This document shows positions 1 to 64,000 of a DNA stretch of 64,000 nt, one piece after another. The stretch spans positions 244,588-308,587 of the forward strand of contig NZ_LR027558.1 of assembly GCF_900605005.1 (NCBI RefSeq), in the 5' to 3' direction. Origin of the DNA: Acidipropionibacterium timonense. Its GTDB lineage: Bacteria; Actinomycetota; Actinomycetes; Propionibacteriales; Propionibacteriaceae. The first letter of the stretch is position 1. Each line of letters opens with the position of its first letter. Under the pieces are notes generated by a model. It was given only the letters and a program-made list of their open reading frames with translations. It was not told where the DNA came from and did no database searches. The position numbers were made by a program, and so were the translations under genes.

Positions 1-1
1 C

Positions 2-694
2 GTCACTCGAACCAGCGCTGTCAAGGCCAAGACGCAGACGTTCAACACCTTGTGGGGCGTCATTATCGGCGCCCCGTCAGCCCTCCGCGACGAGCTCACC
101 CCGCTGAGCAGGAGAACGCTGATCAAGCGCTGCCTGACGCTGCGTCCCGAAACGACCGACCTTCTCAGCCTGGCCACAACCCCGGAACGGCTCCTGCTCG
201 CGGGGACCAAGACCGCCCTGCGTGACCTGGCCCGCCGCTGGAAGAGCCTCGACGAAGAGATCCAACTCCTCAACCGTCAGATCGATGCCCTAGTCCGTCA
301 CGCAGCCCCCGAGCTGGTCGAGCTGCACGGCGTCGGCACCGAGATCGCCGGCCAGTTCCTGGTCACCGCCGGGGACGACAACAGCCGGATCCACAGCGAG
401 GCAGCCTTCGCCAAGATCTGCGGCGTCGCGCCACAACCCGCCAGCAGCGGCCGCACCACCGGGCGTCACCGACTCAGCCGCGGAGGCGACCGCGCCGCCA
501 ACAGCGCCCTCTACATCGTCACCTTGGTCCGAATGCGACGCCACCAGCCCACCATCGACTACGTCCAACGCCGCACCGCCGAGGGCCTCAGCAAACGAGA
601 GATCATCCGCTGCCTCAAGCGTTACATCGCCCGCGAGATCTACGCCAATCTGCCCCAGCAACAACCCATAGCCCTGTCCGTCGCAGCCGCTTGA
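2..694 (+). CDS. IS110 family transposase, cut by left window edge
   Basis: This is the C-terminal part of an IS110-type transposase (DEDD N-terminal domain plus C-terminal Transposase_20 domain). The frame is open from base 2, so the apparent TTG start at 50 is not real and the N-terminus lies outside the window. The family hallmark is the C-terminal motif ELVELHGVGTEIAGQFLVT, followed by the conserved stretch KICGVAPQPASSGRT and HRLSRGGDRAANSALY. The C-terminal domain looks intact. The element abuts IS481 and IS3 fragments, so it belongs to a patch of nested insertion sequences next to the sugar operon. Confidence 0.88.
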   Translation, partial: VTRTSAVKAKTQTFNTLWGVIIGAPSALRDELTPLSRRTLIKRCLTLRPETTDLLSLATTPERLLLAGTKTALRDLARRWKSLDEEIQLLNRQIDALVRHAAPELVELHGVGTEIAGQFLVTAGDDNSRIHSEAAFAKICGVAPQPASSGRTTGRHRLSRGGDRAANSALYIVTLVRMRRHQPTIDYVQRRTAEGLSKREIIRCLKRYIAREIYANLPQQQPIALSVAAA

Positions 695-707
695 CAAACA
701 TAGGAGC

Positions 708-968
708 ATCGAGCGCTACAACCGGATCCTGGCCGAAGAGTTCCTCTACGCCCGCCCCTACGACAGCGAGTCCGCCCGCACCAGCGCCCTGGCCGCCTGG
801 AACATCCACTACAACTACCATCGACCCCACACCGCCTGCCGAAACCAGCCCCCAGCCACCCCGACCGCGGCACGCGTCACCAACGTCCTGGCCGAGTATC
901 AGTACCCCAGCTGGCTGTTCGGCCACCGGCTGCGCGAGCCGGCTTGCCCGGATTGGTGGGACCGGTGA
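708..968 (+). pseudogene. IS481 family transposase, C-terminal fragment
   Basis: Read in the frame starting at 708, the sequence gives ERYNRILAEEFLYARPY, then AWNIHYNYHRPHTACRNQPP and VTNVLAEY. This is the end of the rve integrase core of an IS481-type transposase, including the last catalytic glutamate region and the YNYHRPH signature. No start codon or N-terminal two thirds is present. The fragment begins immediately after the IS110 gene, which suggests that IS110 inserted into or next to an older element. Confidence 0.75.
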
Positions 969-1201
969 CCTCCAGTCAGGAGAACGCAGCCGTGGAATCG
1001 TTCCGGTTGACCATGCAGCGGAAACTCCTGAACCGGAACACCTGGCCCACCCACACCGCCCTCGCCTCGGCCAGTTCGAGTGGATTGAGGGCTGGTATAA
1101 CCTCAGACCCCGCCGGCACCTGCCTCGGAATGCTTTCACCTCACGAATGCGAGTCCCTTGGCGTTGACCCCGGCGAGGGCGGCATGATCACCACACGATA
1201 A
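965..1201 (+). pseudogene. IS3 family transposase orfB remnant with frameshifts
   Basis: The sequence reads SQENAAVESFRLTMQRKLLN, the typical end of an IS3-family integrase core. It continues in another frame as QFEWIEGWYNLR and returns to the first frame at LGMLSPHECE. These correspond to the family's usual wIe-YNrrR--lgylSP-eye tail. At least two frameshifts separate the pieces, so this is a dead fragment. Confidence 0.65.
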
Positions 1202-1272
1202 GTACTGTCTGGGAAACCGGGGCAAGCTCCATGCCCTGCTGGGAGGTTCTTGGATGCGAAAGGAGAACGTCA

Positions 1273-1992
1273 ATGGCTCGCAGGACTAGCCTCGTCTCGA
1301 AGGTCTCGGGTGAGCTCCGGGCTCAACTGGCTCGGGATGCCTTCCCAGTCGGCGCACGTCTGCCGACCGAGGCCTCACTGGCTGCCGAGTTCGGCGTCTC
1401 TCGGCCGACTGTCCGCGCTGCCCTGCGCGAACTCGAGACCCTTGGTCTGGTGCGGACTCGCCACGGCGTCGGCACCTTCGTCGCTGGGACCCCCGCTGTC
1501 CGAGCCGGTCTGGAGAGGATGGACTCGATCACCGACTCCATCCGGGACGGGGGAAAGGTCCCCGGAATGGACTACGCCTCCCGCTTGACTCGCCACGTCT
1601 TGCCTGAAGAGGCTAGCCGGATGGGTGTTTCGGGGGACAGTGAGGTGCTCGAGCTGAGGCGCACCATATTGGCGGACGGTGAGGTCGTGGCCTACTCCTA
1701 CGACTTGATCCCCACCTGGTTGCTGCCGGAGGACTTCAATGTCGAGGAGCTGGACGGGTCCCTGTTCGCCTTCTTCTCCGCCCGGCTCGGGATCCAGGCA
1801 GTGCGCGGTGTGGCCGAGGTACATGCAATCCACTCGACCCACATCGGATGGGGCAAGGAGGCCGCCGCCCACGACCTGTTCGTCCTGCTCGACCAAGTCC
1901 ATTACAGCGACGACGACTCGGTTCTGATGTACTCGCGCACCTACTTCATCGAGGGCCGCTACAACTTCACCATCCGGCGAACACGAGGCTGA
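1273..1992 (+). CDS. GntR/HutC family transcriptional regulator with UTRA domain
   Basis: This 239-aa regulator probably controls the downstream sugar operon. Residues 1-75 form a winged helix-turn-helix of GntR type, with LPTEASLAAEFGVSRPTVRA followed by ALRELETLGLVRTRHGVGTF. The rest is a UTRA effector-binding domain that usually senses a phosphorylated sugar or similar metabolite. The ATG at 1273 was chosen because GAAAGGAG lies 7 nt upstream; an in-frame start at 1231 has no such site. It is co-directional with the RhaEW-like gene, 75 bp upstream of it, and that gap holds a promoter and a palindrome. Confidence 0.88.
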   Translation: MARRTSLVSKVSGELRAQLARDAFPVGARLPTEASLAAEFGVSRPTVRAALRELETLGLVRTRHGVGTFVAGTPAVRAGLERMDSITDSIRDGGKVPGMDYASRLTRHVLPEEASRMGVSGDSEVLELRRTILADGEVVAYSYDLIPTWLLPEDFNVEELDGSLFAFFSARLGIQAVRGVAEVHAIHSTHIGWGKEAAAHDLFVLLDQVHYSDDDSVLMYSRTYFIEGRYNFTIRRTRG

Positions 1993-2010
1993 CCGTTCCC
2001 CGGTCGTCTA

Positions 2011-2039
2011 TTGACGAGGCCAGGATAACGATCTAGATT
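2011..2039 (+). promoter_or_regulatory. Sigma-A type promoter of the aldolase operon
   Basis: TTGACG at 2011-2016 and TAGATT at 2034-2039 are separated by 17 bp. They sit in the gap between the GntR gene and the operon it probably regulates. Confidence 0.65.
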
Positions 2040-2048
2040 GTCTGACAA
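2038..2048. promoter_or_regulatory. Candidate GntR operator palindrome
   Basis: The perfect inverted repeat TTGTC-T-GACAA overlaps the end of the -10 box and the expected transcription start. This is the right place and size for a GntR repressor half-site pair. Assignment to the adjacent regulator is inference. Confidence 0.45.
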
Positions 2049-2067
2049 CTTCTCTTGGAGGTATGAC

Positions 2068-4008
2068 ATGACATCCTCGGCCCTTGGCGATGAAGCAAGC
2101 AGTCTATCTGGGCTGGTTGAGGCGACGCGCCAACTCGGCAGTGATCCGCGACTGGTCCTCCACGGTGGTGGCAACAGCTCCCTCAAGACCTCCGTCACCG
2201 ACCTGGACGGGTCCACGGTCGAGGTGCTGTGGATCAAGGGGAGTGGCCACGATATGGGCACGATCACCGAGGCGGGCTTCGCCCCCTTGCGGCTGGCTCG
2301 CCTGCGCCAGATCCTGCCGCCGGTCACGGTCCCCGAGGAGGCCCTGCGCAACGAGTTGCGCTGTGCCTTGGTCGACTCCTCAGCCCCCGACCCCTCGGTG
2401 GAGGCCCTCGTCCACGCCCTGATCCCGGCCCCGGCCGTCATGCACTCTCACGCCGATTCGCTACTCGCCTTGGGCGCAGCTCTCGGCCGGGAAGGGCTGG
2501 CCGAGGTGCTCGGGGACCACGTGGTGATCGCCGACTATGCCATGCCCGGCCCCCACCTGGTGGTCTCTGTCGCCAATGCTTGGGCCCTGGCCGACGACCA
2601 GACCGTCGGCGTCATGGTCCAGGGGCATGGCCTCTTCACCGGTGGACAGACCCCGGCCGAGGCTCTGGAGCGGCACCTCGAAGTCGTGGCCCGGGCCGAC
2701 GCCCGGCTAGGCGAGACCCGTCCGGTGACCGCCGAGCCAATCGGCCCGACGGATGCCGTCCGGCTGGCCACCCTGCGCTCGAAAATCTGTGACGCCGCCG
2801 GCCATCCGATGGTCGTGCGCACCACCCGCGACGAGCGGGTGGCAGCCTTCCTTTCAGATGAGGGTGCCCTATCGTCCACCACCGAGGGGCCGCTGACTCC
2901 CGACCACGTGATCTGGACCAAGCCATGGCCCCAGGTCGGCGAGGACTTCGAGGCCTTCGGCCAGCGCTACCGCGACTACGTCGAGCGCAACAAGCGCCGT
3001 GCCCCCGGCGAGACTATCGCGCTCGACCCAGCCCCACGTGTCGTCCTCGACCCCGAGGTTGGCATGCTGGCGGCTGGACGCACCGCCCGTGAGGCGGGGA
3101 TCGTCACCGACATCTACCAGCACACGATGGATGCCATCACCAATGCCCGAGCCCTCGGTGGCTACACCGGTGCTGGAGAGGGCCACCTCTTTGACCTCGA
3201 GTATTGGTCCTACCAGCAGGAAAAGGTGCGTCGCACTGACGACCATGCACCGATGGCCGGCCAGGTGGCTGTGGTCACTGGGGCTGCCTCCGGCATCGGA
3301 CGGGGCTGCGCCCGAGCGATGCTCGACCAGGGCTGCTGCGTCGTCGGCTGGGACCTCTCGCCCAAGGTCGTCGAGACTTTCGATTCGGATCGCTACCTCG
3401 GCATCCCGCTTGATGTCACCGACGCCGAGGCCGTCTCCAACGCCCTTCGGCTGGGCGTCGAGACCTTCGGCGGTCTGGACGTACTGGTAGTTGCAGCAGG
3501 CATCTTCCCATCCAGCGCCAACGTCGGCGAGATGGACATGGCCCAGTGGCGGAGGGCCATGTCAGTCAACGTCGACTCGGTGGCTGAACTCTACAGGCAG
3601 GCCCACGCCTTGCTGGCCCTCGGACGTCCATACGGCCGTGTGGTGCTGATCGCATCGAAGAACGTCGCGGCCCCCGGGCCGGGCGCTGCGGCCTACTCCT
3701 CGTCCAAGGCAGCTGTCACCCAGCTGACCAGGGTGGCCGCCCTTGAGTGGGCGGGGGAGGGGATCCGTCTCAACATGGTCCACCCCGATGCTGTTTTCGA
3801 CACGGGACTGTGGACACCTGAGCTGCTGGCGGCCCGTGCCGAGCACTACGGCATGACCGTCGACCAGTACAAGCGCCGTAACATGCTGCACGCCGAGGTC
3901 ACCAGCACCAAGGTTGGCGCCCTGTGCGTCTCGATGTGTGGCCCCGCCTTCGAGTGCACCACCGGTGCTCAGGTTCCGATCGACGGCGGCTCCGACCGAG
4001 TGATCTGA
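2068..4008 (+). CDS. Bifunctional class II aldolase / short-chain dehydrogenase (RhaEW-like)
   Basis: This 646-aa cytoplasmic enzyme is a two-domain fusion. Residues about 1-370 form a class II (zinc) aldolase domain, with the HGGGNSSLKT phosphate-binding region, zinc histidines in VMHSHADS and MVQGHGLF, and a likely acid/base in SVEALVHA. Residues about 400-646 form an SDR domain, with VTGAASGIGRG for NAD(P) binding and catalytic YSSSK. The family includes RhaEW, which splits L-rhamnulose-1-phosphate and oxidises the lactaldehyde. No rhamnose isomerase or kinase is seen here, so the substrate is open. The start at 2068 follows TTGGAGG; the TTG at 2038 was rejected. The cupin gene follows after 10 bp. 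Confidence 0.85.
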   Translation: MTSSALGDEASSLSGLVEATRQLGSDPRLVLHGGGNSSLKTSVTDLDGSTVEVLWIKGSGHDMGTITEAGFAPLRLARLRQILPPVTVPEEALRNELRCALVDSSAPDPSVEALVHALIPAPAVMHSHADSLLALGAALGREGLAEVLGDHVVIADYAMPGPHLVVSVANAWALADDQTVGVMVQGHGLFTGGQTPAEALERHLEVVARADARLGETRPVTAEPIGPTDAVRLATLRSKICDAAGHPMVVRTTRDERVAAFLSDEGALSSTTEGPLTPDHVIWTKPWPQVGEDFEAFGQRYRDYVERNKRRAPGETIALDPAPRVVLDPEVGMLAAGRTAREAGIVTDIYQHTMDAITNARALGGYTGAGEGHLFDLEYWSYQQEKVRRTDDHAPMAGQVAVVTGAASGIGRGCARAMLDQGCCVVGWDLSPKVVETFDSDRYLGIPLDVTDAEAVSNALRLGVETFGGLDVLVVAAGIFPSSANVGEMDMAQWRRAMSVNVDSVAELYRQAHALLALGRPYGRVVLIASKNVAAPGPGAAAYSSSKAAVTQLTRVAALEWAGEGIRLNMVHPDAVFDTGLWTPELLAARAEHYGMTVDQYKRRNMLHAEVTSTKVGALCVSMCGPAFECTTGAQVPIDGGSDRVI

Positions 4009-4018
4009 GGAGCACGAC

Positions 4019-4408
4019 ATGAAAAAAGGGAATACCAGCGATATTGAACCGCGCTTCGGTGACTGGGGGCCGGCCTACATCATTCAGGGGTCGACCAGCG
4101 ATATCGGATTGTTGACCCTTCGCCCTGGCGACGAAATGACCAACCACATCCACCACTTTTGCGACGAGTCCTTCGTCGTGCTCGAGGGACGGGCGACCCT
4201 GTGGGTCGACTGCGAGAAGTCCTTTGCGCTCACGCCGGGCGACCTTTACCGCTGCGAACCTACCGAGATGCACTACTTTGTAAACGACTGGGACGAGGTG
4301 TTTAAGATGATCTTCATCAAGTCGCCTTCCTCGCCCGGTGACACCATCAATCTTCCCTGGCGTCCGGGCGAAACAGCGCCCGTGGTGCCCGTTGCTCCCG
4401 AGAAGTAA
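4019..4408 (+). CDS. Small cupin-domain protein
   Basis: This 129-aa single-domain cupin has the motif-1 pattern [15 protein letters not shown] with metal-ligand histidines and a glutamate, and motif 2 around [17 protein letters not shown]. Such small cupins in sugar clusters act as isomerases, mutarotase-like proteins or ligand-binding proteins. The sequence does not tell which applies. The start is preceded by GAGGAGC overlapping the upstream stop codon. It sits second in a tight five-gene operon, between the RhaEW-like gene and the LsrF-like aldolase, so a role in processing the same sugar or its phosphate is likely. Confidence 0.8.
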
Positions 4409-4428
4409 TCTACGAAAGGATCACATCC

Positions 4429-5313
4429 ATGGCAGACCTCGACGGCAACATCACGGCCAAGAACTTCGGATTCGATCATCCACAGGAGGTAATGGGCTTC
4501 CACATCAAGGGATCCGGGCAACTCGACTTCGGCATGAAGCACCGCCTCTCGCGGATCTTCGGTGACGACGGTCGCACCGTTATGCTGGCCTTCGATCACG
4601 GCTATTTCCAGGGTCCCACAAGCGGTCTGGAGCGAGTCGACCTCAGCATCGTGCCGTTGGCCCCGCATGCCGACGCCCTGATGGCCACCCGTGGCATCAT
4701 CCGCTCGGTCGTCCCGGCCAGCTGCGACAACGCCTTGGTGCTGCGCGCCTCAGGCGGCCCGTCGGTCCTCAAGGAACTGTCCGACGAGCGCGTCGCCATG
4801 GACATGGCTGATGCCGCCCGCATCGACGCTGCCGCGGTGGCCGTTCAAGTCTTCATCGGTGGCGAGTTTGAGACCCAGTCGATCGCCAACCTGAACCAAC
4901 AGATTGACGCCGGCCTGCAGTATGGCATCCCGGTTCTCGGCGTCACTGCTGTCGGCAAACAGATGACCCGCGATGCCCGCTACTTCGGCTTGGCCACCCG
5001 CATTATCGCCGAGTTCGGCGCGCAGATGGTCAAGACCTACTTCATTGAAGACGGCTTCCAGAACGTCACCGCCGGCTGTCCTGTGCCGATCATCATGGCC
5101 GGCGGCAAGAGGCTTCCCGCCCTCGACGCCCTAACCATGGCTTGGAAGGCAATCGACCAAGGCGCTTACGGCGTCGACATGGGTCGCAACATCTTCCAGC
5201 GCAAGGCCCCGGAGGCCATGATCAAGGCCGTGCGTGCGATCGTCCACGAGGGCCTGAAGCCCGAGCAAGCCCACGAGATGTACAAGGACCTCTCTCAGGG
5301 AGCCGATGACTGA
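4429..5313 (+). CDS. lsrF: LsrF-like class I aldolase/thiolase (DeoC/LacD superfamily)
   Basis: The 294-aa protein follows E. coli LsrF closely along its whole length: MADLDGN start, [41 protein letters not shown] and [10 protein letters not shown]. LsrF transfers an acetyl group from the phospho-AI-2 product 3-hydroxy-2,4-pentanedione 5-phosphate to CoA. The probable Schiff-base lysine is K202 and the neighbouring histidine is H57. No lsrK, lsrR, lsrG or lsr transporter is present, so the gene may act on another branched or short sugar phosphate. The RBS GAAAGGA precedes ATG 4429. The stop overlaps the next start (TGATG). Confidence 0.85.
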
Positions 5314-5954
5314 TGGGTGACGAGCAAGTTCTCCGGGCGCAGATCTGCGAGTTTGGGCGAAACCTATGGACCAAGAACATGGTCGCAGCCAATGACGGCA
5401 ACATCTCGGTGCGCTTGAACGACGACCGCATCCTGTGCACCCCTACCGGCGTCAGCAAGGGCTACATGCGCCCGGAGAAGCTTGCCGAACTCGACTTGGA
5501 CGGCAACCTAGTCAACGGGTGCACCGTGAAGCCGTCTAGCGAGGTCAAGATGCACCTGCGGGTCTACGTCGAGGACCCCTCGGTGAAGGCCGTCGTACAT
5601 GCGCACCCGCTCTACGCGACCCTCTTCGCCACCCGCGGGATGGGTCTTCGCAACACCATGCTCCCCGAGACCATTGTGGGCCTCGGGGATGTCCCCTTGG
5701 CGCCCTACGCAACCCCGTCCACCCATGAGGTTCCGGACTCGATCGCCCCCTTTATCGCCGGCCACATGGCCTGCCTGCTGGAGAACCACGGGGCCCTCAC
5801 TTGGGGCAAGGACCTGATGTCGGCGTATCTGGCAATGGAGCGGCTGGAGTCGTCCGCCCATCAGATGTGGGCTCTCGAACTGGTGGGCGGGGGCAATGAC
5901 CTGCCCTCCGAGGAGGTTTTCAAACTCAGGGCACTCTTCGGAGTCACGTCGTAA
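5313..5954 (+). CDS. Class II aldolase/adducin family protein (FucA/AraD type)
   Basis: This 213-aa zinc-dependent sugar-phosphate aldolase or epimerase has the AANDGNISVR phosphate loop, CTPTGVSKG, zinc histidines in VVHAHPLYA and ENHGALTWG, and the catalytic acid in KPSSEVKMH. FucA, AraD and related enzymes split ketose 1-phosphates into dihydroxyacetone phosphate and an aldehyde, or epimerise pentulose phosphates; the sequence alone does not choose. Its start overlaps the lsrF stop by one base, so the two are translationally coupled. It is the last intact gene of the operon; the dhaK-like fossil begins 9 bp later. Confidence 0.88.
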   Translation: MGDEQVLRAQICEFGRNLWTKNMVAANDGNISVRLNDDRILCTPTGVSKGYMRPEKLAELDLDGNLVNGCTVKPSSEVKMHLRVYVEDPSVKAVVHAHPLYATLFATRGMGLRNTMLPETIVGLGDVPLAPYATPSTHEVPDSIAPFIAGHMACLLENHGALTWGKDLMSAYLAMERLESSAHQMWALELVGGGNDLPSEEVFKLRALFGVTS

Positions 5955-5963
5955 CTACGCAAC

Positions 5964-6400
5964 ATGAAGAATCATCAACTCCCCTGAGTGGTTCGTCGGC
6001 GTAGGTGCTCGAGGGGATTATGCTCGCATACCCGGATGCTCTGTGAGCCGTAGGCGACGGTCGTACACTGCTGCGCGTGGACACTGGCACGCGTGGTCGG
6101 GTTGGCATCGTCACCGGTGGCGGGGAGGGACACCTTCCCCTCTTCATCGGGCAAGTCGGATGGGGCTGGCCGGCGGTGTAACCGTCGGAAAGGTGTCTTC
6201 ATCACTCTCCTGTGACGAGATCTTGGCTGCCACCGTGGCCAGCGACGGAGGGGCTGGAGTCCTTAACCTGTACGGCCGACCACGGCGGTGGCCTCCACAA
6301 CATCAACGCAGCCCGCAAGCTGGCCGACGTGCGGGGGCATTCGGACGACGACCGTCGTACGCAGCAACAGGCAGCGCAGGACGCGGGCTGGCGCAGCCTG
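5964..6400 (+). pseudogene. Decayed dihydroxyacetone-kinase-like gene (dhaK family)
   Basis: Segments of a DhaK-type kinase can be read in order across three frames. They are the start MKN near 5964, then VLEGIMLAYPDAL, VGDGRTLLRVDTG and RVGIVTGGGEGHLPLF (family GGGSGHEP-type motif). Next come GLAGGVTVGKV, CDEILAATVASDGGAGVLNLYG, and finally GGLHNINAARKLADVRG. In-frame stops after NHQLP and PDAL and at least two frameshifts break it. The C-terminal part is lost in transposase debris. DhaK family members phosphorylate dihydroxyacetone or tetruloses. The gene starts 9 bp after the class II aldolase, so it was once the fifth gene of that operon. Confidence 0.72.
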
Positions 6401-6585
6401 GCCCTGAGCTGTTGGCGGGCATGGTCTCGGTTCCAGCCGGTCACCGCGACCACCTGATCCAGAATCAGGGACCTGCCCTTGTCCTGCGCTGCCACATACT
6501 CGTCTGCGTACTTCTTTGTGACCTCATACCTCGCAGCGACCGACAGCCGTCCTTCGACCTCCACGCCCGATCGTGGTCCCCCCAC
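6390..6585 (-). pseudogene. N-terminal remnant of an integrase-core transposase (ISNCY/IS1202-like)
   Basis: On the minus strand the sequence reads RYEVTKKYADEYVAAQDKG, then ILDQVVAVTGWNRDHARQQL. This is the N-terminal DNA-binding stretch typical of large ISNCY-type transposases in actinobacteria. After about 65 residues the homology ends abruptly against the dhaK-like fossil, and no catalytic core remains. Its start side lies at the break in the class II aldolase gene, so this element is the likely cause of both truncations. Confidence 0.6.
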
Positions 6586-6599
6586 CTTCCCGGGAAACT

Positions 6600-6756
6600 A
6601 CATGTGGCACGGGCCCCCTACTACGACGCGGGGCCTCTTGAGGACGTGGTCGTCGACCCGGACGCTGATGTTGCCGCTCGTGCCGAGGGTGAGGTCGTCC
6701 TCGAGCATCCGCAGGCAGTACGCGATGATCTCCTCGCGCTCGTGCTCGTGGAGCAT
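6600..6756 (-). pseudogene. Truncated class II aldolase, N-terminal 38 codons
   Basis: The start overlaps the EIIA stop codon (ATGA), so it was the last gene of the Gat-type PTS operon. It reads MLHEHEREEIIAYCLRMLED and then TLGTSGNISVRVDDHV, the conserved N-terminus and phosphate loop of FucA-type aldolases. Homology stops around 6643. All zinc ligands are missing, so the product cannot be active. The break lies against a transposase remnant. Confidence 0.75.
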
Positions 6757-7217
6757 CACTGCGCCTCCCCGACCGCGGCCATGACGGAACCGAGGCTCGC
6801 CTGGATCTGCTCGGGCGAACCGTGGAGGAGCGACTCGTAGTCCTCCTGGGACTGCAGCAGCTCGATGACCGAGCCGAGCATGCCGACCTGGTTCTCCGGG
6901 TTGGTGACGAGCGGCCAGATCGACAGGGCGACGTCGAGCTCGCGCTCCGGGTCGTCCATGGCGTGGAAGACGGTCGTCGAGGAGTTGCGGCACAGGAGGA
7001 TCCCCGCGTGCTTGACGTACTCGGGGTCGATGTGGGGGATGGCGACGCTGACGTAGCCGAAGTCGAGGCCGGTGGGGAAGGTCTGCTCGCGACGCGAGAC
7101 GGCCTCGAGGAAGGCATCGGTGACCATGTCGTCGCCGGTGAGCCGCTCGTTGACGAGACGGTAGAGGTCCTCGCGCTCGGAGGTGTCGACGTCGAGGATG
7201 AGGAGCTTGGGGGCCAT
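6756..7217 (-). CDS. PTS sugar transporter EIIA, galactitol/fructose type
   Basis: This 153-aa cytoplasmic phosphocarrier accepts phosphate from HPr and passes it to the partner EIIB. The expected phosphohistidine is H62 in SVAIPH, in a PTS_EIIA_2 fold. The start MAPKLLIL at 7217 has AGGAGAG 7 nt upstream. It lies downstream of EIIB, EIIC and a small membrane protein, and its stop overlaps the start of the truncated aldolase. Confidence 0.85.
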   Translation of the reverse strand: MAPKLLILDVDTSEREDLYRLVNERLTGDDMVTDAFLEAVSRREQTFPTGLDFGYVSVAIPHIDPEYVKHAGILLCRNSSTTVFHAMDDPERELDVALSIWPLVTNPENQVGMLGSVIELLQSQEDYESLLHGSPEQIQASLGSVMAAVGEAQ

Positions 7218-7348
7218 GGGTGGCTCTCCTGTCTCCGGCCCGGTGGGGTCGGTGTGGGTGGGAATGGGGATGGAACGGTCCCGCGGGCCCGGCAGGGGTG
7301 GTCGACCGGCGGAACAGCTCGGCGCCCCGCGGGGGCGCCGAGTGCGGG

Positions 7349-7765
7349 TCAGCGGGTGGCGCCGACCTTGCGGGTGCGGCGACCGGTCGTGCCGTAGACC
7401 TCGTCGCGGAACCGCAGGTAGTAGTTGGGCAGGCGGGTCATGTGGGCCAGCACCTCCTCGGGCTGCGCATGCTTCATCCACAGCCCGTGGAAGGCCGGCA
7501 TCCACCGGTGGGTCGCCGCCGTCTCGAGGACGACGGGGTCGAGGGCGCGAGCCAGGCCCGGGCCGCCCGCGCGTCGCAGGGACGGCGTCGACCGGAGCTT
7601 GGCCCGCATCGCCTGCTCGCAATGCCTGACCACCTGGTTGCCGATGACCATGACGGCCATCCATGCCAGCAGGGGCACGAGGAAGATCATGAAGTGCTCC
7701 TGGAAGGTCGCGATGGCCGTGCGCCACCAGCGTCCCAGGATCGCGTCAAGCATGGCCTCGACCAT
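7349..7765 (-). CDS. Small membrane protein inside the Gat-type PTS operon, function unknown
   Basis: This 138-aa protein of unrecognised family has one clear hydrophobic segment (about residues 25-45, around MIFLVPLLAWMAVMVIG) followed by a basic, Arg-rich C-terminal half. It starts 6 bp after the EIIC stop and is followed by EIIA after a gap of about 130 bp. Its place between two PTS subunits suggests an accessory role in the transporter or in the use of its substrate, but nothing in the sequence defines this. Base composition and codon use match the neighbours, so it is likely a real gene. Confidence 0.65.
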   Translation of the reverse strand: MVEAMLDAILGRWWRTAIATFQEHFMIFLVPLLAWMAVMVIGNQVVRHCEQAMRAKLRSTPSLRRAGGPGLARALDPVVLETAATHRWMPAFHGLWMKHAQPEEVLAHMTRLPNYYLRFRDEVYGTTGRRTRKVGATR

Positions 7766-7771
7766 GATGGA

Positions 7772-9256
7772 TCACCAACCCGCTTCCGCAGCCTCGCGCT
7801 CCGCCTGGAGCTCCTCCTCGGACATGTACATCTCGCGGTCGTCGATGCCGGGCTTGCCGCCGCGGGCGATGTGGATGAAGAAGGCCGCGTAGCAGACGAC
7901 GGCGAAGGCCAGCAGGAAGATGCTGAATCCGATGAACGCCGCGCCATAGGTCTTCGCCTGGGCGAAGACGAAGAAGAAGGCGAAGAAGTAGGCGATGAGG
8001 TGGGCGCCGGAATCGATCGAGGAGATCTGGCTGGCTCCCTGCGGGATGGCGAAGTGGGCCTGCTGGGCCAGGGTCGTCGTGGCCGGGGCCATGAACGTGC
8101 CGATGGTGAGCATGCAGGTGACGAAGAAGGTGCCGATGACGGTGCCCCGCGGGATGTTGCCCCGGCACCAGGTCGTCGCCCAGACGGCGAAGAACGGGGT
8201 GTCGGCCAGGTCGGTGAAGGGCAGCATCTGGTTGAGGTGCAGGTAGCTCATGACGATGCCGAGGAGCAGGGTGATCGGCACGAGGATGATGGCCACCGAC
8301 ATGTTGGCCGGGTAGCCGACGAGGATGGCGGCGTCCAGACCGATGTTGAGCTCACGATCGGGGTAGCGCGCCTTGATCCAGTCCTGGGCGGCGTCGGACA
8401 GCGGGATGAGGCCCTCCATGAGGATGCCGACCATGCGCGGCAGGAGCAGCATGACGGCGCCCATGGAGATGGCGACGGTGAGGATGCCCTTGATGGCGGT
8501 GCCCCAACCCCCGTTGAAGTCGGGGTAGTAGGCGAGCAGGCCGATGACGAGGCCGAGCAGGGTGCCCATGACCATGGGCTCGGCCCAGGCGCCGTACTTC
8601 TCCTGGATGTGCTCGGGGGTCATCCTGTTGTGCTTGAACCCGGGGACGTGGTCGAGCATCTTGTTGATGGTCCAGCCGACCGGTGCCCAGGAGACGGTGT
8701 CCGTGTGCGCGGTGGTGACGCCGGGGATCTTGTAGTAGTCCTGAATGATCGGGGCGACGATGTCGGCCAGCTTGAGGACGACGACGAGGGTGATGAGGCC
8801 GGCGGCCAGGCCGAGCCAGAAGTTGTTCGTCGCGATGTAGACGAACGCGGCCGAGAAGATGAAGTGCCAGAAGTTCCACATGTCGACGTTGAGGGTGGAC
8901 GTCCACCGCAACGCGATCATGCCGAGGTTGACGGCGATGCCGATGATGAAGATCCACGGCACGACCTTGGCGGTGCCGAAGGAGATGGCCGCGGCGACCG
9001 GCCAGCCCGCGTCGATGATGGGCAGGTTGAGGCCGGTGTTGTGCACCATCTTCTGGGCCGCCGGGCCGAGGCTCTCGGACAGCAGGCCGATGACGAGGTT
9101 GATGCCGATGAATCCGATGCCGATCGTCAGCGCAGCGCGAATGGCCTTGCCGGGCTTCATCCGGAAGAACAGGCTGAGCAAGAATATGATGATGGGCAGG
9201 ACGATGCTGGCACCCAGACCCAGGAAGTACTGGATGACGGTGGTGACGGTTCCCAT
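7772..9256 (-). CDS. PTS EIIC membrane component, galactitol (Gat) family
   Basis: This 494-aa polytopic membrane protein has about ten hydrophobic segments and belongs to the EIIC-Gat family, which translocates and phosphorylates galactitol and related polyols. Recognisable features are the N-terminal FLGLGASIVLPIIIFLLSL segment, an LIPLSDAAQDWIKARY loop and the conserved LNIGLDAAILVGYP region. The C-terminus is a charged cytoplasmic tail (DDREMYMSEEELQAE). It follows EIIB after a gap that contains a strong stem-loop. The substrate is unknown. A galactitol-specific dehydrogenase is absent; a GpsA-like dehydrogenase is present instead. Confidence 0.88.
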   Translation of the reverse strand: MGTVTTVIQYFLGLGASIVLPIIIFLLSLFFRMKPGKAIRAALTIGIGFIGINLVIGLLSESLGPAAQKMVHNTGLNLPIIDAGWPVAAAISFGTAKVVPWIFIIGIAVNLGMIALRWTSTLNVDMWNFWHFIFSAAFVYIATNNFWLGLAAGLITLVVVLKLADIVAPIIQDYYKIPGVTTAHTDTVSWAPVGWTINKMLDHVPGFKHNRMTPEHIQEKYGAWAEPMVMGTLLGLVIGLLAYYPDFNGGWGTAIKGILTVAISMGAVMLLLPRMVGILMEGLIPLSDAAQDWIKARYPDRELNIGLDAAILVGYPANMSVAIILVPITLLLGIVMSYLHLNQMLPFTDLADTPFFAVWATTWCRGNIPRGTVIGTFFVTCMLTIGTFMAPATTTLAQQAHFAIPQGASQISSIDSGAHLIAYFFAFFFVFAQAKTYGAAFIGFSIFLLAFAVVCYAAFFIHIARGGKPGIDDREMYMSEEELQAEREAAEAGW

Positions 9257-9283
9257 GACTGGTGAGCTCTCTTCGTGTCCTGG

Positions 9284-9316
9284 GGTGTCCCCGGTCGGAC
9301 CAGGACCGGGGACACC
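9284..9316 (-). other. Stem-loop between EIIB and EIIC genes
   Basis: A 13-bp perfect stem (GGTGTCCCCGGTC paired with GACCGGGGACACC) encloses a 7-nt loop between the EIIB stop and the EIIC start. There is no U-run, so it may be an mRNA-processing or stability element or an attenuator rather than a full terminator. Confidence 0.6.
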
Positions 9317-9333
9317 TGTGTGTCAGGTGATGG

Positions 9334-9627
9334 TCAGGCCTTGAGATCGGCTGCGATCTCGTCGGCCAGTTTGTCGGCACCGACGCCGGTGAGGAAGGCG
9401 ACTCCGCGGTACACCTTGATCTGTGGCGAGGGGGCCTTGACGACGGTGGTGGAGACGATGGCGTCGGGCTTGAAGGCAGCGGTCTGGGCCGGCACCTCGA
9501 CGGCCTTGCACTCCTTCATCGCGGCGTCGACACCGCGCTCCTTGAGCATCCGCTGCAGCTTGTTGGCGACCTGGACCGAGGTGGCGATCCCGGTACCGCA
9601 GCAGACGAGAACCTTCTTCTTGAGCAT
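9334..9627 (-). CDS. PTS EIIB component, galactitol type
   Basis: This 97-aa EIIB protein has the phosphocysteine loop CCGTGIATS near the N-terminus (C10 is the expected phosphorylation site). It takes phosphate from EIIA and gives it to the sugar bound by EIIC. The RBS AGGAGG stands just before the start (AGGAGGAAACCAC ATG on the minus strand). It is the first gene after a terminator downstream of the GpsA-like gene, so it may have its own promoter in 9630-9800. Confidence 0.9.
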   Translation of the reverse strand: MLKKKVLVCCGTGIATSVQVANKLQRMLKERGVDAAMKECKAVEVPAQTAAFKPDAIVSTTVVKAPSPQIKVYRGVAFLTGVGADKLADEIAADLKA

Positions 9628-9807
9628 GTGGTTTCCTCCTAGGGGTCTGGGTGGACGCGGTCCTCGCGCGCCCGGTTGGACTCCACCTTTGCACCTGTGC
9701 GGGTGGAAGTCGTCATGGCCGTGGCCATGTCTCGCCGGCCGGAACGATGGATGTCACGGCGACATGGCGATTGTTCCCGAACCGGGGCATCCCTGCACCC
9801 GCCCGGG

Positions 9808-9837
9808 CCGGGTTCTGCTCCTATGTGCAGAACCCGG
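9808..9837 (-). terminator. Stem-loop terminator after the GpsA-like gene
   Basis: The arms CCGGGTTCTGC and GCAGAACCCGG form an 11-bp perfect stem with an 8-nt loop, 24 bp beyond the stop codon of the minus-strand dehydrogenase gene. The remaining bases 9628-9800 hold no gene; CATGGCC-GT-GGCCATG at 9714-9729 is a possible operator. Confidence 0.65.
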
Positions 9838-9860
9838 CGTGCGTGGTCAGCGGACGGGGC

Positions 9861-10919
9861 TCACTTCTCCCCACCGAAGAAGGTGCTCCAGGGCAGGTCG
9901 AGGGGGGCGTCGCGGGCGACGATGTTGTACAGGGCGCGCACGAGCGGATAGTCCTCGGCCGAGATGACGCCGCGATCGGTGAGCTTCTCGATGGCTTCGC
10001 CGACGACGCGAATGGCGGCCACACCCTCGAGGGTGATGCCCTTCATCCTGACATTGCGAATCTCCGAGAAGGGAACCCCTTGGCCGACGAAGGTTCCGGC
10101 GCGCACATTGCGTCCGCCCATCGTCGTGACGAACATGTCGCCGACGCCGCCGAGGCCGGTGGCGACCTCGGGATCGCCGCCCATGAATGTCACCATCTGC
10201 TTGAGTTCGCGGGCGCCTTCGCCGAAGAGGGCTGCGGTGTAGTCGTACATGACGTACTTGTTGTCCTGCTCGCCATTCTTGAGGAGCATTCCGGGGGCGA
10301 ACCCGCCGCCGAAGGCGAAGATGTTCTTCATGCAGGCACCGACCTCGTGGCCGATGAAGTCGGTGGAGGTCCACACGTGGTAGTAGTCGGTGCGGAAGTC
10401 CTTGGCCAGGCCGTCGAGGATCTCCTGCTCCTCGCCGCAGAAGACGACGCAGGTGTTGCGGTGGACGGCGAGCTCGCCAGCGATGGAGGGGCCGACGATG
10501 GCGGCCCAGTGCACCTGGGAGGCCAGTTCGCCCATGTGCTTCTTGAGCACCTCGGGAAGGATGTGCAGGGTGCCATCCTCATCGGCCTGCATTCCCTTGG
10601 TGACGCAGAGAATCGTCTGTCCCGGCTCGGCCAGACGGGCGAGCTGTTCGCCGGCCCAGTCGACGCCGAAGGAATTGACGCCGCTCATGACGACGTCGGC
10701 TCCCGCAATGGCTTCCTCGGCCTCGCTGAAGAAATACGGCTTGACCGAGTCATTGACCTTGAGTTCGAGCACCGGATGGATTCCGGAGGTCTTGATCGAC
10801 TCGATGATGTCGTCGTCCAGATGGGTGCCGATGAGGCGGACCTCGTTGCCATTCTCGCTGGCGGGGAACGTGAGCGCGGTGGCCATGACACCTGCGCCCA
10901 GAACTGCAATAGTGGTCAT
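9861..10919 (-). CDS. NAD(P)-dependent glycerol-3-phosphate dehydrogenase-like protein (GpsA family)
   Basis: This 352-aa protein has an N-terminal Rossmann fold (IAVLGAGVMATALTFPAS) and a C-terminal all-helical GpsA domain with the catalytic lysine in GACMKNIFAF. GpsA interconverts glycerol 3-phosphate and dihydroxyacetone phosphate. Here the gene sits between a SorC regulator and a Gat-type PTS. It is therefore more likely a polyol-phosphate dehydrogenase acting on the imported compound than the lipid-synthesis enzyme; this is inference. The start has the RBS AAGGAG 6 nt upstream. A stem-loop follows the stop. Confidence 0.8.
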   Translation of the reverse strand: MTTIAVLGAGVMATALTFPASENGNEVRLIGTHLDDDIIESIKTSGIHPVLELKVNDSVKPYFFSEAEEAIAGADVVMSGVNSFGVDWAGEQLARLAEPGQTILCVTKGMQADEDGTLHILPEVLKKHMGELASQVHWAAIVGPSIAGELAVHRNTCVVFCGEEQEILDGLAKDFRTDYYHVWTSTDFIGHEVGACMKNIFAFGGGFAPGMLLKNGEQDNKYVMYDYTAALFGEGARELKQMVTFMGGDPEVATGLGGVGDMFVTTMGGRNVRAGTFVGQGVPFSEIRNVRMKGITLEGVAAIRVVGEAIEKLTDRGVISAEDYPLVRALYNIVARDAPLDLPWSTFFGGEK

Positions 10920-11010
10920 GAAGAACTCCTTCGTGGCGTCCAGCGGATTCCGCGCCGAATCACCAGGTCGTGTCGTTCCGGGTTCGCCGTCGGCTCCCCG
11001 GCCGTCACCG

Positions 11011-12042
11011 TCAAGCTATGGCACCGGGACCGACCCCGTCGCCCCCCGGGGGCAACGTGCACATTTGTGGGGAGAGCCTGGCGGGGGCTGCCCCGCAGAG
11101 CTCCAGGGCCCTGGCTGCGGTCTCGCTGTCGGTCACCAGGTCGGTGCACAACCCGGCCGCGGCCACCGTCCGGACCGCCCGGGCCCGATTGACCCCCGGG
11201 GCGACGGCGATGACCCGGCGGCAGTGACGGACCGACGCCAGGTCGATGGAGATGGTGCGGGCCTCGAGGTCCGGGTCGACGACATCACCGGCGTCATCGA
11301 CGAAGTGGCTCATGACGTCGGCGCCCGCCCCGGCCTCGGCGAGCGCCGTCATCCGCTCGACAGGGATGTGCCCGGCGGCGACGAGGACCGAGTCCTTCTC
11401 GATCGGGCCCGGGGCGAACACCATGAGGTCGGCGCGGGCGGCGACCTCCATGGTGCGACTCACCGACGCGTCGGCCCGCAGCAGGTCGCCCAGTTCACGG
11501 CGTCCGACGATCGTCGGGGCCTGGAGGGTGAGGGCACGTCCGGGCCCGCGCTCGGCCATGGTGACGATGGACCGGCCGACGAGATCATTGCGGGTCACTG
11601 CGACCCCACCATTGGTCTGGGCGATGGTCACCCCGCGCGCCCAACCGACGTGCAGGTGCTTGGCGACGAGGGCGGTGCTGCGGCCCCAGCTCACCCCGAC
11701 GACGGCGGGGGAGGGGCGCACCGAGGCGAGCCGGTCGGCCGCCGCGGCGCAGACGGCGTCGATGGTCGCCGGGGTGCTCGTCTGGGTCGGCACGACGACG
11801 GCGCCGGCCAGCTCGAACTGCTTGACGAGCTGCACCTCGAGCTGGTGATGGCGGGCGAGCGGGTGGTCGATGGTGATACGCACGAGACCGGACTCGCGGG
11901 CATCGTCGAGAATGCGCCCGACGGTCCACCGGCTCAACGAGAGCCGATCGGCGATGGCCGACTGGGTCATGCCCTCGAAGTAGTACATCTCGGCGGCGTG
12001 GATGGCCTGGAGCACCTGGTCGTCACTGGACCTGCGGGACAT
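11011..12042 (-). CDS. SorC/DeoR-type sugar-binding transcriptional regulator
   Basis: This 343-aa regulator has an N-terminal helix-turn-helix (MTQSAIADRLSLSRWTVGRI) and a C-terminal SorC sugar-phosphate-binding domain with GVSWGRSTALVAKHL. Family members bind a phosphorylated sugar that changes their hold on DNA. The start at 12042 was chosen for the RBS GAGGAGG. It leads the minus-strand Gat-type PTS unit and is divergent from an orphan Gut-type EIIA gene. The shared region holds two palindromes that are probable binding sites. Confidence 0.87.
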   Translation of the reverse strand: MSRRSSDDQVLQAIHAAEMYYFEGMTQSAIADRLSLSRWTVGRILDDARESGLVRITIDHPLARHHQLEVQLVKQFELAGAVVVPTQTSTPATIDAVCAAAADRLASVRPSPAVVGVSWGRSTALVAKHLHVGWARGVTIAQTNGGVAVTRNDLVGRSIVTMAERGPGRALTLQAPTIVGRRELGDLLRADASVSRTMEVAARADLMVFAPGPIEKDSVLVAAGHIPVERMTALAEAGAGADVMSHFVDDAGDVVDPDLEARTISIDLASVRHCRRVIAVAPGVNRARAVRTVAAAGLCTDLVTDSETAARALELCGAAPARLSPQMCTLPPGGDGVGPGAIA

Positions 12043-12095
12043 CGAGCCTCCTCGTCCCGACGGCGACCCGGTGCCGTCGGCTCTGGATGCGGCGT

Positions 12096-12112
12096 GGCAG
12101 GTGACACCTGCC
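12096..12112. promoter_or_regulatory. Palindromic operator candidate in the SorC/EIIA divergent region
   Basis: GGCAGGTG-A-CACCTGCC is a perfect 17-nt inverted repeat 54 bp upstream of the SorC start. TGGTGCACCA (12114-12123), a perfect 10-nt palindrome, follows at once. Both lie between divergent genes, fitting a site for the SorC-type regulator. Confidence 0.55.
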
Positions 12113-12220
12113 GTGGTGCACCACCCTAGGGGATCGTCCCCACCGGTGGGACGTCGGATGGGACAATGGTGGGAACGAAGGTCGGGGCCGTCGTCGTGCG
12201 GCGAGAACGAGGAGTGACGA

Positions 12221-12670
12221 ATGGGGCAGGCACACCCGCAGGTGAAGTGGCGGGCGGGAGTGGTCCGACTGGGTGACGACGTCGCCCAGATGACCGAGCA
12301 CGACATCCTCGTCCTCTTCGGCAACCCGGTCCCGGTCGCCCTGTCGACCCTGGCCGTCGTCCACAGCCGCGGCGGGAACCAGGCCCGGGTGCCCAGCCCG
12401 TCGGTCGTCCCCCGCGACCTGCTGCGGGTCGGTGACCAGGAGTTCCGGGTCGACGAGGTCGGAGAACTGGCGAACGGCAACCTCGGCGACATCGGCCACG
12501 TCGTCATCTACGTCGACTCCCCGGGTCAGCCCATCCTGCCCGGCGCCATCAAGGTGAGTGCCGCGGCGGGTGGTGGAGTGGGGTTGCGCACCCCGGCCGT
12601 CGGCGAGCTCATCTGCTTCGAGGCCCCCGACGAGGCGTCCGGCTCCACCGGAGAGGGTGCGGGTCGGTAG
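12221..12670 (+). CDS. PTS EIIA, glucitol/sorbitol (Gut) family, orphan
   Basis: This 149-aa cytoplasmic EIIA of the Gut family has [22 protein letters not shown], which carries the likely phosphohistidine, and the family motif [22 protein letters not shown]. It has the same pattern as the second copy in the Gut-type operon near 38.9 kb (FGEPVPSELADYSIVH, FRIDEVGSRANDNLSELGH). No Gut-type EIIB or EIIC lies nearby; the adjacent system is Gat-type and has its own EIIA. It may therefore act as a regulator, serve the distant Gut system, or be left over from a lost operon. ATG 12221 follows GAGGAG. Confidence 0.82.
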
Positions 12671-12673
12671 GGT
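12668..12673 (+). promoter_or_regulatory. -10 box of ispD overlapping the EIIA stop codon
   Basis: TAGGGT lies 7 nt upstream of the ispD ATG, and its first three bases are the TAG stop of the EIIA gene. This spacing places the transcription start at or next to the ATG, giving a leaderless mRNA. Confidence 0.6.
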
Positions 12674-12680
12674 TCGGGCC

Positions 12681-13481
12681 ATGGCTGAACCCATCGTCGC
12701 CGTCGTCATGGCCGCCGGCCTCGGCCAGCGGTTCGGCGGGCCGATCCCCAAACAGGTCACCACCCTCACCGGCAAGGCCGTCGTCGCCGTCGCCGTCGAG
12801 TCCTTGGCGGCCGGGGGATGCACCGACGCGGTCGTCGTCATCAAGGACGGGATGCACAACCACTTCCGGTTGGTCCTGGCGGCCTCGCCCATCCCGATCC
12901 ACTTCGTCACCGGGGGAGACAGCCGACAGGATTCGGTGCGACGGGGGCTCGAGTACGTCGACTCCCATCCGCGGCTGGCCAGGGCCACCAAGGTGCTCGT
13001 CCACGACGCCGTCCGCCCGCTCGTGCCGGCCTACGTCGTCGAGGACGTCATCGCCGCCCTCGAGGGGGGAGCGGTGGCCGTCGCCCCGGCCATGCCGGTC
13101 GTCGACACCATCCGTGAGGTCGATGCCGACGGCGGGTCCAGTGTCATCGACCGCGACGTGCTCCGGGCCATCCAGACCCCGCAGGGATTTGACCGTGAAA
13201 TCGTCACCGAGTGCCACCGACGAATGGCCGCCGACGGCGCCAGGGTCACCGACGACCTGTCCTGCTGCGAGCTCTACGGCCACGAGGTGAAACTCGTCGA
13301 AGGCTCCCGGATGGCCATGAAGATCACCGAACCGGTCGACCTCGACATCGCGGAGACCTTCGCCAAGGCGGCCGCCGGCGCCGGTCAGCACAGCGGCAAG
13401 CGGGTCAGGCGGGTACTGCATCTCCTCGACCCACGTCGGGCTCGGCGGCGGGCCGCCGGGAGACGGGGAGGCCGATCATGA
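12681..13481 (+). CDS. ispD: 2-C-methyl-D-erythritol 4-phosphate cytidylyltransferase
   Basis: This 266-aa enzyme of the non-mevalonate isoprenoid pathway couples CTP to 2-C-methyl-D-erythritol 4-phosphate. The nucleotide-binding loop [13 protein letters not shown] is at the N-terminus. [21 protein letters not shown] and [13 protein letters not shown] are family motifs. A basic tail of about 30 residues ([11 protein letters not shown]) extends beyond the usual end of about 230 residues. There is no RBS; a -10 box stands 7 nt upstream of the ATG. It overlaps ispF by 4 bases (ATGA). Confidence 0.95.
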
Positions 13482-13960
13482 GCGGGCTGCGTACCGGGAT
13501 CGGCACCGACGTCCACCAGCTCACCGCCGGGGTGCCGATGCACGTGGCCGGGCTCTGCTTCCCCGAGGAGGACCACGGCCTGGCCGGGCACTCCGACGGT
13601 GACGTCGCCGCGCACGCCCTGTGCGACGCCCTGCTCTCGGCGGCCGGGGTCGGCGACATGGGATCGGTCTTCGGCACGAGCGATCCGCGGTGGGCCGGGG
13701 CGGCCGGGGTCGACTTCCTCCGCGAGACGGTGTCCCTCCTCGCCGCGGCGGGTTTCCGGCCGGTCAACGGGGCCGTCCAGATCATCGGCCAGCGTCCCCG
13801 GATGGCCGCGCGGCGTCTGGAGGCCCAGGAGGTGCTGTCGGCGGCGGTCGGCGCACCGGTGAGCGTGTCGGCGACGACCACCGACCACCTCGGATTCACC
13901 GGGCGAGGCGAGGGGGTCGCTGCGGTCGCCTCTGCCCTCGTCGAGGCCGTCGACTCCTGA
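13478..13960 (+). CDS. ispF: 2-C-methyl-D-erythritol 2,4-cyclodiphosphate synthase
   Basis: This 160-aa enzyme converts the IspE product to the 2,4-cyclodiphosphate in the MEP pathway. The divalent-metal ligands are in IGTDVHQL and [17 protein letters not shown]. The C-terminal [17 protein letters not shown] is the family tail that contacts CMP. The start overlaps the ispD stop, so the pair is translationally coupled. Its length is normal for the family. Confidence 0.96.
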
Positions 13961-14043
13961 CCCGGCCCCTCGGACCCGCCGGGCCGCCGTGCGTGGGACG
14001 GCGTCGTGCGGGAGGATGGACCCACCGATGACAGGAGGTCCCC

Positions 14044-15651
14044 GTGTCCCACCCCGCCGACTGGTACCGGCAAGCCGTCGTCTACCAGATCTACCCCCGG
14101 TCCTTCGCCGACTCCGACGGTGACGGGATCGGCGATCTGCCGGGCATCGTCGCCCACGTCGACCATCTGGCGCGACTGGGGGTCGACGCCGTCTGGCTCA
14201 GCCCCTTCTACCCCTCGGCCCTGGCCGACGGCGGGTACGACGTCGACGACTACCGCGACGTCGACCCACGCCTGGGAACCCTGGACGACTTCGACCGTCT
14301 CGTCGCCGCGCTCCACGAGCGGGGCATCCGGCTCGTCGTCGACATCGTCCCCAACCACACCGGATCGGGTCACGCCCTCTTCCGCAAGGCGTTGGCCGAT
14401 GGCCCCGGCTCGGCGGCCCGCGAGGTCTACATCTTCCGCGACGGTCGGGGTGACCAGCCTCCCACCGACTGGACGGCCACCTTCGGCGGGTCGGCCTGGC
14501 AGCAGGTTCCCGACGGCCAGTGGTACCTCCACCTCTTCGACGTCGCCCAGCCCGACCTCAACTGGGACAACCCGGTCGTCGTCGAGGAGTTCGACCGGAC
14601 ACTGCGGTTCTGGGCCGATCGTGGCGTCGACGGGTTCCGGGTCGACGTCGCCCAGCTTCTCAAGAAGGACCTGTCCGAGCCGCTGCCGAGCCAGGCCGAG
14701 CTCGACGCCCACGACCCCACCCTGGGCAACGGCCGGCTCGTCGACCGCGACGAGGTGCACGAGGTGTACCGGCACTGGCGCGAGATCTTCAACGAGTACG
14801 ATCCCCCGCGGGTCGCGGTGGCCGAGGCCTGGGTGCCGGCCAACCGCCGTCCCCCCTACGCCACCGCCCAGGAGCTGGGGCAGGCGTTCAACTTCGACCT
14901 GCTCAAGGCCCCGCTGGTGGCCGCGGACCTGCGGGCCATCGTCGACGACAACCTCGCTCTGGCGGCCCGGTCCGGGGCGTCCAGCACCTGGGTGCTGTCG
15001 AACCACGACATGGTGCGCCACGCCACCCGCTACGGTCTGCCGGCCGGGCAGGAGGACGGGCGGCAGTACGTCCTCGGGGACGGTCGGACGGTGCCCTGCG
15101 ACGCCGAGCTCGGCCTGCGTCGGGCCCTGGCGGCGACCCTCTTCATCCTCGCCCTGCCCGGGTCGAGCTACCTCTACCAGGGCGAGGAGCTCGGGCTGCC
15201 GCAGGTCGTCGACATCCCCGACGACGCCCGCCAGGACCCGACCTTCTTCCGGTCCCCGGGCTGGGACAAGGGCCGCGACGGTTGCCGTGTCCCGCTTCCC
15301 TGGCAGCCCGACGGGCCGTCCCTGGGGTTCGGGGAGGCCGCCCCGCACCTGCCGCAGCCGCCCGAGTTCGCCCGCTTCGCGGTGAGCGTCGAGGACGCCG
15401 ACCCGCAGTCCCCGCTCAACCTCTACCGACGGGCCCTGAGGCTTCGCCGGGAGCTGCTGCGTGGCGAGGACCTCAGCTGGGCCGACGCCCCCGAGGGTGT
15501 GCTCGCCTTCGACCGGCACGACGGCTGGCGCTGCGTCTTCAACGTCTCCGCCGAGCCGGTCGGGCTCGACGGAGAGGTGCTCGTGGCCTCCGGGGAACTC
15601 GGCGACGGCCTTCTGCCCGCTGCGACGACCGCCTGGATCCGTCCGCGCTGA
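14044..15651 (+). CDS. GH13 alpha-glucosidase (oligo-1,6-glucosidase type)
   Basis: This 535-aa cytoplasmic glycoside hydrolase has no signal peptide. The four GH13 regions are visible: DIVPNHTG, GFRVDVAQ with the nucleophile Asp, VAVAEAWVP with the acid Glu, and VLSNHDMVRH. The N-terminus WYRQAVVYQIYPRSFADSDGDG is typical of alpha-glucosidases that release glucose from maltose, isomaltose or sucrose-like substrates. The GTG start has AGGAGGT only 4 nt upstream, which is close, but no better in-frame start exists. A bidirectional terminator separates it from glyA. Confidence 0.9.
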   Translation: MSHPADWYRQAVVYQIYPRSFADSDGDGIGDLPGIVAHVDHLARLGVDAVWLSPFYPSALADGGYDVDDYRDVDPRLGTLDDFDRLVAALHERGIRLVVDIVPNHTGSGHALFRKALADGPGSAAREVYIFRDGRGDQPPTDWTATFGGSAWQQVPDGQWYLHLFDVAQPDLNWDNPVVVEEFDRTLRFWADRGVDGFRVDVAQLLKKDLSEPLPSQAELDAHDPTLGNGRLVDRDEVHEVYRHWREIFNEYDPPRVAVAEAWVPANRRPPYATAQELGQAFNFDLLKAPLVAADLRAIVDDNLALAARSGASSTWVLSNHDMVRHATRYGLPAGQEDGRQYVLGDGRTVPCDAELGLRRALAATLFILALPGSSYLYQGEELGLPQVVDIPDDARQDPTFFRSPGWDKGRDGCRVPLPWQPDGPSLGFGEAAPHLPQPPEFARFAVSVEDADPQSPLNLYRRALRLRRELLRGEDLSWADAPEGVLAFDRHDGWRCVFNVSAEPVGLDGEVLVASGELGDGLLPAATTAWIRPR

Positions 15652-15660
15652 GGGTGCTGT

Positions 15661-15690
15661 CGTGGGGCGGGCCGGTGTGCCCGCCCCACG
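15661..15690. terminator. Bidirectional terminator between the GH13 gene and glyA
   Basis: CGTGGGGCGGG and CCCGCCCCACG form an 11-bp perfect stem with an 8-nt loop between the two convergent stop codons, 9 nt from one and 3 nt from the other. Confidence 0.75.
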
Positions 15691-15693
15691 TCG

Positions 15694-17163
15694 TCACAGC
15701 TCGAGGCCGGGGTACAGCGGGAAGTTGCCCAGCAACTCGTCGGCCGCGGCGTGGACGCGGTCGGCGACGCCGTCGGCCATGACGTACTTGGCCTTGCCGG
15801 GCTTGCCGGTGGAGGCCGTCGCCGGGCTGGTGGCCTTGAGCGCCTCGAGGATGAGCTCGGCCACCCGGTCGAACTCGTCGGCACCGAACCCGCGCGAGGT
15901 GAGGGCCGGGGTGCCGATCCGGATGCCGGAGGTGTACCAGGCGCCGTTGGGGTCGGCCGGGATGGAGTTGCGGTTGGTGACGATGCCCGCCTCGAGCAGC
16001 GCCGACTCGGCCTGACGCCCGGTGAGTCCGAAGCTCGTGTTGACGTCGAGCAGGTTGAGGTGGTTGTCGGTGCCGTCGGTGACGAGCTTGACGCCGCGCT
16101 TCATGAGCCCCTCGGCCAGGGCCTTGGCATTGGCGGCGACCTGCTGGGCGTAGTCGCGGAACGCCTGGGTGCGGGCCTCGGCCAGGGCGACGGCCTTGGC
16201 GGCCATCATGTGCGACAGCGGGCCGCCGAGCACCATGGGGCAGCCGCGGTCGACGTCGTCGGCGTACTCCTTGGTGGTGAGCACCATGCCGCCACGCGGG
16301 CCGCGCAGGGACTTGTGGGTCGTCGTCGTGACGACCTGGGCGTTGGCCACCGGGTCCTCGTCCCCGGTGAAGACCTTGCCGGCGACGAGGCCGGCGAAGT
16401 GGGCCATGTCGACCATGAGGACGGCGCCGACCTCGTCGGCGATCTGGCGCATCGTCGCGAAGTTCACCCGGCGCGGGTAGGCGGAGTACCCGGCGACGAT
16501 GACGAGCGGCTTGAACTGACGGGCCAGCTCGGCGACCTTGTCGTAGTCGAGCAGGCCGGTGTCCGGGTCGGTCCCGTAGGAGCGCTGGTCGAACATCTTG
16601 CCCGAGATGTTGGGCCGGAACCCGTGGGTGAGATGGCCGCCGGCGTCCAGGCTCATGCCGATGGCGCGCTGGTCGTTGAACCGGTGACGCAGGGTGTCCC
16701 AGTCCCCCTGGGTGAGGTCGTTGACGTTCTTGACGCCGAACTCGGCCAGGGCCGGGGTCTCGACGTGGTGGGCCAGGATCGACCAGTAGGCGGTGAGGTT
16801 CGCGTCGATGCCCGAGTGCGGCTGCACGTAGGCGTGCTCGGCGCCGAAGAGTTCGCGGGCGTGCTCGGCGGCCACCGACTCGACCGTGTCGACGTTCTGG
16901 CAGCCGGCGTAGAAGCGATGTCCGATGGTGCCCTCGGCGTACTTGTCCGAGAACCACGTGCCCATCGTCGCCAGGACCGGTAGCGAGGCGTAGTTCTCCG
17001 AGGCGATGAGCTTGAGCGAGTGGCGCTGGTCGGTGAGCTCCTGGCGGGTCGCCTGCGCGATCCTCGGCTCCACCGCACCGATGATGTCGAGGAGGGTGCG
17101 ATAGGCGGTCGATGCCTGGGCGGCGATCGCGGGGTCGGAATGGATGGGCGTGGACTCGGACAC
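15694..17163 (-). CDS. glyA: Serine hydroxymethyltransferase
   Basis: This 489-aa PLP enzyme interconverts serine and glycine with tetrahydrofolate, supplying one-carbon units. The PLP lysine lies in [14 protein letters not shown], with [23 protein letters not shown] and [11 protein letters not shown] earlier and [14 protein letters not shown] near the end. It is longer than the usual 415-430 residues, with extra sequence in the middle, as in the long SHMT variant known from some actinobacteria. The GTG start at 17163 is preceded by GAGGAGA at 5 nt. No riboswitch was recognised in 17164-17316. Confidence 0.94.
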
Positions 17164-17316
17164 GTGATCTCCTCGGGTCGGGGTGGGTCCAAATCTAGCC
17201 GTGGGACGAGCCGGCGGTGCCGATCCGCTCCCGGCTGGACGTGCCACCCTTCCGCTGCACGGTGGGATATGGGGACGCGCTGCCGGCGCCCGGCCGAGGA
17301 TGCCGTGGTGGCCGCG

Positions 17317-17600
17317 TCAGGCCGCCTGTCGGGCCACCCAGCACTCGGTCGTCATGGGGATGTCGACGTCGTCGCGGTCCCGGACGGCCGGGTCGGTCTC
17401 GAGCACCTCGCGCCAGCCAGCCATCCAGCGCTCCCGGTCCGCGTGCGGCGCGACGAGCCACTGGGAGTGGGTGGTCCACAGGGCCAGGAAATCGTCCTTG
17501 GTCATGGTGCGGGTCCACGGGACGTCGGTGTGGGCGAACTCACCGCAGCCGTGTCCCGGCGCGGCCGGGGCGTTGTCCTCACCCCGGTTGAACTGTGAGC
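17317..17600 (-). pseudogene. C-terminal fragment of a SAM-dependent methyltransferase
   Basis: The minus strand reads FAHTDVPWTRTMTKDDFLAL, then WTTHSQWLVAPHADRERWM and finally VDIPMTTECWVARQ to a stop. This resembles the end of class I methyltransferases of the type that close with a THS-L helix and a TEC-W-A strand. The SAM-binding Rossmann half is missing and no sensible start exists; the fragment begins within about 50 bp of the rlmB stop. It is therefore a decayed remnant. Confidence 0.5.
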
Positions 17601-17651
17601 TGCGCGGAACCCCGCAGGTGCGCGGGGATGTCGCGGGCGTGGGCCGGGTTG

Positions 17652-18605
17652 TCAGCCTCGGACACGGCACACCTCGTAGAGGGCGATGGAGGCGGCCACC
17701 GAGGCGTTGAGCGACTCGACCTCGCTCGAGATGGGGATCGACGCCAGGGCGTCGCAGGTCTGCCGGGTGAGCCGGGCCAGGCCGTCGCCCTCGGAGCCGA
17801 CGACGAGGACGAGCGGACCGTCCAGACCCGGGGTGGCGGCGATGTCGGCGTCGGCCTCCCCGGCCAGTCCGACGATGGTCCATCCGGCCCTGGCGAAGCG
17901 GCCGAGGGCCTGGTTGAGGTTGGCCGTCATGGCCACCGGGATGCGCGCGGCCGCCCCGGCGGAGGTCTTCCAGGCGGCGGCGGTCATCGAGGCCGAGCGG
18001 CGGGAGGGGATGAGCACCCCCTGGGCCCCGAAGGCTGCGGCCGACCGGATGATGGCGCCGAGGTTGCGCGGGTCGGTGACCTTGTCGAGGGCCACGACGA
18101 GGCCACCGTGCGGGGCCTCGACGCCGGCGGCGATGAGGTCGTCGGGGTCGGCGTACTCGTACTCGGGCATCCGCAGCGCCACACCCTGGTGGACGGCCCC
18201 TCCGGTGAGCCGGTCGAGCTCTCCGCGGGTGATCTGGAGCAGGGGCAGCCCGTGCTCGGCCGCGAAGGAGAGGATCTCGCGCAGTCGCGAGTCGTGCTCG
18301 GCTCCCTCGGCGACATAGGCGGTGCGCACCGGCAGGCCGGCGTGCAGGGCCTCCAGCACCGGGTTGCGGCCGATGACCCACTCGGGCCCGGCGCCCTTGC
18401 CCGTCCCCTTGGTCGCCTGGGAGGGGCGGGACGTCTGTCGCGCGGCGGCGGCCTGCTTGGCCTTGTATGCCTTGTGGTAGACGCGGTCCTCCGCCTTGGG
18501 GGTCGGGCCGCGCCCGGCCAGTCCCTTGCGGCCACGCCCGCCCGATCCGGCGGTGTTGCCCTTGCCCTTGTGTCCAGCGCCCTTGCGCTGCGAGTTGCCG
18601 GCCAT
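17652..18605 (-). CDS. rlmB: 23S rRNA (guanosine-2'-O-)-methyltransferase RlmB
   Basis: This 317-aa SPOUT-family methyltransferase is expected to methylate G2251 of 23S rRNA. Residues 1-70 are a basic, low-complexity extension (GHKGKGNTAGSGGRGRKG), typical of actinobacterial members. An L30e-like substrate-binding domain begins at WVIGRNPVLEALHAG. The SPOUT motifs are DPRNLGAIIRSA, VGSEGDGL and SLNASVAASIALYE, which form the SAM-binding knot. The RBS GGAAGGA lies before the ATG. It starts 26 bp after the cysS stop, so the two form an operon. Confidence 0.93.
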   Translation of the reverse strand: MAGNSQRKGAGHKGKGNTAGSGGRGRKGLAGRGPTPKAEDRVYHKAYKAKQAAAARQTSRPSQATKGTGKGAGPEWVIGRNPVLEALHAGLPVRTAYVAEGAEHDSRLREILSFAAEHGLPLLQITRGELDRLTGGAVHQGVALRMPEYEYADPDDLIAAGVEAPHGGLVVALDKVTDPRNLGAIIRSAAAFGAQGVLIPSRRSASMTAAAWKTSAGAAARIPVAMTANLNQALGRFARAGWTIVGLAGEADADIAATPGLDGPLVLVVGSEGDGLARLTRQTCDALASIPISSEVESLNASVAASIALYEVCRVRG

Positions 18606-18631
18606 GTCGTCCTTCCGTCAGCTCGGGGACC

Positions 18632-20098
18632 TCAGAGGGTCCATCGAGGGCCGTCGGGGGTGTCCTCGATGGACAGTCCGAGGGTGGTGAGGGTGTCGCG
18701 GATCGAGTCGGCGGTGGCCCAGTCCTTGCGGGCCCGGGCCTCGGCCCGCTGCTCGAGGATGGCCCGGACGAGTCCGTCGACGACCGGCTCGAGCCTGGCC
18801 GCCCCGCGGCCCTTGTCGGCCTCCCACTCGGGGGCGTCCGGGTCGAGCCCGAGGACCTGGAGGAAGTCGCGCACCTGGCTGGCGTGGTCGACGATCCCCT
18901 GGGCGTCACCGGCGTCGATGGCCTTGTTGCCCTCGGAGATCGCCGTGAAGAGCGTCGCGACGGCCTGGGGGGTGCCCAGGTCGTCGTCCATGGCGGTGGC
19001 GAAGCGCGTCGCCAGCTCCGGGACGCCGTAGGAGAAGTACCCGGCCGAGCCCGACTTCCCGCCGAGGGTCAGGCGTCCGTGGGCCTCGTCGGCCCGGCGC
19101 AGGAAACCGTCGATCCGCTCGATGGCCTTGTCGGCCTCGTCGAGGGAGCCCTGGGTGCCCTCGTCGGAAGGGGAGAACTCGATCTTCGACCGGTAGTGCG
19201 GGGCCAGGAGGAAGTACCTCACGGCCCGCGGGTCGTGGTTCCGCGTCACCTCGGAGACCTGGGCGGTGTTGCCCAGGGACTTGCTCATCTTCTCCCCGGC
19301 CATGGTGACCCAGGCGTTGTGCATCCAGTACCGCGCGAAGGGGCGCCCGGCCGCCGCCGACTGGGCCAGTTCGTTCTCGTGGTGGGGGAAACGCAGGTCG
19401 ATGCCACCGCCGTGGATGTCGAAGGCGTCACCGAGGTACTTGCCCGCCATCGCCGAGCACTCGAGGTGCCAACCGGGACGGCCCCGACCCCACGGCGTCG
19501 GCCAGGAGGCGGTGAGCGGCTCACCCTCCTTGTGGCCCTTCCACAGGGCGAAGTCGCGGGGGTCACGCTTGCCGCGCGGGTCGGCGTCGGCGGCGGCCTC
19601 CATCTCGTCGACCTTCATGCCCGACAGCTCCCCGTAGCGGGGCCAGGAACGGACGTCGAAGTAGACGTCCCCCGAGCCGTCCGGGGCGACGTAGGCGTGG
19701 CCGCGTTCGATGAGGGTCTCGATGAGTTCGATCATCTCGGGGACGTGCCCGGTGGCGCGCGGCTCGTAGGTGGGCGGTCGGCAGCCGAGAGCCCGGTAGG
19801 CCGCGTGCAACTCGTTCTCGAAGTGATAGGCGTGGGCCCACCACGGCACCCCTCGCTCGGCGGACTTGACGAGGATCTTGTCGTCGATGTCGGTGACGTT
19901 GGCCACGACGGTGACGTCGTAACCGGAATGCTCCAGCCAGCGGCGCAGGACGTCGAAGACGACCTCCTTGCGGATGTGACCCAGGTGCGGCGAGGACTGC
20001 ACGGTCATGCCGCAGTGGTAGATCGACACCTTGCCGTCGACGAGGGGGACGAAGGGCTCGACGCGTCGCGAGGCCGTGTTGTACAGCTGGAAGGTCAC
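18632..20098 (-). CDS. cysS: Cysteinyl-tRNA synthetase
   Basis: This 488-aa class I aminoacyl-tRNA synthetase has the zinc cysteine in IYHCGMTV, a HIGH-type motif [13 protein letters not shown], zinc ligands around ECSAMA and HHENELAQS, and [10 protein letters not shown]. The GTG at 20098 is chosen because a TAGGCT -10 box lies exactly 7 nt upstream, giving a leaderless mRNA that begins VTFQLYNT, the usual N-terminus. The longer in-frame start at 20155 would add 19 unconserved residues. Confidence 0.95.
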
Positions 20099-20105
20099 GG
20101 GCGAC

Positions 20106-20160
20106 AGCCTACCGGCCGGCACCGACAGGTCGAGCCGGTGTGGATGACGGTGCATAGGAT
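20106..20160. promoter_or_regulatory. Divergent leaderless promoters of cysS and a small gene
   Basis: On the minus strand TAGGCT (20111-20106) is 7 nt before the cysS GTG. On the plus strand TAGGAT (20155-20160) is 6 nt before the GTG at 20167. Both -10 boxes place transcription start at the start codon; no clear -35 boxes are seen. Confidence 0.55.
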
Positions 20161-20166
20161 GACGAC

Positions 20167-20430
20167 GTGGCTGAGATCAGGAAGCACAAGCCCTCCACGA
20201 GCGCCATCGCGCGGGCCATCGAGGAGGCCATGGGGCCGGTGCTCAGGCCGGTCGTCCCCGGTTCGCGTCCCGAGCCCGATGAGCCGGCCGCCTCGAGCCG
20301 GTCCGTGCAGCAGGGGCCGTCGACGGCAGCCACCTGGCAGCAGTTCGTCGTACCCCGACCGCCCGCCCGCACCGATCGGGCATCCGGGACCGAGGACCTC
20401 AGCCCCGATTCCTCGCCCGAAGGGCATTGA
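20167..20430 (+). CDS. Small hypothetical protein
   Basis: This 87-aa protein of unrecognised family has an N-terminal basic/helical stretch ([20 protein letters not shown]), then a Pro/Ser/Ala-rich, probably disordered remainder. It has no membrane segment and no metal motif. Support comes from a TAGGAT -10 box 6 nt before the GTG start, divergent from cysS. Its last 32 bases overlap the 3' end of the convergent DUF4032 gene, so it could be slightly misread at the end. Confidence 0.5.
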
Positions 20431-21796
20431 TGTCGAATCGCTGGGCGGCGGCCAGGTCGACCTCCTCGGCCCCGTCCTCCCAGGGGTCGTAGGGCGGCGT
20501 CTCCTCGACGTCCTCGACGTAGCCCAGGGAGGGGTCGTAGGGGTTGACGAGCTGGTGAGCCGTCTCGGGACGGGAGCCGTCGAGAGGGACGACCGTCTCG
20601 GTGCTCATGGCCTCGTCGGGCAGGGTCGACAGGACGTCGCGCACATAGCCCTGGGCCGCCTCGACGTGCGGCACCTCGCGCTCCTCACGCTGGGACTCGT
20701 ACCAGCGGTAGTCGAGGACCTCGTGGAACACCTGGGCCAGATCGCGCTTGCGGGACAGCTCCGGGGGGATCTGGGCGATGACCGGCTCGAAGACCTCGGT
20801 GAGCCACATGTGGGCGACGACGCCCTCGTCGACCCCCTGGAGGCCGCGTCGGGCGCGGAAGGTGTCGAGGTCGTTGAGCAGACGCCGGGCCTGGTTCTCC
20901 TCGGTGTCCAGTCCGGTGAGCCGCAGCAGCCGGCGCTGGTGGTGGCCGGCGTCGACCACCTTGGGCTGGATCCGGATGGACGAGCCGTCCGGGGAGGTCT
21001 GGATGTCGAGTTCGGCGACGTCGAACCCGAGGGCATTGAGACGGCGCACCCGTGACTCCACCTGGGACACGTCATTGCCGGCGAACTCCTGGGGTTCGGT
21101 GAGCTCGGCCCACAGTTCCCGGTAGCGCGTCTCGATGGTCGTCACGAGGTTGAGCGGGTCGAGGCTCGAGTCGAGCAGGTCGCCCTCCTCGAGGTCGAGG
21201 AACTCGCCGAAGAGGTTGGTGCGGGCGATCTGCAGGTCGTGCTCACGCTGACCGTCGGTGAGCTCGTCGTGGAGCTCCCCGGTCTCGGCGTCGACGAGAT
21301 AGGCGGCGAAGGCCTCGGCGTCGCGTCGGAAGAGGACGTTCGACAGGGAGACGTCGCCCCAGAGGAAGCCCACCAGATGCAGGCGCACCAGGAGGACGAC
21401 GAGGGCGTCCAGCAGCCTCATGACGGTCTCCTGGCGCACCCCGGAATGGAAGAGCGAGCGGTAGGGCAGGGAGAACTGGAGGTGTCGGGTGATGAGGATG
21501 GGGTCGAGAGGCTGGCCGGCCCCGTCGACCCGCCCGGTGACCACCCCGATGGGTTCGACCGACGGGGTGTCGAGCCGCTTGAGGTCGTGCAGCAGACGGT
21601 ACTCGTGGACCGCCAGGTGCTCGATGACCTCCTTGGCGGCGTACACCGAGTCGTCCACCTTGATGAACCGCACGACGTGCCTCGAGATGCCGCGCGGGAG
21701 CGCGACGAGACGTTCGGCCGGCCAGTCGACCAGGGGAGTGCTCCACGGCAGCGGCAGCAGCCTGGCGTCGGGCTTGGCGGACAGGAAGCGGGTCAC
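20399..21796 (-). CDS. DUF4032 domain protein with kinase-like N-terminal half
   Basis: This 465-aa cytoplasmic protein is found widely in actinobacteria and its function is not established. Residues 1-210 resemble a degenerate protein-kinase or LPS-kinase fold, with VYAAKEVIEH (VAIK-like lysine), LHLVGFLWGDVSLSNVLFR (catalytic-loop-like) and AYLVDAETGE (DFG-like). The DUF4032 region follows in the C-terminal half. The GTG at 21796 has an xAnnnT -10 sequence (CAGACT) 6 nt upstream, consistent with leaderless initiation. Confidence 0.8.
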   Translation of the reverse strand: MTRFLSAKPDARLLPLPWSTPLVDWPAERLVALPRGISRHVVRFIKVDDSVYAAKEVIEHLAVHEYRLLHDLKRLDTPSVEPIGVVTGRVDGAGQPLDPILITRHLQFSLPYRSLFHSGVRQETVMRLLDALVVLLVRLHLVGFLWGDVSLSNVLFRRDAEAFAAYLVDAETGELHDELTDGQREHDLQIARTNLFGEFLDLEEGDLLDSSLDPLNLVTTIETRYRELWAELTEPQEFAGNDVSQVESRVRRLNALGFDVAELDIQTSPDGSSIRIQPKVVDAGHHQRRLLRLTGLDTEENQARRLLNDLDTFRARRGLQGVDEGVVAHMWLTEVFEPVIAQIPPELSRKRDLAQVFHEVLDYRWYESQREEREVPHVEAAQGYVRDVLSTLPDEAMSTETVVPLDGSRPETAHQLVNPYDPSLGYVEDVEETPPYDPWEDGAEEVDLAAAQRFDINALRARNRG

Positions 21797-21851
21797 ACCG
21801 CCAGTCTGCCACCACCGCTCGGAGCGGCGCCGGCAGGGGAGGTGGCGCCGA

Positions 21852-23081
21852 TCAGGCCGCGGCGGCGCGGTCGAGGGCCTCGGTGAGGCAGGCGGCCAGG
21901 TCGTCGGCCGGTTCGATGCCCGGGCTCATCCGGATCATGGCGTCGGTGACTCCGGCGGCGTCCCGGGCAGCCTGGGTCATCGCGGCGTGGGTCATCGTCG
22001 CCGGGTGACAGACGAGGGACTCCACCCCACCCAGTGATTCGGCGAGGATGAACCCCTCGAGGCCGGTCATGAAGGCGCGGACGGCCTCGACGCCGGCCAG
22101 TTCGAAGCTCAGCAGGGAGCCGAAGTCCTCCTGCTGGCGCAGGGCCAGGTCATGGCCGGGGTGGTCAGGCAGGCCGGGCCAGTGGACGGCGCGGACGGCT
22201 CGGTGGCCGGTGAGGACCTCGACCATGGCTCGGGCGTTGTCACAGTGGGTGCGCATCCGCGCAGCCAGGGTGCGCAGGCCGCGCAGGGTGAGCCAGCAGT
22301 CGACCGGGGAGGCGGTGACCCCGGTGACATTGGCGAGGTACGCGAGGGCCTCGGCGTCCTCGGTGCCGGCGGCCACGACCGAGCCGCCGACGACGTCGGA
22401 GTGGCCGTTGAGGAATTTCGTGTCCGAGGCCACGGCCAGGTCCGCCCCGAGGCCGAGGGGGTGCTGGAGGACGGGGGAGCAGAAGGTGTTGTCGACGGCG
22501 ACGACGGTGCGGCCCGGGGTGGGTGTGGACCGATGCGCGATGTCGGCGGCCGCCGCGATGTCGGTGACCCGCAGCAGCGGGTTCGACGGGGTCTCGACGA
22601 GGAGGAGGTCGGTGGGCCGGGTGAGGGCCTCACGGAGGTCGTCGAGGTCGGTCTGGTCGACCCAGTCGACGGACAGCCGTCCCCGAGTGGCCCAGGTGTC
22701 GAGGATGCGCCAGGTGCCGCCGTAGCAGTCGTGGGGGGCGACGACGTGCCCGCCGATGGGCACGAAGGTCTCGATGACCAGGCCGATCGCCGCCATCCCG
22801 GAGGCGGTGACGGTGGCCCCGGCGCCCCCCTCGAGGGTGGCCAGGGCGTCCTGGAGGAGTGCCCGGGTGGGGTTGCCGCCCCGGGAGTAGTCGAAGTTCG
22901 GACGCTGCCCGAACTCCTCATAGGCGTAGTTGGAGCTGAGGTACACCGGAGGGACGACGGCCCCGTGGGCGGTGTCGGCGGCCAGTCCGGTGGTGAGGCC
23001 CCGCATGGCCCTCGACAGCTTGGCACGGGCGCTCGCGGGTTGGGGCTGGGTCTGCTGGGACGGGTCTCGTGGGCTCATCAT
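21852..23081 (-). CDS. metB: Cystathionine gamma-synthase (Cys/Met metabolism PLP enzyme)
   Basis: This 409-aa PLP-dependent transsulfuration enzyme probably makes cystathionine from an O-acyl-homoserine and cysteine in methionine synthesis. The PLP lysine is in ASDTKFLNGHSDVVGG. YSRGGNPTRALLQDALATLEGG, PHDCYGGTWRI and SLGGVESLVCHPATMTHA are family motifs. Cystathionine gamma-lyase and O-acylhomoserine sulfhydrylase are close relatives, so the exact reaction is less sure than the family. The RBS GGAAGGA precedes two consecutive ATG codons. Confidence 0.85.
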   Translation of the reverse strand: MMSPRDPSQQTQPQPASARAKLSRAMRGLTTGLAADTAHGAVVPPVYLSSNYAYEEFGQRPNFDYSRGGNPTRALLQDALATLEGGAGATVTASGMAAIGLVIETFVPIGGHVVAPHDCYGGTWRILDTWATRGRLSVDWVDQTDLDDLREALTRPTDLLLVETPSNPLLRVTDIAAAADIAHRSTPTPGRTVVAVDNTFCSPVLQHPLGLGADLAVASDTKFLNGHSDVVGGSVVAAGTEDAEALAYLANVTGVTASPVDCWLTLRGLRTLAARMRTHCDNARAMVEVLTGHRAVRAVHWPGLPDHPGHDLALRQQEDFGSLLSFELAGVEAVRAFMTGLEGFILAESLGGVESLVCHPATMTHAAMTQAARDAAGVTDAMIRMSPGIEPADDLAACLTEALDRAAAA

Positions 23082-23216
23082 CGGTCCTTCCTGCTGGCCC
23101 GAACTGTAGTCGTGCGTGACGATTCGGCCCGGTCGGCATCTTCATGGGTGGAACGGGGCGCACGCCCGCATCCCGACGGCAGCATTCCGCCGGCCGCACA
23201 CCGAGGAGAGTCCAGC

Positions 23217-23705
23217 ATGACCACCGAACCCACCAGCCCGAGCACGGGCGACGTCGAGCCAGCCCTTCCGCCGTCCCCCCTGCACACCGACAGAGGAGCG
23301 ACCCTCATCGCCGAGCAGGTCGTCCAGAAGATCGCCGGCATCGCCTGTCGGGAGGTGCCCGGGGTGTACGCCATGGGCTCCTCCGGTCGACGGATGCTCA
23401 CCTCACTCACCGAGCGCATCCCCGGGTCGACGACGAACGTCGCCAACGGCGTCCAGGTGGAGAAGGGCGAGCGGCAGTGCGCCATCGACGTGAGCGTGGT
23501 CGTCGAGTACGGCTACTCGGTCGTCGAGGTGGCCGACAAGCTCCGTGAGACGATCATCGACGCCGTCGAGTACGGCACCGGCCTGGAGGTCGTCGAGGTC
23601 AACGTCCAGGTCACCGATGTGCGGATCGTCGGGGACGAGGACGGCGTCGACCTGCCCGATCCACCGGCCCAGACTCGCGCTCGCGCCGGGTCCGAGCTGG
23701 CGTGA
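23217..23705 (+). CDS. Asp23/Gls24 family envelope stress protein
   Basis: This 162-aa protein leads an eight-gene Asp23 cluster. After a disordered acidic N-terminus of about 30 residues, the Asp23 domain covers LIAEQVVQKIAGIACREVPG, VEKGERQCAIDVSVVVEYGY and VVEVNVQVTDVRI. Asp23 proteins in Firmicutes form cell-envelope-associated filaments and are anchored by AmaP. ATG 23217 has GAGGAG 7 nt upstream. It overlaps the next gene by one base. Confidence 0.92.
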   Translation: MTTEPTSPSTGDVEPALPPSPLHTDRGATLIAEQVVQKIAGIACREVPGVYAMGSSGRRMLTSLTERIPGSTTNVANGVQVEKGERQCAIDVSVVVEYGYSVVEVADKLRETIIDAVEYGTGLEVVEVNVQVTDVRIVGDEDGVDLPDPPAQTRARAGSELA

Positions 23706-23899
23706 TGCCCATGAGTGCAGCACGTGTGGGAGCCCTCGCCGGGTTGATCCTCGGGGTGCTCGTCGTCTTCGCGGGTCCGTGGCGGGCCCTCGTCGTCGTG
23801 GCCTTCGGGCTCGTCGGCCTCATCATCGGGCGGGTCATCGACGGTCAGCTCGACCTGCGTGACATCTTCGGGCCCGGTGCGGGCCGAGGACGACGGTGA
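23705..23899 (+). CDS. DUF2273 small membrane protein
   Basis: This 64-aa protein has two hydrophobic segments (GALAGLILGVLVVFAGPW and ALVVVAFGLVGLIIGRVID) joined by a short turn, then a short polar tail. DUF2273 genes are regular partners of Asp23 and AmaP and are thought to help hold Asp23 at the membrane. The ATG at 23705 overlaps the upstream TGA; ATG 23711 is also possible. Confidence 0.82.
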   Translation: MPMSAARVGALAGLILGVLVVFAGPWRALVVVAFGLVGLIIGRVIDGQLDLRDIFGPGAGRGRR

Positions 23900-24321
23900 C
23901 AGCGGAGGGTCTCGCCCTCGCCGGACGACGCCGATCGGTGCCGTCCCTGGTCGTCCACGACCGGGGCAAGGCCGACCGCGGGAGCCTCACGGTGACGGCC
24001 GCGGTCGTCGAGAAGGTCGCGGCCATGGTCGCCTCCGAGGTCGACGGGCTCGGCGCGCCGAGTGGTGGACTGTTGCGCCGATGGGACCGCGCCGACTACG
24101 ACCGGGGGCCGGTCGTCACCGCCCGGCTCGTCGGTGACGTCGCCGACCTCACGGTGGCCGTCGCCGTGACCTTCCCGACGCCGGTTGAGCCGGCCTGCGA
24201 CGAACTGCGTGAGCGGCTGGTCACCAGGGTGCCGCGGCTGTCCGGTGTCGAGCTGAGGGTCGTCGACATCGTCGTGACGACGGTGAGTAGGCACGCCGAC
24301 GAGCATCGGGAACTGTCATGA
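23896..24321 (+). CDS. Asp23/Gls24-like protein
   Basis: This 141-aa protein has a divergent Asp23 fold: GSLTVTAAVVEKVAAMVASE, ARLVGDVADLTVAVAVTFP and SGVELRVVDIVVTTVS. It probably pairs or co-polymerises with the first Asp23 protein; this is inference. The GTG start overlaps the upstream stop by 4 bases, and its own stop overlaps the DUF6286 start (ATGA), so the block is translationally coupled. Confidence 0.82.
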   Translation: MTAEGLALAGRRRSVPSLVVHDRGKADRGSLTVTAAVVEKVAAMVASEVDGLGAPSGGLLRRWDRADYDRGPVVTARLVGDVADLTVAVAVTFPTPVEPACDELRERLVTRVPRLSGVELRVVDIVVTTVSRHADEHRELS

Positions 24322-24875
24322 GCGCCCCGCGGCGGATGTCGCCGGGGCTGGTCCGCCGGCCGGCGCGCACGGTTCCGGTGGCCCTGTTGGGTGTGGTGTT
24401 CCTCGGTGTCGGGGGCGTGGCCCTGGTGCTCGGGGCGGAGCGACTCATCGGCGGGTCGACCCCGCACTGGGCCCGCGCGGTCCGGGGAGTGCACCGGCTC
24501 GCCCCGTGGTCGAGCCGGTTCGCCCTCGTCCTGGCGATCACCCTGGTCATCGTCGGTGCCCTGTGTCTGGCGGCCGCCCTGGTGCCCGGTCGGACCGGAG
24601 CCCTTCGGCTGCGGCCGACCGACGGCGCGACGACGAGCCGGGAGGTGGCCATCCCCGACCGGGAGCTCGAGGGGTGGGTGTCGCGGTGGCTGCTCGGGGA
24701 GGACGGCGTCTCCTCGGCGCGGGCCCGCGTGCGCGGTCGGGTCCTGCTCGTCGACGTCGACACCCCGGTGGAGCCCTCGCAGGACCTGGCCGATCGGCTC
24801 ACCGCCGGGGCCGGGCGACGGGTGGACGACCTCGGCCTCGCTCGGCCTCTGACGGTGAAGGTGAGGTTCCGATGA
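24318..24875 (+). CDS. DUF6286 membrane protein of the Asp23 cluster
   Basis: This 185-aa protein has two N-terminal membrane segments (VALLGVVFLGVGGVALVLGA and FALVLAITLVIVGALCLAAAL). A soluble C-terminal domain of about 85 residues resembles the Asp23/AmaP alpha-beta module (VSSARARVRGRVLLVDVDTP). DUF6286 proteins occur in actinobacterial Asp23 clusters; their biochemical role is unknown. It overlaps the genes on both sides by 4 bases. Confidence 0.78.
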   Translation: MSAPRRMSPGLVRRPARTVPVALLGVVFLGVGGVALVLGAERLIGGSTPHWARAVRGVHRLAPWSSRFALVLAITLVIVGALCLAAALVPGRTGALRLRPTDGATTSREVAIPDRELEGWVSRWLLGEDGVSSARARVRGRVLLVDVDTPVEPSQDLADRLTAGAGRRVDDLGLARPLTVKVRFR

Positions 24876-25612
24876 GATCACCGAGTGGTGGAGCCGACCG
24901 GGTGCGTCTGGCCGTCGTGGGACTGGTGTGCGTCCTCGCCGGGGGGTGGATCCTCGCCGTGCGCGGGTCCTGGCCCGATCGATGGGGCTGGTGGCAGCCC
25001 GACCCCACGGCTCCGATGGTCGTCGTGCCGCGGGCCTGGCAGGCCGACTGGTTGTCGTGGCTCCTCGTGGCGGTGGGGGCCGTGGCGCTCGTGATCGGTC
25101 TGGTGTGGTTGGTCCGTCAGGTGCCACCTCGCGTCCGGGTCCGGCGCTACGGGTTGAGCCACGCGGATTCCGGGTCGAGCTCGGTCGAGACGGCTGCGGT
25201 GGCCCGCGCGGTGCAGGCCGAACTCGAGGAGTTGCCCGACGTCGGATCGGCCACGGTGCGTTTTCTCGGCGATCGCACCAGACCCGAGATGCTCGTCCAG
25301 ATCGACATCGCGGACCGCTCGGACGTGAGAGCCCTCCTCGAGCAGGTCGAGACCCGGGTCGTCGCGGACGTCGAGCAGTTCCTCGGCGCGCCGCTCGTCC
25401 ACGTCGGCGTGCGGTTGCGCACCGGGGCGACGGTGGGCCGGCGGCCGGACCTCGTCGACGCCGTCCACGCCAGCGGCGCCTCGTCCTCGGTGCCCGACCC
25501 CACCGGGGCGAGCCTGCCCGAGTCACCGATGCCGCGCCCGACCTTCCCGCTCAAGCGGCAGACCCGTGACGGTGCGGCCCCGCGCACCCGGGACGGCCGG
25601 ATCCTGCTGTGA
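24872..25612 (+). CDS. AmaP-like alkaline shock membrane anchor protein
   Basis: This 246-aa protein has two N-terminal membrane segments (RLAVVGLVCVLAGGWILAV and LSWLLVAVGAVALVIGLVWL) like the DUF6286 protein, then an Asp23-like cytoplasmic domain (AELEELPDVGSATVRFLGD and PEMLVQIDIADRSDVR). The C-terminal tail of about 60 residues is Pro/Arg-rich. In Staphylococcus AmaP anchors Asp23 to the membrane; the same role is inferred here from order and topology. Its start overlaps the DUF6286 stop. Confidence 0.75.
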   Translation: MRSPSGGADRVRLAVVGLVCVLAGGWILAVRGSWPDRWGWWQPDPTAPMVVVPRAWQADWLSWLLVAVGAVALVIGLVWLVRQVPPRVRVRRYGLSHADSGSSSVETAAVARAVQAELEELPDVGSATVRFLGDRTRPEMLVQIDIADRSDVRALLEQVETRVVADVEQFLGAPLVHVGVRLRTGATVGRRPDLVDAVHASGASSSVPDPTGASLPESPMPRPTFPLKRQTRDGAAPRTRDGRILL

Positions 25613-25697
25613 GTCGGCCCGGGCAGGCCCCTCGTCAGTCTCGGTACGACTTGCTACCGTGGCGGACAGGACCGACATGGCCGGGAAGGAGACGGCG

Positions 25698-26288
25698 ATG
25701 AGCGCACAACCGTGGTCGCCCGAGCCCGGCGTCGAGGTCGACGAGGAACCCGGTCTCGACGCGGTCCTCGCCGCACGCGACGGTGACGTCGAGTCCTACG
25801 CCAGGCTGGCCTGGTGGTGGGCGCCGCGACTCGAGTCCTTCTGCCGCCACCACCTGCCCTTCGACCTCGACCCGGCCGACGCCGTCCAGGACGTCCTGCT
25901 CACCGGGTGGCGCCGGCTGCCCGATCTCGACGACCCGGCCAGGTTCCGGGGCTGGATCCACGCCATCGCGCGGAACCGGTGCCTCGAACTGCTGCGGTTC
26001 CGGGGGCGTCATGCCACCGACCCGTGCGACCCCGATCTCCTCGACCGTGCCCCCGGGCAGGGGCGGGGCCCGGAACGCCGACATCTCCAGGATGCCGCCA
26101 TGGTCGCGTTGCGCGGCGTCATCGACGCCCTGCCCGAGCCGCAGCGTCGCGTCTGGTGGCTCTGCGAGGTCGAGGGACTGGGCTACGCCGAGATCGCCGA
26201 GGTGGAGCAGGTGCCGGTCTCGACCGTCCGCGGGCGGCTCGCCAGAGCTCGCGCCGCGGTGGCCTCCGGGATGGCGTCATGGAGGTGA
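25698..26288 (+). CDS. ECF-type RNA polymerase sigma factor
   Basis: This 196-aa sigma-70 factor has region 2 around DAVQDVLLTGWRRLPDLDD and RFRGWIHAIARNRCLELLR, and region 4 around IDALPEPQRRVWWLCEVEG, with helix-turn-helix YAEIAEVEQVPVSTVRGRL. The start at 25698 follows AAGGAG; an ATG at 25677 is also in frame. Its stop overlaps the next gene by 10 bases. That gene has a Cys-rich N-terminus fused to an Asp23 domain, which suggests a sigma/anti-sigma pair controlling the envelope-stress cluster. Confidence 0.88.
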   Translation: MSAQPWSPEPGVEVDEEPGLDAVLAARDGDVESYARLAWWWAPRLESFCRHHLPFDLDPADAVQDVLLTGWRRLPDLDDPARFRGWIHAIARNRCLELLRFRGRHATDPCDPDLLDRAPGQGRGPERRHLQDAAMVALRGVIDALPEPQRRVWWLCEVEGLGYAEIAEVEQVPVSTVRGRLARARAAVASGMASWR

Positions 26289-26800
26289 CCCTGCCCTGCG
26301 GGGCCGATCCCAACGAGGTCTGGGAGGGCATCACTCGACCCCCGACCGATCGCGAGCGCGACTGCCCGTCCTGCTCCTCGGTCCGCCGGGAGGCCCGGCG
26401 TGCCTCGGCCCTGCGGATGGACGTCGTCCGCCCGGCTGCCGATCGCCCCCCGATCGACCTCGACGCCCTCGCCTCCGCCCGTCGCAGCGGCCGGCGTGAC
26501 CTGTCACCGCGCCATCGGGTGCGTCGTGACCAGGACGGTGTCGTCGACGTGCGCGAGGCCGTCCTCGAGGCCATCATCGGGGCGACGCTGCGCGAGTCGG
26601 AGGACGTCGTCCTCAGGGATGTGCGGTTCTCCGTGCCGGGCTCGCCGCTGGCCGTCCGTCTGGACGTCGAGGTGGCCGGCGGGGTGCCCATCGCCGAGCG
26701 GACCGCGTGGGCGCGCCAGCGTGTCGCCGACACCTTGGAGCACCAGCTCGGCGGGCGACCCGATCGGGTCGACATCGTCGTCGGGGACGTCCATGTCTGA
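26279..26800 (+). CDS. Asp23-domain protein with Cys-rich, anti-sigma-like N-terminus
   Basis: This 173-aa protein begins VTLPCGADPNEVWEGI and then has DCPSCSSVRREARRA, an arrangement like the zinc-binding anti-sigma N-terminus (Cys and Cys-x-x-Cys). The second half is an Asp23-like domain (VREAVLEAIIGATLRESEDV and PLAVRLDVEVAGGVPI). It overlaps the sigma gene by 10 bases, so the two are made together. A role as anti-sigma factor that links Asp23 status to transcription is inference from layout and cysteines; a classical ZAS helix pair is not clear. Confidence 0.72.
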   Translation: MEVTLPCGADPNEVWEGITRPPTDRERDCPSCSSVRREARRASALRMDVVRPAADRPPIDLDALASARRSGRRDLSPRHRVRRDQDGVVDVREAVLEAIIGATLRESEDVVLRDVRFSVPGSPLAVRLDVEVAGGVPIAERTAWARQRVADTLEHQLGGRPDRVDIVVGDVHV

Positions 26801-27116
26801 CGAGGCGCTCGCCGGACCGGTCCTCGACGACAGCGGTGAGGAGCTGCGTCGTGTCGTCGCCGGCATCGTCACCCGGACCCCCGGGGTCGTCCGCCTGGTG
26901 CGGCCCCGGTGGCGACGGGGAACTGGTGGGGACGAGGCCGCCGTGCGAGTGTCGTCCCGGGACGGTGCCACGGGCATCGAGGTCGAGATCTGCGTCGATC
27001 TCACGGTGCCCATCGTCGTCCTCACCGAGGACCTGCGGACGCGGATCAGGGCTGCGGTCGAGGCGACCGGGCGGGCAGCCGGTCCCGTGACGGTCGTCGT
27101 CTCGCGCGCCCTCTGA
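26793..27116 (+). CDS. Short Asp23-like protein
   Basis: This 107-aa protein reads ELRRVVAGIVTRTPGVVRLV, then AVRVSSRDGATGIEVEICVD and IRAAVEATGRAAGPVTVVVS, a minimal Asp23/Gls24 domain with no membrane segment. It overlaps the preceding gene by 8 bases and ends the cluster; a strong terminator lies 7 bp after its stop. Confidence 0.72.
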   Translation: MSDEALAGPVLDDSGEELRRVVAGIVTRTPGVVRLVRPRWRRGTGGDEAAVRVSSRDGATGIEVEICVDLTVPIVVLTEDLRTRIRAAVEATGRAAGPVTVVVSRAL

Positions 27117-27123
27117 CAGGCAC

Positions 27124-27153
27124 GACGCCCCCGGACCGAGGTCCGGGGGCGTC
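27124..27153. terminator. Bidirectional terminator between the Asp23 cluster and the sugar ATPase gene
   Basis: Two 14-bp perfectly complementary arms (27124-27137 and 27140-27153) are separated by only GA. It serves the plus-strand Asp23 cluster and the convergent minus-strand ATPase gene. Confidence 0.85.
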
Positions 27154-27168
27154 TGCTGGTCGACCGGG

Positions 27169-28269
<1,101 letters not shown>

Positions 28270-28460
28270 GACCGTTGATCCTTTCCACGGGCAGGTACGT
28301 GCCCGACGATCCGTAGTGGAAACTGGCGACGCCGATGCGTCACCTGCTGCTCGCCCGGGACTGCTCCCGATCGATGGTGCTCAGCATAACGTGCCTTTCC
28401 ACTGTGCGGCCAAGGGGGGTCGTCGAAAGTCTCGAGTCACCACACCGGGTCCACAGCGAG

Positions 28461-29897
28461 TCAGCACTCGACGATGTTCACCGCCAGCCCGCCGCGCGCC
28501 GTCTCCTTGTACTTGACCTTCATGTCCCGACCGGTCTCCATCATCGTCTTCATGACCTGGTCGAGGCTGACGATCTGGTTGCCGTCCCCGGTCATGGCCA
28601 GGCGCGCCGAGGTGACGGCCTTGATGGCCCCGACGGCGTTGCGCTCGATGCACGGCACCTGCACCAGGCCACCGACGGGGTCGCAGGTGAGACCGAGGTG
28701 GTGCTCCAGACCGATCTCGGCGGCGTTGCACACCTGGGCGGCACTGCCGCCCATGACCTGGGCCAGGCCGCCGGCGGCCATGGAGCAGGCCACCCCGACC
28801 TCACCCTGACAGCCGACCTCGGCCCCCGAGATCGACGCCGACTGCTGGTAGATCGCCCCGATCGCCCCGGCGGTGAGCAGGTAGTCGACGATGGCGTCAT
28901 CGTCACCCCGGTCGACCCCGGGGGTTCCAGTGTCGACGTCCGGTCCGGAGGCGACGAACCTGAGGATGAAGTGGGCCACCGCGGGCACGATGCCGGCCGC
29001 TCTGTTGGTCGGGGCGGTGACGATCCGGCCGCCGGCGGCGTTCTCCTCGTTGACGGCCAGGGCCCAGACGGTGAGCCAGTCCATCGAGTCGAAGGCAGCC
29101 TGGCTCTTGCCCTGGGAGAACCGCTCCCGGGTCACGAGGTCCTGGTAGGCCCGGCGGGCACGACGCCGCACGTGCAGGCCGCCGGGCAGCACCCCCGACC
29201 GCGAGCAGCCGCGCTCGACGCACTCGTGCATGACGTCGTAGACGTGCAGGAGCATCTCGCGCACGTCCTCGCCGGGGTGCAGGGCCTCCTCGTTGGCCAG
29301 GGTGACCTCGGCGATCGTCATCCGGTTGTCGGAGCACTGGGCCAGCAGTTCCTTGCCGGTACGGAAGGGGTACGGCACGACGGTCGAGTCGGGGACGATG
29401 GCCGGGTGTCCGTCCTCGCCGTGCTCGACGACGAAACCTCCGCCGATGGAGTAGAAGGTGCGCTCCGAGACGACCTCGTCCCCGGCCCAGGCGGTGAAGG
29501 TCATGCCGTTGGGGTGGAAGGGCAGCGACTTGTTGCGGTACAGCACGAGGTCGTCGACGTCGGTGAATCCGATCTCGCGCCCGTGGCCATGGGCGGCGTC
29601 GATGACGATCCGGCCCTCCGAGCGGATCTGCGCGGCGCGTACCGGGGTCCGGTCGGTGTCGACCGTCGCCGGCTCCTCACCCTCGAGACCGAGGAGGACC
29701 GCCGACTCCGAGCCGTGCCCGTGCCCGGTCGCTCCCAGGGAGCCGAAGAGTTCGGCCCGGACGCGGGTGACCTCGGCGAACCTCGGGGAGGCCGCCAGAT
29801 CCGCCGCGAAGGTGTTCGCTGCTCGCATCGGCCCGACCGTGTGCGAACTGGACGGTCCGATGCCCACCTTGAAGATGTCGAAGACGCTCACTGCCAC
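28461..29897 (-). CDS. sdaA: L-serine ammonia-lyase, single-chain iron-sulfur type
   Basis: This 478-aa enzyme deaminates L-serine to pyruvate and ammonia. It has the full bacterial alpha-beta layout: [18 protein letters not shown] at the N-terminus, [28 protein letters not shown], and the iron-sulfur region [18 protein letters not shown] with [18 protein letters not shown]. The GTG at 29897 is preceded by CAGACT at 6 nt, suggesting a leaderless start; GTG 29891 is the alternative. It is divergent from tdh-kbl, so serine and threonine breakdown are neighbours. Confidence 0.94.
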
Positions 29898-30052
29898 GGT
29901 CCCAGTCTGCCGTATGTGGCCGCGTCGGTGGCCTGACGTGGTGGGCCGGCTCCCACCTGACGGCACGACGTCCTGACGTCCCCGACCGGGCCGGTACTAG
30001 CATCGACACCGCACGACGTGGTGATGGGACGACGTCCCGGAGAGGTGGACCG

Positions 30053-31090
30053 ATGAAGGCCCTCGTCAAGACCCGACCCGAACCCGGGCTGGAGCTCATC
30101 GACATCCCCGAGCCCACGGTGGGCCCCAATGACGTCAAGATCCGCGTCATGCGCACCGGCATCTGCGGCACCGACCTGCACATCGACAAGTGGGACCCGT
30201 GGGCCGCCAAGGTCGTGCGGACCCCGCTCGTCGTCGGTCACGAGTTCTGTGGCGAGATCGTCGAGCTCGGTTCGGAGGTCGGCGACCTCGAGATCGGCCA
30301 GTTCGTCTCGGGTGAGGGACACTACGTGTGCGGACGGTGCCGTGCGTGCCTGGCCGGCAAGAGGCACCTGTGCCGCAACACCAGGGGTATCGGGTACGCC
30401 GTCGACGGCGCCTACTGCCAGTACTTCGTCATGCCGGCGTCGAACGTGTGGGTGCACCACATCAAGGGGCTCGACCCCGACGTCGCCGCGATCTTCGACC
30501 CCTTCGGGAATGCGGTCCACACCGCCCTCCAGTTCCCCTGTCTGGCCGAGGACGTCCTCGTCTCGGGGGCCGGTCCGATCGGGATCATGGCTGCCCTCGT
30601 CGCCCAGTTCCAGGGGGCACGCAATGTCGTCCTCACCGACCTGTCCGACGAGCGCCTCGAACTGGCCCACCGGCTCGGCCTCACCAACACCGTCAACGTC
30701 GGCCGCGAGCGCCTCGAGGACGTCTGGGGTCGTTTCGAGATGCACGAGGGGTTCGACATCGGACTGGAGATGTCGGGCTCCGGCAAGGCCCTGGAATCGA
30801 TGATCGACAACATGACCCATGGTGGACGGATCGCCCTGCTCGGCACCCCGAGCGCCAACGTCAGCCTCGACATGTCGAAGGTCATCTTCTCGATGCTCAC
30901 CCTCCAAGGGGTCACCGGTCGTCAGATCTTCGAGACCTGGTACACGATGGCCTCCCTCATCCGCTCCGGGCTCGACATCTCCGGGGTCATCACCGACCGA
31001 TTCCCGGTCACCGAGTTCCGTGAGGCCTTCGACACCGCCGGCAACGGCACCGCCGGGAAGGTCGTCATGGACTGGGAGTGCCTGGCCTGA
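30053..31090 (+). CDS. tdh: L-threonine 3-dehydrogenase
   Basis: This 345-aa zinc alcohol-dehydrogenase-family enzyme oxidises L-threonine to 2-amino-3-ketobutyrate with NAD+. The catalytic zinc ligands are in ICGTDLHI and GHEFCGEI. The structural zinc cysteines are in [15 protein letters not shown]. The Rossmann motif is [17 protein letters not shown]. The RBS GGAGAGG precedes the ATG. kbl, the next enzyme of the pathway, follows after 35 bp. Confidence 0.95.
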
Positions 31091-31125
31091 CCCACCCACC
31101 CATCACCGAAGTCCGAGGAGGACGC

Positions 31126-32322
<1,197 letters not shown>

Positions 32323-32339
32323 GCGCAGAGGAGTGCTCA

Positions 32340-32369
32340 GGGGCCCCGCGGACGTCGGTCCGGGGCCCC
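32340..32369 (+). terminator. Terminator after kbl
   Basis: GGGGCCCCG (32340-32348) pairs with CGGGGCCCC (32361-32369), and an inner GGAC/GTCC pairing extends the stem, 18 bp past the kbl stop. Confidence 0.7.
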
Positions 32370-32455
32370 GGCTCGTCGTGAGCGGTCCCATGAGGATGGA
32401 CCCCCGGGGGCGGATCAGGCTGTCAGGGGAATGTGTTAGAGTGTGGTCACTGGTT

Positions 32456-32473
32456 GATGTACACGTGTACATC
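32456..32473. promoter_or_regulatory. 18-bp perfect palindrome, operator of the sugar importer
   Basis: GATGTACAC-GTGTACATC lies 14 bp after a TAGAGT -10 box (32437-32442) and 79 bp before the binding-protein start, a classic repressor position. The form suits a LacI- or GntR-type regulator. No such regulator gene is adjacent; the nearest one is a SorC-type gene at 35.8 kb. Confidence 0.65.
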
Positions 32474-32551
32474 GCGCCGTTGCCAGACGGCACAGACCCC
32501 GGGGCGACAAGGCCCCGAGGATCCATGAAGACTCAAGGAAGAGTGGTCGAC

Positions 32552-33895
32552 ATGCCAACACGTAGGAACCGTACGGCGGCCTGTGCCGTCGGCGTCGTCG
32601 CCGGTGCGCTCATGCTGGGCGCCTGCGGAGGAGCCGGCTCGGGATCGGGTCAGGCCTCGACGTCGGGGTCGGCCGGAGCGTCGTCGGCGGCGGGCCCGGT
32701 GACGATCGAATACGTCCACCGCCTGCCCGACGGCGACGGCATGGTCAAGGTGGCCGACATCGTCAAGAAGTGGAACTCCGCCCACCCGGACATACAGGTC
32801 AGGACGACGAAGTTCGACGGCAAGGCCAGCGAGCTCATCACCAAGCTCGAGAAGGACGTCCAGGCCGGGAAGGCTCCCTGCCTGGCCCAGGTCGGCTACT
32901 CCGAGGCCCCGACGATGTTCGCCAAGGGGTTCACCGAGGACGTCACCGCCCAGGCTGCCAAGTACAAGGACCACTTCTCGGCGGGCGCCTTCGCCGCGAT
33001 GACCGTCGGTGGCAAGACGATCGGCCTGCCCCAGGACACCGGCCCCATGGTCTACTACTACAACAAGGCCGAGTTCGCGAAGCTGGGCATCCAGGCCCCC
33101 AAGAACCTCGACGAGTTCAAGGCCGCCGCGAAGAAGGCCGCGGCCAAGGGCAAGTACATCTCGGCCTTCGAGCCGGACGAGGGCCTCATGTTCATGTCGG
33201 CCCAGGCCGCTGCTGCGGGTGCCAAGTGGTACAGCAACGACGGGGGCAAGTGGAAGGTCGACGCCAACTCGGCGGCCTCGAAGACGGTGGCCGATTTCTG
33301 GCAGTCGATGCTCGACGACAAGACGACGCTCGTGGCCGAGCGCTGGGGCGACGCCTTCGGCAAGGCCCTCAACGACCAGAAGCTCATCGGCACCATCGGT
33401 GCCGCGTGGGAGGCCCCGTTGCTCTCCGACACCATGAAGGGCACGAAGAATGCCGGCCAGTGGGCCGTCGCCCAGCTGCCCGACTACGGCAAGGGACAGG
33501 TCACCGGACCTGACGGTGGATCGGGTGTGGCCGTCCTCAAGGGCTGCAAGTACGCTGACCAGGCCATGCAGTTCAACGACTGGTTCAACACCCAGGTCTC
33601 CGACCTCGTCTCCCAGGGTCTCGTCGTGGCCGCCACGACCGATTCCATGAAGACCCCGGACGCCCTCAAGGCCTTCTACGGCGGCCAGGACGTCTTCGCG
33701 GAGCTGGGTCAGGCCAACAAGAACCTGTCGGCCGACTTCACCTACATCCCGTTCTTCCCGTCGATCGATGACGGAGTCGTCAAGGCCGCCGGTGCCGTCG
33801 GCGAGGGCAAGGGCAAGGTGGCCGACATCTTCGCCGCAGCCCAGGACGGCTCCATCAAGGCCCTCAAGGACGGTGGCCTGCCCGTCGAGGGCTGA
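32552..33895 (+). CDS. Sugar ABC transporter substrate-binding lipoprotein
   Basis: This 447-aa extracellular solute-binding protein (family 1) starts MPTRRNRTAACAVGVVAGAL and has the lipobox LGAC, so it is a lipid-anchored receptor outside the membrane. A Gly/Ser linker follows the cysteine. TMFAKGFTEDVT, GLPQDTGPMVYYYNKAEFAK and WEAPLLSDTMKG match CUT1 receptors. ATG 32552 was preferred (AAGGAAGAG 8 nt upstream); ATG 32525 is the alternative. Two permease genes follow and no ATPase gene. The substrate is unknown. Confidence 0.88.
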   Translation: MPTRRNRTAACAVGVVAGALMLGACGGAGSGSGQASTSGSAGASSAAGPVTIEYVHRLPDGDGMVKVADIVKKWNSAHPDIQVRTTKFDGKASELITKLEKDVQAGKAPCLAQVGYSEAPTMFAKGFTEDVTAQAAKYKDHFSAGAFAAMTVGGKTIGLPQDTGPMVYYYNKAEFAKLGIQAPKNLDEFKAAAKKAAAKGKYISAFEPDEGLMFMSAQAAAAGAKWYSNDGGKWKVDANSAASKTVADFWQSMLDDKTTLVAERWGDAFGKALNDQKLIGTIGAAWEAPLLSDTMKGTKNAGQWAVAQLPDYGKGQVTGPDGGSGVAVLKGCKYADQAMQFNDWFNTQVSDLVSQGLVVAATTDSMKTPDALKAFYGGQDVFAELGQANKNLSADFTYIPFFPSIDDGVVKAAGAVGEGKGKVADIFAAAQDGSIKALKDGGLPVEG

Positions 33896-33933
33896 CCCCG
33901 TCGTCCACCCGATCCGCGAGGAAGCGATACCCG

Positions 33934-34896
33934 ATGTCCGACCGCACCACCGCCCCGGTGACGGCTCCCGCCAGGAGTCGCCGGAGGGGGCACTCGAACA
34001 GGCGTCACGAGGCGGTGGCCGGTTGGGCCTTCATGGCTCCCTTCGCCGTGCTCTTCGCGGTCGTCTTCCTCGTGCCGATCATCGTCTCGATCCGGCAGTC
34101 CTTCTACCAGCAGGTGAGCGTCGGGGGAGGGTTGTACGGCGGCGGCGAGTTGCGTGACACCTTCGTCGGCCTCCACAACTACGCCGAGGTCGTCAACAAC
34201 CCGCACTTCTGGACCGGGATCGCCAGGGTCGTCGGATACGGCCTCTTCCAGATCCCGGTGATGATCGTCGCGGCCCTGGCCCTGGCGCTCGTCCTCGACT
34301 CGTGGCTGGTGCGCCACGTCACGGTCTTCCGGCTGGGGTTCTTCCTGCCGTACGCCATCCCCGGGGTCGTCGCGGCCATGGTGTGGCTGTACCTCTACAC
34401 CCCCGAGATCTCACCGATCGTCCGGGCTCTGGCCGGGGTGGGCATCCACGTGGACTTCATGGGCCACTCGATGATGCTCGCCTCGATGGCCAACATGACG
34501 ACGTGGACCTACACCGGCTACAACATGCTCATCTTCCTGGCGGCACTCCAGGCCATCCCGCGTGAACTGTACGAGGCCGCGCGGATCGACGGTGCCAGCG
34601 AGTGGAAGGTCGTCACCCAGGTCAAGGTGCCGCTCGTCGGCTCGGCCGCCCTGCTGGCCGTTCTGTTGTCGATCATCGGCACCATCCAGCTGTTCAACGA
34701 GCCGACCGTCATGGCCTCGGTCAATTCCTGGATGGGCAAGGACTACATGCCCATGTCGATGGCCTACAACTCGATGATGGGCTCCCTCAGCCCCTCGGGT
34801 GACGGCCCGGCCTCGGCCATCTCCATCTGCATGGCGCTCATCGCCGGGGTGCTCGCCGTCATCTACGCCCTCGCCCAGAGGAGGATCGCCCGATGA
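33934..34896 (+). CDS. Sugar ABC transporter permease (MalF/UgpA type)
   Basis: This 320-aa inner-membrane permease has six hydrophobic segments, the first around AGWAFMAPFAVLFAVVFLVPI. The EAA loop that docks the ATPase is ELYEAARIDGASEWKVVTQVK. It forms a heterodimer with the product of the next gene, whose start overlaps its stop by 4 bases. Confidence 0.92.
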   Translation: MSDRTTAPVTAPARSRRRGHSNRRHEAVAGWAFMAPFAVLFAVVFLVPIIVSIRQSFYQQVSVGGGLYGGGELRDTFVGLHNYAEVVNNPHFWTGIARVVGYGLFQIPVMIVAALALALVLDSWLVRHVTVFRLGFFLPYAIPGVVAAMVWLYLYTPEISPIVRALAGVGIHVDFMGHSMMLASMANMTTWTYTGYNMLIFLAALQAIPRELYEAARIDGASEWKVVTQVKVPLVGSAALLAVLLSIIGTIQLFNEPTVMASVNSWMGKDYMPMSMAYNSMMGSLSPSGDGPASAISICMALIAGVLAVIYALAQRRIAR

Positions 34897-35780
34897 GTGC
34901 TCGACGCCGTCACCAGCAGGCCGGTCCCGATGATCCGCCGTCCTCCCTGGCCCCGTCGGGAGTGGCCAAGACGATCGCCGTCATCATCCTCGTCTTCTGC
35001 CTGCTGTACTTCCTGCTGCCGATCGCCTGGGTCGTCATCTCGTCGTCGAAGTCGAATGCCGACCTCGTGTCGACGCCGGGGTTCTGGTTCGGCCACCTGA
35101 GGTTCGCCGAGAACTACGCCAAGCTCATGGACTGGACCCAGGGGTTCTTCTGGCGTTGGGTGCTCAACTCGGTCATCTACTCGTGCGTCGCCGGGGCCGT
35201 CGGGACCCTCGTGTCGGTCTCGGCCGGGTACGCCCTGGGCAAGTTCCGGTTCCCCGGGGCCGCGGTCATGGAGGGCACCATCATGGGCGGACTGCTCATG
35301 CCGGTGGCCCTGCTCACCATCCCGCTGTACATCGTCTTCAATCATGCGGGCCTCACCAACACGATGTGGGCCATCCTCATCCCGTCCTGCGTCTCGCCCT
35401 TCGGTGTGTTCCTCGGCAAGGTCTTCGCCCAGGCGTCGGTGCCCACCGAACTGCTCGAGGCCGCGAGGATCGACGGCGCCTCGGAGGCGCGGGTGTTCTT
35501 CACCATGGTGCTGCGTCTGCTCGCCCCGGCGATGGTGACGATCTTCCTCTTCATCTTCGTGGCGACGTGGAACAACTTCCTGCTTCCCCTCATGATGGTC
35601 AACTCCCCGCAGATCAAGCCGGTGACGCTGGGTCTGTACGGGATGATGAGCTACTTCGCCCCGCAGAAGGGTGCGGTCATGATGGGTGCCCTGCTCGGCG
35701 TCCTGCCGCTCATCGTCCTCTTCCTCGTCCTCCAGAAGTACTGGCAGGCCGGGTTGGCGGCCGGGGCGGTGAAGGGCTGA
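34893..35780 (+). CDS. Sugar ABC transporter permease (MalG/UgpE type)
   Basis: This 295-aa partner permease has a first membrane segment around TIAVIILVFCLLYFLLPIAW and the EAA loop ELLEAARIDGASEARVFF. The end (GLAAGAVKG) is the usual MalG-type tail. The ATPase must be encoded elsewhere; the UgpC/MsmK-like protein at 27.2 kb is the nearest candidate. The gene ends 34 bp from the convergent SorC regulator. Confidence 0.92.
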   Translation: MSARRRHQQAGPDDPPSSLAPSGVAKTIAVIILVFCLLYFLLPIAWVVISSSKSNADLVSTPGFWFGHLRFAENYAKLMDWTQGFFWRWVLNSVIYSCVAGAVGTLVSVSAGYALGKFRFPGAAVMEGTIMGGLLMPVALLTIPLYIVFNHAGLTNTMWAILIPSCVSPFGVFLGKVFAQASVPTELLEAARIDGASEARVFFTMVLRLLAPAMVTIFLFIFVATWNNFLLPLMMVNSPQIKPVTLGLYGMMSYFAPQKGAVMMGALLGVLPLIVLFLVLQKYWQAGLAAGAVKG

Positions 35781-35814
35781 TCGCTGTCGCGCATGTTCGG
35801 TCGACACGTAGCGG

Positions 35815-36771
35815 TCACGCGAGTGTGAGGACTCCTGCCGCCAGCGCTTCGTCGACAACCAAGATGTCGATCGCCCCGGTGCGGAGCGCGCCAAGCGCGC
35901 CGCGGGCCTTTTCCCGCGACGAGGCGACGGCCACCGTGCAGTCGATGGCTCGTAGGTCCTCTATGGTGATGCCTATGACCCGATCAGAGGCAGGCGGCCC
36001 CAGCGGGGTGCCGTGCACGTCGAAGTAGCGTCCGAGGACGTCACCGACCGGGGAACTCGCCAACACCTGGGCCATCTCGTCGTCATTGAGTTTCATGGCA
36101 GCGAGCACTTGGCGTGAGGTGTGTACGCCGAAGGAACCGATCCCCACGAAAGCCAACTCGGACGCCTTGACGCGTGCCAGTGTCGCCTTGATGGTGGATT
36201 CTGACATCATCGCCGCGTACGTCTGGGGCGATTCGACGATTGCGGGTGCATCGAATCTTTCGGGTATCGCTTGGATCTTCTCCGCGAGCAGTTGTATGTA
36301 CGAATTGCCTTCCAGGCCGGTGTCCAAGGTCGGCATTCCACCCACCAAGGGGGTGACGCGCGTGTCAGTTCGCATGGGTTCGGTTGGTATGGCGTCGATG
36401 AGGGCTCCAATCGTCAGGCCCCAGCTGAAGCCGATCCGCGAGGCACTCGGGGCTCGGCGCATGAACACCTCGGCCGCGAGCATCGCTACTCCTCGCGAGC
36501 CCTCCGCACTGTTCGTGGCCTGAGCGACAAGGACTTCGCGGAGCCCGAATCGTCGCATCAACTCCGCCTCGATGTCCCTGTTTCGCTCCGCGTGGTCGTC
36601 CCCGACGATCCTGACTTGTACCAAGCCCTCTGCGCGCGCAGTGGCCAGCATGCGTGACACGCTGGACCGGGACACTCCAAGTCGCGTGGCCACAGCACCT
36701 TGGTCCAGCCCCTCGACGTAGTAGAGCCTGGCCGCGGCGATCAGTGTGCGTTGATCCCGTTTGGGTGGCAC
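35815..36771 (-). CDS. SorC/DeoR-type regulator, probable controller of the Gut-type operon
   Basis: This 318-aa protein has an N-terminal helix-turn-helix (GLDQGAVATRLGVSRSSVSRM) and a SorC effector domain (GFSWGLTIGALIDAI and LAFVGIGSFGVHTS). It lies downstream of and co-directional with the Gut-type PTS operon, separated by a strong terminator, so it is probably transcribed on its own. Like the operon it is visibly less GC-rich than the flanking genes. Regulation of the operon is inferred from proximity. Confidence 0.85.
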   Translation of the reverse strand: MPPKRDQRTLIAAARLYYVEGLDQGAVATRLGVSRSSVSRMLATARAEGLVQVRIVGDDHAERNRDIEAELMRRFGLREVLVAQATNSAEGSRGVAMLAAEVFMRRAPSASRIGFSWGLTIGALIDAIPTEPMRTDTRVTPLVGGMPTLDTGLEGNSYIQLLAEKIQAIPERFDAPAIVESPQTYAAMMSESTIKATLARVKASELAFVGIGSFGVHTSRQVLAAMKLNDDEMAQVLASSPVGDVLGRYFDVHGTPLGPPASDRVIGITIEDLRAIDCTVAVASSREKARGALGALRTGAIDILVVDEALAAGVLTLA

Positions 36772-36838
36772 CGTCCCCCCAGTTCTCGATCGCAGTGTTT
36801 GCCTTGGACCGTTGTACCGTGATCCACAGTCACGAACA

Positions 36839-36874
36839 AAGTCTGGGTCCGAGCCGCGGCTCGGACCCAGACTT
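36839..36874 (-). terminator. Strong hairpin terminator after the Gut-type operon
   Basis: A 36-nt perfect inverted repeat is made of two directly abutting 18-bp arms; the left arm begins AAGTCTGGGTCC and the right arm ends GGACCCAGACTT. It lies 17 bp past the oxidoreductase stop codon and upstream of the SorC gene. Confidence 0.85.
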
Positions 36875-36891
36875 GTCTCAGATACCAGCTA

Positions 36892-38199
36892 CTACTTGCC
36901 GATCACGCCAGAGGCAATGAGGGAATCCTGGAGGCGACGCATCGCGACGATCGGACGGGTCTCATCGATCTCAAGGTCGTCGTAGGTGATGATCTCGTCC
37001 TGCTTCTTGGCCGTCTTGAGCTTGCTGTGCTGCAGCAGGCCGATCGGAACTGCGCGCAGCTCTCGAGCCTTCTCGGCCGGGATCGACCACCCGTAGAAGT
37101 GATGACCGCCCATGCCCTCGAGCACGGTTTCCGGTTCAAGATCGAACTTCGCGCGCCCGACCACCTCCGTGCAGTTGTAGTGCGACTGGAAGTCAGCCTT
37201 CCGGTTGAGGACCGCCTCGCCGATCGACAGATGTGCCTCGATGGAGGCGATGTGCCACGGGCGGTAGAACAGGTAGTAAGGCCCGTGGCCCAGCTTCAGG
37301 TAGTCGAGTTCGTGCGTGATGACGTCCGATTCGGACTTCACGATGCAGAACACGCCAGGCGCGACATCTCCAGTGACGTACTCGACGACGGCACCCTTCT
37401 CCATGGAGAGGATCCCACCGTCTTCCACGGGGACAAGCTTCGTGGCGAGTTCCTTGACATTGATCTGCTGGCCATGCATGCCGTCAACCTCAACTGGAAG
37501 ATTGGTGGCATTCGAAAGGGCCGCCATCTCGAGCTGAGTCTTCGTACCATCAGTGAACTCCGTCAGCATGCGCGGGCTCATCTTCTTGCGGGCGGCTTCC
37601 GCCTCGTTGTCCTCGGGCACCGAATGGATGATGTTGACGTTGTTCTTGCCCTTGCCGGCGCAAATGACCTTGAGGCCGAGGTCCTCGGCATACTCGACCA
37701 ACTTGAGTGCCTCGACGGGCTCGTCCCCGCGGCAGACGGTGTAGACGGTGTCGCCGGCATTTGCCAAGCTGGACAGGAGCGGGCCGACGGTGATGTCCGC
37801 CTCGACCGTCATCAGCGCGACATCCTTCTGGTGGGTGATGCAGGTGTACGCAATTTGGGCAGCGATCTCAGGGACACCTGAGACCTCCACCACGATGTCG
37901 ACGGGGAGCTTGGGCATGGAGAGGCCATCGCGGATCGCCACGGCCTTCCCATCCTGCATCGACGCGATCGCAAGCTCGAGGTCGTCCCCTGCCTCGACGA
38001 CATCATCTCGGCCGGCATTCTTGAGCGCCGCAGTGGCCTTCTCGATGAAGATGTCCGCGACCGCGACGACGCTCAGACCAGGTGCCTTCTCGATGGAGGC
38101 CACGAGTCCCGAGCCCATCTGACCTGCGCCGACGACGCCGACATAGACAGGACGGCCCAACTTGGCTTGGCGCTCGAGGAGACCTTTGGTGTAACTCAT
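36892..38199 (-). CDS. COG4091-type NAD(P)-dependent oxidoreductase with SAF domain
   Basis: This 435-aa protein has an N-terminal homoserine-dehydrogenase-like Rossmann domain (VYVGVVGAGQMGSGLVASI, VEVSGVPEIAAQIAYTCI) and a C-terminal SAF domain (around LLQHSKLKTAKKQDEIITYDD). The family is usually labelled predicted homoserine dehydrogenase, but its reactions are mostly unknown. Here it is the last gene of a PTS polyol operon, so oxidation of an imported polyol phosphate, or reduction of a carbonyl intermediate, is a reasonable inference. The RBS AAAGGA precedes the start. Confidence 0.78.
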   Translation of the reverse strand: MSYTKGLLERQAKLGRPVYVGVVGAGQMGSGLVASIEKAPGLSVVAVADIFIEKATAALKNAGRDDVVEAGDDLELAIASMQDGKAVAIRDGLSMPKLPVDIVVEVSGVPEIAAQIAYTCITHQKDVALMTVEADITVGPLLSSLANAGDTVYTVCRGDEPVEALKLVEYAEDLGLKVICAGKGKNNVNIIHSVPEDNEAEAARKKMSPRMLTEFTDGTKTQLEMAALSNATNLPVEVDGMHGQQINVKELATKLVPVEDGGILSMEKGAVVEYVTGDVAPGVFCIVKSESDVITHELDYLKLGHGPYYLFYRPWHIASIEAHLSIGEAVLNRKADFQSHYNCTEVVGRAKFDLEPETVLEGMGGHHFYGWSIPAEKARELRAVPIGLLQHSKLKTAKKQDEIITYDDLEIDETRPIVAMRRLQDSLIASGVIGK

Positions 38200-38239
38200 T
38201 TCAGATTGTCCTTTCCAAATTGTGGGGAATTGAGACGCG

Positions 38240-38749
38240 CTACGGGGCTGGCCGCACGAGGTCGGCTCCGCTCACATACCTGGGGTGACGATGCACGACG
38301 CGTCGAGCACTCGAAGCTGTGATGACATTGGATGTTGATGCCATGGTCATTGACATCGCGTGGGGTAGTTCGCTTGACGGCGGCAGTTTCACCTGAGCCA
38401 GTGCCATCGAGATAGCATCCCTTAGTCGCTTGCGCTTCACACGACCTGTGGCATCGTCCATGGGCCCGACGAGTTCGGGCATGTCGTGAAAGCGGGCGAA
38501 CACAGTCAGTCCGGACATGGCAGACGCACGCACAATGCGTCCGGTGGCTACATTCACGACAAGAATGGCGATTGCGCCGCCCTTGAAGGATCGCCCACGC
38601 CCCGAGACCATCATGAGTTCGTCTCCGGCGGATGTCCTCAACACGCGATTGAGTTCCTTCTGGTAGGCGCGTTGTTGCTGGATCGTGAACCATGCGCCGA
38701 GTGACATTCCGACGAAAAGAAGCAGGGCGAAGAGCCAATCGCGTGGCAT
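38240..38749 (-). CDS. gutM: GutM-type glucitol operon activator protein
   Basis: This 169-aa protein has an N-terminal hydrophobic segment (WLFALLLFVGMSLGAWF) and a basic soluble part, matching GutM/SrlM in layout (AYQKELNRVLR and GGAIAILVVNVATGRIVRA). In E. coli GutM activates the glucitol operon. It starts 3 bp after the EIIA stop and precedes the oxidoreductase by 40 bp. Its presence confirms a Gut-family system, though not that glucitol is the substrate. Confidence 0.82.
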   Translation of the reverse strand: MPRDWLFALLLFVGMSLGAWFTIQQQRAYQKELNRVLRTSAGDELMMVSGRGRSFKGGAIAILVVNVATGRIVRASAMSGLTVFARFHDMPELVGPMDDATGRVKRKRLRDAISMALAQVKLPPSSELPHAMSMTMASTSNVITASSARRVVHRHPRYVSGADLVRPAP

Positions 38750-38752
38750 GGG

Positions 38753-39124
38753 TCAGGCTCCAGTGATAGTCACGCGGCTGCCGACCGGTGGGGCAACGGG
38801 GTGATCGCCAGTCGCTTTGACTGCGCCCGGCAACAACGGTTGATCAGGCTGATTGACGTACAGCACGAAGTGACCGAGCTCGGAAAGGTTGTCATTGGCA
38901 CGGGATCCGACTTCATCGATACGAAATGTCTGCTGTCCCAACGCGAACGTGTCGCCTTCTGCGACGTCTCGTGTGAGAGCGGTCGCACTCCTGTGGACGA
39001 TGCTGTAGTCGGCCAGTTCGCTCGGTACTGGCTCGCCGAAGAGGATGATGACGCCCCCCTCGAGCATGTCCGTCGAGTCGGCACCGATGGCAGTCACCTC
39101 GGCGCTCCATACGATGTTGGTCAC
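38753..39124 (-). CDS. srlB: PTS EIIA, glucitol/sorbitol (Gut) family
   Basis: This 123-aa cytoplasmic EIIA has LFGEPVPSELADYSIVHRS with the probable phosphohistidine, then FRIDEVGSRANDNLSELGHF, the family signature. The GTG start at 39124 follows AGGAG at 7 nt. A 133-bp gap with two stem-loops separates it from the EIIBC gene. It shares the motif pattern of the orphan EIIA at 12.2 kb. Confidence 0.88.
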   Translation of the reverse strand: MTNIVWSAEVTAIGADSTDMLEGGVIILFGEPVPSELADYSIVHRSATALTRDVAEGDTFALGQQTFRIDEVGSRANDNLSELGHFVLYVNQPDQPLLPGAVKATGDHPVAPPVGSRVTITGA

Positions 39125-39169
39125 GAGATCTCCTAAGCGTTGGGTCGTCGGGAGTGCCTTCTTCCGACG

Positions 39170-39247
39170 GGACCCCTGCCTGAAGGGGGTCCTTGAGTGG
39201 GTGTTGGGGGATGGGCGGGGGAGCCGCTGAAGCCAGAGGGCTCCCCC
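39170..39247 (-). other. Two tandem stem-loops between EIIBC and EIIA genes
   Basis: GGACCCC/GGGGTCC (39170-39192) and GGGGGAGCC/GGCTCCCCC (39217-39247) are consecutive hairpins in the only large gap of the PTS gene run. They may adjust the amount of EIIA message relative to the membrane subunits. Confidence 0.55.
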
Positions 39248-39257
39248 AGGGAGTGGG

Positions 39258-40262
39258 TCACACGAGCAGGAACGAGGCCAGGTAGGCGAGGGCAACCGCC
39301 AAGGGGGACGTGACGAGCCGGGTGAAGAGAACCGCTGACACGCCGACGGACACCGTCTCTGGCTTTGCCTCGCCGAGCGAGAGCCCCACCGGGACGAAGT
39401 CACATCCGACCTGGCCATCGATGGCGAAGAGGGTGGGAAGGGCGTACTGCACGGGCAATGCGCCCTGACCGATCTGGGTACCCATGAGGACCCCGATCAC
39501 CTGAGCGATCGCAGCACCCGGACCAAGAATTGGCGACAATAGCGGGATCGCGACGATGAAGCCCAGAAGAAGGAGGCCCAACGGGTTGCTCGCCAGCGGT
39601 GTCACGGTCTTCGCCAGCCACTTCGAGATGCCCGTGTAGTTGACGATGCCAATCAACAGGGCAACGTACGCCATGAATGGAATCACCGTCTGGAGGATGA
39701 TTTCCAATGCCTGACGGCCAGATGACAGCAGCGAGTTGATGAAGTAGCCGATGCCGTTACCAAACTTGACGACGAACCCCATGAAGCCGCCCTTTTCGGC
39801 CTGCTGCTGGCTCACGGTCTTCGGCGTGGGTGGAGTTTCGGTGGGCATGGTCGTCGAGGTATCGCTCGCCGCTTGGGCTCCAGCTGCCGCTGGGTCGGCG
39901 ATGGTGATCCGTTCGGGGCTGACATCCGACACGAAGATGTCCGGCTTGATGTATTTCGCGAGTGGACCTGTTGGACCGCCTGGAAAGATGTCGACGGTTG
40001 GCAGTCCCTTCTTTGGATAGATGCCGACCCGAGCGGTCCCACCGCAGTTGATGACGACGGCCATGACCTGCTCGTCCGGGATGGTGTTGCTGAATCCATC
40101 CACCGCTTCGGCGCCGCTGAGTTCGGCCATCTTCGCGGCAACTGGATGAATCCCACCTCCTGTGACGGACAGCACGATGTGGCGATCTTCGGTCGGTGTC
40201 AGGACGAGTCCATTTCCCCAGCCGCTCGATCCCTTGGAAACCTTGATGGACGTGTAGCTCAT
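39258..40262 (-). CDS. srlE: PTS EIIBC component, glucitol/sorbitol (Gut) family
   Basis: This 334-aa protein has an N-terminal EIIB domain with the phosphocysteine C73 in VVINCGGTARVGIYPKKG. A Thr/Pro-rich linker (TPPTPKTVSQQQ) follows, then a membrane domain (IILQTVIPFMAYVALLIGIV, LLLLGFIVAIPLLSPIL). The C-terminus carries the conserved GQVGCDFVPVGLSLGEA motif. It works with the SrlA-type EIIC, whose stop overlaps its start by 4 bases (ATGA). Confidence 0.92.
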   Translation of the reverse strand: MSYTSIKVSKGSSGWGNGLVLTPTEDRHIVLSVTGGGIHPVAAKMAELSGAEAVDGFSNTIPDEQVMAVVINCGGTARVGIYPKKGLPTVDIFPGGPTGPLAKYIKPDIFVSDVSPERITIADPAAAGAQAASDTSTTMPTETPPTPKTVSQQQAEKGGFMGFVVKFGNGIGYFINSLLSSGRQALEIILQTVIPFMAYVALLIGIVNYTGISKWLAKTVTPLASNPLGLLLLGFIVAIPLLSPILGPGAAIAQVIGVLMGTQIGQGALPVQYALPTLFAIDGQVGCDFVPVGLSLGEAKPETVSVGVSAVLFTRLVTSPLAVALAYLASFLLV

Positions 40263-40864
40263 TCTGCCACCCCCTGGAGGTTACCGGCCTGGTAGGCAGC
40301 GTCATAACGAGCGAACGTCTCGACGTGCCCGCCTCGCTTGATGAGGATGTTCGTCATCCATTGAGTCGCGAGTCCACGGAAGAAGATGACGACCAGTCCG
40401 ACGAGGAAATATAGGATTGCAAGCGTGGCATATTTGTCCGGAGCGATCTTCTGGACGCCTGCCGCTACCCCCATCCATACGAATATCTCGCCGGCGTTGG
40501 CATGCGGGAACAGTGCCGTGATCGGATGACACATCGAAACGGCCGAGTCATAGAACGCCGGCTTGTAGCGCTCTGGCAGGAATCGTCCGAAGGTGTATGC
40601 CATGGGGTTGGTCAGCAGTAGCATCGCCAAGAAAGGCATGATAGTGTACCGAGTGACCGTGTACCGGCCAGCGCGTTGGATGGCTCGGGTCACGCGCTCC
40701 TCGCCAATCCATGTAGTGATTGCGTACATGGCTGTCAACATGACCATGAGCAGCGGGAGGATTCCCGTGACCAAGCTCGTGAATGACTTGGCGGATTCAT
40801 TGAAGAGGCCAATGAAGTGTTGAGCGAACCAGGTGATGCCATGCATCAGTGGGTTGTTGCCCAT
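40259..40864 (-). CDS. srlA: PTS EIIC component, glucitol/sorbitol (Gut) family
   Basis: This 201-aa membrane protein has about five hydrophobic segments. LVTGILPLLMVMLTAMYAI, TIMPFLAMLLLTNPMAYTFG and SMCHPITALFPHANAGEIFVW are Gut-EIIC signatures. It carries part of the polyol channel with SrlE. A gap of about 170 bp (40865-41032) separates it from yjbQ upstream; that gap shows no gene and may hold a second promoter. Confidence 0.92.
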   Translation of the reverse strand: MGNNPLMHGITWFAQHFIGLFNESAKSFTSLVTGILPLLMVMLTAMYAITTWIGEERVTRAIQRAGRYTVTRYTIMPFLAMLLLTNPMAYTFGRFLPERYKPAFYDSAVSMCHPITALFPHANAGEIFVWMGVAAGVQKIAPDKYATLAILYFLVGLVVIFFRGLATQWMTNILIKRGGHVETFARYDAAYQAGNLQGVAE

Positions 40865-41032
40865 GTGAACTCCTCTGTTCGTTGGGGTTTGCGTCTGGGT
40901 TCCCTAAGTGCCGGGTGTGGGTGATCGTGGGAACCAAGCGGCTGGCGGTGGGTCATCCTTTCTGACTTGTGCGGGAGTCGCTTCGGCTGACTTGAGTGAC
41001 GTTTTCCAGTTCTTATCGTGTGGCGACTTCGG

Positions 41033-41563
41033 TCAATCTCCGATGATCGTGACTCGACACGTTCTCTTGCGTGCACGAGATCGGTCCCAATCGGTGAAGA
41101 AAATGTATCCAGTTACACCGAATCCCAGCTCTCCATCGATGAGAGGGAAGACTTGACTTGAACCGACGACACTTGCTTTCAGGTGTGCGTCGGCATTGAG
41201 GAGCTGCGTGCGATCTCCATCAGGAAGGTACACGGCGGCATCGGGCCATGTCTCGACCTCTTGGAAATGCTTCTCTCCCGGATACCGATAAGCGCCGGCA
41301 GGGGGAAGCTCAGTCTGGTCTGGGGCAATCCTGGCCAACGTGTCATTGAGATCGGCCTGAAGAAAGTCCGTTCCGTCGGGCAGCTCGTCGTGGGCGTATT
41401 CGTCATAGTAGATTGAACACGTCGTGTGAGGTGACATCACGGCCACGATGCCATTCGTAATGTGCGATCGTGCGATGGCCTCACGCACCTGCGACGTCAC
41501 GTTGATGAAGCTCGGGGTTCCACCGTGGGACTCGAGTTCGATGGTGTGGTGGAAGACAGTCAT
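41033..41563 (-). CDS. yjbQ: YjbQ/UPF0047 family protein
   Basis: This 176-aa protein of the UPF0047 fold has the conserved NGIVAVMSPHTTCSIYYDEYA with the family histidine, then LNDTLARIAP, LKASVVGSSQVFPLIDGELG and IFFTDWDRSR. Family members can show weak thiamine-phosphate synthase activity, but their real function is unknown. Here the gene lies between the aldolase (13 bp away) and the PTS genes, so a role in the same sugar pathway is suggested. The start at 41563 follows AAGGA. Confidence 0.85.
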   Translation of the reverse strand: MTVFHHTIELESHGGTPSFINVTSQVREAIARSHITNGIVAVMSPHTTCSIYYDEYAHDELPDGTDFLQADLNDTLARIAPDQTELPPAGAYRYPGEKHFQEVETWPDAAVYLPDGDRTQLLNADAHLKASVVGSSQVFPLIDGELGFGVTGYIFFTDWDRSRARKRTCRVTIIGD

Positions 41564-41576
41564 GATCAATCCTTGA

Positions 41577-42428
41577 TCAGATAGTGGGTGTGGCGAGGAC
41601 ACTCACAAAGTGGGAAACATCCGCTTCGACGCCCCGTTGAGCTGCCACGGCCAAGTTGGAGAAGAGGATGGAGCTCTCGTCGTCGATGAGTGGAGCAGCG
41701 GCATCATATGCCGCCTTCGCGGCGTACGTGTAGTAGTTGATCTTCCGCACTCCATGCCGGATGCATTCCTTGTACTCATCGTCACTGAGACCGGAGCCCC
41801 CATGCATGACGATGGGAACTCCAGTTTGCTCACGGAGTTGGCTGATGAGCTCATAGTTGAGATGGGGCTTCCGGCGGTAGACGCCGTGCACGGTTCCGAA
41901 CGAGGCTGCGAGGCAGTCGACTCCGGTGGCCTCGACGAAGGTCGTTGCCATTGCGGCGTCAGTGTAAAGGGTTTCGTCTGCGATGCCTTGGGAGGGGTCC
42001 CCGTTCTCGTTCCCGGTCATGACCCCGATTTCACCTTCGACTGCGATGTCGCGGGCATGGGCCATCTCGACGACCTCGCGCGTGATCTTGACGTTCTCGT
42101 CGTATGGACGACGTGAGGCGTCAATCATGCACGAATTGAAGCCGATGTCCAGTCCTCGGCGGATATAGTCGATGTCATCCCCGTGGTCGATGTGGAGGAC
42201 GAACTTGCCCTCAGAGCGTGTCGCGAGTGCGACCATGGCAGGTCCGATCTCGTCCAGCGGAGTGATGTTCTCGTGGACCTGGGCGCACTGGAGAATGATG
42301 GGAAGCCCCGTCCGCTCGCCTACGCGAATTGTCGCGGTAAGAGCTTCGAAGAACGGTGTGTTGACGGCAGCGATGGCCGAGTTGTGCTGGTCGGCATAGG
42401 ACAGTGCTTCGCGCAGTCCGATGAGCAT
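41577..42428 (-). CDS. Class II fructose-bisphosphate aldolase family protein
   Basis: This 283-aa zinc aldolase is of FbaA/GatY/KbaY type. Zinc ligands and active-site motifs are FVLHIDHGDD, AVEGEIGVMTGNE, LAASFGTVHGVY and IVMHGGSGLSDDE. Members split fructose- or tagatose-1,6-bisphosphate, or shorter ketose phosphates, to dihydroxyacetone phosphate. No sugar-phosphate kinase is encoded in the operon, so a monophosphate substrate from the PTS would have to be accepted or phosphorylated by a kinase from elsewhere. The TIM-like gene is 16 bp upstream. Confidence 0.88.
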   Translation of the reverse strand: MLIGLREALSYADQHNSAIAAVNTPFFEALTATIRVGERTGLPIILQCAQVHENITPLDEIGPAMVALATRSEGKFVLHIDHGDDIDYIRRGLDIGFNSCMIDASRRPYDENVKITREVVEMAHARDIAVEGEIGVMTGNENGDPSQGIADETLYTDAAMATTFVEATGVDCLAASFGTVHGVYRRKPHLNYELISQLREQTGVPIVMHGGSGLSDDEYKECIRHGVRKINYYTYAAKAAYDAAAPLIDDESSILFSNLAVAAQRGVEADVSHFVSVLATPTI

Positions 42429-42444
42429 CGTGGAGTCCTTTCGG

Positions 42445-43158
42445 TCAGGGGCGGGGGGTGGAGTGGGACGCCCTATGGTTGGCGATTGCCGTGAACATGT
42501 CGGTGAGGATGTGTCGCCAATCCGGGTGGTTGACAATGCCGCTGGTGCCGCCTGAGCCATCGGCGCCTTGGCCGAGGACGCGCGTGATGTCTGCGCCGGT
42601 CGTGACACCAGCGCCCTGGATGACCATGATGTGCGGGTCGACGTCCTTGACGATCCGCGTCGTCCTACCGATGTAGTCGCCCGCATCCATGGTTCCTGTT
42701 CCGATGAGCGCTGTGGGCTCGCAAATCATGATGTCGGGTCCCATCGTCGCGATGGCGCGGCACTGGGCGTCTGTGTCAGCGCAGACGATGGTGGCGAGGC
42801 CCACCTCCCTGGCGCGACGGATGTTCGCGTCCAGCTCCGCGATGGTCAGCGGATGCTCTGCATGGTTGAGGACCACGCCTCTCGCTCCAGCTTCGACGAG
42901 GGAGTCGGGAAGGATGTGACCCATTCCGCGACCCTTGACGATCGGGTCCATGTGCTGTGCCGTCACGGCCAGATGCCTGGTGGTCTCGGCAATGAGGCGG
43001 AGGTCGACATGTTGCGCCGTGAAGACCACGTCCACGTCGAACTCAGGAGCGAGTTCGTCGGCGAGACGAGCGAGCCGCAAGGTGTCGGCCGAGCCCAGGT
43101 ACGCCTTCGGGTTGATGATCAGGAAAGGCGAGCGGACGAAGGGCTGATGCTGCGCCAT
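42445..43158 (-). CDS. Triose-phosphate isomerase-like protein, archaeal-type
   Basis: This 237-aa TIM barrel is shorter than bacterial TpiA and resembles archaeal TIM: FTAQHVDLRL, GRGMGHILPDSLVEAGARGV, LNHAEHPLTIAELDA. Active-site residues are present: K18 in INPKAYLG, His in LNHAEHP (usual GHSER) and Glu in ICEPTALIGTG. The altered His loop hints at a substrate other than glyceraldehyde 3-phosphate, for example a tetrulose phosphate as for EryH; this is inference. It is the first gene of the operon. ATG 43158 follows GGAGAGG; ATG 43167 is possible. Confidence 0.85.
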   Translation of the reverse strand: MAQHQPFVRSPFLIINPKAYLGSADTLRLARLADELAPEFDVDVVFTAQHVDLRLIAETTRHLAVTAQHMDPIVKGRGMGHILPDSLVEAGARGVVLNHAEHPLTIAELDANIRRAREVGLATIVCADTDAQCRAIATMGPDIMICEPTALIGTGTMDAGDYIGRTTRIVKDVDPHIMVIQGAGVTTGADITRVLGQGADGSGGTSGIVNHPDWRHILTDMFTAIANHRASHSTPRP

Positions 43159-43538
43159 GGTTGACATCCTCTCCGGTGAGTCTGCACAAAATTGCATATG
43201 ATTCGGGAATAAGTGCGAATGGCTTCATGATGGCACGCCGGCTGTCGGTGCGCAAGGGTTCGGCGCGAATCTGACCGGTTCGGCCGTCCGCGCGCTTCGC
43301 ATCCTGGACGGGAGGGATGGGAGGGTCCTGTCTCGGCGGCTTGTGGGCTGACCTACTTGTGGGCTGTCGTCAAGGTGTGTCCAGTGGTGAGTGTCCGTCC
43401 CGTCCATGGACTGGGCGTATCGACCGAAGGTCTTGACATCCTGCCCATCGCGGGCCGAAAGTGTTCCTGTTCATGTGAAGACCCCTTTCGAAAAGGGTCT
43501 TTGTAACCACTGTGTTACCGCGATGACAGGAGCAGGCG
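43159..43538. promoter_or_regulatory. Divergent regulatory region between the Gut-type operon and the ROK fusion gene
   Basis: No gene is seen in these 380 bp. Near the minus-strand operon lies TGCA-caaaat-TGCA (43183-43196) in an AT-rich patch. Near the plus-strand gene lies a TTGACA -35-like box (43433-43438). A 24-nt near-perfect palindrome AAGACCCC..GGGTCTT (43478-43501, one mismatched pair) and GTAAC-cactgt-GTTAC (43503-43518) follow. The last two sit 20-60 bp before the ROK start and are probable operators. Confidence 0.5.
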
Positions 43539-45860
43539 ATGACGCCGGACGACCACGACGCCAGGAGGGCCAGGGCGGATGCAGTTCTTGCTGCCATCCG
43601 TGCCGCGGCACCAGAGCCCCGGACCGCCCGTGATCTTGTCGCGGCCACCGGCCTGTCCCGACCGACGGTCATGTCGTTGCTCGGGGATCTCGAGAGGCGC
43701 GGGCTCGTTCGACGCTCGGAATCGCTTCCCGAGTCCGGGGTGGGGCGTCCGGCGGCGTGCTGGCTGCCTGCTCGCCAGTCCGGCATCGTCGTCGCAGCGG
43801 ACGTGCTCGTGTCGACGATGCTCGTCACCGTGGCCACCGTCCACGGTGAGGTGCTGCAGGCGCAGGCTCACCCGGTGCGCCACGAGCGGCGAACGGAACG
43901 GCTCGACGAGGTCGTCTCCGTCATCGAGGATCTCGTGGCTCGGTGGGCTCCCAGTCGTGGACCCCTCATCCAGATCGGCGTCTCGACAACGGGTGTCGTC
44001 GACGGCGATGGCCTCATCCAGCGCTGTGATCTCGTCCCGCAGTGGGTGGGCCTGGCTCTGGCGGAGGACCTGTCCGCGCGGCTCGGTGCCCCTGTGCTCG
44101 TCGACAACGACATCAACATGGCCGCCTACGGCGAGTTCGCGACCCGACGCCAGGATCGATCCCTGCGCCCTGACAGCGACCTCCTGCTGGTGCAGATGAC
44201 GCGCGGTTTCAACACGGGTCTGGTGCTCGGGGGCGCCGTGCACCACGGTCGGCAGTGGAATGCCGGCGAGCTCAGCGACGTCCTGGGTCGTCCACTCGAC
44301 CGGATGGACGCGCCGACGCAGGAGTGGGTGGAGCAGGCGGCGGTGGCGATCGGGACCGCCGCTGCCGTCATCGATCCCGAACTCATCGTCATCACCGGCC
44401 CGACGCCGCGTTCGCGTGCCGCCATTCGCCAGGTCATCGCCCGACTGGTCAACGGACGCCCCGACGGCGCGCCGGCGCTACCCACCGACATCTCGACCCT
44501 CGGCTGGTCGGCCTCGGTCACCGGCGCCCTGGCGATGGCGCTCCATGCCGCCGTCGGGCGCCTGCTCGAGGTACCCGATCCCACTGCCGTGGACATCACT
44601 CACACCGACCTCATCGCTGCAGAACTCGAGAAAGGACCTCACTCCACCATGACGACGACCACCACCCCCGCCCCGCGCAGCGACACCCTCCGGGTGGGCG
44701 TCGTCGGGGTCGGAGCCCGGTCCCGCCTCGCGCTCAATGCCGAGCTCGAGGAGAACAACGGACGCATCACCGCCGTGGCCGAGCCCCATCACCTGGTCCG
44801 CAAGCGGGTGGCGGACCGACTCCACAAGGACCCCGACACCCTGACCATCGTCCCGGACGTCCAGGGGCTCATCGACGCCGGCGTCGACGTCGCCTTCGTC
44901 ACCTCGCCCGATGACACGCACGCCGACGTCACCTGCGCGCTCCTGGAGGCCGGCGTGCCGGTCTACCTCGAGAAGCCCTTGGCGATCACCCTCGAGTCCG
45001 CGACCCGAGTGCTGACCACGGCCTTCCAGACCGGGACGCGACTCTACGTCGGACACAACATGCGGCACATGAACGTCGTGCGCTCCATGCGCGACCTCAT
45101 CCGAACCGGACGGATCGGCGAGGTCAAGGCGATCTGGTGCCGACACTTCGTCGGCAACGGCGGCGACTTCTACTTCAAGGACTGGCACGCCACCCGCGAG
45201 CACGGCACCGGCCTGCTGCTGCAGAAGGCGGCCCACGACATCGACGTCATGCACTGGCTCGCCGACTCCCACGCCACCGATGTCGTGGCGATGGGGGAGC
45301 TCACCCTGTACGACCAGGTGACCGACCGTCGTTCCCACGCCGACGAGCTCATGGGTGACTGGTTCTCGCACGACAACTGGCCGCCGCTGGCCCAGAAGGG
45401 GCTCAATCCGGTCATCGACGTCGAGGATCTCTCGATGGTGCTCATGCGCATGGAGTCCGGCGTGTACGCCTCCTATGAGCAGTGCCATTACACGCCCGAC
45501 TACTGGCGCAACTACACGGTCATCGGCACCGAGGGACGCATCGAGAACTTCGGCGACGGCGAGGGTGGCGTCATCCGGTTGTGGAACCGGCGCACCGAGT
45601 ACAACCCGGGCGGCGACGAGCAGTTCCCCATCATCGGTGATGCCAATGGCCATGGTGACGCCGACGTCCTCACCGTCGGTGAGTTCATGCGTTTCGTGCG
45701 GACCGGTGCCCCGACCGACACCTCTCCGCTGGGGGCGTGGTACGCCGTCGCCGCCGGCATCCAGGCCACCGAGTCGCTGCGCGACGGCTCGACGCCCCGT
45801 GAGGTCCCGGTGTTGCCGTCCGAGATCGTCGACTACTTCCGGAACAACCAGGTCAAGTGA
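43539..45860 (+). CDS. In-frame fusion: ROK-family regulator + Gfo/Idh/MocA oxidoreductase
   Basis: One uninterrupted 773-codon reading frame holds two complete proteins. Residues 1-350 are a ROK repressor: helix-turn-helix (RDLVAATGLSRPTVMSLLGD), a ROK domain with VLVDNDINMAAYGE, and no CxCG zinc motif. Residues 371-773 are an NAD(P) oxidoreductase (LRVGVVGVGARSRLALNAEL, VYLEKPLAITLES, GTGLLLQKAAHDIDVMHWLA). An ATG at 44649 with GAGAAAGGA (44628-44636) upstream marks where the second gene would normally begin, but no stop codon separates them. Either a stop was lost or the fusion is real; internal initiation could also give a separate 403-aa enzyme. The start codon follows AGGAG. A sugar importer operon follows 25 bp later. 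Confidence 0.82.
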   Translation: MTPDDHDARRARADAVLAAIRAAAPEPRTARDLVAATGLSRPTVMSLLGDLERRGLVRRSESLPESGVGRPAACWLPARQSGIVVAADVLVSTMLVTVATVHGEVLQAQAHPVRHERRTERLDEVVSVIEDLVARWAPSRGPLIQIGVSTTGVVDGDGLIQRCDLVPQWVGLALAEDLSARLGAPVLVDNDINMAAYGEFATRRQDRSLRPDSDLLLVQMTRGFNTGLVLGGAVHHGRQWNAGELSDVLGRPLDRMDAPTQEWVEQAAVAIGTAAAVIDPELIVITGPTPRSRAAIRQVIARLVNGRPDGAPALPTDISTLGWSASVTGALAMALHAAVGRLLEVPDPTAVDITHTDLIAAELEKGPHSTMTTTTTPAPRSDTLRVGVVGVGARSRLALNAELEENNGRITAVAEPHHLVRKRVADRLHKDPDTLTIVPDVQGLIDAGVDVAFVTSPDDTHADVTCALLEAGVPVYLEKPLAITLESATRVLTTAFQTGTRLYVGHNMRHMNVVRSMRDLIRTGRIGEVKAIWCRHFVGNGGDFYFKDWHATREHGTGLLLQKAAHDIDVMHWLADSHATDVVAMGELTLYDQVTDRRSHADELMGDWFSHDNWPPLAQKGLNPVIDVEDLSMVLMRMESGVYASYEQCHYTPDYWRNYTVIGTEGRIENFGDGEGGVIRLWNRRTEYNPGGDEQFPIIGDANGHGDADVLTVGEFMRFVRTGAPTDTSPLGAWYAVAAGIQATESLRDGSTPREVPVLPSEIVDYFRNNQVK

Positions 45861-45885
45861 CCACGAGAGAAATCAAGGAGAGACC

Positions 45886-47178
45886 ATGAAGAGGCGCAGT
45901 TTCCTGGCCGGTGCAGCAACGCTCGCCGCCATGGCTGTCACCGGGTGCGGATCGAAGTCGGGTGGATCGTCGTCGACGTCGTCGACCATCGACGCCGGCA
46001 CCACCGCTGAACTCACGCTGGCGTACTGGGACAAGAACCAGACCCCGACGATCCAGGAGAACATCAAGAGTTTCAAGGCGAAGTATCCGAAGATCACCAT
46101 CAAGACGAACCTCACGGCCTACGCCAACTACTGGACGAAGCTCAAGACCCAGGCTCAGGGCGGGGACCTGCCTGACGTCCTGTGGATGAACGGACCGAAC
46201 ATCCAGCTGTACTCGTCCAACGACATGCTCGAGCCCCTGGACTCGGTGACCTCACAGGGGGTCTCGTGGGACAACTACCCCAAGGCACTCGTCAACCTCT
46301 ACACGTACGACGGCAAGCACTACGGCATCCCCAAGGACTACGACACCATCGGCGTGTTCTACAACAAGGCGATCTTCAAGCAGGCAGGAGTGGAGGAGCC
46401 CAAGGCCGGTTGGACCTGGGATGACTTCCACACCAAGGCAAAGAAGATTTCGGACTGGGGCAGGTCGAAGGGCATCTACGGCTGTGCCACCACCATCAAC
46501 GGTGACGGCCAGGGCACCTACTACAACACGATCCTCCAGGCGGGTGGGTTCATCATCAAGGACGGCAAGTCCGGATACGACGATCCCAAGTCGATCGAGG
46601 GGCTTCAGTGCTGGGCCGACTGGATCAAGGACGGTTCGGTCGCCTCGGCGAAGATCGTCACCGACACCAAGCCCGACGTCATGTTCGAGAACGGGAAGTC
46701 GGCCATGTTCTGGGCCGGCGACTGGACGGCGTCCGAGCTGGCCAACGATCTCAAGGGCAAGGAGGACCAGTTCGGCGTCGTCGAGCTGCCGCGCAAGGAC
46801 AAGCAGGCCACGGTCATCCATGGCCTGGCCTGGGCCGTGTCGAAGAAGTCGGCGAACAAGGCCGCGGCCATCGCCCTGGCGGCACACATGAGCTCGAAGG
46901 CCGCCCATGAGGTCGAGGCGAGGAATGGCACCGCGATCCCGGCGTTCAACGGCACCCAGGACGCGTGGGTGAAGTCGTACCCGAAGTGGGACGTCAAGCT
47001 CTTCATCGACGCCGCGACGAGTTACGCCCAGCCGTATCCGGTGAGCAAGAACACCGATGTGTGGGCCAACAAGGAGGCCGAGATCCTCGTCCCGGCCTTC
47101 GATGGGCAGACCACCATCGCCGCCGCGGCCAAGCAGATGGCCGACTTCATGAATGCGGCCCTGGCCAAGGAGAAGTGA
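45886..47178 (+). CDS. Sugar ABC transporter substrate-binding lipoprotein
   Basis: This 430-aa family-1 solute-binding protein has a twin-arginine-like basic start (MKRRSFLAGAATLAAMAVTG) and the lipobox VTGC. The Ser-rich linker and the DVLWMNGPNIQLYSSNDML and YGIPKDYDTIGVFYNKAIFK motifs fit CUT1 receptors. AAGGAGAG precedes ATG 45886. It is 25 bp after the ROK-oxidoreductase gene, which suggests that the oxidoreductase acts on the imported sugar and that the ROK part controls the operon. Confidence 0.9.
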   Translation: MKRRSFLAGAATLAAMAVTGCGSKSGGSSSTSSTIDAGTTAELTLAYWDKNQTPTIQENIKSFKAKYPKITIKTNLTAYANYWTKLKTQAQGGDLPDVLWMNGPNIQLYSSNDMLEPLDSVTSQGVSWDNYPKALVNLYTYDGKHYGIPKDYDTIGVFYNKAIFKQAGVEEPKAGWTWDDFHTKAKKISDWGRSKGIYGCATTINGDGQGTYYNTILQAGGFIIKDGKSGYDDPKSIEGLQCWADWIKDGSVASAKIVTDTKPDVMFENGKSAMFWAGDWTASELANDLKGKEDQFGVVELPRKDKQATVIHGLAWAVSKKSANKAAAIALAAHMSSKAAHEVEARNGTAIPAFNGTQDAWVKSYPKWDVKLFIDAATSYAQPYPVSKNTDVWANKEAEILVPAFDGQTTIAAAAKQMADFMNAALAKEK

Positions 47179-48140
47179 TGTCGACAGCTGGCGCTCGGGG
47201 CGTCACTGGCGCCCCGAGCCCCGGCTCGGCTCGGCCGAGGGGTCGACGTCGCCGGGGCTCTCCCACCTCCGTCGGTGCCTGGCCGGTCCTCTTCATCGGC
47301 CTGCTCATGCTCGGTGTGGCCGTGTTCTACTACTGGCCGATCGTCAAGAACATCATCACCTCGCTGCAGCAGACCAATGCCTTCGGCGGTGATCCCGAGT
47401 TCGTCGGGCTGGCCAACTACCGGGATCTGTTCACCGATCCCGGGCTGGGGTCCGCGATCGGCAACACGCTGCTGTACACGATCGTGGTCCTTCTGGGGGT
47501 GCCCCTGTCGGTGGCCATCGCCTCGATGATCGAATTGCCCGGGCTGCGCGGGAAGAGCGTCTACCGGATGGTGTATTTCCTGCCCTATCTGGCGATGCCG
47601 ATGGCCGTCGCCCAGGTGTGGAAGATCATCTTCAACGGGAACTTCGGTCTGCTCAACCAATTCCTTCGAGCCATCGGGGTGAGCAACCCTCCGTACTGGA
47701 TCGTCACCTCAGGATGGGCCATCGTCGCGGTGTCCGTGTTCGGCCTGTGGTGCTCGATCGGGTTCAACGTCATCATCCTCTCGAGTGGGCTCAAGGCCAT
47801 TCCGAGGGAACTGTACGAGGCGGCGTCCATCGACGGCGCCACCGGGCTCAAGCAGTTCCGGTGGGTCACCGTGCCTCTGCTCACGCCGTCGATCTTCTTC
47901 CTCACGATCATGACGACGATCGGTGGGTTCCAGTTGTTCGACGCCCTCTACGCCATGATGGGCGCCCTCAATCCAGCTGAGCCGAGCACGCGGTCGCTCG
48001 TGTCACTGTTCTATCGACAGGCCTTCGTCGACAGCAACCAAGGAGCAGGAGCCGCCATCGCGGTCGTTATCCTCGTCTTCGTCGCGATCGTCACGCTCGT
48101 CCAGTTCATCGGGCAGCGGAGGTGGGTGAACTATGTCTGA
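47178..48140 (+). CDS. Sugar ABC transporter permease (MalF type)
   Basis: This 320-aa membrane permease has a Pro/Arg/Gly-rich cytoplasmic N-terminus (about 35 residues) and then six hydrophobic segments. The EAA loop is ELYEAASIDGATGLKQFRWV. The start overlaps the receptor stop by one base (TGATG). It pairs with the next permease. Confidence 0.92.
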   Translation: MSTAGARGVTGAPSPGSARPRGRRRRGSPTSVGAWPVLFIGLLMLGVAVFYYWPIVKNIITSLQQTNAFGGDPEFVGLANYRDLFTDPGLGSAIGNTLLYTIVVLLGVPLSVAIASMIELPGLRGKSVYRMVYFLPYLAMPMAVAQVWKIIFNGNFGLLNQFLRAIGVSNPPYWIVTSGWAIVAVSVFGLWCSIGFNVIILSSGLKAIPRELYEAASIDGATGLKQFRWVTVPLLTPSIFFLTIMTTIGGFQLFDALYAMMGALNPAEPSTRSLVSLFYRQAFVDSNQGAGAAIAVVILVFVAIVTLVQFIGQRRWVNYV

Positions 48141-49008
48141 GGTCGAGACCGCCGAGGCGGTGGCGCGCATGTCGGCGCGCAGGTCGCACGTCTCCCAGCG
48201 ACGGTACCTGGGCGTCCACATCCTGCTCGTTCTCGGCGGACTGTGCATGGTGTTCCCCTTCGTCTACCAGATCCTCATGTCGTTGTCGACGAATCTGGAG
48301 ATCCAGTCGGTGCCGCCCACCTTCATCCCGTCGAGCCTGCACTGGAGCAACTACTCGGACGTTCTCACCAAGCTCCCGTTCCTCCACCAGTTCTGGGTGT
48401 CGGTCGAGATCACCGTGCTGCGCACGGTCGTCCAGCTCGTCCTGTGCTCGATGGCTGGCTACGCGTTCGCGCGCATGCAGTTCCGGGGAAGGACGGTCCT
48501 CTTCGGTTTGCTCCTGGCGATTCTCATGGTCCCCGGACAGTCGTACCTCATCGGTCAGTACAAGGTCATCCAGGGCCTGGGACTCCTGGAGACACCGTGG
48601 GGGATCGTCCTGCCGGGATTCTTCTCCGCCTTCGGCGCCTTCCTCATGAGACAGGCCTTCATGAGCCTGCCGGTCGAGCTCGAGGAGGCGGCGCGCCTCG
48701 ACGGGTGCAATCCCTGGCAGACCTTCTGGCGGGTCATGTTCCCGTTGGTCAATCCGAGCCTCTTCGCGGTGATGATCACGACGGTGCTGTGGTCGTGGAA
48801 CGACCTCCTGTGGCCGCTCATCGTCACCACCCGCGAGGAGTCGATGCCGCTGAGCGTCGGAATCGCCACCCTGGCCGGGCAGCACGCCAGCGACTACGCC
48901 CTCATGATGGCGGCGTCGACGATGGCCATGGCCCCGATCTTCATCCTCTTCTTCACGATGCAGAAGCGGGTCATCGAGGGGCTGGCGACCTCGGGTCTCA
49001 AGGGCTGA
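48133..49008 (+). CDS. Sugar ABC transporter permease (MalG type)
   Basis: This 291-aa permease has LGVHILLVLGGLCMVFPFVY as its first segment and the EAA loop ELEEAARLDGCNPWQTFWRV. It overlaps the preceding permease by 8 bases. No ATPase gene follows. Its TGA stop directly abuts the stop of the convergent osmoprotectant receptor gene, with no base between. Confidence 0.92.
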   Translation: MSEVETAEAVARMSARRSHVSQRRYLGVHILLVLGGLCMVFPFVYQILMSLSTNLEIQSVPPTFIPSSLHWSNYSDVLTKLPFLHQFWVSVEITVLRTVVQLVLCSMAGYAFARMQFRGRTVLFGLLLAILMVPGQSYLIGQYKVIQGLGLLETPWGIVLPGFFSAFGAFLMRQAFMSLPVELEEAARLDGCNPWQTFWRVMFPLVNPSLFAVMITTVLWSWNDLLWPLIVTTREESMPLSVGIATLAGQHASDYALMMAASTMAMAPIFILFFTMQKRVIEGLATSGLKG

Positions 49009-49950
49009 TCAGCCCAGTCCCTTGGCCTTGAGCCAGTCCTTGGCGACCGTCTGGGCCGAGGCCTTCTCGTCGCCCTGGTTGCGGGAGTTCATCGCGATGA
49101 GGTCGTCGGTGGTGAGCTTGGCCGAGACGGCGTCGAGGACCTGCCTGGCCTTGGCGTCGACGGCCGAGGTCATGAGCGGGACGACGTTCTGCGGGACGAT
49201 GAGGTGCTTGGGATCCTTGAGGACGACCAGGCCGTTCTCCTTGATCGCCGGGGTCGTCGTGTACAGATCGACGAGATCGACCGAGCCCGAGGTGAGCGCC
49301 TTGATGGTCAGCGGACCGGAGGAGTCGCTGAGCGCGGTGAACGAGATCCGGCTGGCCGGGACGCCGTACACCGACGTCAGCCCCTTCGGCCCGTACGGGC
49401 GTTCCTTGAGTTCGGGATTGCCGCCCACGCGAAGGGTGCCGGACACCTTCGCCAGATCGGCCAGGGAGGTCACCGAGTGCTTCGCCGAGAACTGCGAGGT
49501 GACGCACCACGAGTCGGCGTCCTGGGCGGCTGACGGCTTGCCCACGGCGAGCTTGCGGCCCGCGGCGGCCTTGGTCAGGGCGGACATCACCGAGGACTCG
49601 TCCGAGGCACTGGCTCCCGGCTCGAGATACTGGAGCAGGTTGCCGCTGTACTCCGGCACCAGGTCGATCGACCCGTCCTGCAGGGCCTTGACGTAGACGT
49701 CGCGGGCTCCGATCTGCATCCGGCGTCGTACGGTGAGACCCTTGGCCTCCAGGGCGGCGGCGTAGATCTCGGCGATGATCTGTGACTCGGCGAAGTTGGC
49801 CGAGCCGACCGTCACCGCGCTGCCCCCGGCCGAGGGTGACGCCGAGCTCGACAGCGGGTCCTGGGAGGAGCAGGCGGCGAGGGGCGCGAGGATCGCAGCG
49901 GCCAGGAGGGATCGGCGGGACAGGTCGGTCGTGAGAGGTCGGGTCATCAT
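49009..49950 (-). CDS. opuCC: Osmoprotectant ABC transporter substrate-binding lipoprotein (OpuCC/ProX type)
   Basis: This 313-aa receptor for quaternary amines such as glycine betaine, choline or carnitine is of the OpuAC family. It has signal peptide SRRSLLAAAILAPL and lipobox LAAC, then AVTVGSANFAESQIIAEIYA, the family opening. LVPEYSGNLLQYL and SVDLVDLYTTTPAI are ligand-pocket regions. It is the last gene of a four-gene minus-strand operon. Confidence 0.9.
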   Translation of the reverse strand: MMTRPLTTDLSRRSLLAAAILAPLAACSSQDPLSSSASPSAGGSAVTVGSANFAESQIIAEIYAAALEAKGLTVRRRMQIGARDVYVKALQDGSIDLVPEYSGNLLQYLEPGASASDESSVMSALTKAAAGRKLAVGKPSAAQDADSWCVTSQFSAKHSVTSLADLAKVSGTLRVGGNPELKERPYGPKGLTSVYGVPASRISFTALSDSSGPLTIKALTSGSVDLVDLYTTTPAIKENGLVVLKDPKHLIVPQNVVPLMTSAVDAKARQVLDAVSAKLTTDDLIAMNSRNQGDEKASAQTVAKDWLKAKGLG

Positions 49951-49977
49951 CGGGGCCTTCCGGTGGGGTGGGTGTTC

Positions 49978-50667
49978 TCAGTCGAGGGCGAGGGCGGTGC
50001 GCACGCCACGTCCGGTGGCGACGCGTCCGGCCAGGGACAACAGGAGGTCGAGCAGCAACGCCAGGGCGATGACGATGATCGCCCCGGCGAGCATCTGGGG
50101 ATAGTCGGAGACGGCGAGGCCGTCGAGGATGGGACGGCCCAGTCCGCCCATCCCCAGGTAGGAGCAGATCGTCGCCGTCGCGACCACCTGGAGCACGGCG
50201 GACCTCAGCCCGCCGAGAAGCAGCGGCGTGGCCAGCGGGATCTCCACCCGCGCCAACACCTGGCGGGGCGACATGCCGCACGCCCGGGCCCCGTCGACGA
50301 CGTCCGGGTCGATCGCCTCGACCCCTGAGTACGATCCGGCCAGCAGGGGCGGGATCGCCAGCAGGACCAGGACGATCGTCGCCGGGACGACCGGCCTGGT
50401 GATTCCCCACGTCGTCGCGACGGCCAGGAGGGTGAGCAGGCCCAGTGAGGGCAGCGACCTCAGCGCCCCGGTGAGGGCGACCGCCGCCGTCCGGCCGCGT
50501 CCGGTGTGCCCGATGACGAGTCCGGCGGGGACCGCCAGGACGGCCGCGATGACCACCGCCAGGGCGGTGTACTCGAGGTGTTCGAGGAGCCGGGTCGCCA
50601 GGCCGTCGGCGCCGACCCAGTGCGAGCCGTTCGACAGCCATGTCAGGGTGAGGGCGAACTGGTTCAT
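49978..50667 (-). CDS. opuCD: Osmoprotectant ABC transporter permease (OpuCD/ProW type)
   Basis: This 229-aa permease has five or six hydrophobic segments, and its docking loop is VVDGARACGMSPRQVLARVE. YLGMGGLGRPILDGL near the end is a family signature. The start overlaps the stop of the partner permease by 4 bases. It belongs to the OpuC-type uptake system. Confidence 0.9.
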   Translation of the reverse strand: MNQFALTLTWLSNGSHWVGADGLATRLLEHLEYTALAVVIAAVLAVPAGLVIGHTGRGRTAAVALTGALRSLPSLGLLTLLAVATTWGITRPVVPATIVLVLLAIPPLLAGSYSGVEAIDPDVVDGARACGMSPRQVLARVEIPLATPLLLGGLRSAVLQVVATATICSYLGMGGLGRPILDGLAVSDYPQMLAGAIIVIALALLLDLLLSLAGRVATGRGVRTALALD

Positions 50668-51308
50668 GCTGTCCTCCTCGTCCACGGCATGATGATCCTC
50701 CCGGCGGCCACGAGGGCGAGGTCGAGCACGACGGCGAGCAGCAGGGTCCCCCCGATCCCCACCCAGATCTCGGTGGGGAAGGATCTCTGGTAACCATCGG
50801 TGAAGAAGTACCCCAGCGAGGGCACCCCGATGAGTGCCCCGACCGACACCAGCGACATCGTCGAGGCCGACACCACCCGCAGACCGGCGAGCAGCGCCGG
50901 TCCGGCCAGGGGCAGGGCCACCTTCCAGAAGACCTGGCCGGGGGAGTGACCCACCGCGACGGCATCGGACCTCACGGTGCGACCGACCGAGTCGAAGGCG
51001 TCGACGGCGGTACGGACGAGCAGCGCCACGCCGTAGATCGACAGGGCGACGACGACGTTGAGGGGGTCGAGGATCCTCGTGCCGAGGATCAACGGCAGGA
51101 CGACGAACAGTGGCAGGGACGGCAGGGCGTAGAGGATGCCCGAACTCGTCGTCAGCACCCTGCGGGCGATCCGATTGCGGTGCGACCACCAGCCCAGGGG
51201 CACGGCGGTGAGCAGGCTCACCGCGAGGGGAACCACCGCCAGGACGAGATGGCTCACGGTGAGCTGCCAGATCTGGGCCCAGTTCGTGGCGATCCAGCGG
51301 GTGTTCAC
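50664..51308 (-). CDS. opuCB: Osmoprotectant ABC transporter permease (OpuCB type)
   Basis: This 214-aa permease has HLVLAVVPLAVSLLTAVPLGW as its first segment and the docking loop SDAVAVGHSPGQVFWKVALP. GVPSLGYFFTDGYQ near the C-terminus is shared by OpuCB proteins. It overlaps the ATPase gene upstream by 4 bases, so all three membrane-complex genes are coupled. Confidence 0.9.
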   Translation of the reverse strand: MNTRWIATNWAQIWQLTVSHLVLAVVPLAVSLLTAVPLGWWSHRNRIARRVLTTSSGILYALPSLPLFVVLPLILGTRILDPLNVVVALSIYGVALLVRTAVDAFDSVGRTVRSDAVAVGHSPGQVFWKVALPLAGPALLAGLRVVSASTMSLVSVGALIGVPSLGYFFTDGYQRSFPTEIWVGIGGTLLLAVVLDLALVAAGRIIMPWTRRTA

Positions 51309-52123
51309 GCCGACTCCGCGGCGTCGAGACGCCCGACGAGGTGTCCGTCGGCGTCGACGACGGTCGTCGTGCCGCCGTCGCGTCGCACCGCCAGGTGTCT
51401 GCGCGGACCACCGATGAAGCTGTCGACGAAGTCGTCGGCTGGGTGCAGGAGGATCTGGTCCGGCGTCCCCTCCTGGGCGACGTGCCCGCCCTCGGTCATG
51501 ACGAGGACCCGGGCGCCGAGGAGGAAGGCCTCGTCGACGTCGTGGGTGACGAAGAGGATCGTCTTGGCCAGATCGGCCTGGATGGACAACAGCTCCTGCT
51601 GGAGCTCGGTGCGCACCACCGGGTCGACCGCTCCGAAGGGCTCGTCCATGAGGAGGATGAGGGGATCGGCGGCCAGGGCACGCGCCACGCCGACCCGCTG
51701 ACGCTGCCCTCCCGACAGCTGGGAGGGGTACCTCGAGGCCAGCTGGGCATCGAGCCCGACCCGCTCCAGCAATCCGAGCGCGGCGGTCCGGGCCCGGCGT
51801 CGCCCGACCCCGGTGAGGACGGGAACGGTCGCCACGTTGTCGAGCACGGTCCGGTGCGGCAGCAGGCCCCCGGACTGCATGACGTACCCGATCCGGCGTC
51901 GCAGGGCCACCGGGTCGAGGTCGGCGACGTTCTCGTCGTCGATCCAGACCGCGCCGCTGGTCGGGTCGACCATCCGGTTGACCATCCGCAGCAGGGTCGT
52001 CTTGCCACAGCCCGAGGACCCCAGGAGGACGTGCAGCTCGTGGGAGGGTACGACGTGGCTGAACCCGTCGACGGCCACGGTCCCATCCGGGTAGCGCTTC
52101 GTCACCGAGTCGAAACGGATCAT
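51305..52123 (-). CDS. opuCA: Osmoprotectant ABC transporter ATP-binding protein (OpuCA type)
   Basis: This 272-aa ATPase has Walker A GSSGCGKTT, the Q-loop YVMQSGGLLPH, signature LSGGQRQRV, Walker B LLMDEPFGAVDP and FVTHDVDEA. It lacks long C-terminal CBS domains; only a short tail (VVDADGHLVGRLDAA) remains, so ionic-strength gating by CBS pairs is unlikely. The RBS GAGAGGAGG precedes the start. It is the first gene of the operon. Confidence 0.92.
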   Translation of the reverse strand: MIRFDSVTKRYPDGTVAVDGFSHVVPSHELHVLLGSSGCGKTTLLRMVNRMVDPTSGAVWIDDENVADLDPVALRRRIGYVMQSGGLLPHRTVLDNVATVPVLTGVGRRRARTAALGLLERVGLDAQLASRYPSQLSGGQRQRVGVARALAADPLILLMDEPFGAVDPVVRTELQQELLSIQADLAKTILFVTHDVDEAFLLGARVLVMTEGGHVAQEGTPDQILLHPADDFVDSFIGGPRRHLAVRRDGGTTTVVDADGHLVGRLDAAESA

Positions 52124-52261
52124 GTCACCCTCCTCTCGTTGTCAGTCCGACTGTGCCATTCACCGTAGGCCATGGGTACGACAGTTCCGTGGAGGTTCGT
52201 CTTCCCGCGCAATCCGTCGAGGGCTGTGTCGTCCGCGTCCGGCGGATGACACAGTGGTCCC

Positions 52262-52645
52262 ATGACGACCTTCCGCACCGCCAACATCCGTGACGACATC
52301 CGTTCCGGTTCGGGTCAGGCCGGTTCGGGTGAGGGTCTGCGCGTCCTCGTCGACCGGCTGTGGCCGCGCGGGGTGAGCAAGGACGCCGCCCGGCTCGACG
52401 AGGTGGCCAAGGACCTGGCCCCGAGCACCGAGTTGCGGCGGGAGTTCCACCACGGCGCCCTCGATTTCGACGTCTTCGCCGAGCGTTACCGGACCGAGCT
52501 CGAGGAGTCACCCGTTCCGGCCGACGACGTCGCTCGATGGGCCGGTCAGGACGTCGTCACGCTGCTCTACGGCGCGGCCGACCGGGAGCACAACCACGCC
52601 GTCGTCCTCGCCGACCACCTCCAGCGCCTCGCCGACGAGTCCTGA
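52262..52645 (+). CDS. DUF488 family protein
   Basis: This 127-aa single-domain protein has LRVLVDRLWPRGVSKDAARL, then FHHGALDFDVFAERYRTEL and VTLLYGAADREHNHAVVLA, the DUF488 signature. The function is not established. It stands alone between the osmoprotectant operon and the DedA gene. No clear RBS is seen. Confidence 0.85.
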   Translation: MTTFRTANIRDDIRSGSGQAGSGEGLRVLVDRLWPRGVSKDAARLDEVAKDLAPSTELRREFHHGALDFDVFAERYRTELEESPVPADDVARWAGQDVVTLLYGAADREHNHAVVLADHLQRLADES

Positions 52646-52686
52646 CGCAGCCGAGCCGGACCGGCCCTCCCGGTACTCTGGGCGCC

Positions 52687-53442
52687 ATGGCTTCGGACCC
52701 CACCACCCCGCACGACGACGTCGCCACCGGGCATGTCATCGACGCCGAGGAGCGGCCCTGGTGGGACGACGAGGGCATGCCGTGGAAGCACAAGCCCGGT
52801 CGCGCCGACTACTGGTGCATGGGCTGGATCGCCTTCCTCGGCGTCTTCTCGCTGGCCATGCTGCCTCTCAAGGGGTGGCTGCTCGGGCTCGACGCCCCGG
52901 TCATGCTGGGGCTCACCGGGTCTCGCACCGGGGCGACCGCCACCGGGGCGCTCGTCTCGGTGGGGCAGGCTCACGGCTGGGTGTGGTGGCTGCTGCTCGG
53001 CTCGCTCATGTCGATCAAGCTCGACTGGGTGTACTGGTGGGCCGGAAAGCTCTGGGGCCGCGGGATGATCGAGGTCTGGGCCGGGGCGTCGGACCGGTCG
53101 GCGCGGACGTATGCTCGCGCAGAACGATGGGCCGACAAGCTCGGATGGTTGGGGATCCTCGTCGCGTACGTGCCCATCCCGCTGCCGATCATGCCGGTCG
53201 TCTTCGTCCTCACCGGCGCCTCCGGGATGAGGGCGCGCACCTTCGTCGCCCTGGACTTCCTGGCCGCGACCCTGTGGAACCTCGGCTTCCTCGCGCTGGG
53301 TTGGGCGATCGGGGCCCCGGCGGTGAGCGCCCTGCGAGGCTACGCGAAGGTCGCGAACTGGGTGGCCATCGCCCTGGTCGTCGTGGTCGTCGTCCTCGTC
53401 ATGCGGCGTCAGAACGCGTCGGCCAAGGGCACCCCCCGGTGA
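52687..53442 (+). CDS. DedA/SNARE-associated family membrane protein
   Basis: This 251-aa polytopic membrane protein of the DedA (VTT) family is implicated in lipid or undecaprenyl-phosphate flipping. LVAYVPIPLPIMPVVFVLTG resembles the DedA motif with the re-entrant helix, and membrane segments follow to ALVVVVVVLVMRRQ. The N-terminal 40 residues are acidic and cytoplasmic. TACTCT stands 7 nt before the ATG, indicating leaderless initiation. Confidence 0.8.
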   Translation: MASDPTTPHDDVATGHVIDAEERPWWDDEGMPWKHKPGRADYWCMGWIAFLGVFSLAMLPLKGWLLGLDAPVMLGLTGSRTGATATGALVSVGQAHGWVWWLLLGSLMSIKLDWVYWWAGKLWGRGMIEVWAGASDRSARTYARAERWADKLGWLGILVAYVPIPLPIMPVVFVLTGASGMRARTFVALDFLAATLWNLGFLALGWAIGAPAVSALRGYAKVANWVAIALVVVVVVLVMRRQNASAKGTPR

Positions 53443-53475
53443 GTAGGTGCGGGATTCGTCGTATATCATGACGAT

Positions 53476-55932
53476 GTGAATCACGGTGATCGGGGCACTC
53501 GCAGGATGCTGAGAAAACGCAGTGTCGTCATTGTGAGTTCAATTGTGGTCGTCCTCGGGCTGGCGGTGGTTGGCCTGTCCTACCCCTCATGGAAGGGTCT
53601 GGTGCGTCACGAGTCGCAACCGCGGTCGCTCGCCGGGGCGACCTCGACGGTGAATGACTCGCCCACCGCGGTACCATCGGTCCCCGCCCCTCCGCGGGGC
53701 TGGGTCAAGGACGAGAACCGCAAGCCGGGCACGACCGAGTGGTACGTCCCGATGAAGAAGATCGCTCCGGTGATGAAGCTCGGGGGCTACACGACCTCGA
53801 CCTCGGTGCTTCCCGGTCAGCCGGTGACATTGCGGATCAACAACGTCATCGGCCCGCGGCAGAGGGTGAGTGCTTTCCGGGTCGGGTGGTACGGAGGCAA
53901 GGGCGCCCGGCTCGTGGCGCGGTCGCCCTGGCAGCCCGCGACCAAGCAGCCTCGCCATGTGTTGCGCGACAAGACCCCTGATGGCCGGACCCTCAACATG
54001 GTGGACGCCTCCGGGTGGCATGACAGCCTCACCATGGACACGAGGGGCTGGCCCGAGGGTGCGTACATCCTCATGATCGAGGCCTCGGCCACCCAGCGCT
54101 ACCCGATTCCTTTCATGATCCGATCTGCGAGCGTGGCTGGTCGGACGGTCATGGTGTCCTCGACGACGACATGGCAGTCCTACAACAGATTCGGTGGATA
54201 TTCCGCATATTCTGGGGCGGGTTCGTGGAACTTCCCGACGCGCTCACGATGGGTGACCTATGATCGTCCGTACGACACCGGCGCCACGGATCGGTTCCTT
54301 GCGTGGTCGCGAGCTGCCGTTGTGCGTGCCGAGCAGACCGGACTGGACCTGGGTTACCTCACCGACGTCGACCTCGACCGAGGCGGAATCAAGGCGTACC
54401 CGGGGGCGACGACGATCGTCGAGCCGGATCATGATGAGTACTGGCCCACCGCCCGGAGGCAGTGGTGGACCCAGATGCGCGATCGTGGGACGAATTTCGT
54501 CGCCGTCACCGGCAACATCATGTGGTGGCACATCCGTTGGCAACCCAGCATGAGAACCTTCGAGATCTACAAGGACGTCCGCGAGGATCCTCACGCCACG
54601 TTGGGTACGGGCACCGGCAACTACACGACGAGTGACATGGAGTCGCTGCACGGCTCCCGGTACACGTGCAACAAGCTCGTCGACCCGCTGAGGATCGAGG
54701 AGCCCTCCTTCTGGGCCTTCGCCGGCACCGGCGTCGTCAAGGGCGAGCGGCTGCCCGGTCTCATCCGTCACGAACCTGACCGGGTGTACTACGTCCCCGG
54801 CCTCATGCCGGAGAATCTTGAGATCGCCGCTCACTCCCCGGTGACGTGTTACAGCGGCAAGATCAGGCACTCCGACTTCCACGACCTCACGTACTACACG
54901 GCCCCATCGGGGGCAGGGGTCCTCGAGTTCGCCACTGCCGGTATCGACTATGCCATGGACACCGTCAACCACGACCGGTTCCCCGAGATCACCGACCGTT
55001 CCCGAGGCTTTGCGACGAAGACGTTCCAGAACGCGCTCACCGAAGCGGCCCGCGGCCCACTCGGGCGTGTTCATCCGGCGACCTTCAATGTCACCAAGGT
55101 GCTCGAGGCCGACGGCGCGAAACTGTCCATGAAGGGCCAGATGCCGGCTCCGCTCAAGGATGGTTGGGCACCGACCCCCTCGGGCGCGGACGGCGACGTC
55201 ACCGGTGACCGGTTCGCCGACGTCCTGGCCGTTCGTGCCTCGGCGATGATCCTTCATCCCGGCTCGAGCGCCGGGCTGGGTACGGCCCAGCCGACGAGCG
55301 TGGGCTGGGGAGACACGAACTGGGTGAGCCAGGTCGGTGACATCAACGGCGACAAGGCAGCAGACCTCGTGTCACGGACGAACTCGGGCAAGCTCCTGCT
55401 CGAGCTGGGTCTGGCCCAGGGGCAGTTCTCCCAGGTCGTCGAGATCGGCCACGGCTGGCAGGGCCGCCCGCTCGCGGTGCAGAGGGCGACCGCCGTCCAT
55501 CCTGCCGTCCTGCTGTCCGTCGACGAGGCTGGTGCCCTCACCGCCCGGACGATCACGAAGACCGGGACAGGGGCTCCCACCCAGGTCGCCACGGGGTGGT
55601 CGGACGTCACCGATCTGCTGGTCTCCCCGGTTCCCTCGGACCCGACCACCCAGATGCTCATCGCGCGGCATCGTGACGGCAGCGCGACGGCCCATCCCCT
55701 GACGCGGGGATCCGGTGCAGCCCCTGTCCTCGGGTCGGCTCGCGCCTTCGACCTCAAGGTGGCAGCCGGCTCCAGCGTCACGGCGGCTGGTGCCATCGAC
55801 GGCGTGCACCCGGTGGCCGTCGAGGTCGATGCCGATGGTCGTGCGAAGTCCTGGACCATCGCGGCCGACGGTTCGTGGACCGATCCGAAACCGCTGTCCG
55901 GGTCGTGGTCCAACCAGGTGCTCGTCAGGTGA
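53476..55932 (+). CDS. Membrane-anchored DMFA2-like protein with FG-GAP-like C-terminus
   Basis: This 818-aa protein has one N-terminal hydrophobic segment (VVIVSSIVVVLGLAVVGLSY), so it is exported or anchored. Residues about 100-550 match the domain of the N,N-dimethylformamidase beta subunit (SAFRVGWYGGKGARLVA, LGYLTDVDLDRGG, TTIVEPDHDEYWPTARRQWW, GAGVLEFATAGIDYA). Residues about 590-810 hold FG-GAP/VCBS-like repeats (DVTGDRFADVLAV, DINGDKAADLVSR). The catalytic activity is unknown. TATCAT lies 6 nt before the GTG start (leaderless). Confidence 0.78.
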   Translation: MNHGDRGTRRMLRKRSVVIVSSIVVVLGLAVVGLSYPSWKGLVRHESQPRSLAGATSTVNDSPTAVPSVPAPPRGWVKDENRKPGTTEWYVPMKKIAPVMKLGGYTTSTSVLPGQPVTLRINNVIGPRQRVSAFRVGWYGGKGARLVARSPWQPATKQPRHVLRDKTPDGRTLNMVDASGWHDSLTMDTRGWPEGAYILMIEASATQRYPIPFMIRSASVAGRTVMVSSTTTWQSYNRFGGYSAYSGAGSWNFPTRSRWVTYDRPYDTGATDRFLAWSRAAVVRAEQTGLDLGYLTDVDLDRGGIKAYPGATTIVEPDHDEYWPTARRQWWTQMRDRGTNFVAVTGNIMWWHIRWQPSMRTFEIYKDVREDPHATLGTGTGNYTTSDMESLHGSRYTCNKLVDPLRIEEPSFWAFAGTGVVKGERLPGLIRHEPDRVYYVPGLMPENLEIAAHSPVTCYSGKIRHSDFHDLTYYTAPSGAGVLEFATAGIDYAMDTVNHDRFPEITDRSRGFATKTFQNALTEAARGPLGRVHPATFNVTKVLEADGAKLSMKGQMPAPLKDGWAPTPSGADGDVTGDRFADVLAVRASAMILHPGSSAGLGTAQPTSVGWGDTNWVSQVGDINGDKAADLVSRTNSGKLLLELGLAQGQFSQVVEIGHGWQGRPLAVQRATAVHPAVLLSVDEAGALTARTITKTGTGAPTQVATGWSDVTDLLVSPVPSDPTTQMLIARHRDGSATAHPLTRGSGAAPVLGSARAFDLKVAAGSSVTAAGAIDGVHPVAVEVDADGRAKSWTIAADGSWTDPKPLSGSWSNQVLVR

Positions 55933-56440
55933 GGGCCTCGCGGTAGCCCCGCTCCGCGGCGTCGTTGAAGGCGACGAGGAGGACCTCCTCGACGCTGGTC
56001 GACGCCCTCAGGCAGGACTGCACCGCCACCCGGGTGGCGATGTCCATCGGGCACCCGTAGACCCCGGCGGAGATTGTCGGGAAGGCCACCGACCGGGCCC
56101 CGAGGGTCGCGGCGACCGCCAGGCTGGATTGGTAGCAGGAGGCCAGAAGGGTCTCGTCGCGGGAGGATCCGCCCCAGATCGGGCCGACCGTGTGGATGAT
56201 CCACCGACAGTCCATCCTCCCGGCCCCGGTGGCCACGGCCCTCCCGGTGGGCAAGCCGTCGGGCAGTGCGCTGCACCTCAGGGCCCGACACTGCCGGTCG
56301 AGGTCGGGGCCGGCCGCCTCATGGATGGCGCCGTCGACCCCGCCGCCCCCGAGGAGACCGGAATTGGCGGCATTGACCACCGCGTCGACCGCGACGGTCG
56401 TGATGTCCGACCGCACGACGTGGATCCGTGACCTGTCCAT
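55925..56440 (-). CDS. Macro domain protein (O-acetyl-ADP-ribose deacetylase type)
   Basis: This 171-aa macro domain protein has the ADP-ribose pocket DAVVNAANSGLLGGGGVDGAI, WIIHTVGPIW and SVAFPTISAGVYGCP, typical of YmdB/MacroD-like hydrolases that remove ADP-ribose groups. ATG 56440 was chosen because CAGGAT sits 6 nt upstream; the longer frame from 56488 adds 16 unconserved residues. It overlaps the 3' end of the convergent DMFA2-like gene by 8 bases. Confidence 0.9.
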   Translation of the reverse strand: MDRSRIHVVRSDITTVAVDAVVNAANSGLLGGGGVDGAIHEAAGPDLDRQCRALRCSALPDGLPTGRAVATGAGRMDCRWIIHTVGPIWGGSSRDETLLASCYQSSLAVAATLGARSVAFPTISAGVYGCPMDIATRVAVQSCLRASTSVEEVLLVAFNDAAERGYREALT

Positions 56441-56647
56441 GGCACGATCCTGCCTCGCCGAGCGCTCGGCGACCGGGTGCACCGCCACGATTCACCGCGG
56501 AACTCCTGCCGGCGTGCTCTCAGGGCGGTCGCAATGCAGTTGCGCGGGGTTCCGTGGCGGGAGGGCCGGTGGCCGTGACGAATGTCATGGGCAGGTCGTG
56601 ACGTCATCCCCTGTCGCCTCGGCGGGTCCCGTCGGGACACTGGATCC

Positions 56648-57574
56648 ATGGAGAACGCAGCGATCCACGTCCAGGACCTCGTCAAGAGTTTCCGGCGACC
56701 CGGCGGCCAGGAGAGGCTCGTCGCCGTGGACCATCTGTCCCTGACCATCGACCGGGGCGAGGTCGTCGCCTTCCTGGGCCCCAACGGGGCGGGCAAGTCG
56801 ACGACCATCGACATGATCCTCGGGTTGACGAGCCCCGACAGCGGGACCGTCGCCGTCCTCGGCTCAGATCCCCGTCAGGCCGCCCGATCGGGTCGGGTCG
56901 GGGCGGTGTACCAGACCGGTGGCCTGCTGCCCGACTTCACCGTGGCCGAGACGATGAAGGCCATCGCCGCCACCCACGGCAAGGCCTCCCGGGTGGCTCC
57001 GCTCATCGACCGTTGGGGCCTGGCCTCCTTCGCCGGCACCAAGGTGCGCAAGTGCTCGGGTGGCCAGCAGCAGCGCCTGCGGTTCGCCCTGGCCATGATC
57101 CCCGACCCGGAGATCCTCGTCCTCGACGAGCCGACGACCGGCCTGGACGTCGAGTCGCGACGCCGGTTCTGGCAGGTCATGGCCGAGGAGGCCGACGCCG
57201 GCCGGACGATCATGTTCGCCACCCACTACATCGAGGAGGCCGACTCCTTCGCCCGTCGGGTCGTCCTCATCTCCGGCGGACGGATCGTCGCCGACGGTCC
57301 CATCGACGAGGTCCGCGCCTCCGTCACCGGATCGACCGTCGAGGCCACCCTCGACGACCCGGCCGCCGAGGCGGCGTCACTGCGTGGACGACACGGCATC
57401 CTCGACGTCACCGTCCAGGGGCAGCGTCTCGTCGTTCGCACCGACCGGCCCGACGACCTCGCCCGGCACCTGCTCACCGCCACCGACGCCCGCGGCCTGC
57501 TCATCTCGACCACCACCCTCGAGGACGCCTTCGTCCACCTCACCTCGTCCGACGCCCCGGAGGCTGCAGCATGA
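56648..57574 (+). CDS. ABC exporter ATP-binding protein
   Basis: This 308-aa ATPase is of the drug/antibiotic-efflux (DrrA/CcmA) class: Walker A GPNGAGKST, Q-loop AVYQTGGLLPDFTV, signature CSGGQQQRLRFA, Walker B ILVLDEPTTGLD and FATHYIEEAD. A C-terminal domain of about 80 residues follows, as in DrrA-type proteins. It overlaps the permease gene (ATGA) and is followed by a two-component system. Confidence 0.9.
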   Translation: MENAAIHVQDLVKSFRRPGGQERLVAVDHLSLTIDRGEVVAFLGPNGAGKSTTIDMILGLTSPDSGTVAVLGSDPRQAARSGRVGAVYQTGGLLPDFTVAETMKAIAATHGKASRVAPLIDRWGLASFAGTKVRKCSGGQQQRLRFALAMIPDPEILVLDEPTTGLDVESRRRFWQVMAEEADAGRTIMFATHYIEEADSFARRVVLISGGRIVADGPIDEVRASVTGSTVEATLDDPAAEAASLRGRHGILDVTVQGQRLVVRTDRPDDLARHLLTATDARGLLISTTTLEDAFVHLTSSDAPEAAA

Positions 57575-58320
57575 TCACCTACGCCCTTCTCGATTTCCGT
57601 CGCATGGTGCGCAACACGGGCACCATCGTCTTCGCGATCCTCATGCCGGTCGGCTTCTACCTCATCTTCGGGGCCGCCCAGTCGTTCGACGACGCCGACC
57701 TCGACCACGGCAACGTCAAGGCCGTCATCATGGCCTCCATGGCGGCCTACGGGGCCATCGTGTCGGCCAGCTCCCTGGGATCGCAGGCCGCCCTCGAACA
57801 GGAACGCGGATGGGGCCGGCAACTGGCCCTCACCCCCATGACCCCGCTGCGCTACGTCGTCGCCAAGGCCATGGCGGTCGAGTGCGTCGCCCTGGCCCCC
57901 GTCGTGCTCGTCTTCCTCGTGGGGGCCCTCACCGGCGCCCACATCGACGGCGTGAGATGGTTGTGGACCCTCCTGCTGTGCTGGGTGTGCGCCATGCCGT
58001 TCACCCTGCTCGGACTGACGATGGCGCTCCTCGTGCGCAGCGAGTCGGCGACCTCGATCAGCGCCTTCTGCATCGTCGCCCTGGCCTTCCTGGGCAACAT
58101 GTTCGTGCCGCTCAGCGGGTTCATGCTCAAGCTGGCCCGGTTCACGCCGATGTACGGCCCCAACCAGCTGGCACGGGTCCCGATCATGGGCTCGTACATC
58201 ACGTCGGGGAACTCGATGGTGGCCGAGCCGTTGTGGCGCCCCATCGTCGGTATCGTCGTCTGGACGATCGTCCTCGGCGCCCTGGCCGTCATGGCGGGTC
58301 GCCGGCGTCAGGAGCGGTGA
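57571..58320 (+). CDS. ABC-2 type exporter permease
   Basis: This 249-aa permease has six hydrophobic segments (TIVFAILMPVGFYLIFGAA to IVGIVVWTIVLGALAVM). LEQERGWGRQLALTPMTPLRY is the conserved region after the second segment of ABC-2 permeases. It is coupled to the ATPase upstream and lies 10 bp before the histidine kinase gene, so the four genes form one operon. Confidence 0.9.
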   Translation: MITYALLDFRRMVRNTGTIVFAILMPVGFYLIFGAAQSFDDADLDHGNVKAVIMASMAAYGAIVSASSLGSQAALEQERGWGRQLALTPMTPLRYVVAKAMAVECVALAPVVLVFLVGALTGAHIDGVRWLWTLLLCWVCAMPFTLLGLTMALLVRSESATSISAFCIVALAFLGNMFVPLSGFMLKLARFTPMYGPNQLARVPIMGSYITSGNSMVAEPLWRPIVGIVVWTIVLGALAVMAGRRRQER

Positions 58321-58330
58321 GGAGGAGGCC

Positions 58331-59446
58331 ATGGGGGTCATCGTCAGGTCCCTGCCCAGGGCCACGCTGGCCAGCCGGCGTCGCAGTGTCCTGGAGTCAG
58401 GGATCTGGCTCATCTTCCTCGCGGACGCCGCGATCGCGCTCGTCGCCTCGCGCCCGCCGATGTGGCGGGCGACGCTGGGATGGGTCGGGCTGGCCGTCTT
58501 CGCCGCCACCTACCTCGGCCTCTTCTGGTGGAATGCCAACGGCCTGTACCTGTGGTTCACGACGGGCAAGGTGAGGCTCGGCGCCCTCGTCGGCCTCGTG
58601 GCGATCCTCGCCCTGGGCGGGCTGCTCACGGTCGCGAGCCCGGCAGCCGGGATCGTCACCCTGGCCTATCCCGTCGCGTTCGCCATCTTCGAGTTGCCCC
58701 TGGCAGCCTTCGTCGTGGTCATCGTCATCGAGACCGCCGCGGTGGGCACGCTGCTCCTCGTCGACCCGCCTGCCGCCCCGTGGACGATCGGTGCCGCCAT
58801 CTCGGTCGGCGTCGTCAGCGTTCTCGGGTTCCTTCACCGCAGCAGTACGAGGGCCCAGATCATTCGGGCGGCCGACCAGGACCTCGTCTCCCGGCTCGAG
58901 GAGCGCGAGCGGATCGCCTCGGACGTCCACGACCTGCTCGGCCAGACCCTCACCGTCATGGCCATGAAGGCCGAACTCGTCGAGCGCCTCGTCCGCTGCG
59001 ACCCGGACGCCGCCGCGGAGGAGGCCCGTGCCCTGCACGGGTTGTCCCGTGAATCCCTGCGCCAGGTCCGCGAGCTCGTCGCCGGGATGCGACAGGTCTC
59101 CCTCGACTCCCAACTCACTGCTGCCCGCACGGCCCTGCAAGCAGGCAACGTCACCTGCCAGGTCATCGATGAGCGCACCGGGGCTGCATCGAGCTTCGAC
59201 ACCGTGCGTGGCTGGGTGCTGCGCGAGGCGGTGACGAACGTCGTGCGCCACGCGCAGGCGCACAGTTGCCGGATCGAGGTGACCGACGACACCTTGGCCG
59301 TGACCGACGACGGACGCGGTCGGGGGGACGCTGCGGAGGGCAACGGCCTGGCCGGCATGCGCCGACGGGTGGAGACGGCCGGGGGAGAGCTGTGGATCGG
59401 CCCGGGGGACCGCGGTCGCGGCACCCGGATCCTCGTGACAGGCTGA
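58331..59446 (+). CDS. Sensor histidine kinase (HisKA_3 type)
   Basis: This 371-aa membrane kinase has about five N-terminal hydrophobic segments, then a HisKA_3 domain with phospho-acceptor H200 in RIASDVHDLLGQTLTVMA. A HATPase domain follows (REAVTNVVRHAQAHSC, VTDDGRGRGD, GNGLAGMRRRVETAGG). It lacks a large extracellular sensor, as in kinases that sense envelope or antibiotic stress through an ABC partner. The RBS GAGGAGGAGG precedes the ATG. Confidence 0.92.
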   Translation: MGVIVRSLPRATLASRRRSVLESGIWLIFLADAAIALVASRPPMWRATLGWVGLAVFAATYLGLFWWNANGLYLWFTTGKVRLGALVGLVAILALGGLLTVASPAAGIVTLAYPVAFAIFELPLAAFVVVIVIETAAVGTLLLVDPPAAPWTIGAAISVGVVSVLGFLHRSSTRAQIIRAADQDLVSRLEERERIASDVHDLLGQTLTVMAMKAELVERLVRCDPDAAAEEARALHGLSRESLRQVRELVAGMRQVSLDSQLTAARTALQAGNVTCQVIDERTGAASSFDTVRGWVLREAVTNVVRHAQAHSCRIEVTDDTLAVTDDGRGRGDAAEGNGLAGMRRRVETAGGELWIGPGDRGRGTRILVTG

Positions 59447-59450
59447 GTTC

Positions 59451-60056
59451 ATGATCAGGCTCGTGCTCGCCGACGACCAGGCCCTCGTCCGGGGCGCCCT
59501 GGCCGCCCTGCTCGGCATGGAAGCCGACCTCGAGGTCGTCGGCACCTGTGGTCGGGGGGACGAGGTCGTCGACCTCGTGACGAGCACCCATGCCGACGTC
59601 TGCCTGCTCGACATCGAGATGCCCGGCGGCGACGGCATCACCGTCGCGACACAGCTGTCCCTCAGGGCCGAGTGGTGCCGGGTCCTCATCGTCACGACCT
59701 TCGGTCGGCCCGGTTACCTGCGGCGAGCCATGGACGCCGGCGTGGCCGGATTCCTCGTCAAGGACACCCCTGCCGGGGAACTGGCCCGCGCGGTGAGGAC
59801 GGTGCACGCCGGCGGCCGGGTCATCGACCCGGCACTCGCTGCCGAGTCCCTCATCGAGGGGCACAACCCGTTGTCGGACCGGGAGCAGCAGATCCTGCGC
59901 CTGGCCGAGTCGGGGGCGTCCATGGCCCTCATCGCGTCCCGGTTGCACCTGTCGGTGGGCACGGTGCGCAATCACGTGTCCTCGGCGATCGGGAAGACCG
60001 GGGCCGCCAATCGCACCGAGGCGGCGGTCACCGCCCGCCATCGGGGATGGCTCTGA
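59451..60056 (+). CDS. Response regulator, NarL/LuxR family
   Basis: This 201-aa regulator has an N-terminal receiver with phospho-acceptor D54 in CLLDIEMPGGDG and the conserved VKDTPAGELARAVRTV. The C-terminal LuxR-type helix-turn-helix contains LSDREQQILRLAESGASMAL and LHLSVGTVRNHVSSAI. It works with the kinase gene just upstream (4-bp gap) and probably controls the ABC exporter in the same operon. Confidence 0.93.
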   Translation: MIRLVLADDQALVRGALAALLGMEADLEVVGTCGRGDEVVDLVTSTHADVCLLDIEMPGGDGITVATQLSLRAEWCRVLIVTTFGRPGYLRRAMDAGVAGFLVKDTPAGELARAVRTVHAGGRVIDPALAAESLIEGHNPLSDREQQILRLAESGASMALIASRLHLSVGTVRNHVSSAIGKTGAANRTEAAVTARHRGWL

Positions 60057-60062
60057 GGACGC

Positions 60063-60635
60063 TCAGCTGCCGTTCCCGGGCGGTGTCACGTCCCGCACGA
60101 CGACGATCCCGTTGGTGAGCGGCAGGTCCCAGTCGAGGTCACGGTGACTGCGACCATCGAGGACGCCCAGGAGCACCCGCAGCGTGTCGCCGTGGGTGAC
60201 GAGGACGACGTCCCCGCTGCCCTCGGCGGCCAGGTCGGCCAGCAGCGACCGGCAGCGGTCGGCGACGTCGGCCAGGGACTCCCCGCCACCCCACCGGACG
60301 TCGGCGACGTCCACCCCGTCGGGCACCGGGATGGGATCGAGGTCGGCGGCGACGCGACCCTCCATCTCGCCGAGACCCTGTTCGCGCAGCCGCGGGTCGA
60401 GGATCGGGCACACCCGTAGCGCCCGGGCGATGGGGCGGGCCGTCTGTCGGGCCCGACGCTGGTCGGAGACGATGACCGGTGTGCCGGGGGACACCAACTC
60501 GCGGACCTGCCGGGCGGCCCGCGCTGCCTGACGCCGTCCGAGCAGCGTCAACGGGACCCCCATCGTCTGCCCCTGGATGCGGCCGCGACGGTTCCACGTC
60601 GACTGTCCGTGCCTGACCATGACGATGCGGCTCAC
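60063..60635 (-). CDS. Histidine phosphatase family protein (phosphoglycerate mutase-like)
   Basis: This 190-aa phosphatase has the catalytic RHG motif IVMVRHGQSTWN, the acid in REQGLGEMEG and the second histidine in VVLVTHGDTLRVLLG. Its position next to cbiB and cobQ raises the option of alpha-ribazole phosphatase (CobC), but it is divergent from them and the family is broad. The GTG at 60635 has TAGCCT 7 nt upstream (leaderless). Confidence 0.88.
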   Translation of the reverse strand: MSRIVMVRHGQSTWNRRGRIQGQTMGVPLTLLGRRQAARAARQVRELVSPGTPVIVSDQRRARQTARPIARALRVCPILDPRLREQGLGEMEGRVAADLDPIPVPDGVDVADVRWGGGESLADVADRCRSLLADLAAEGSGDVVLVTHGDTLRVLLGVLDGRSHRDLDWDLPLTNGIVVVRDVTPPGNGS

Positions 60636-60699
60636 CTGCACGAGGCTAGCGGTCCCGGCCAGCCGGGTCGGCCCCGCGTCCCCTCGGTAGGGTGGCGCC

Positions 60700-61728
60700 A
60701 TGTCGTTCACCCCTCGTCGTCGCGCCGCCGTGAGCCTGCTCGCCCGGGCAGCTGGCATCGCCCTGGGCGTCGCAGCCGACCGTCTCATCGCCGACCCTGC
60801 CGAGCACCACCCGGTCGCCCTCTTCGGGACGGCCGCTGGGCGGTTGGAGAAGGCCATGTACGCCGATGCGGCGTCTCGCGGCGCCGTCCTCACCGCCGCT
60901 TGCCTGACCCCACTCGCCGCCGGGGGAGCGATCGTCGACCGTCTCACCCGACACCGCCCGCTCGCGCGTGTCCTCACCACGGCCGCAGTCACCTGGGCCG
61001 TCATCGGGGCGGCATCCCTGACCAGGGAGGGGCGGGCCATGGCCGCCCACCTGGCCGACGACGACCTGGCCGCGGCACGGGAGCGCCTGCCCCACCTGTG
61101 CGGGCGAGACCCCGAGGCTCTCGACGCCTCCGAGATCGCCCGCGGGACCGTCGAGTCGATGGCCGAGAACACCTCGGACGCCGCCGTCGCGTCGGTGTTC
61201 TGGGGTGCGCTCGCCGGCCTCCCCGGCCTGCTCGTCCACCGCGGGGCCAACACCCTCGACGCCATGGTCGGCCACCACAACGACCGGTACGAGCGCTTCG
61301 GCACAGTGGCCGCCCGCCTCGACGACGTCCTCGACTGGGCACCGGCCCGGCTCACCGGGGCCCTGGCCTCCCTGTGCGCCCCGACCGTCGGTGGTCACCG
61401 CGCCGCGACCTGGCGAGCGGTCCTGGCCGAGCACGCCCACCACCCGAGCCCCAATGGAGGCTGGTGCGAGTCGGCCTGGGCGGCGGCCCTGCGCGTCCAG
61501 CTCGGCGGCCGCAACGTCTACTACGGTGACCGAGTCGAGTTCCGTCCGCTGCTCGGATCGGGTCCGAGACCCGACGCCGCGGCGGTGCGACGAGCTGCCG
61601 ATCTCGTCGGCACCGTGACCTGTGCGGCGACCGGCGCGGCGGTTGTCGCCCTGGCCGGCGTCGCCCATGTGCTCTTCCACGGCGGTCCATGGCCCGCCCG
61701 ACCGCTCGACGACAGGAGCTCGCGATGA
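60700..61728 (+). CDS. cbiB: Adenosylcobinamide-phosphate synthase (CbiB/CobD)
   Basis: This 342-aa membrane enzyme of cobalamin synthesis attaches the aminopropanol linker to adenosylcobyric acid. It has DRLIADPAEHHPVALFGT, VESMAENTSDAAVASVFWGA, LPGLLVHRGANTLDAMVGHH and the tail GGRNVYYGDRVEFRP, all family motifs. TAGGGT stands 6 nt before the ATG (leaderless). It overlaps cobQ by 4 bases, so both late steps are made together. Confidence 0.95.
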   Translation: MSFTPRRRAAVSLLARAAGIALGVAADRLIADPAEHHPVALFGTAAGRLEKAMYADAASRGAVLTAACLTPLAAGGAIVDRLTRHRPLARVLTTAAVTWAVIGAASLTREGRAMAAHLADDDLAAARERLPHLCGRDPEALDASEIARGTVESMAENTSDAAVASVFWGALAGLPGLLVHRGANTLDAMVGHHNDRYERFGTVAARLDDVLDWAPARLTGALASLCAPTVGGHRAATWRAVLAEHAHHPSPNGGWCESAWAAALRVQLGGRNVYYGDRVEFRPLLGSGPRPDAAAVRRAADLVGTVTCAATGAAVVALAGVAHVLFHGGPWPARPLDDRSSR

Positions 61729-63179
61729 CCGGTCTGCTCGTCGCCGGGACCTCGTCGGACGCCGGCAAGTCGCTCGTCGTCACCGGACTGTGCCGGGCGG
61801 CCCGACGTCGCGGGATCGACGTCGTCCCGTTCAAGGCGCAGAACATGTCGAACAACTCCATGGTCTGTGCCGACGGGTCCGAGATCGGCCGGGCCCAGTA
61901 CCTCCAGGCCACGGCGGCCGGTGTCGTGCCGAGCTCGGCGATGAACCCCGTCCTCCTCAAGCCCGGCACCGACCGGAGGTCCTTCATCGTCCTGCGCGGC
62001 CAGCCGGGTGGGGTGCTCGAGGCCGGCCAGTACACCACCGGACGGCGCCACCTCGCCCAAACAGCCTGGGCCGCCTACGACGAGCTCGCCGCCGCCCACG
62101 ACCTCGTCCTGTGCGAGGGGGCCGGATCGCCGGCCGAGATCAACCTGCGCCGGGGTGACTACACGAACATGGGCCTGGCCAGGGCGAGGAACCTGCCGGT
62201 GGTGCTCGTCGGCGACATCGACCGCGGCGGGGTCCTGGCGTCCCTCTACGGCACCTGGGCCCTGCTCGAGGAGGCCGATCGCGCCCTGCTCGCGGGCTAT
62301 CTCATCAACAAGTTCCGGGGTGACGACGCCATCCTCGCTCCCGGGCTCGAGGAGATCACCCGGCGTACCGACATGGACTGTCTCGGTGTCCTGCCGTGGG
62401 TGCCCGGGGTCTGGCTCGACGGGGAGGACGCCCTCGAGGTCGGTCGCTGGCGCCACGAGGGGGACGCCGTCGACCCGTCGGCGCTGCGGGTCGCGGTGGT
62501 GCGCTTCCCCCGGATCTCGAATGCCACCGACGTCGATGCCATGGCCGGCGAGCACGGGGTCGACGTCCAGGTGACGACGAGTCCGGACACCTGCGCGACG
62601 GCCGATGTCGTCGTCCTGCCCGGGTCGCGATCGACGGTGAGCGACCTCGACTGGCTACGACGCACCGGCCTGGCCGACGTCGTCACCCGTCGGGCCGCCC
62701 AGGGACGACCGGTTGTCGGCATCTGCGGTGGCTACCAGATGCTGTGCCGCACCATCACCGATCCCGCCGGTCAGGAGGCCGCCCCGGGCAGCGTCGTCAA
62801 GGGGCTCGGCCTGCTGCCGGTGGACGTCGACTTCGGAGTCGCCAAGACCCTCGCCCTCTCGCAGGGGTCCTGGCGGGGGATCGAGGTCGGCGGGTACGAG
62901 ATCCACCACGGCGTGTGCCGCCCGATGGAGCCGGCCGAGCAGTTCCTCGACGGCGTCCACGTCGGGTCGGTGTGGGGGACGATGTGGCACGGCGCCTTCG
63001 AGCACGACGAGTTCCGGCGGGCCTGGCTCGAGCAGGCCGCGCACGACGTGGGCTCGCCGTGGCGTCCGGACCGGTCGAGGATCGGCTACGCGGCACGACG
63101 GGAGGCCATGATCGACACCTTGGCCGACGCTCTCGAGGAGCACGTCGACGTCGAGCGCATCCTCGCGATGGCGCGCTGA
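61725..63179 (+). CDS. cobQ: Cobyric acid synthase
   Basis: This 484-aa amidotransferase amidates four side chains of adenosylcobyrinic acid a,c-diamide with glutamine and ATP. The N-terminal ATP-binding domain has VAGTSSDAGKSLVVTGLCRA and PFKAQNMSNNS. The C-terminal glutaminase domain has the nucleophile Cys in VVGICGGYQML and the histidine in GYEIHHG. ATG 61725 overlaps the cbiB stop; a longer frame from 61689 was rejected. Confidence 0.96.
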   Translation: MTGLLVAGTSSDAGKSLVVTGLCRAARRRGIDVVPFKAQNMSNNSMVCADGSEIGRAQYLQATAAGVVPSSAMNPVLLKPGTDRRSFIVLRGQPGGVLEAGQYTTGRRHLAQTAWAAYDELAAAHDLVLCEGAGSPAEINLRRGDYTNMGLARARNLPVVLVGDIDRGGVLASLYGTWALLEEADRALLAGYLINKFRGDDAILAPGLEEITRRTDMDCLGVLPWVPGVWLDGEDALEVGRWRHEGDAVDPSALRVAVVRFPRISNATDVDAMAGEHGVDVQVTTSPDTCATADVVVLPGSRSTVSDLDWLRRTGLADVVTRRAAQGRPVVGICGGYQMLCRTITDPAGQEAAPGSVVKGLGLLPVDVDFGVAKTLALSQGSWRGIEVGGYEIHHGVCRPMEPAEQFLDGVHVGSVWGTMWHGAFEHDEFRRAWLEQAAHDVGSPWRPDRSRIGYAARREAMIDTLADALEEHVDVERILAMAR

Positions 63180-63188
63180 TGTCTGCAT

Positions 63189-63217
63189 TTGACTGACCGG
63201 TCAGTCAGTTTCATGAT
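63189..63217 (+). promoter_or_regulatory. Promoter with overlapping TetR-type operator
   Basis: The perfect 18-bp palindrome TGACTGACC-GGTCAGTCA (63190-63207) covers the -35 box TTGACT (63189-63194) of a promoter whose -10 box CATGAT (63212-63217) is 17 bp downstream. The palindrome resembles TetR-family operators. No regulator gene is in view, so it may lie beyond the window. Confidence 0.7.
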
Positions 63218-63223
63218 GGAGGC

Positions 63224-63642
63224 ATGACCTCCACGGAGCCCCTCGTCCACGCGCGCGCCTTGACCCTGTCGGGACGCCGCGGCGCCGTCTTCGGCCCGGT
63301 CGACCTCGAGCTGGCCCCGGGTTCCTGTGCCGCCCTGCTCGGCCCCGAGGGGTCGGGCCGCACGGCGCTCCTGCTCACCCTGGCCGCGCCAGGCACGTGT
63401 GGCAGCTCGACCCCCTCGACCGCCAGCGACTGCGCCTCTGCTTCACCCTCCTCAGCGATCCCGAGCTGCCGTGCGTCGACGACGTCACCGCCCTGCACGG
63501 CCCCGACGACCAGCGCCGGCTGTGGGACTGCCTCGAGCGGGTCCGCGCCGGCGGGACGACCGTCGTCGCCGCCACGACCAATCCCGACACCATCCCGGGG
63601 GACGTCCTCACCGTGCCCATGACCACCCACCCGGAGAACTGA
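63224..63642 (+). pseudogene. ABC transporter ATP-binding gene with internal deletion and frameshift
   Basis: The start and first 57 codons are normal (VHARALTLSGRRGAVFGPVD, Walker A GPEGSGRTALLLTLA). Near 63393 the frame shifts, and the sequence jumps to the end region WQLDPLDRQRLRLCFTLL, then CVDDVTALHGPDDQRRLWDC (Walker-B-like) and TTVVAATTNPDT. About 100 codons with the Q-loop and most of the helical domain are missing. The RBS GGAGG is intact. It was the motor of the following YhgE/Pip-type exporter. Confidence 0.75.
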
Positions 63643-63643
63643 C

Positions 63644-64000
63644 ATGACGCTCCACCTGCCGCATGCCCTCAACGAGGTGCGCAAGTTCCGCTTCTTCCCG
63701 GCGGCCATCGTCATGGCCGTCCTCATCCCGCTCATCTACTCGGGCATCTATCTCGCTGCCTTCTGGAACCCCACCGGCCACCTCGACCGCGTGCCGGTGG
63801 CCCTCGTCGTCGAGGACACACCGGCCCGCCGGGACCGACGGGACGACGCTCGACGCCGGTCGCACGGTCGCCGACACCATGACGTCGACCGACACCTTCG
63901 ACTGGCACGAGGTCTCCGCGCAGACCGCCCGCGACGGGGTCGACGACGACACCTACGCCGCCGAGGTGCTCATCCCCGAGGGCTTCTCGGCACCCCTGGC
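63644..64000 (+). pseudogene. YhgE/Pip-type ABC exporter membrane gene, frameshifted and cut by window edge
   Basis: It begins MTLHLPHALNEVRKFRFFPA, then AIVMAVLIPLIYSGIYLAAF (first membrane segment) and VPVALVVEDTPA. Around 63822-63840 the frame shifts by one base; the proper sequence goes on in the new frame as GRTVADTMTSTDTFDW, DGVDDDTYAAEVLIPEGFSA, as in YhgE/Pip domains. The rest lies outside the window. A sequencing error could also cause the shift, but the adjacent ATPase gene is broken too. Confidence 0.65.

Follow-up and report, generated by a model that had tools for sequence, protein, structure and literature searches.

Within the window, the whole stretch of 64,000 nucleotides of Acidipropionibacterium timonense DNA that was analysed, positions 43539–45860 of the forward strand form one open frame of 773 codons, with an ATG start and a TGA stop. 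The frame encodes a 773-residue protein in which a helix-turn-helix (HTH), a ROK domain, a linker and a Gfo/Idh/MocA dehydrogenase follow one another. The in-frame joining of a ROK regulator to such a dehydrogenase, claimed by the original prediction, was confirmed, as both domains were recognized by Pfam and the frame recurs at full length in relatives. Inside the gene, the Shine-Dalgarno sequence GAGAAAGGA (44628–44636, same strand), identified by duplex energy, codon bias and conservation, lies 12 nt 5' of an ATG at 44649 (Met371), in agreement with the ribosome-binding-like element and start that had been noticed there. From this ATG, a second product is predicted (44649–45860, forward strand), a free dehydrogenase of 403 residues. 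Judged by length, the masses would be roughly 83 kDa for the fused protein and 44 kDa for the short one.

The surroundings of the gene, all read on the forward strand, were also analyzed. A −35-like TTGACA (43433–43438) marks the likely promoter by its spacing to the palindrome GACCCCTTTCGAAAAGGGTC (43480–43499), a putative operator located 40–59 nt upstream of the fused gene. TTGAC was found 53–55 nt 5' of the palindrome core in nine of the ten upstream regions holding both. Of 12 upstream regions from Cutibacterium and Acidipropionibacterium, 11 contain the core TTTYGAAA; the putative operator is the sole match in its own genome at three or fewer mismatches. No such core was seen in the upstream regions of S5R, Actinomyces, Isoptericola or G202. 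Behind the fused gene, in conserved order, follow an ABC transporter solute-binding protein (SBP_bac_1, PF01547, 123.8 bits; 45886–47178) and two permeases of the same conserved operon (BPD_transp_1, PF00528; 47178–48140 and 48133–49008). With regard to the proposed tethering of a regulator to the enzyme of the pathway it controls, the covalent join and the position at the head of the operon are borne out, while control of the pathway, though not proven, is made plausible by the ABC transporter genes directly behind the gene and the palindrome ahead of it. Control of the transporter cannot be the only use of the fusion, since C. porci and G005 have kept the fusion and have no transporter.

The two halves of the protein

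The N-terminal winged HTH (residues 12–62; 43572–43724, forward strand) was detected by Pfam as MarR_2/HTH_IclR and carries an SRPT motif, extended to an SRPTV that is invariant in all 11 aligned fused proteins. The ROK domain comprises approximately residues 80–345 (43776–44573, forward strand) and reached 68.4 bits with PF00480 over residues 96–245, against a gathering cut-off of 22.9. Superposed by VIA-align, the AlphaFold model gave Z 29.7 with 4ija, a structure of ROK fold, over residues 11–356, and Z 28.5 with 5f7q, a ROK repressor bound to operator DNA, over residues 1–347. The model (mean pLDDT 75.7, pTM 0.52, parts of 537–632 weak) was taken as evidence of fold only, and not of how the two halves are arranged. 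The description of the ROK part as full-length was generous, the best Pfam stretch covering only profile positions 13–155 of 294 and the protein showing, after the GExxD motif, a gap of 29 alignment columns relative to the fused Isoptericola ROK. Asn190-Asp191 was present in all 37 fused genes. The CxCGxxGC zinc motif and GExGH are marks of the Mlc/NagC/XylR subset of ROK proteins; both were absent from the 17 fused-group rows and from the 28 unfused ROK rows inspected, one row of each group being incomplete. On these motifs the fused ROK is not filed in this zinc-type sugar-binding subset, and their absence gives no basis for guessing the inducer. A loss of the zinc and sugar-site motifs caused by the fusion was rejected, since the 28 unfused rows, most of them drawn by two peptide patterns and not equivalent to the whole ROK family, are also without them.

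The dehydrogenase domain (residues 384–773; 44688–45857, forward strand) was identified by Pfam, by phmmer to 2glx and by a table of residues in 37 fused rows. Its Rossmann part (PF01408) was found at residues 384–506 with 63.1 bits (cut-off 24), and the C-terminal domains PF02894/PF22725, at 514–669 and 518–749, scored 60.4 (cut-off 22.9) and 75.7 (cut-off 27), which places the protein in the Gfo/Idh/MocA family. The protein retains Lys479 of the EKP motif and the active-site histidine of these enzymes, His566; they were present in 37/37 and 35/37 fused rows, respectively. Gln562 occupies the position of the inositol-dehydrogenase aspartate, so that this site gives no lead to the substrate. 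The equivalog cut-offs of IolG and the other named NCBIfam dehydrogenases were not reached (best scores 87.6 of 450, 74.8 of 355 and 64.6 of 540). His566 was lost in the paralogues L193 and L198 (genomes G910 and G838), which keep the rest of the domain and are both without the internal start, and this may be a natural path from enzyme to regulator.

Spread and origin of the fusion

Six other genomes of the genus carry the whole frame at 65–68% identity, and it also occurs, at 74% identity, in another genus. In total, the fusion was detected in 33 genomes belonging to two families. Within the family, 24 of the 197 genomes sampled have it; 23 of these match from residue 27 or before to residue 771 or beyond without a stop, and one (G947) is in frame from residue 178. 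The other nine are among 213 genomes of the family that includes Actinomyces urogenitalis. The linker (residues 346–370; 44574–44648, forward strand), which overlaps the internal ribosome-binding site, behaves as coding sequence: over residues 350–371, dN was 0.06–0.23 against a dS of 0.32–0.68, dN being lower than dS in six of six pairs (dN/dS approximately 0.1–0.35). This indicates that the linker evolves as protein and, together with the presence of the frame in 33 genomes of two families, that the fusion is old and maintained by selection.

The original prediction had explained the frame by the loss of a stop codon between two genes. Adjacent unfused ROK and dehydrogenase genes were observed in G761, G1031 and G1034 and make such a joining credible as an ancient origin. 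A fresh join, or an artefact of sequencing or assembly, is refuted by the intact frame in both families and the constrained linker, and its probability is next to nil. A sequencing error or missed stop between the domains is likewise ruled out, the stop region in relatives being the same open frame. Separate fusion events are possible in two further lineages. With 62 rows (without duplicates and L034), the dehydrogenase tree required two changes between the fused and unfused states, and with 88 rows (without L034, L104, L149 and duplicates) three, forced by the starred branches of a quick tree; the ROK tree required four changes, two of them forced, with Isoptericola QY 916 (cut by a contig end) scored as unfused and the split C. 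modestum gene as fused. These trees are compatible both with several independent joinings and with a single joining followed by losses. The 37 fused genes compared are distinct genes and do not amount to every fused gene found, the second G897 copy and both G949 copies being excluded. The follow-up of 91 matching genomes covered 27 new loci, and long frames in G361 (813 residues), G571:C26, G485, G519, G572, G493, G558 and G693:C10, among others, lie outside the survey. The long frames L086, L099, L134, L139 and L144 were rejected as fusions because no ROK match was found upstream.

The fusion has also been broken in some relatives. In G956 the ROK part has been lost, a NUDIX gene lies upstream, and the enzyme gene begins at the internal-start site; this enzyme is under constraint (dN 0.087, dS 0.72 versus L196). 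The gene of C. modestum is divided by a frameshift, with both halves constrained in pairwise tests, and that of G876 by a TGA. Both C. modestum and G956 may have acquired their splits only recently, and the pairwise constraint there may then largely date from before.

The internal start

The duplex energy of the internal Shine-Dalgarno in the window (−9.7) was stronger than that of all 245 other internal ATGs compared. In the first set of 13 genes the energies were between −7.8 and −9.8, and in ten of the 13 the internal start had a lower value than any of the 245 other internal ATGs in these genes, a background that comes from related genes and is not independent. For comparison, the ROK, solute-binding protein and permG starts in the window gave −8.2 to −9.0, and the presumed TIM start −0.3. 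The internal Shine-Dalgarno was not specially unpaired (0.23–0.72).

The codon at position 371 was a start codon in 31 of the 37 fused genes (27 ATG, three TTG and one GTG), each of these also with a Shine-Dalgarno, and both elements were present within the frame in all 13 genes of the first set. Every one of the 30 genes with a duplex of −7 or stronger carried a start codon, Met371 being replaced among them by TTG-Leu or GTG-Val only; TTG makes up 180 of 2686 leucine codons. In the six genes without a start codon, the Shine-Dalgarno was gone or weakened (duplex +0.1 to −6.4). The joint loss of both elements corresponded to three changes on the tree of the 37 fused proteins, a quick tree that includes the linker columns, and to at least three lineages. 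L193, without a start codon (−6.4), pairs as well as L173, the weakest with one (−6.2). The codons of the Shine-Dalgarno were also biased. Gly366 was GGA in 12 of 13 genes (overall 144 of 936 glycine codons; seven GGA in the next best of 41 invariant glycine columns), and position 365 showed AAA for seven of ten lysines (overall 25/174) and AGA for both arginines (overall 18/762).

Part of this conservation is at the level of the peptide, since the G-x-H preceding the start was kept in 31 of 37 proteins, including L185 and L194, which have no start. In a sliding scan along the gene, synonymous conservation around codons 364–368 was only moderate (z 2.1, against up to 3.1 elsewhere), and a strong regional constraint on synonymous codons at this site was rejected. 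The claim of a conserved start is carried by the codon-by-codon tests, and not by the scan. In Isoptericola, G202 and G156 the fused genes had no internal start; together with the six cases above, they indicate that the fusion as such does not need one. The conserved start and Shine-Dalgarno support the predicted second product from internal initiation, which is probably made.

A reading in which the fusion is the sole product, with GAGAAAGGA and its ATG an intergenic relic or the coding of a conserved KGxH peptide motif, would account for the G-x-H in genes without a start, for the fused lineages without the site and for the moderate scan. It would not explain why AAA, AGA and GGA, all rare codons, are retained at the places that pair with the anti-Shine-Dalgarno, why methionine gives way only to TTG or GTG where the duplex is strong, why L173 and L174 lost the G-x-H and kept the start, why start and Shine-Dalgarno disappeared jointly in three lineages, or why G956 uses the site as its gene start. 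We consider it unlikely. Even less probable, and held with very little credence, is that the ROK half is a vestigial translated leader without regulation, the enzyme being what matters. In six pairs the ROK dN was 2.0–4.4 times that of the enzyme, the C-terminal half is shortened, the sugar-site motifs are missing, and the ROK part is gone or disrupted in G956, G876 and perhaps G947. Against this stand a ROK dN of 0.07–0.27 versus a dS of 0.41–1.15 in the same pairs, the invariant SRPTV, a nearly fixed spacing between the palindrome and the −35-like box, and a dN/dS of 0.09–0.15 in the ROK half of C. modestum despite its split. Purifying selection acts on the ROK half, the linker and the enzyme.

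Trigger enzymes, on which Commichau and Stulke reportedly wrote in 2008, are enzymes that also regulate transcription. The dehydrogenase domain could act here as such a sensor, so that the state of its cofactor or substrate, and not sugar binding by ROK, would set DNA binding, and the internal start would add catalytic capacity. A trigger enzyme combines catalysis with DNA or regulator binding in one polypeptide, and here both domains are intact at the level of sequence only. The missing sugar-site motifs fit this reading, as do L193 and L198, where the loss of His566 with the rest retained is what conversion of the domain into a sensor would lead one to expect; none of the 28 unfused ROK rows has these motifs, however, so that their loss is not tied to fusion. 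We hold this possibility tentatively, as a refinement of the explanation given below that is not exclusive with it.

Proposed role and known systems

Two products from the one gene are very likely on the sequence evidence, and the explanation that we favour as probable is a dual-initiation gene, which would supply an autoregulator joined to a pathway enzyme and the free enzyme, at the head of a sugar-ABC operon. Initiation at 43539 would give the 773-residue autoregulator, in which an HTH-ROK repressor and a Gfo/Idh/MocA sugar dehydrogenase form one covalent chain, and initiation at 44649, from the internal Shine-Dalgarno, would yield this dehydrogenase on its own. The ROK part would most likely bind the upstream palindrome and repress its own operon (the fusion, the solute-binding protein and the two permeases), and would release it when the transported sugar or a product is present; the free enzyme would then be made together with the transporter. 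Gfo/Idh/MocA enzymes are oligomers, so free subunits could assemble onto fused ones into mixed oligomers.

Regulators are thought to arise by the joining of DNA-binding parts to enzymes, and intermediates are scarce. Possible intermediates occur here side by side: separate genes, a fusion with the internal start, one without it and one with a damaged active site. We propose, as a speculative series, that adjacent genes gave a fusion releasing the enzyme, then fused-only paralogues and lastly the sensor without histidine of G910 and G838. Within this series, it is conceivable, if doubtful, that the repressor in mixed oligomers reads the catalytic state of the enzyme and that the internal start let the fusion be tolerated. 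One frame with two products would also be a warning for annotation, as automatic gene calling presumably lists only one in most cases.

No published account of a ROK-Gfo/Idh/MocA fusion was found in the literature searched, a search outside which most subscription journals lay. The protein shares with the ROK repressors Lmo0178, TM1224 and Mlc (PF00480) the HTH and ROK fold, Asn190-Asp191, the ABC neighbours and the upstream palindrome; it differs from them by a complete additional dehydrogenase, by the absence of the zinc motif and GExGH and by the shortened C-terminal half of its ROK part. Its dehydrogenase resembles 1,5-anhydrofructose reductase (2glx), sulfoquinovosidase (8qc3) and levoglucosan dehydrogenase (6a3g) in fold (Z approximately 29–30), and has the EKP lysine and active-site histidine in common with them, but it is fused to a regulator and bears Gln at the inositol-dehydrogenase Asp site.

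The MocR/PdxR regulators consist of a GntR HTH and an aminotransferase-like domain; they are alike in the fusion of an HTH to an enzyme fold and differ in the folds, and they are not known to have an internal start. In BzdR, an XRE-type HTH is joined to a shikimate-kinase-like domain, which binds the effector and in which kinase activity is not seen (PMC3602430). As in BzdR and the trigger enzymes, a DNA-binding part is joined here to a metabolic enzyme, whereas most members here have a seemingly intact enzyme, a whole ROK protein is the regulatory part, and the second start would supply free enzyme. The genes clpB, cheA and infB have in-frame internal starts and give two isoforms. Isoform ORFs likewise are single frames with two products of common C-terminus (PMC9094748). 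The gene described here would share this arrangement with both, and would differ from them in having a complete enzyme as its short form and a regulator-enzyme fusion as its long one.

Structure and distribution of the fused gene

The gene at 43539-45860 (+) is a single open frame of 773 codons, and its internal ATG lies at 44649; for both, the coordinates of the original prediction were exact. Pfam domains were assigned to residues 12-62 (HTH), 96-245 (ROK) and 384-506 (GFO_IDH_MocA), with C-terminal dehydrogenase domains within residues 514-749, and no NCBIfam model was matched at its curated score. In an AlphaFold2 model built from 11 sequences (pLDDT 75.7), the dehydrogenase half matched 2glx (Z 30.1), the sulfoquinovosidase 8qc3 (Z 29.9) and levoglucosan dehydrogenase (Z 28.9), and the ROK half matched 4ija (Z 29.7) and operator-bound 5f7q (Z 28.5). 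In a phmmer alignment with 2glx the active-site His is retained, whereas the Asp before it is substituted.

The whole fused frame was found in seven of the nine genomes of the genus; of the other two, Cutibacterium modestum has a split gene and G002 lacks a close match. Scanning with the ROK region as query gave 37 loci, 10 of them fused, in Acidipropionibacterium (three loci), Cutibacterium, a Propionibacteriaceae MAG, Actinomyces urogenitalis and Isoptericola cucumis. The remaining loci included the split C. modestum gene and that of Isoptericola QY 916, cut by a contig end; no dehydrogenase match was found near the ROK gene in Cryobacterium or the other 24 loci. In a class sample of 394 genomes, a close dehydrogenase was detected in 33, and two additional fusions (G156 and G202) were found among the loci examined. 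Within the gene's own family, 29 of the 197 genomes sampled gave a match at E <= 1e-150: the frame was fused in 24, several genomes carrying two copies, and broken in C. modestum and G876, and the dehydrogenase stood alone in G956, G941 and G957. In the family of A. urogenitalis (f51), 57 of 213 genomes matched at E <= 1e-120 and nine had the fused frame (L171 is a duplicate of the A. urogenitalis locus L054). Of 396 genomes sampled from the order of G156, 91 matched, with no fusion among the 27 new loci examined. In one of these 27, L124 (G761), a separate ROK gene lies immediately upstream of the dehydrogenase, and L180 and L182 are two further adjacent, unfused pairs.

The fusion is real, old and selected. 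The regulator-enzyme fusion as such had been rightly spotted; its age, read as two genes joined by loss of a stop codon, had been misjudged, given the fused frame in 24 of 197 own-family and 9 of 213 f51 genomes.

The internal start and its conservation

The internal ATG, codon 371, is accompanied by the Shine-Dalgarno GAGAAAGGA (44628-44636, +). Pairing energies were calculated for the 16 nt 5' of each start codon against the 16S tail sequence. The window gene gave -9.7 kcal/mol and all 13 fused genes of the first set -7.8 to -9.8, 10 of these starts pairing better than every one of 245 other internal ATGs in the same genes. The codons are also biased: Gly366 is GGA in 12 of 13 genes (the runner-up among 41 invariant Gly columns reaches 7), Lys365 is AAA in 7 of 10, and Arg365 is AGA in both cases, AGA being only 18 of 762 Arg codons overall. 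The linkers of the Isoptericola, G156 and G202 fused genes hold no start comparable to these; the best (-6.6) is a TTG 61 codons 5' of the enzyme.

This was extended to 37 distinct genes from the first fused group, after five duplicates were dropped. A start codon aligns with position 371 in 31 of them (27 ATG, 3 TTG, 1 GTG), with pairing of -6.2 to -11.3 kcal/mol; the remaining six have GCA, GAG, CAA, CTC, GAG and CAA, with pairing of +0.1 to -6.4, and represent three changes on the tree of fused proteins. A start codon is present in all 30 genes whose pairing reaches -7 or better. Since TTG makes up 180 of the 2686 Leu codons of this gene set, three TTG among four Leu codons at 371 are unlikely by chance. 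The peptide G-x-H is also present in 31 of 37, but a different 31: L173 and L174 keep the start and have lost G-x-H, and L185 and L194 keep G-x-H and have lost the start.

Across six pairs, dN/dS was about 0.09-0.32 for ROK residues 80-335, 0.10-0.34 for linker residues 350-371 and 0.03-0.17 for the dehydrogenase; the 12 residues past Met371 were less constrained in three pairs (dN 0.42-0.45).

Relatives with a broken or missing ROK part show that the internal site can act as a gene start. In C. modestum ROK is cut off at a TAG by a net frameshift of one base and the enzyme retains the internal site (-9.7), dN/dS against two relatives being 0.09-0.15 for ROK and 0.03-0.06 for the enzyme. G876 (L186) has an in-frame TGA within ROK, and the remainder, with enzyme and internal start, is intact. 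In G956 no ROK match was found and a NUDIX gene lies upstream instead; its enzyme (dN 0.087 and dS 0.72 against locus L196) begins at a Shine-Dalgarno and ATG resembling those inside fused genes. These events may be young, and therefore the measured constraint may partly predate them.

Gene neighbourhood and origins of the fusion

The fused gene is followed by an ABC transporter operon, a solute-binding protein (SBP_bac_1) and two permeases (BPD_transp_1), whose cargo is presumably a sugar. A near-perfect palindrome at 43480-43499, the putative operator, is the only such site in its 2.82-Mb genome at up to three mismatches. Of 12 Cutibacterium and Acidipropionibacterium genes, 11 carry its core, TTTYGAAA, in the upstream region, and the distance to TTGAC is 53-55 nt in nine of the ten regions with both. 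The core was not found upstream of the S5R, Actinomyces, Isoptericola and G202 genes. The palindrome would lie just 3' of the transcription start, a position suited to a roadblock repressor. Elsewhere in the window, 35815-43197 (-) holds a cluster with Pfam matches to a sugar-binding-domain regulator, sorbitol PTS enzyme II, class II aldolase and triosephosphate isomerase, without a match in any other 19-kb neighbourhood from the genus; 53476-55932 encodes a protein of 818 aa in which an N,N-dimethylformamidase beta-like domain and a weak FG-GAP repeat were recognized.

A solute-binding gene lies downstream in 28 of the 31 genes with the internal start (exceptions C. porci, G005 and L174) and in one of the six without it, with only about 1.5 kb of flank covered in most cases. 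In C. porci (L038) and G005 (L040) no close copy of this protein was found in the whole genome, and the fusion is nonetheless intact and constrained. Downstream frames in G005 putatively encode a threonine dehydrogenase and an aminotransferase-type ligase. Five loci (L054, L057, L110, L125 and L126) carry one or two extra distant Gfo/Idh/MocA dehydrogenases (about 25-33% identity) 3' of the operon or first dehydrogenase.

Gln562, at the Asp position of inositol dehydrogenases, is present in 36 of the 37 fused genes. Among genes without the internal start, L191, L195, L194 and L185 retain the active-site His566; the fused paralogues L193 (G910) and L198 (G838) have Asp there, so their enzyme domain is, judging by sequence, probably non-catalytic and retained within the regulator. 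In this one small clade, the change fits an enzyme domain freed of catalytic duty.

The dehydrogenase tree (88 rows) gave three changes and three fused groups, namely Propionibacteriaceae-Actinomyces, Isoptericola with G202, and G156, whose linkers are unlike in length and make-up. The ROK domains of fused genes, along with ROK genes adjoining the same transporter (Cryobacterium) or dehydrogenase (G761), all belong to a single clade of 21 rows (support 94/90). Therefore, fusion within an old ROK-dehydrogenase-transporter neighbourhood probably took place on more than one occasion, though long branches make this less certain. In Cryobacterium (L055, 3511-6965) the related ROK gene is followed directly, without an intervening dehydrogenase, by the solute-binding protein and permease of that transporter. 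The window gene groups with Acidipropionibacterium and not with the other Cutibacterium in the tree of fused proteins; horizontal transfer or a deep branch of its genome are possible explanations.

Proposed translation and known systems

Dual initiation is the best supported reading of the fused gene. The long product would be an autorepressor covalently joined to the pathway enzyme, and the internal start would give free enzyme as a second product. The gene would be a trigger-type regulator-enzyme fusion with internal initiation, both of known kinds. BzdR (PMC3602430) offers a precedent for enzyme-to-regulator evolution; for the proposed mode of translation, one is given by a pair of mycobacterial isoform ORFs that western blotting confirmed (PMC9094748).
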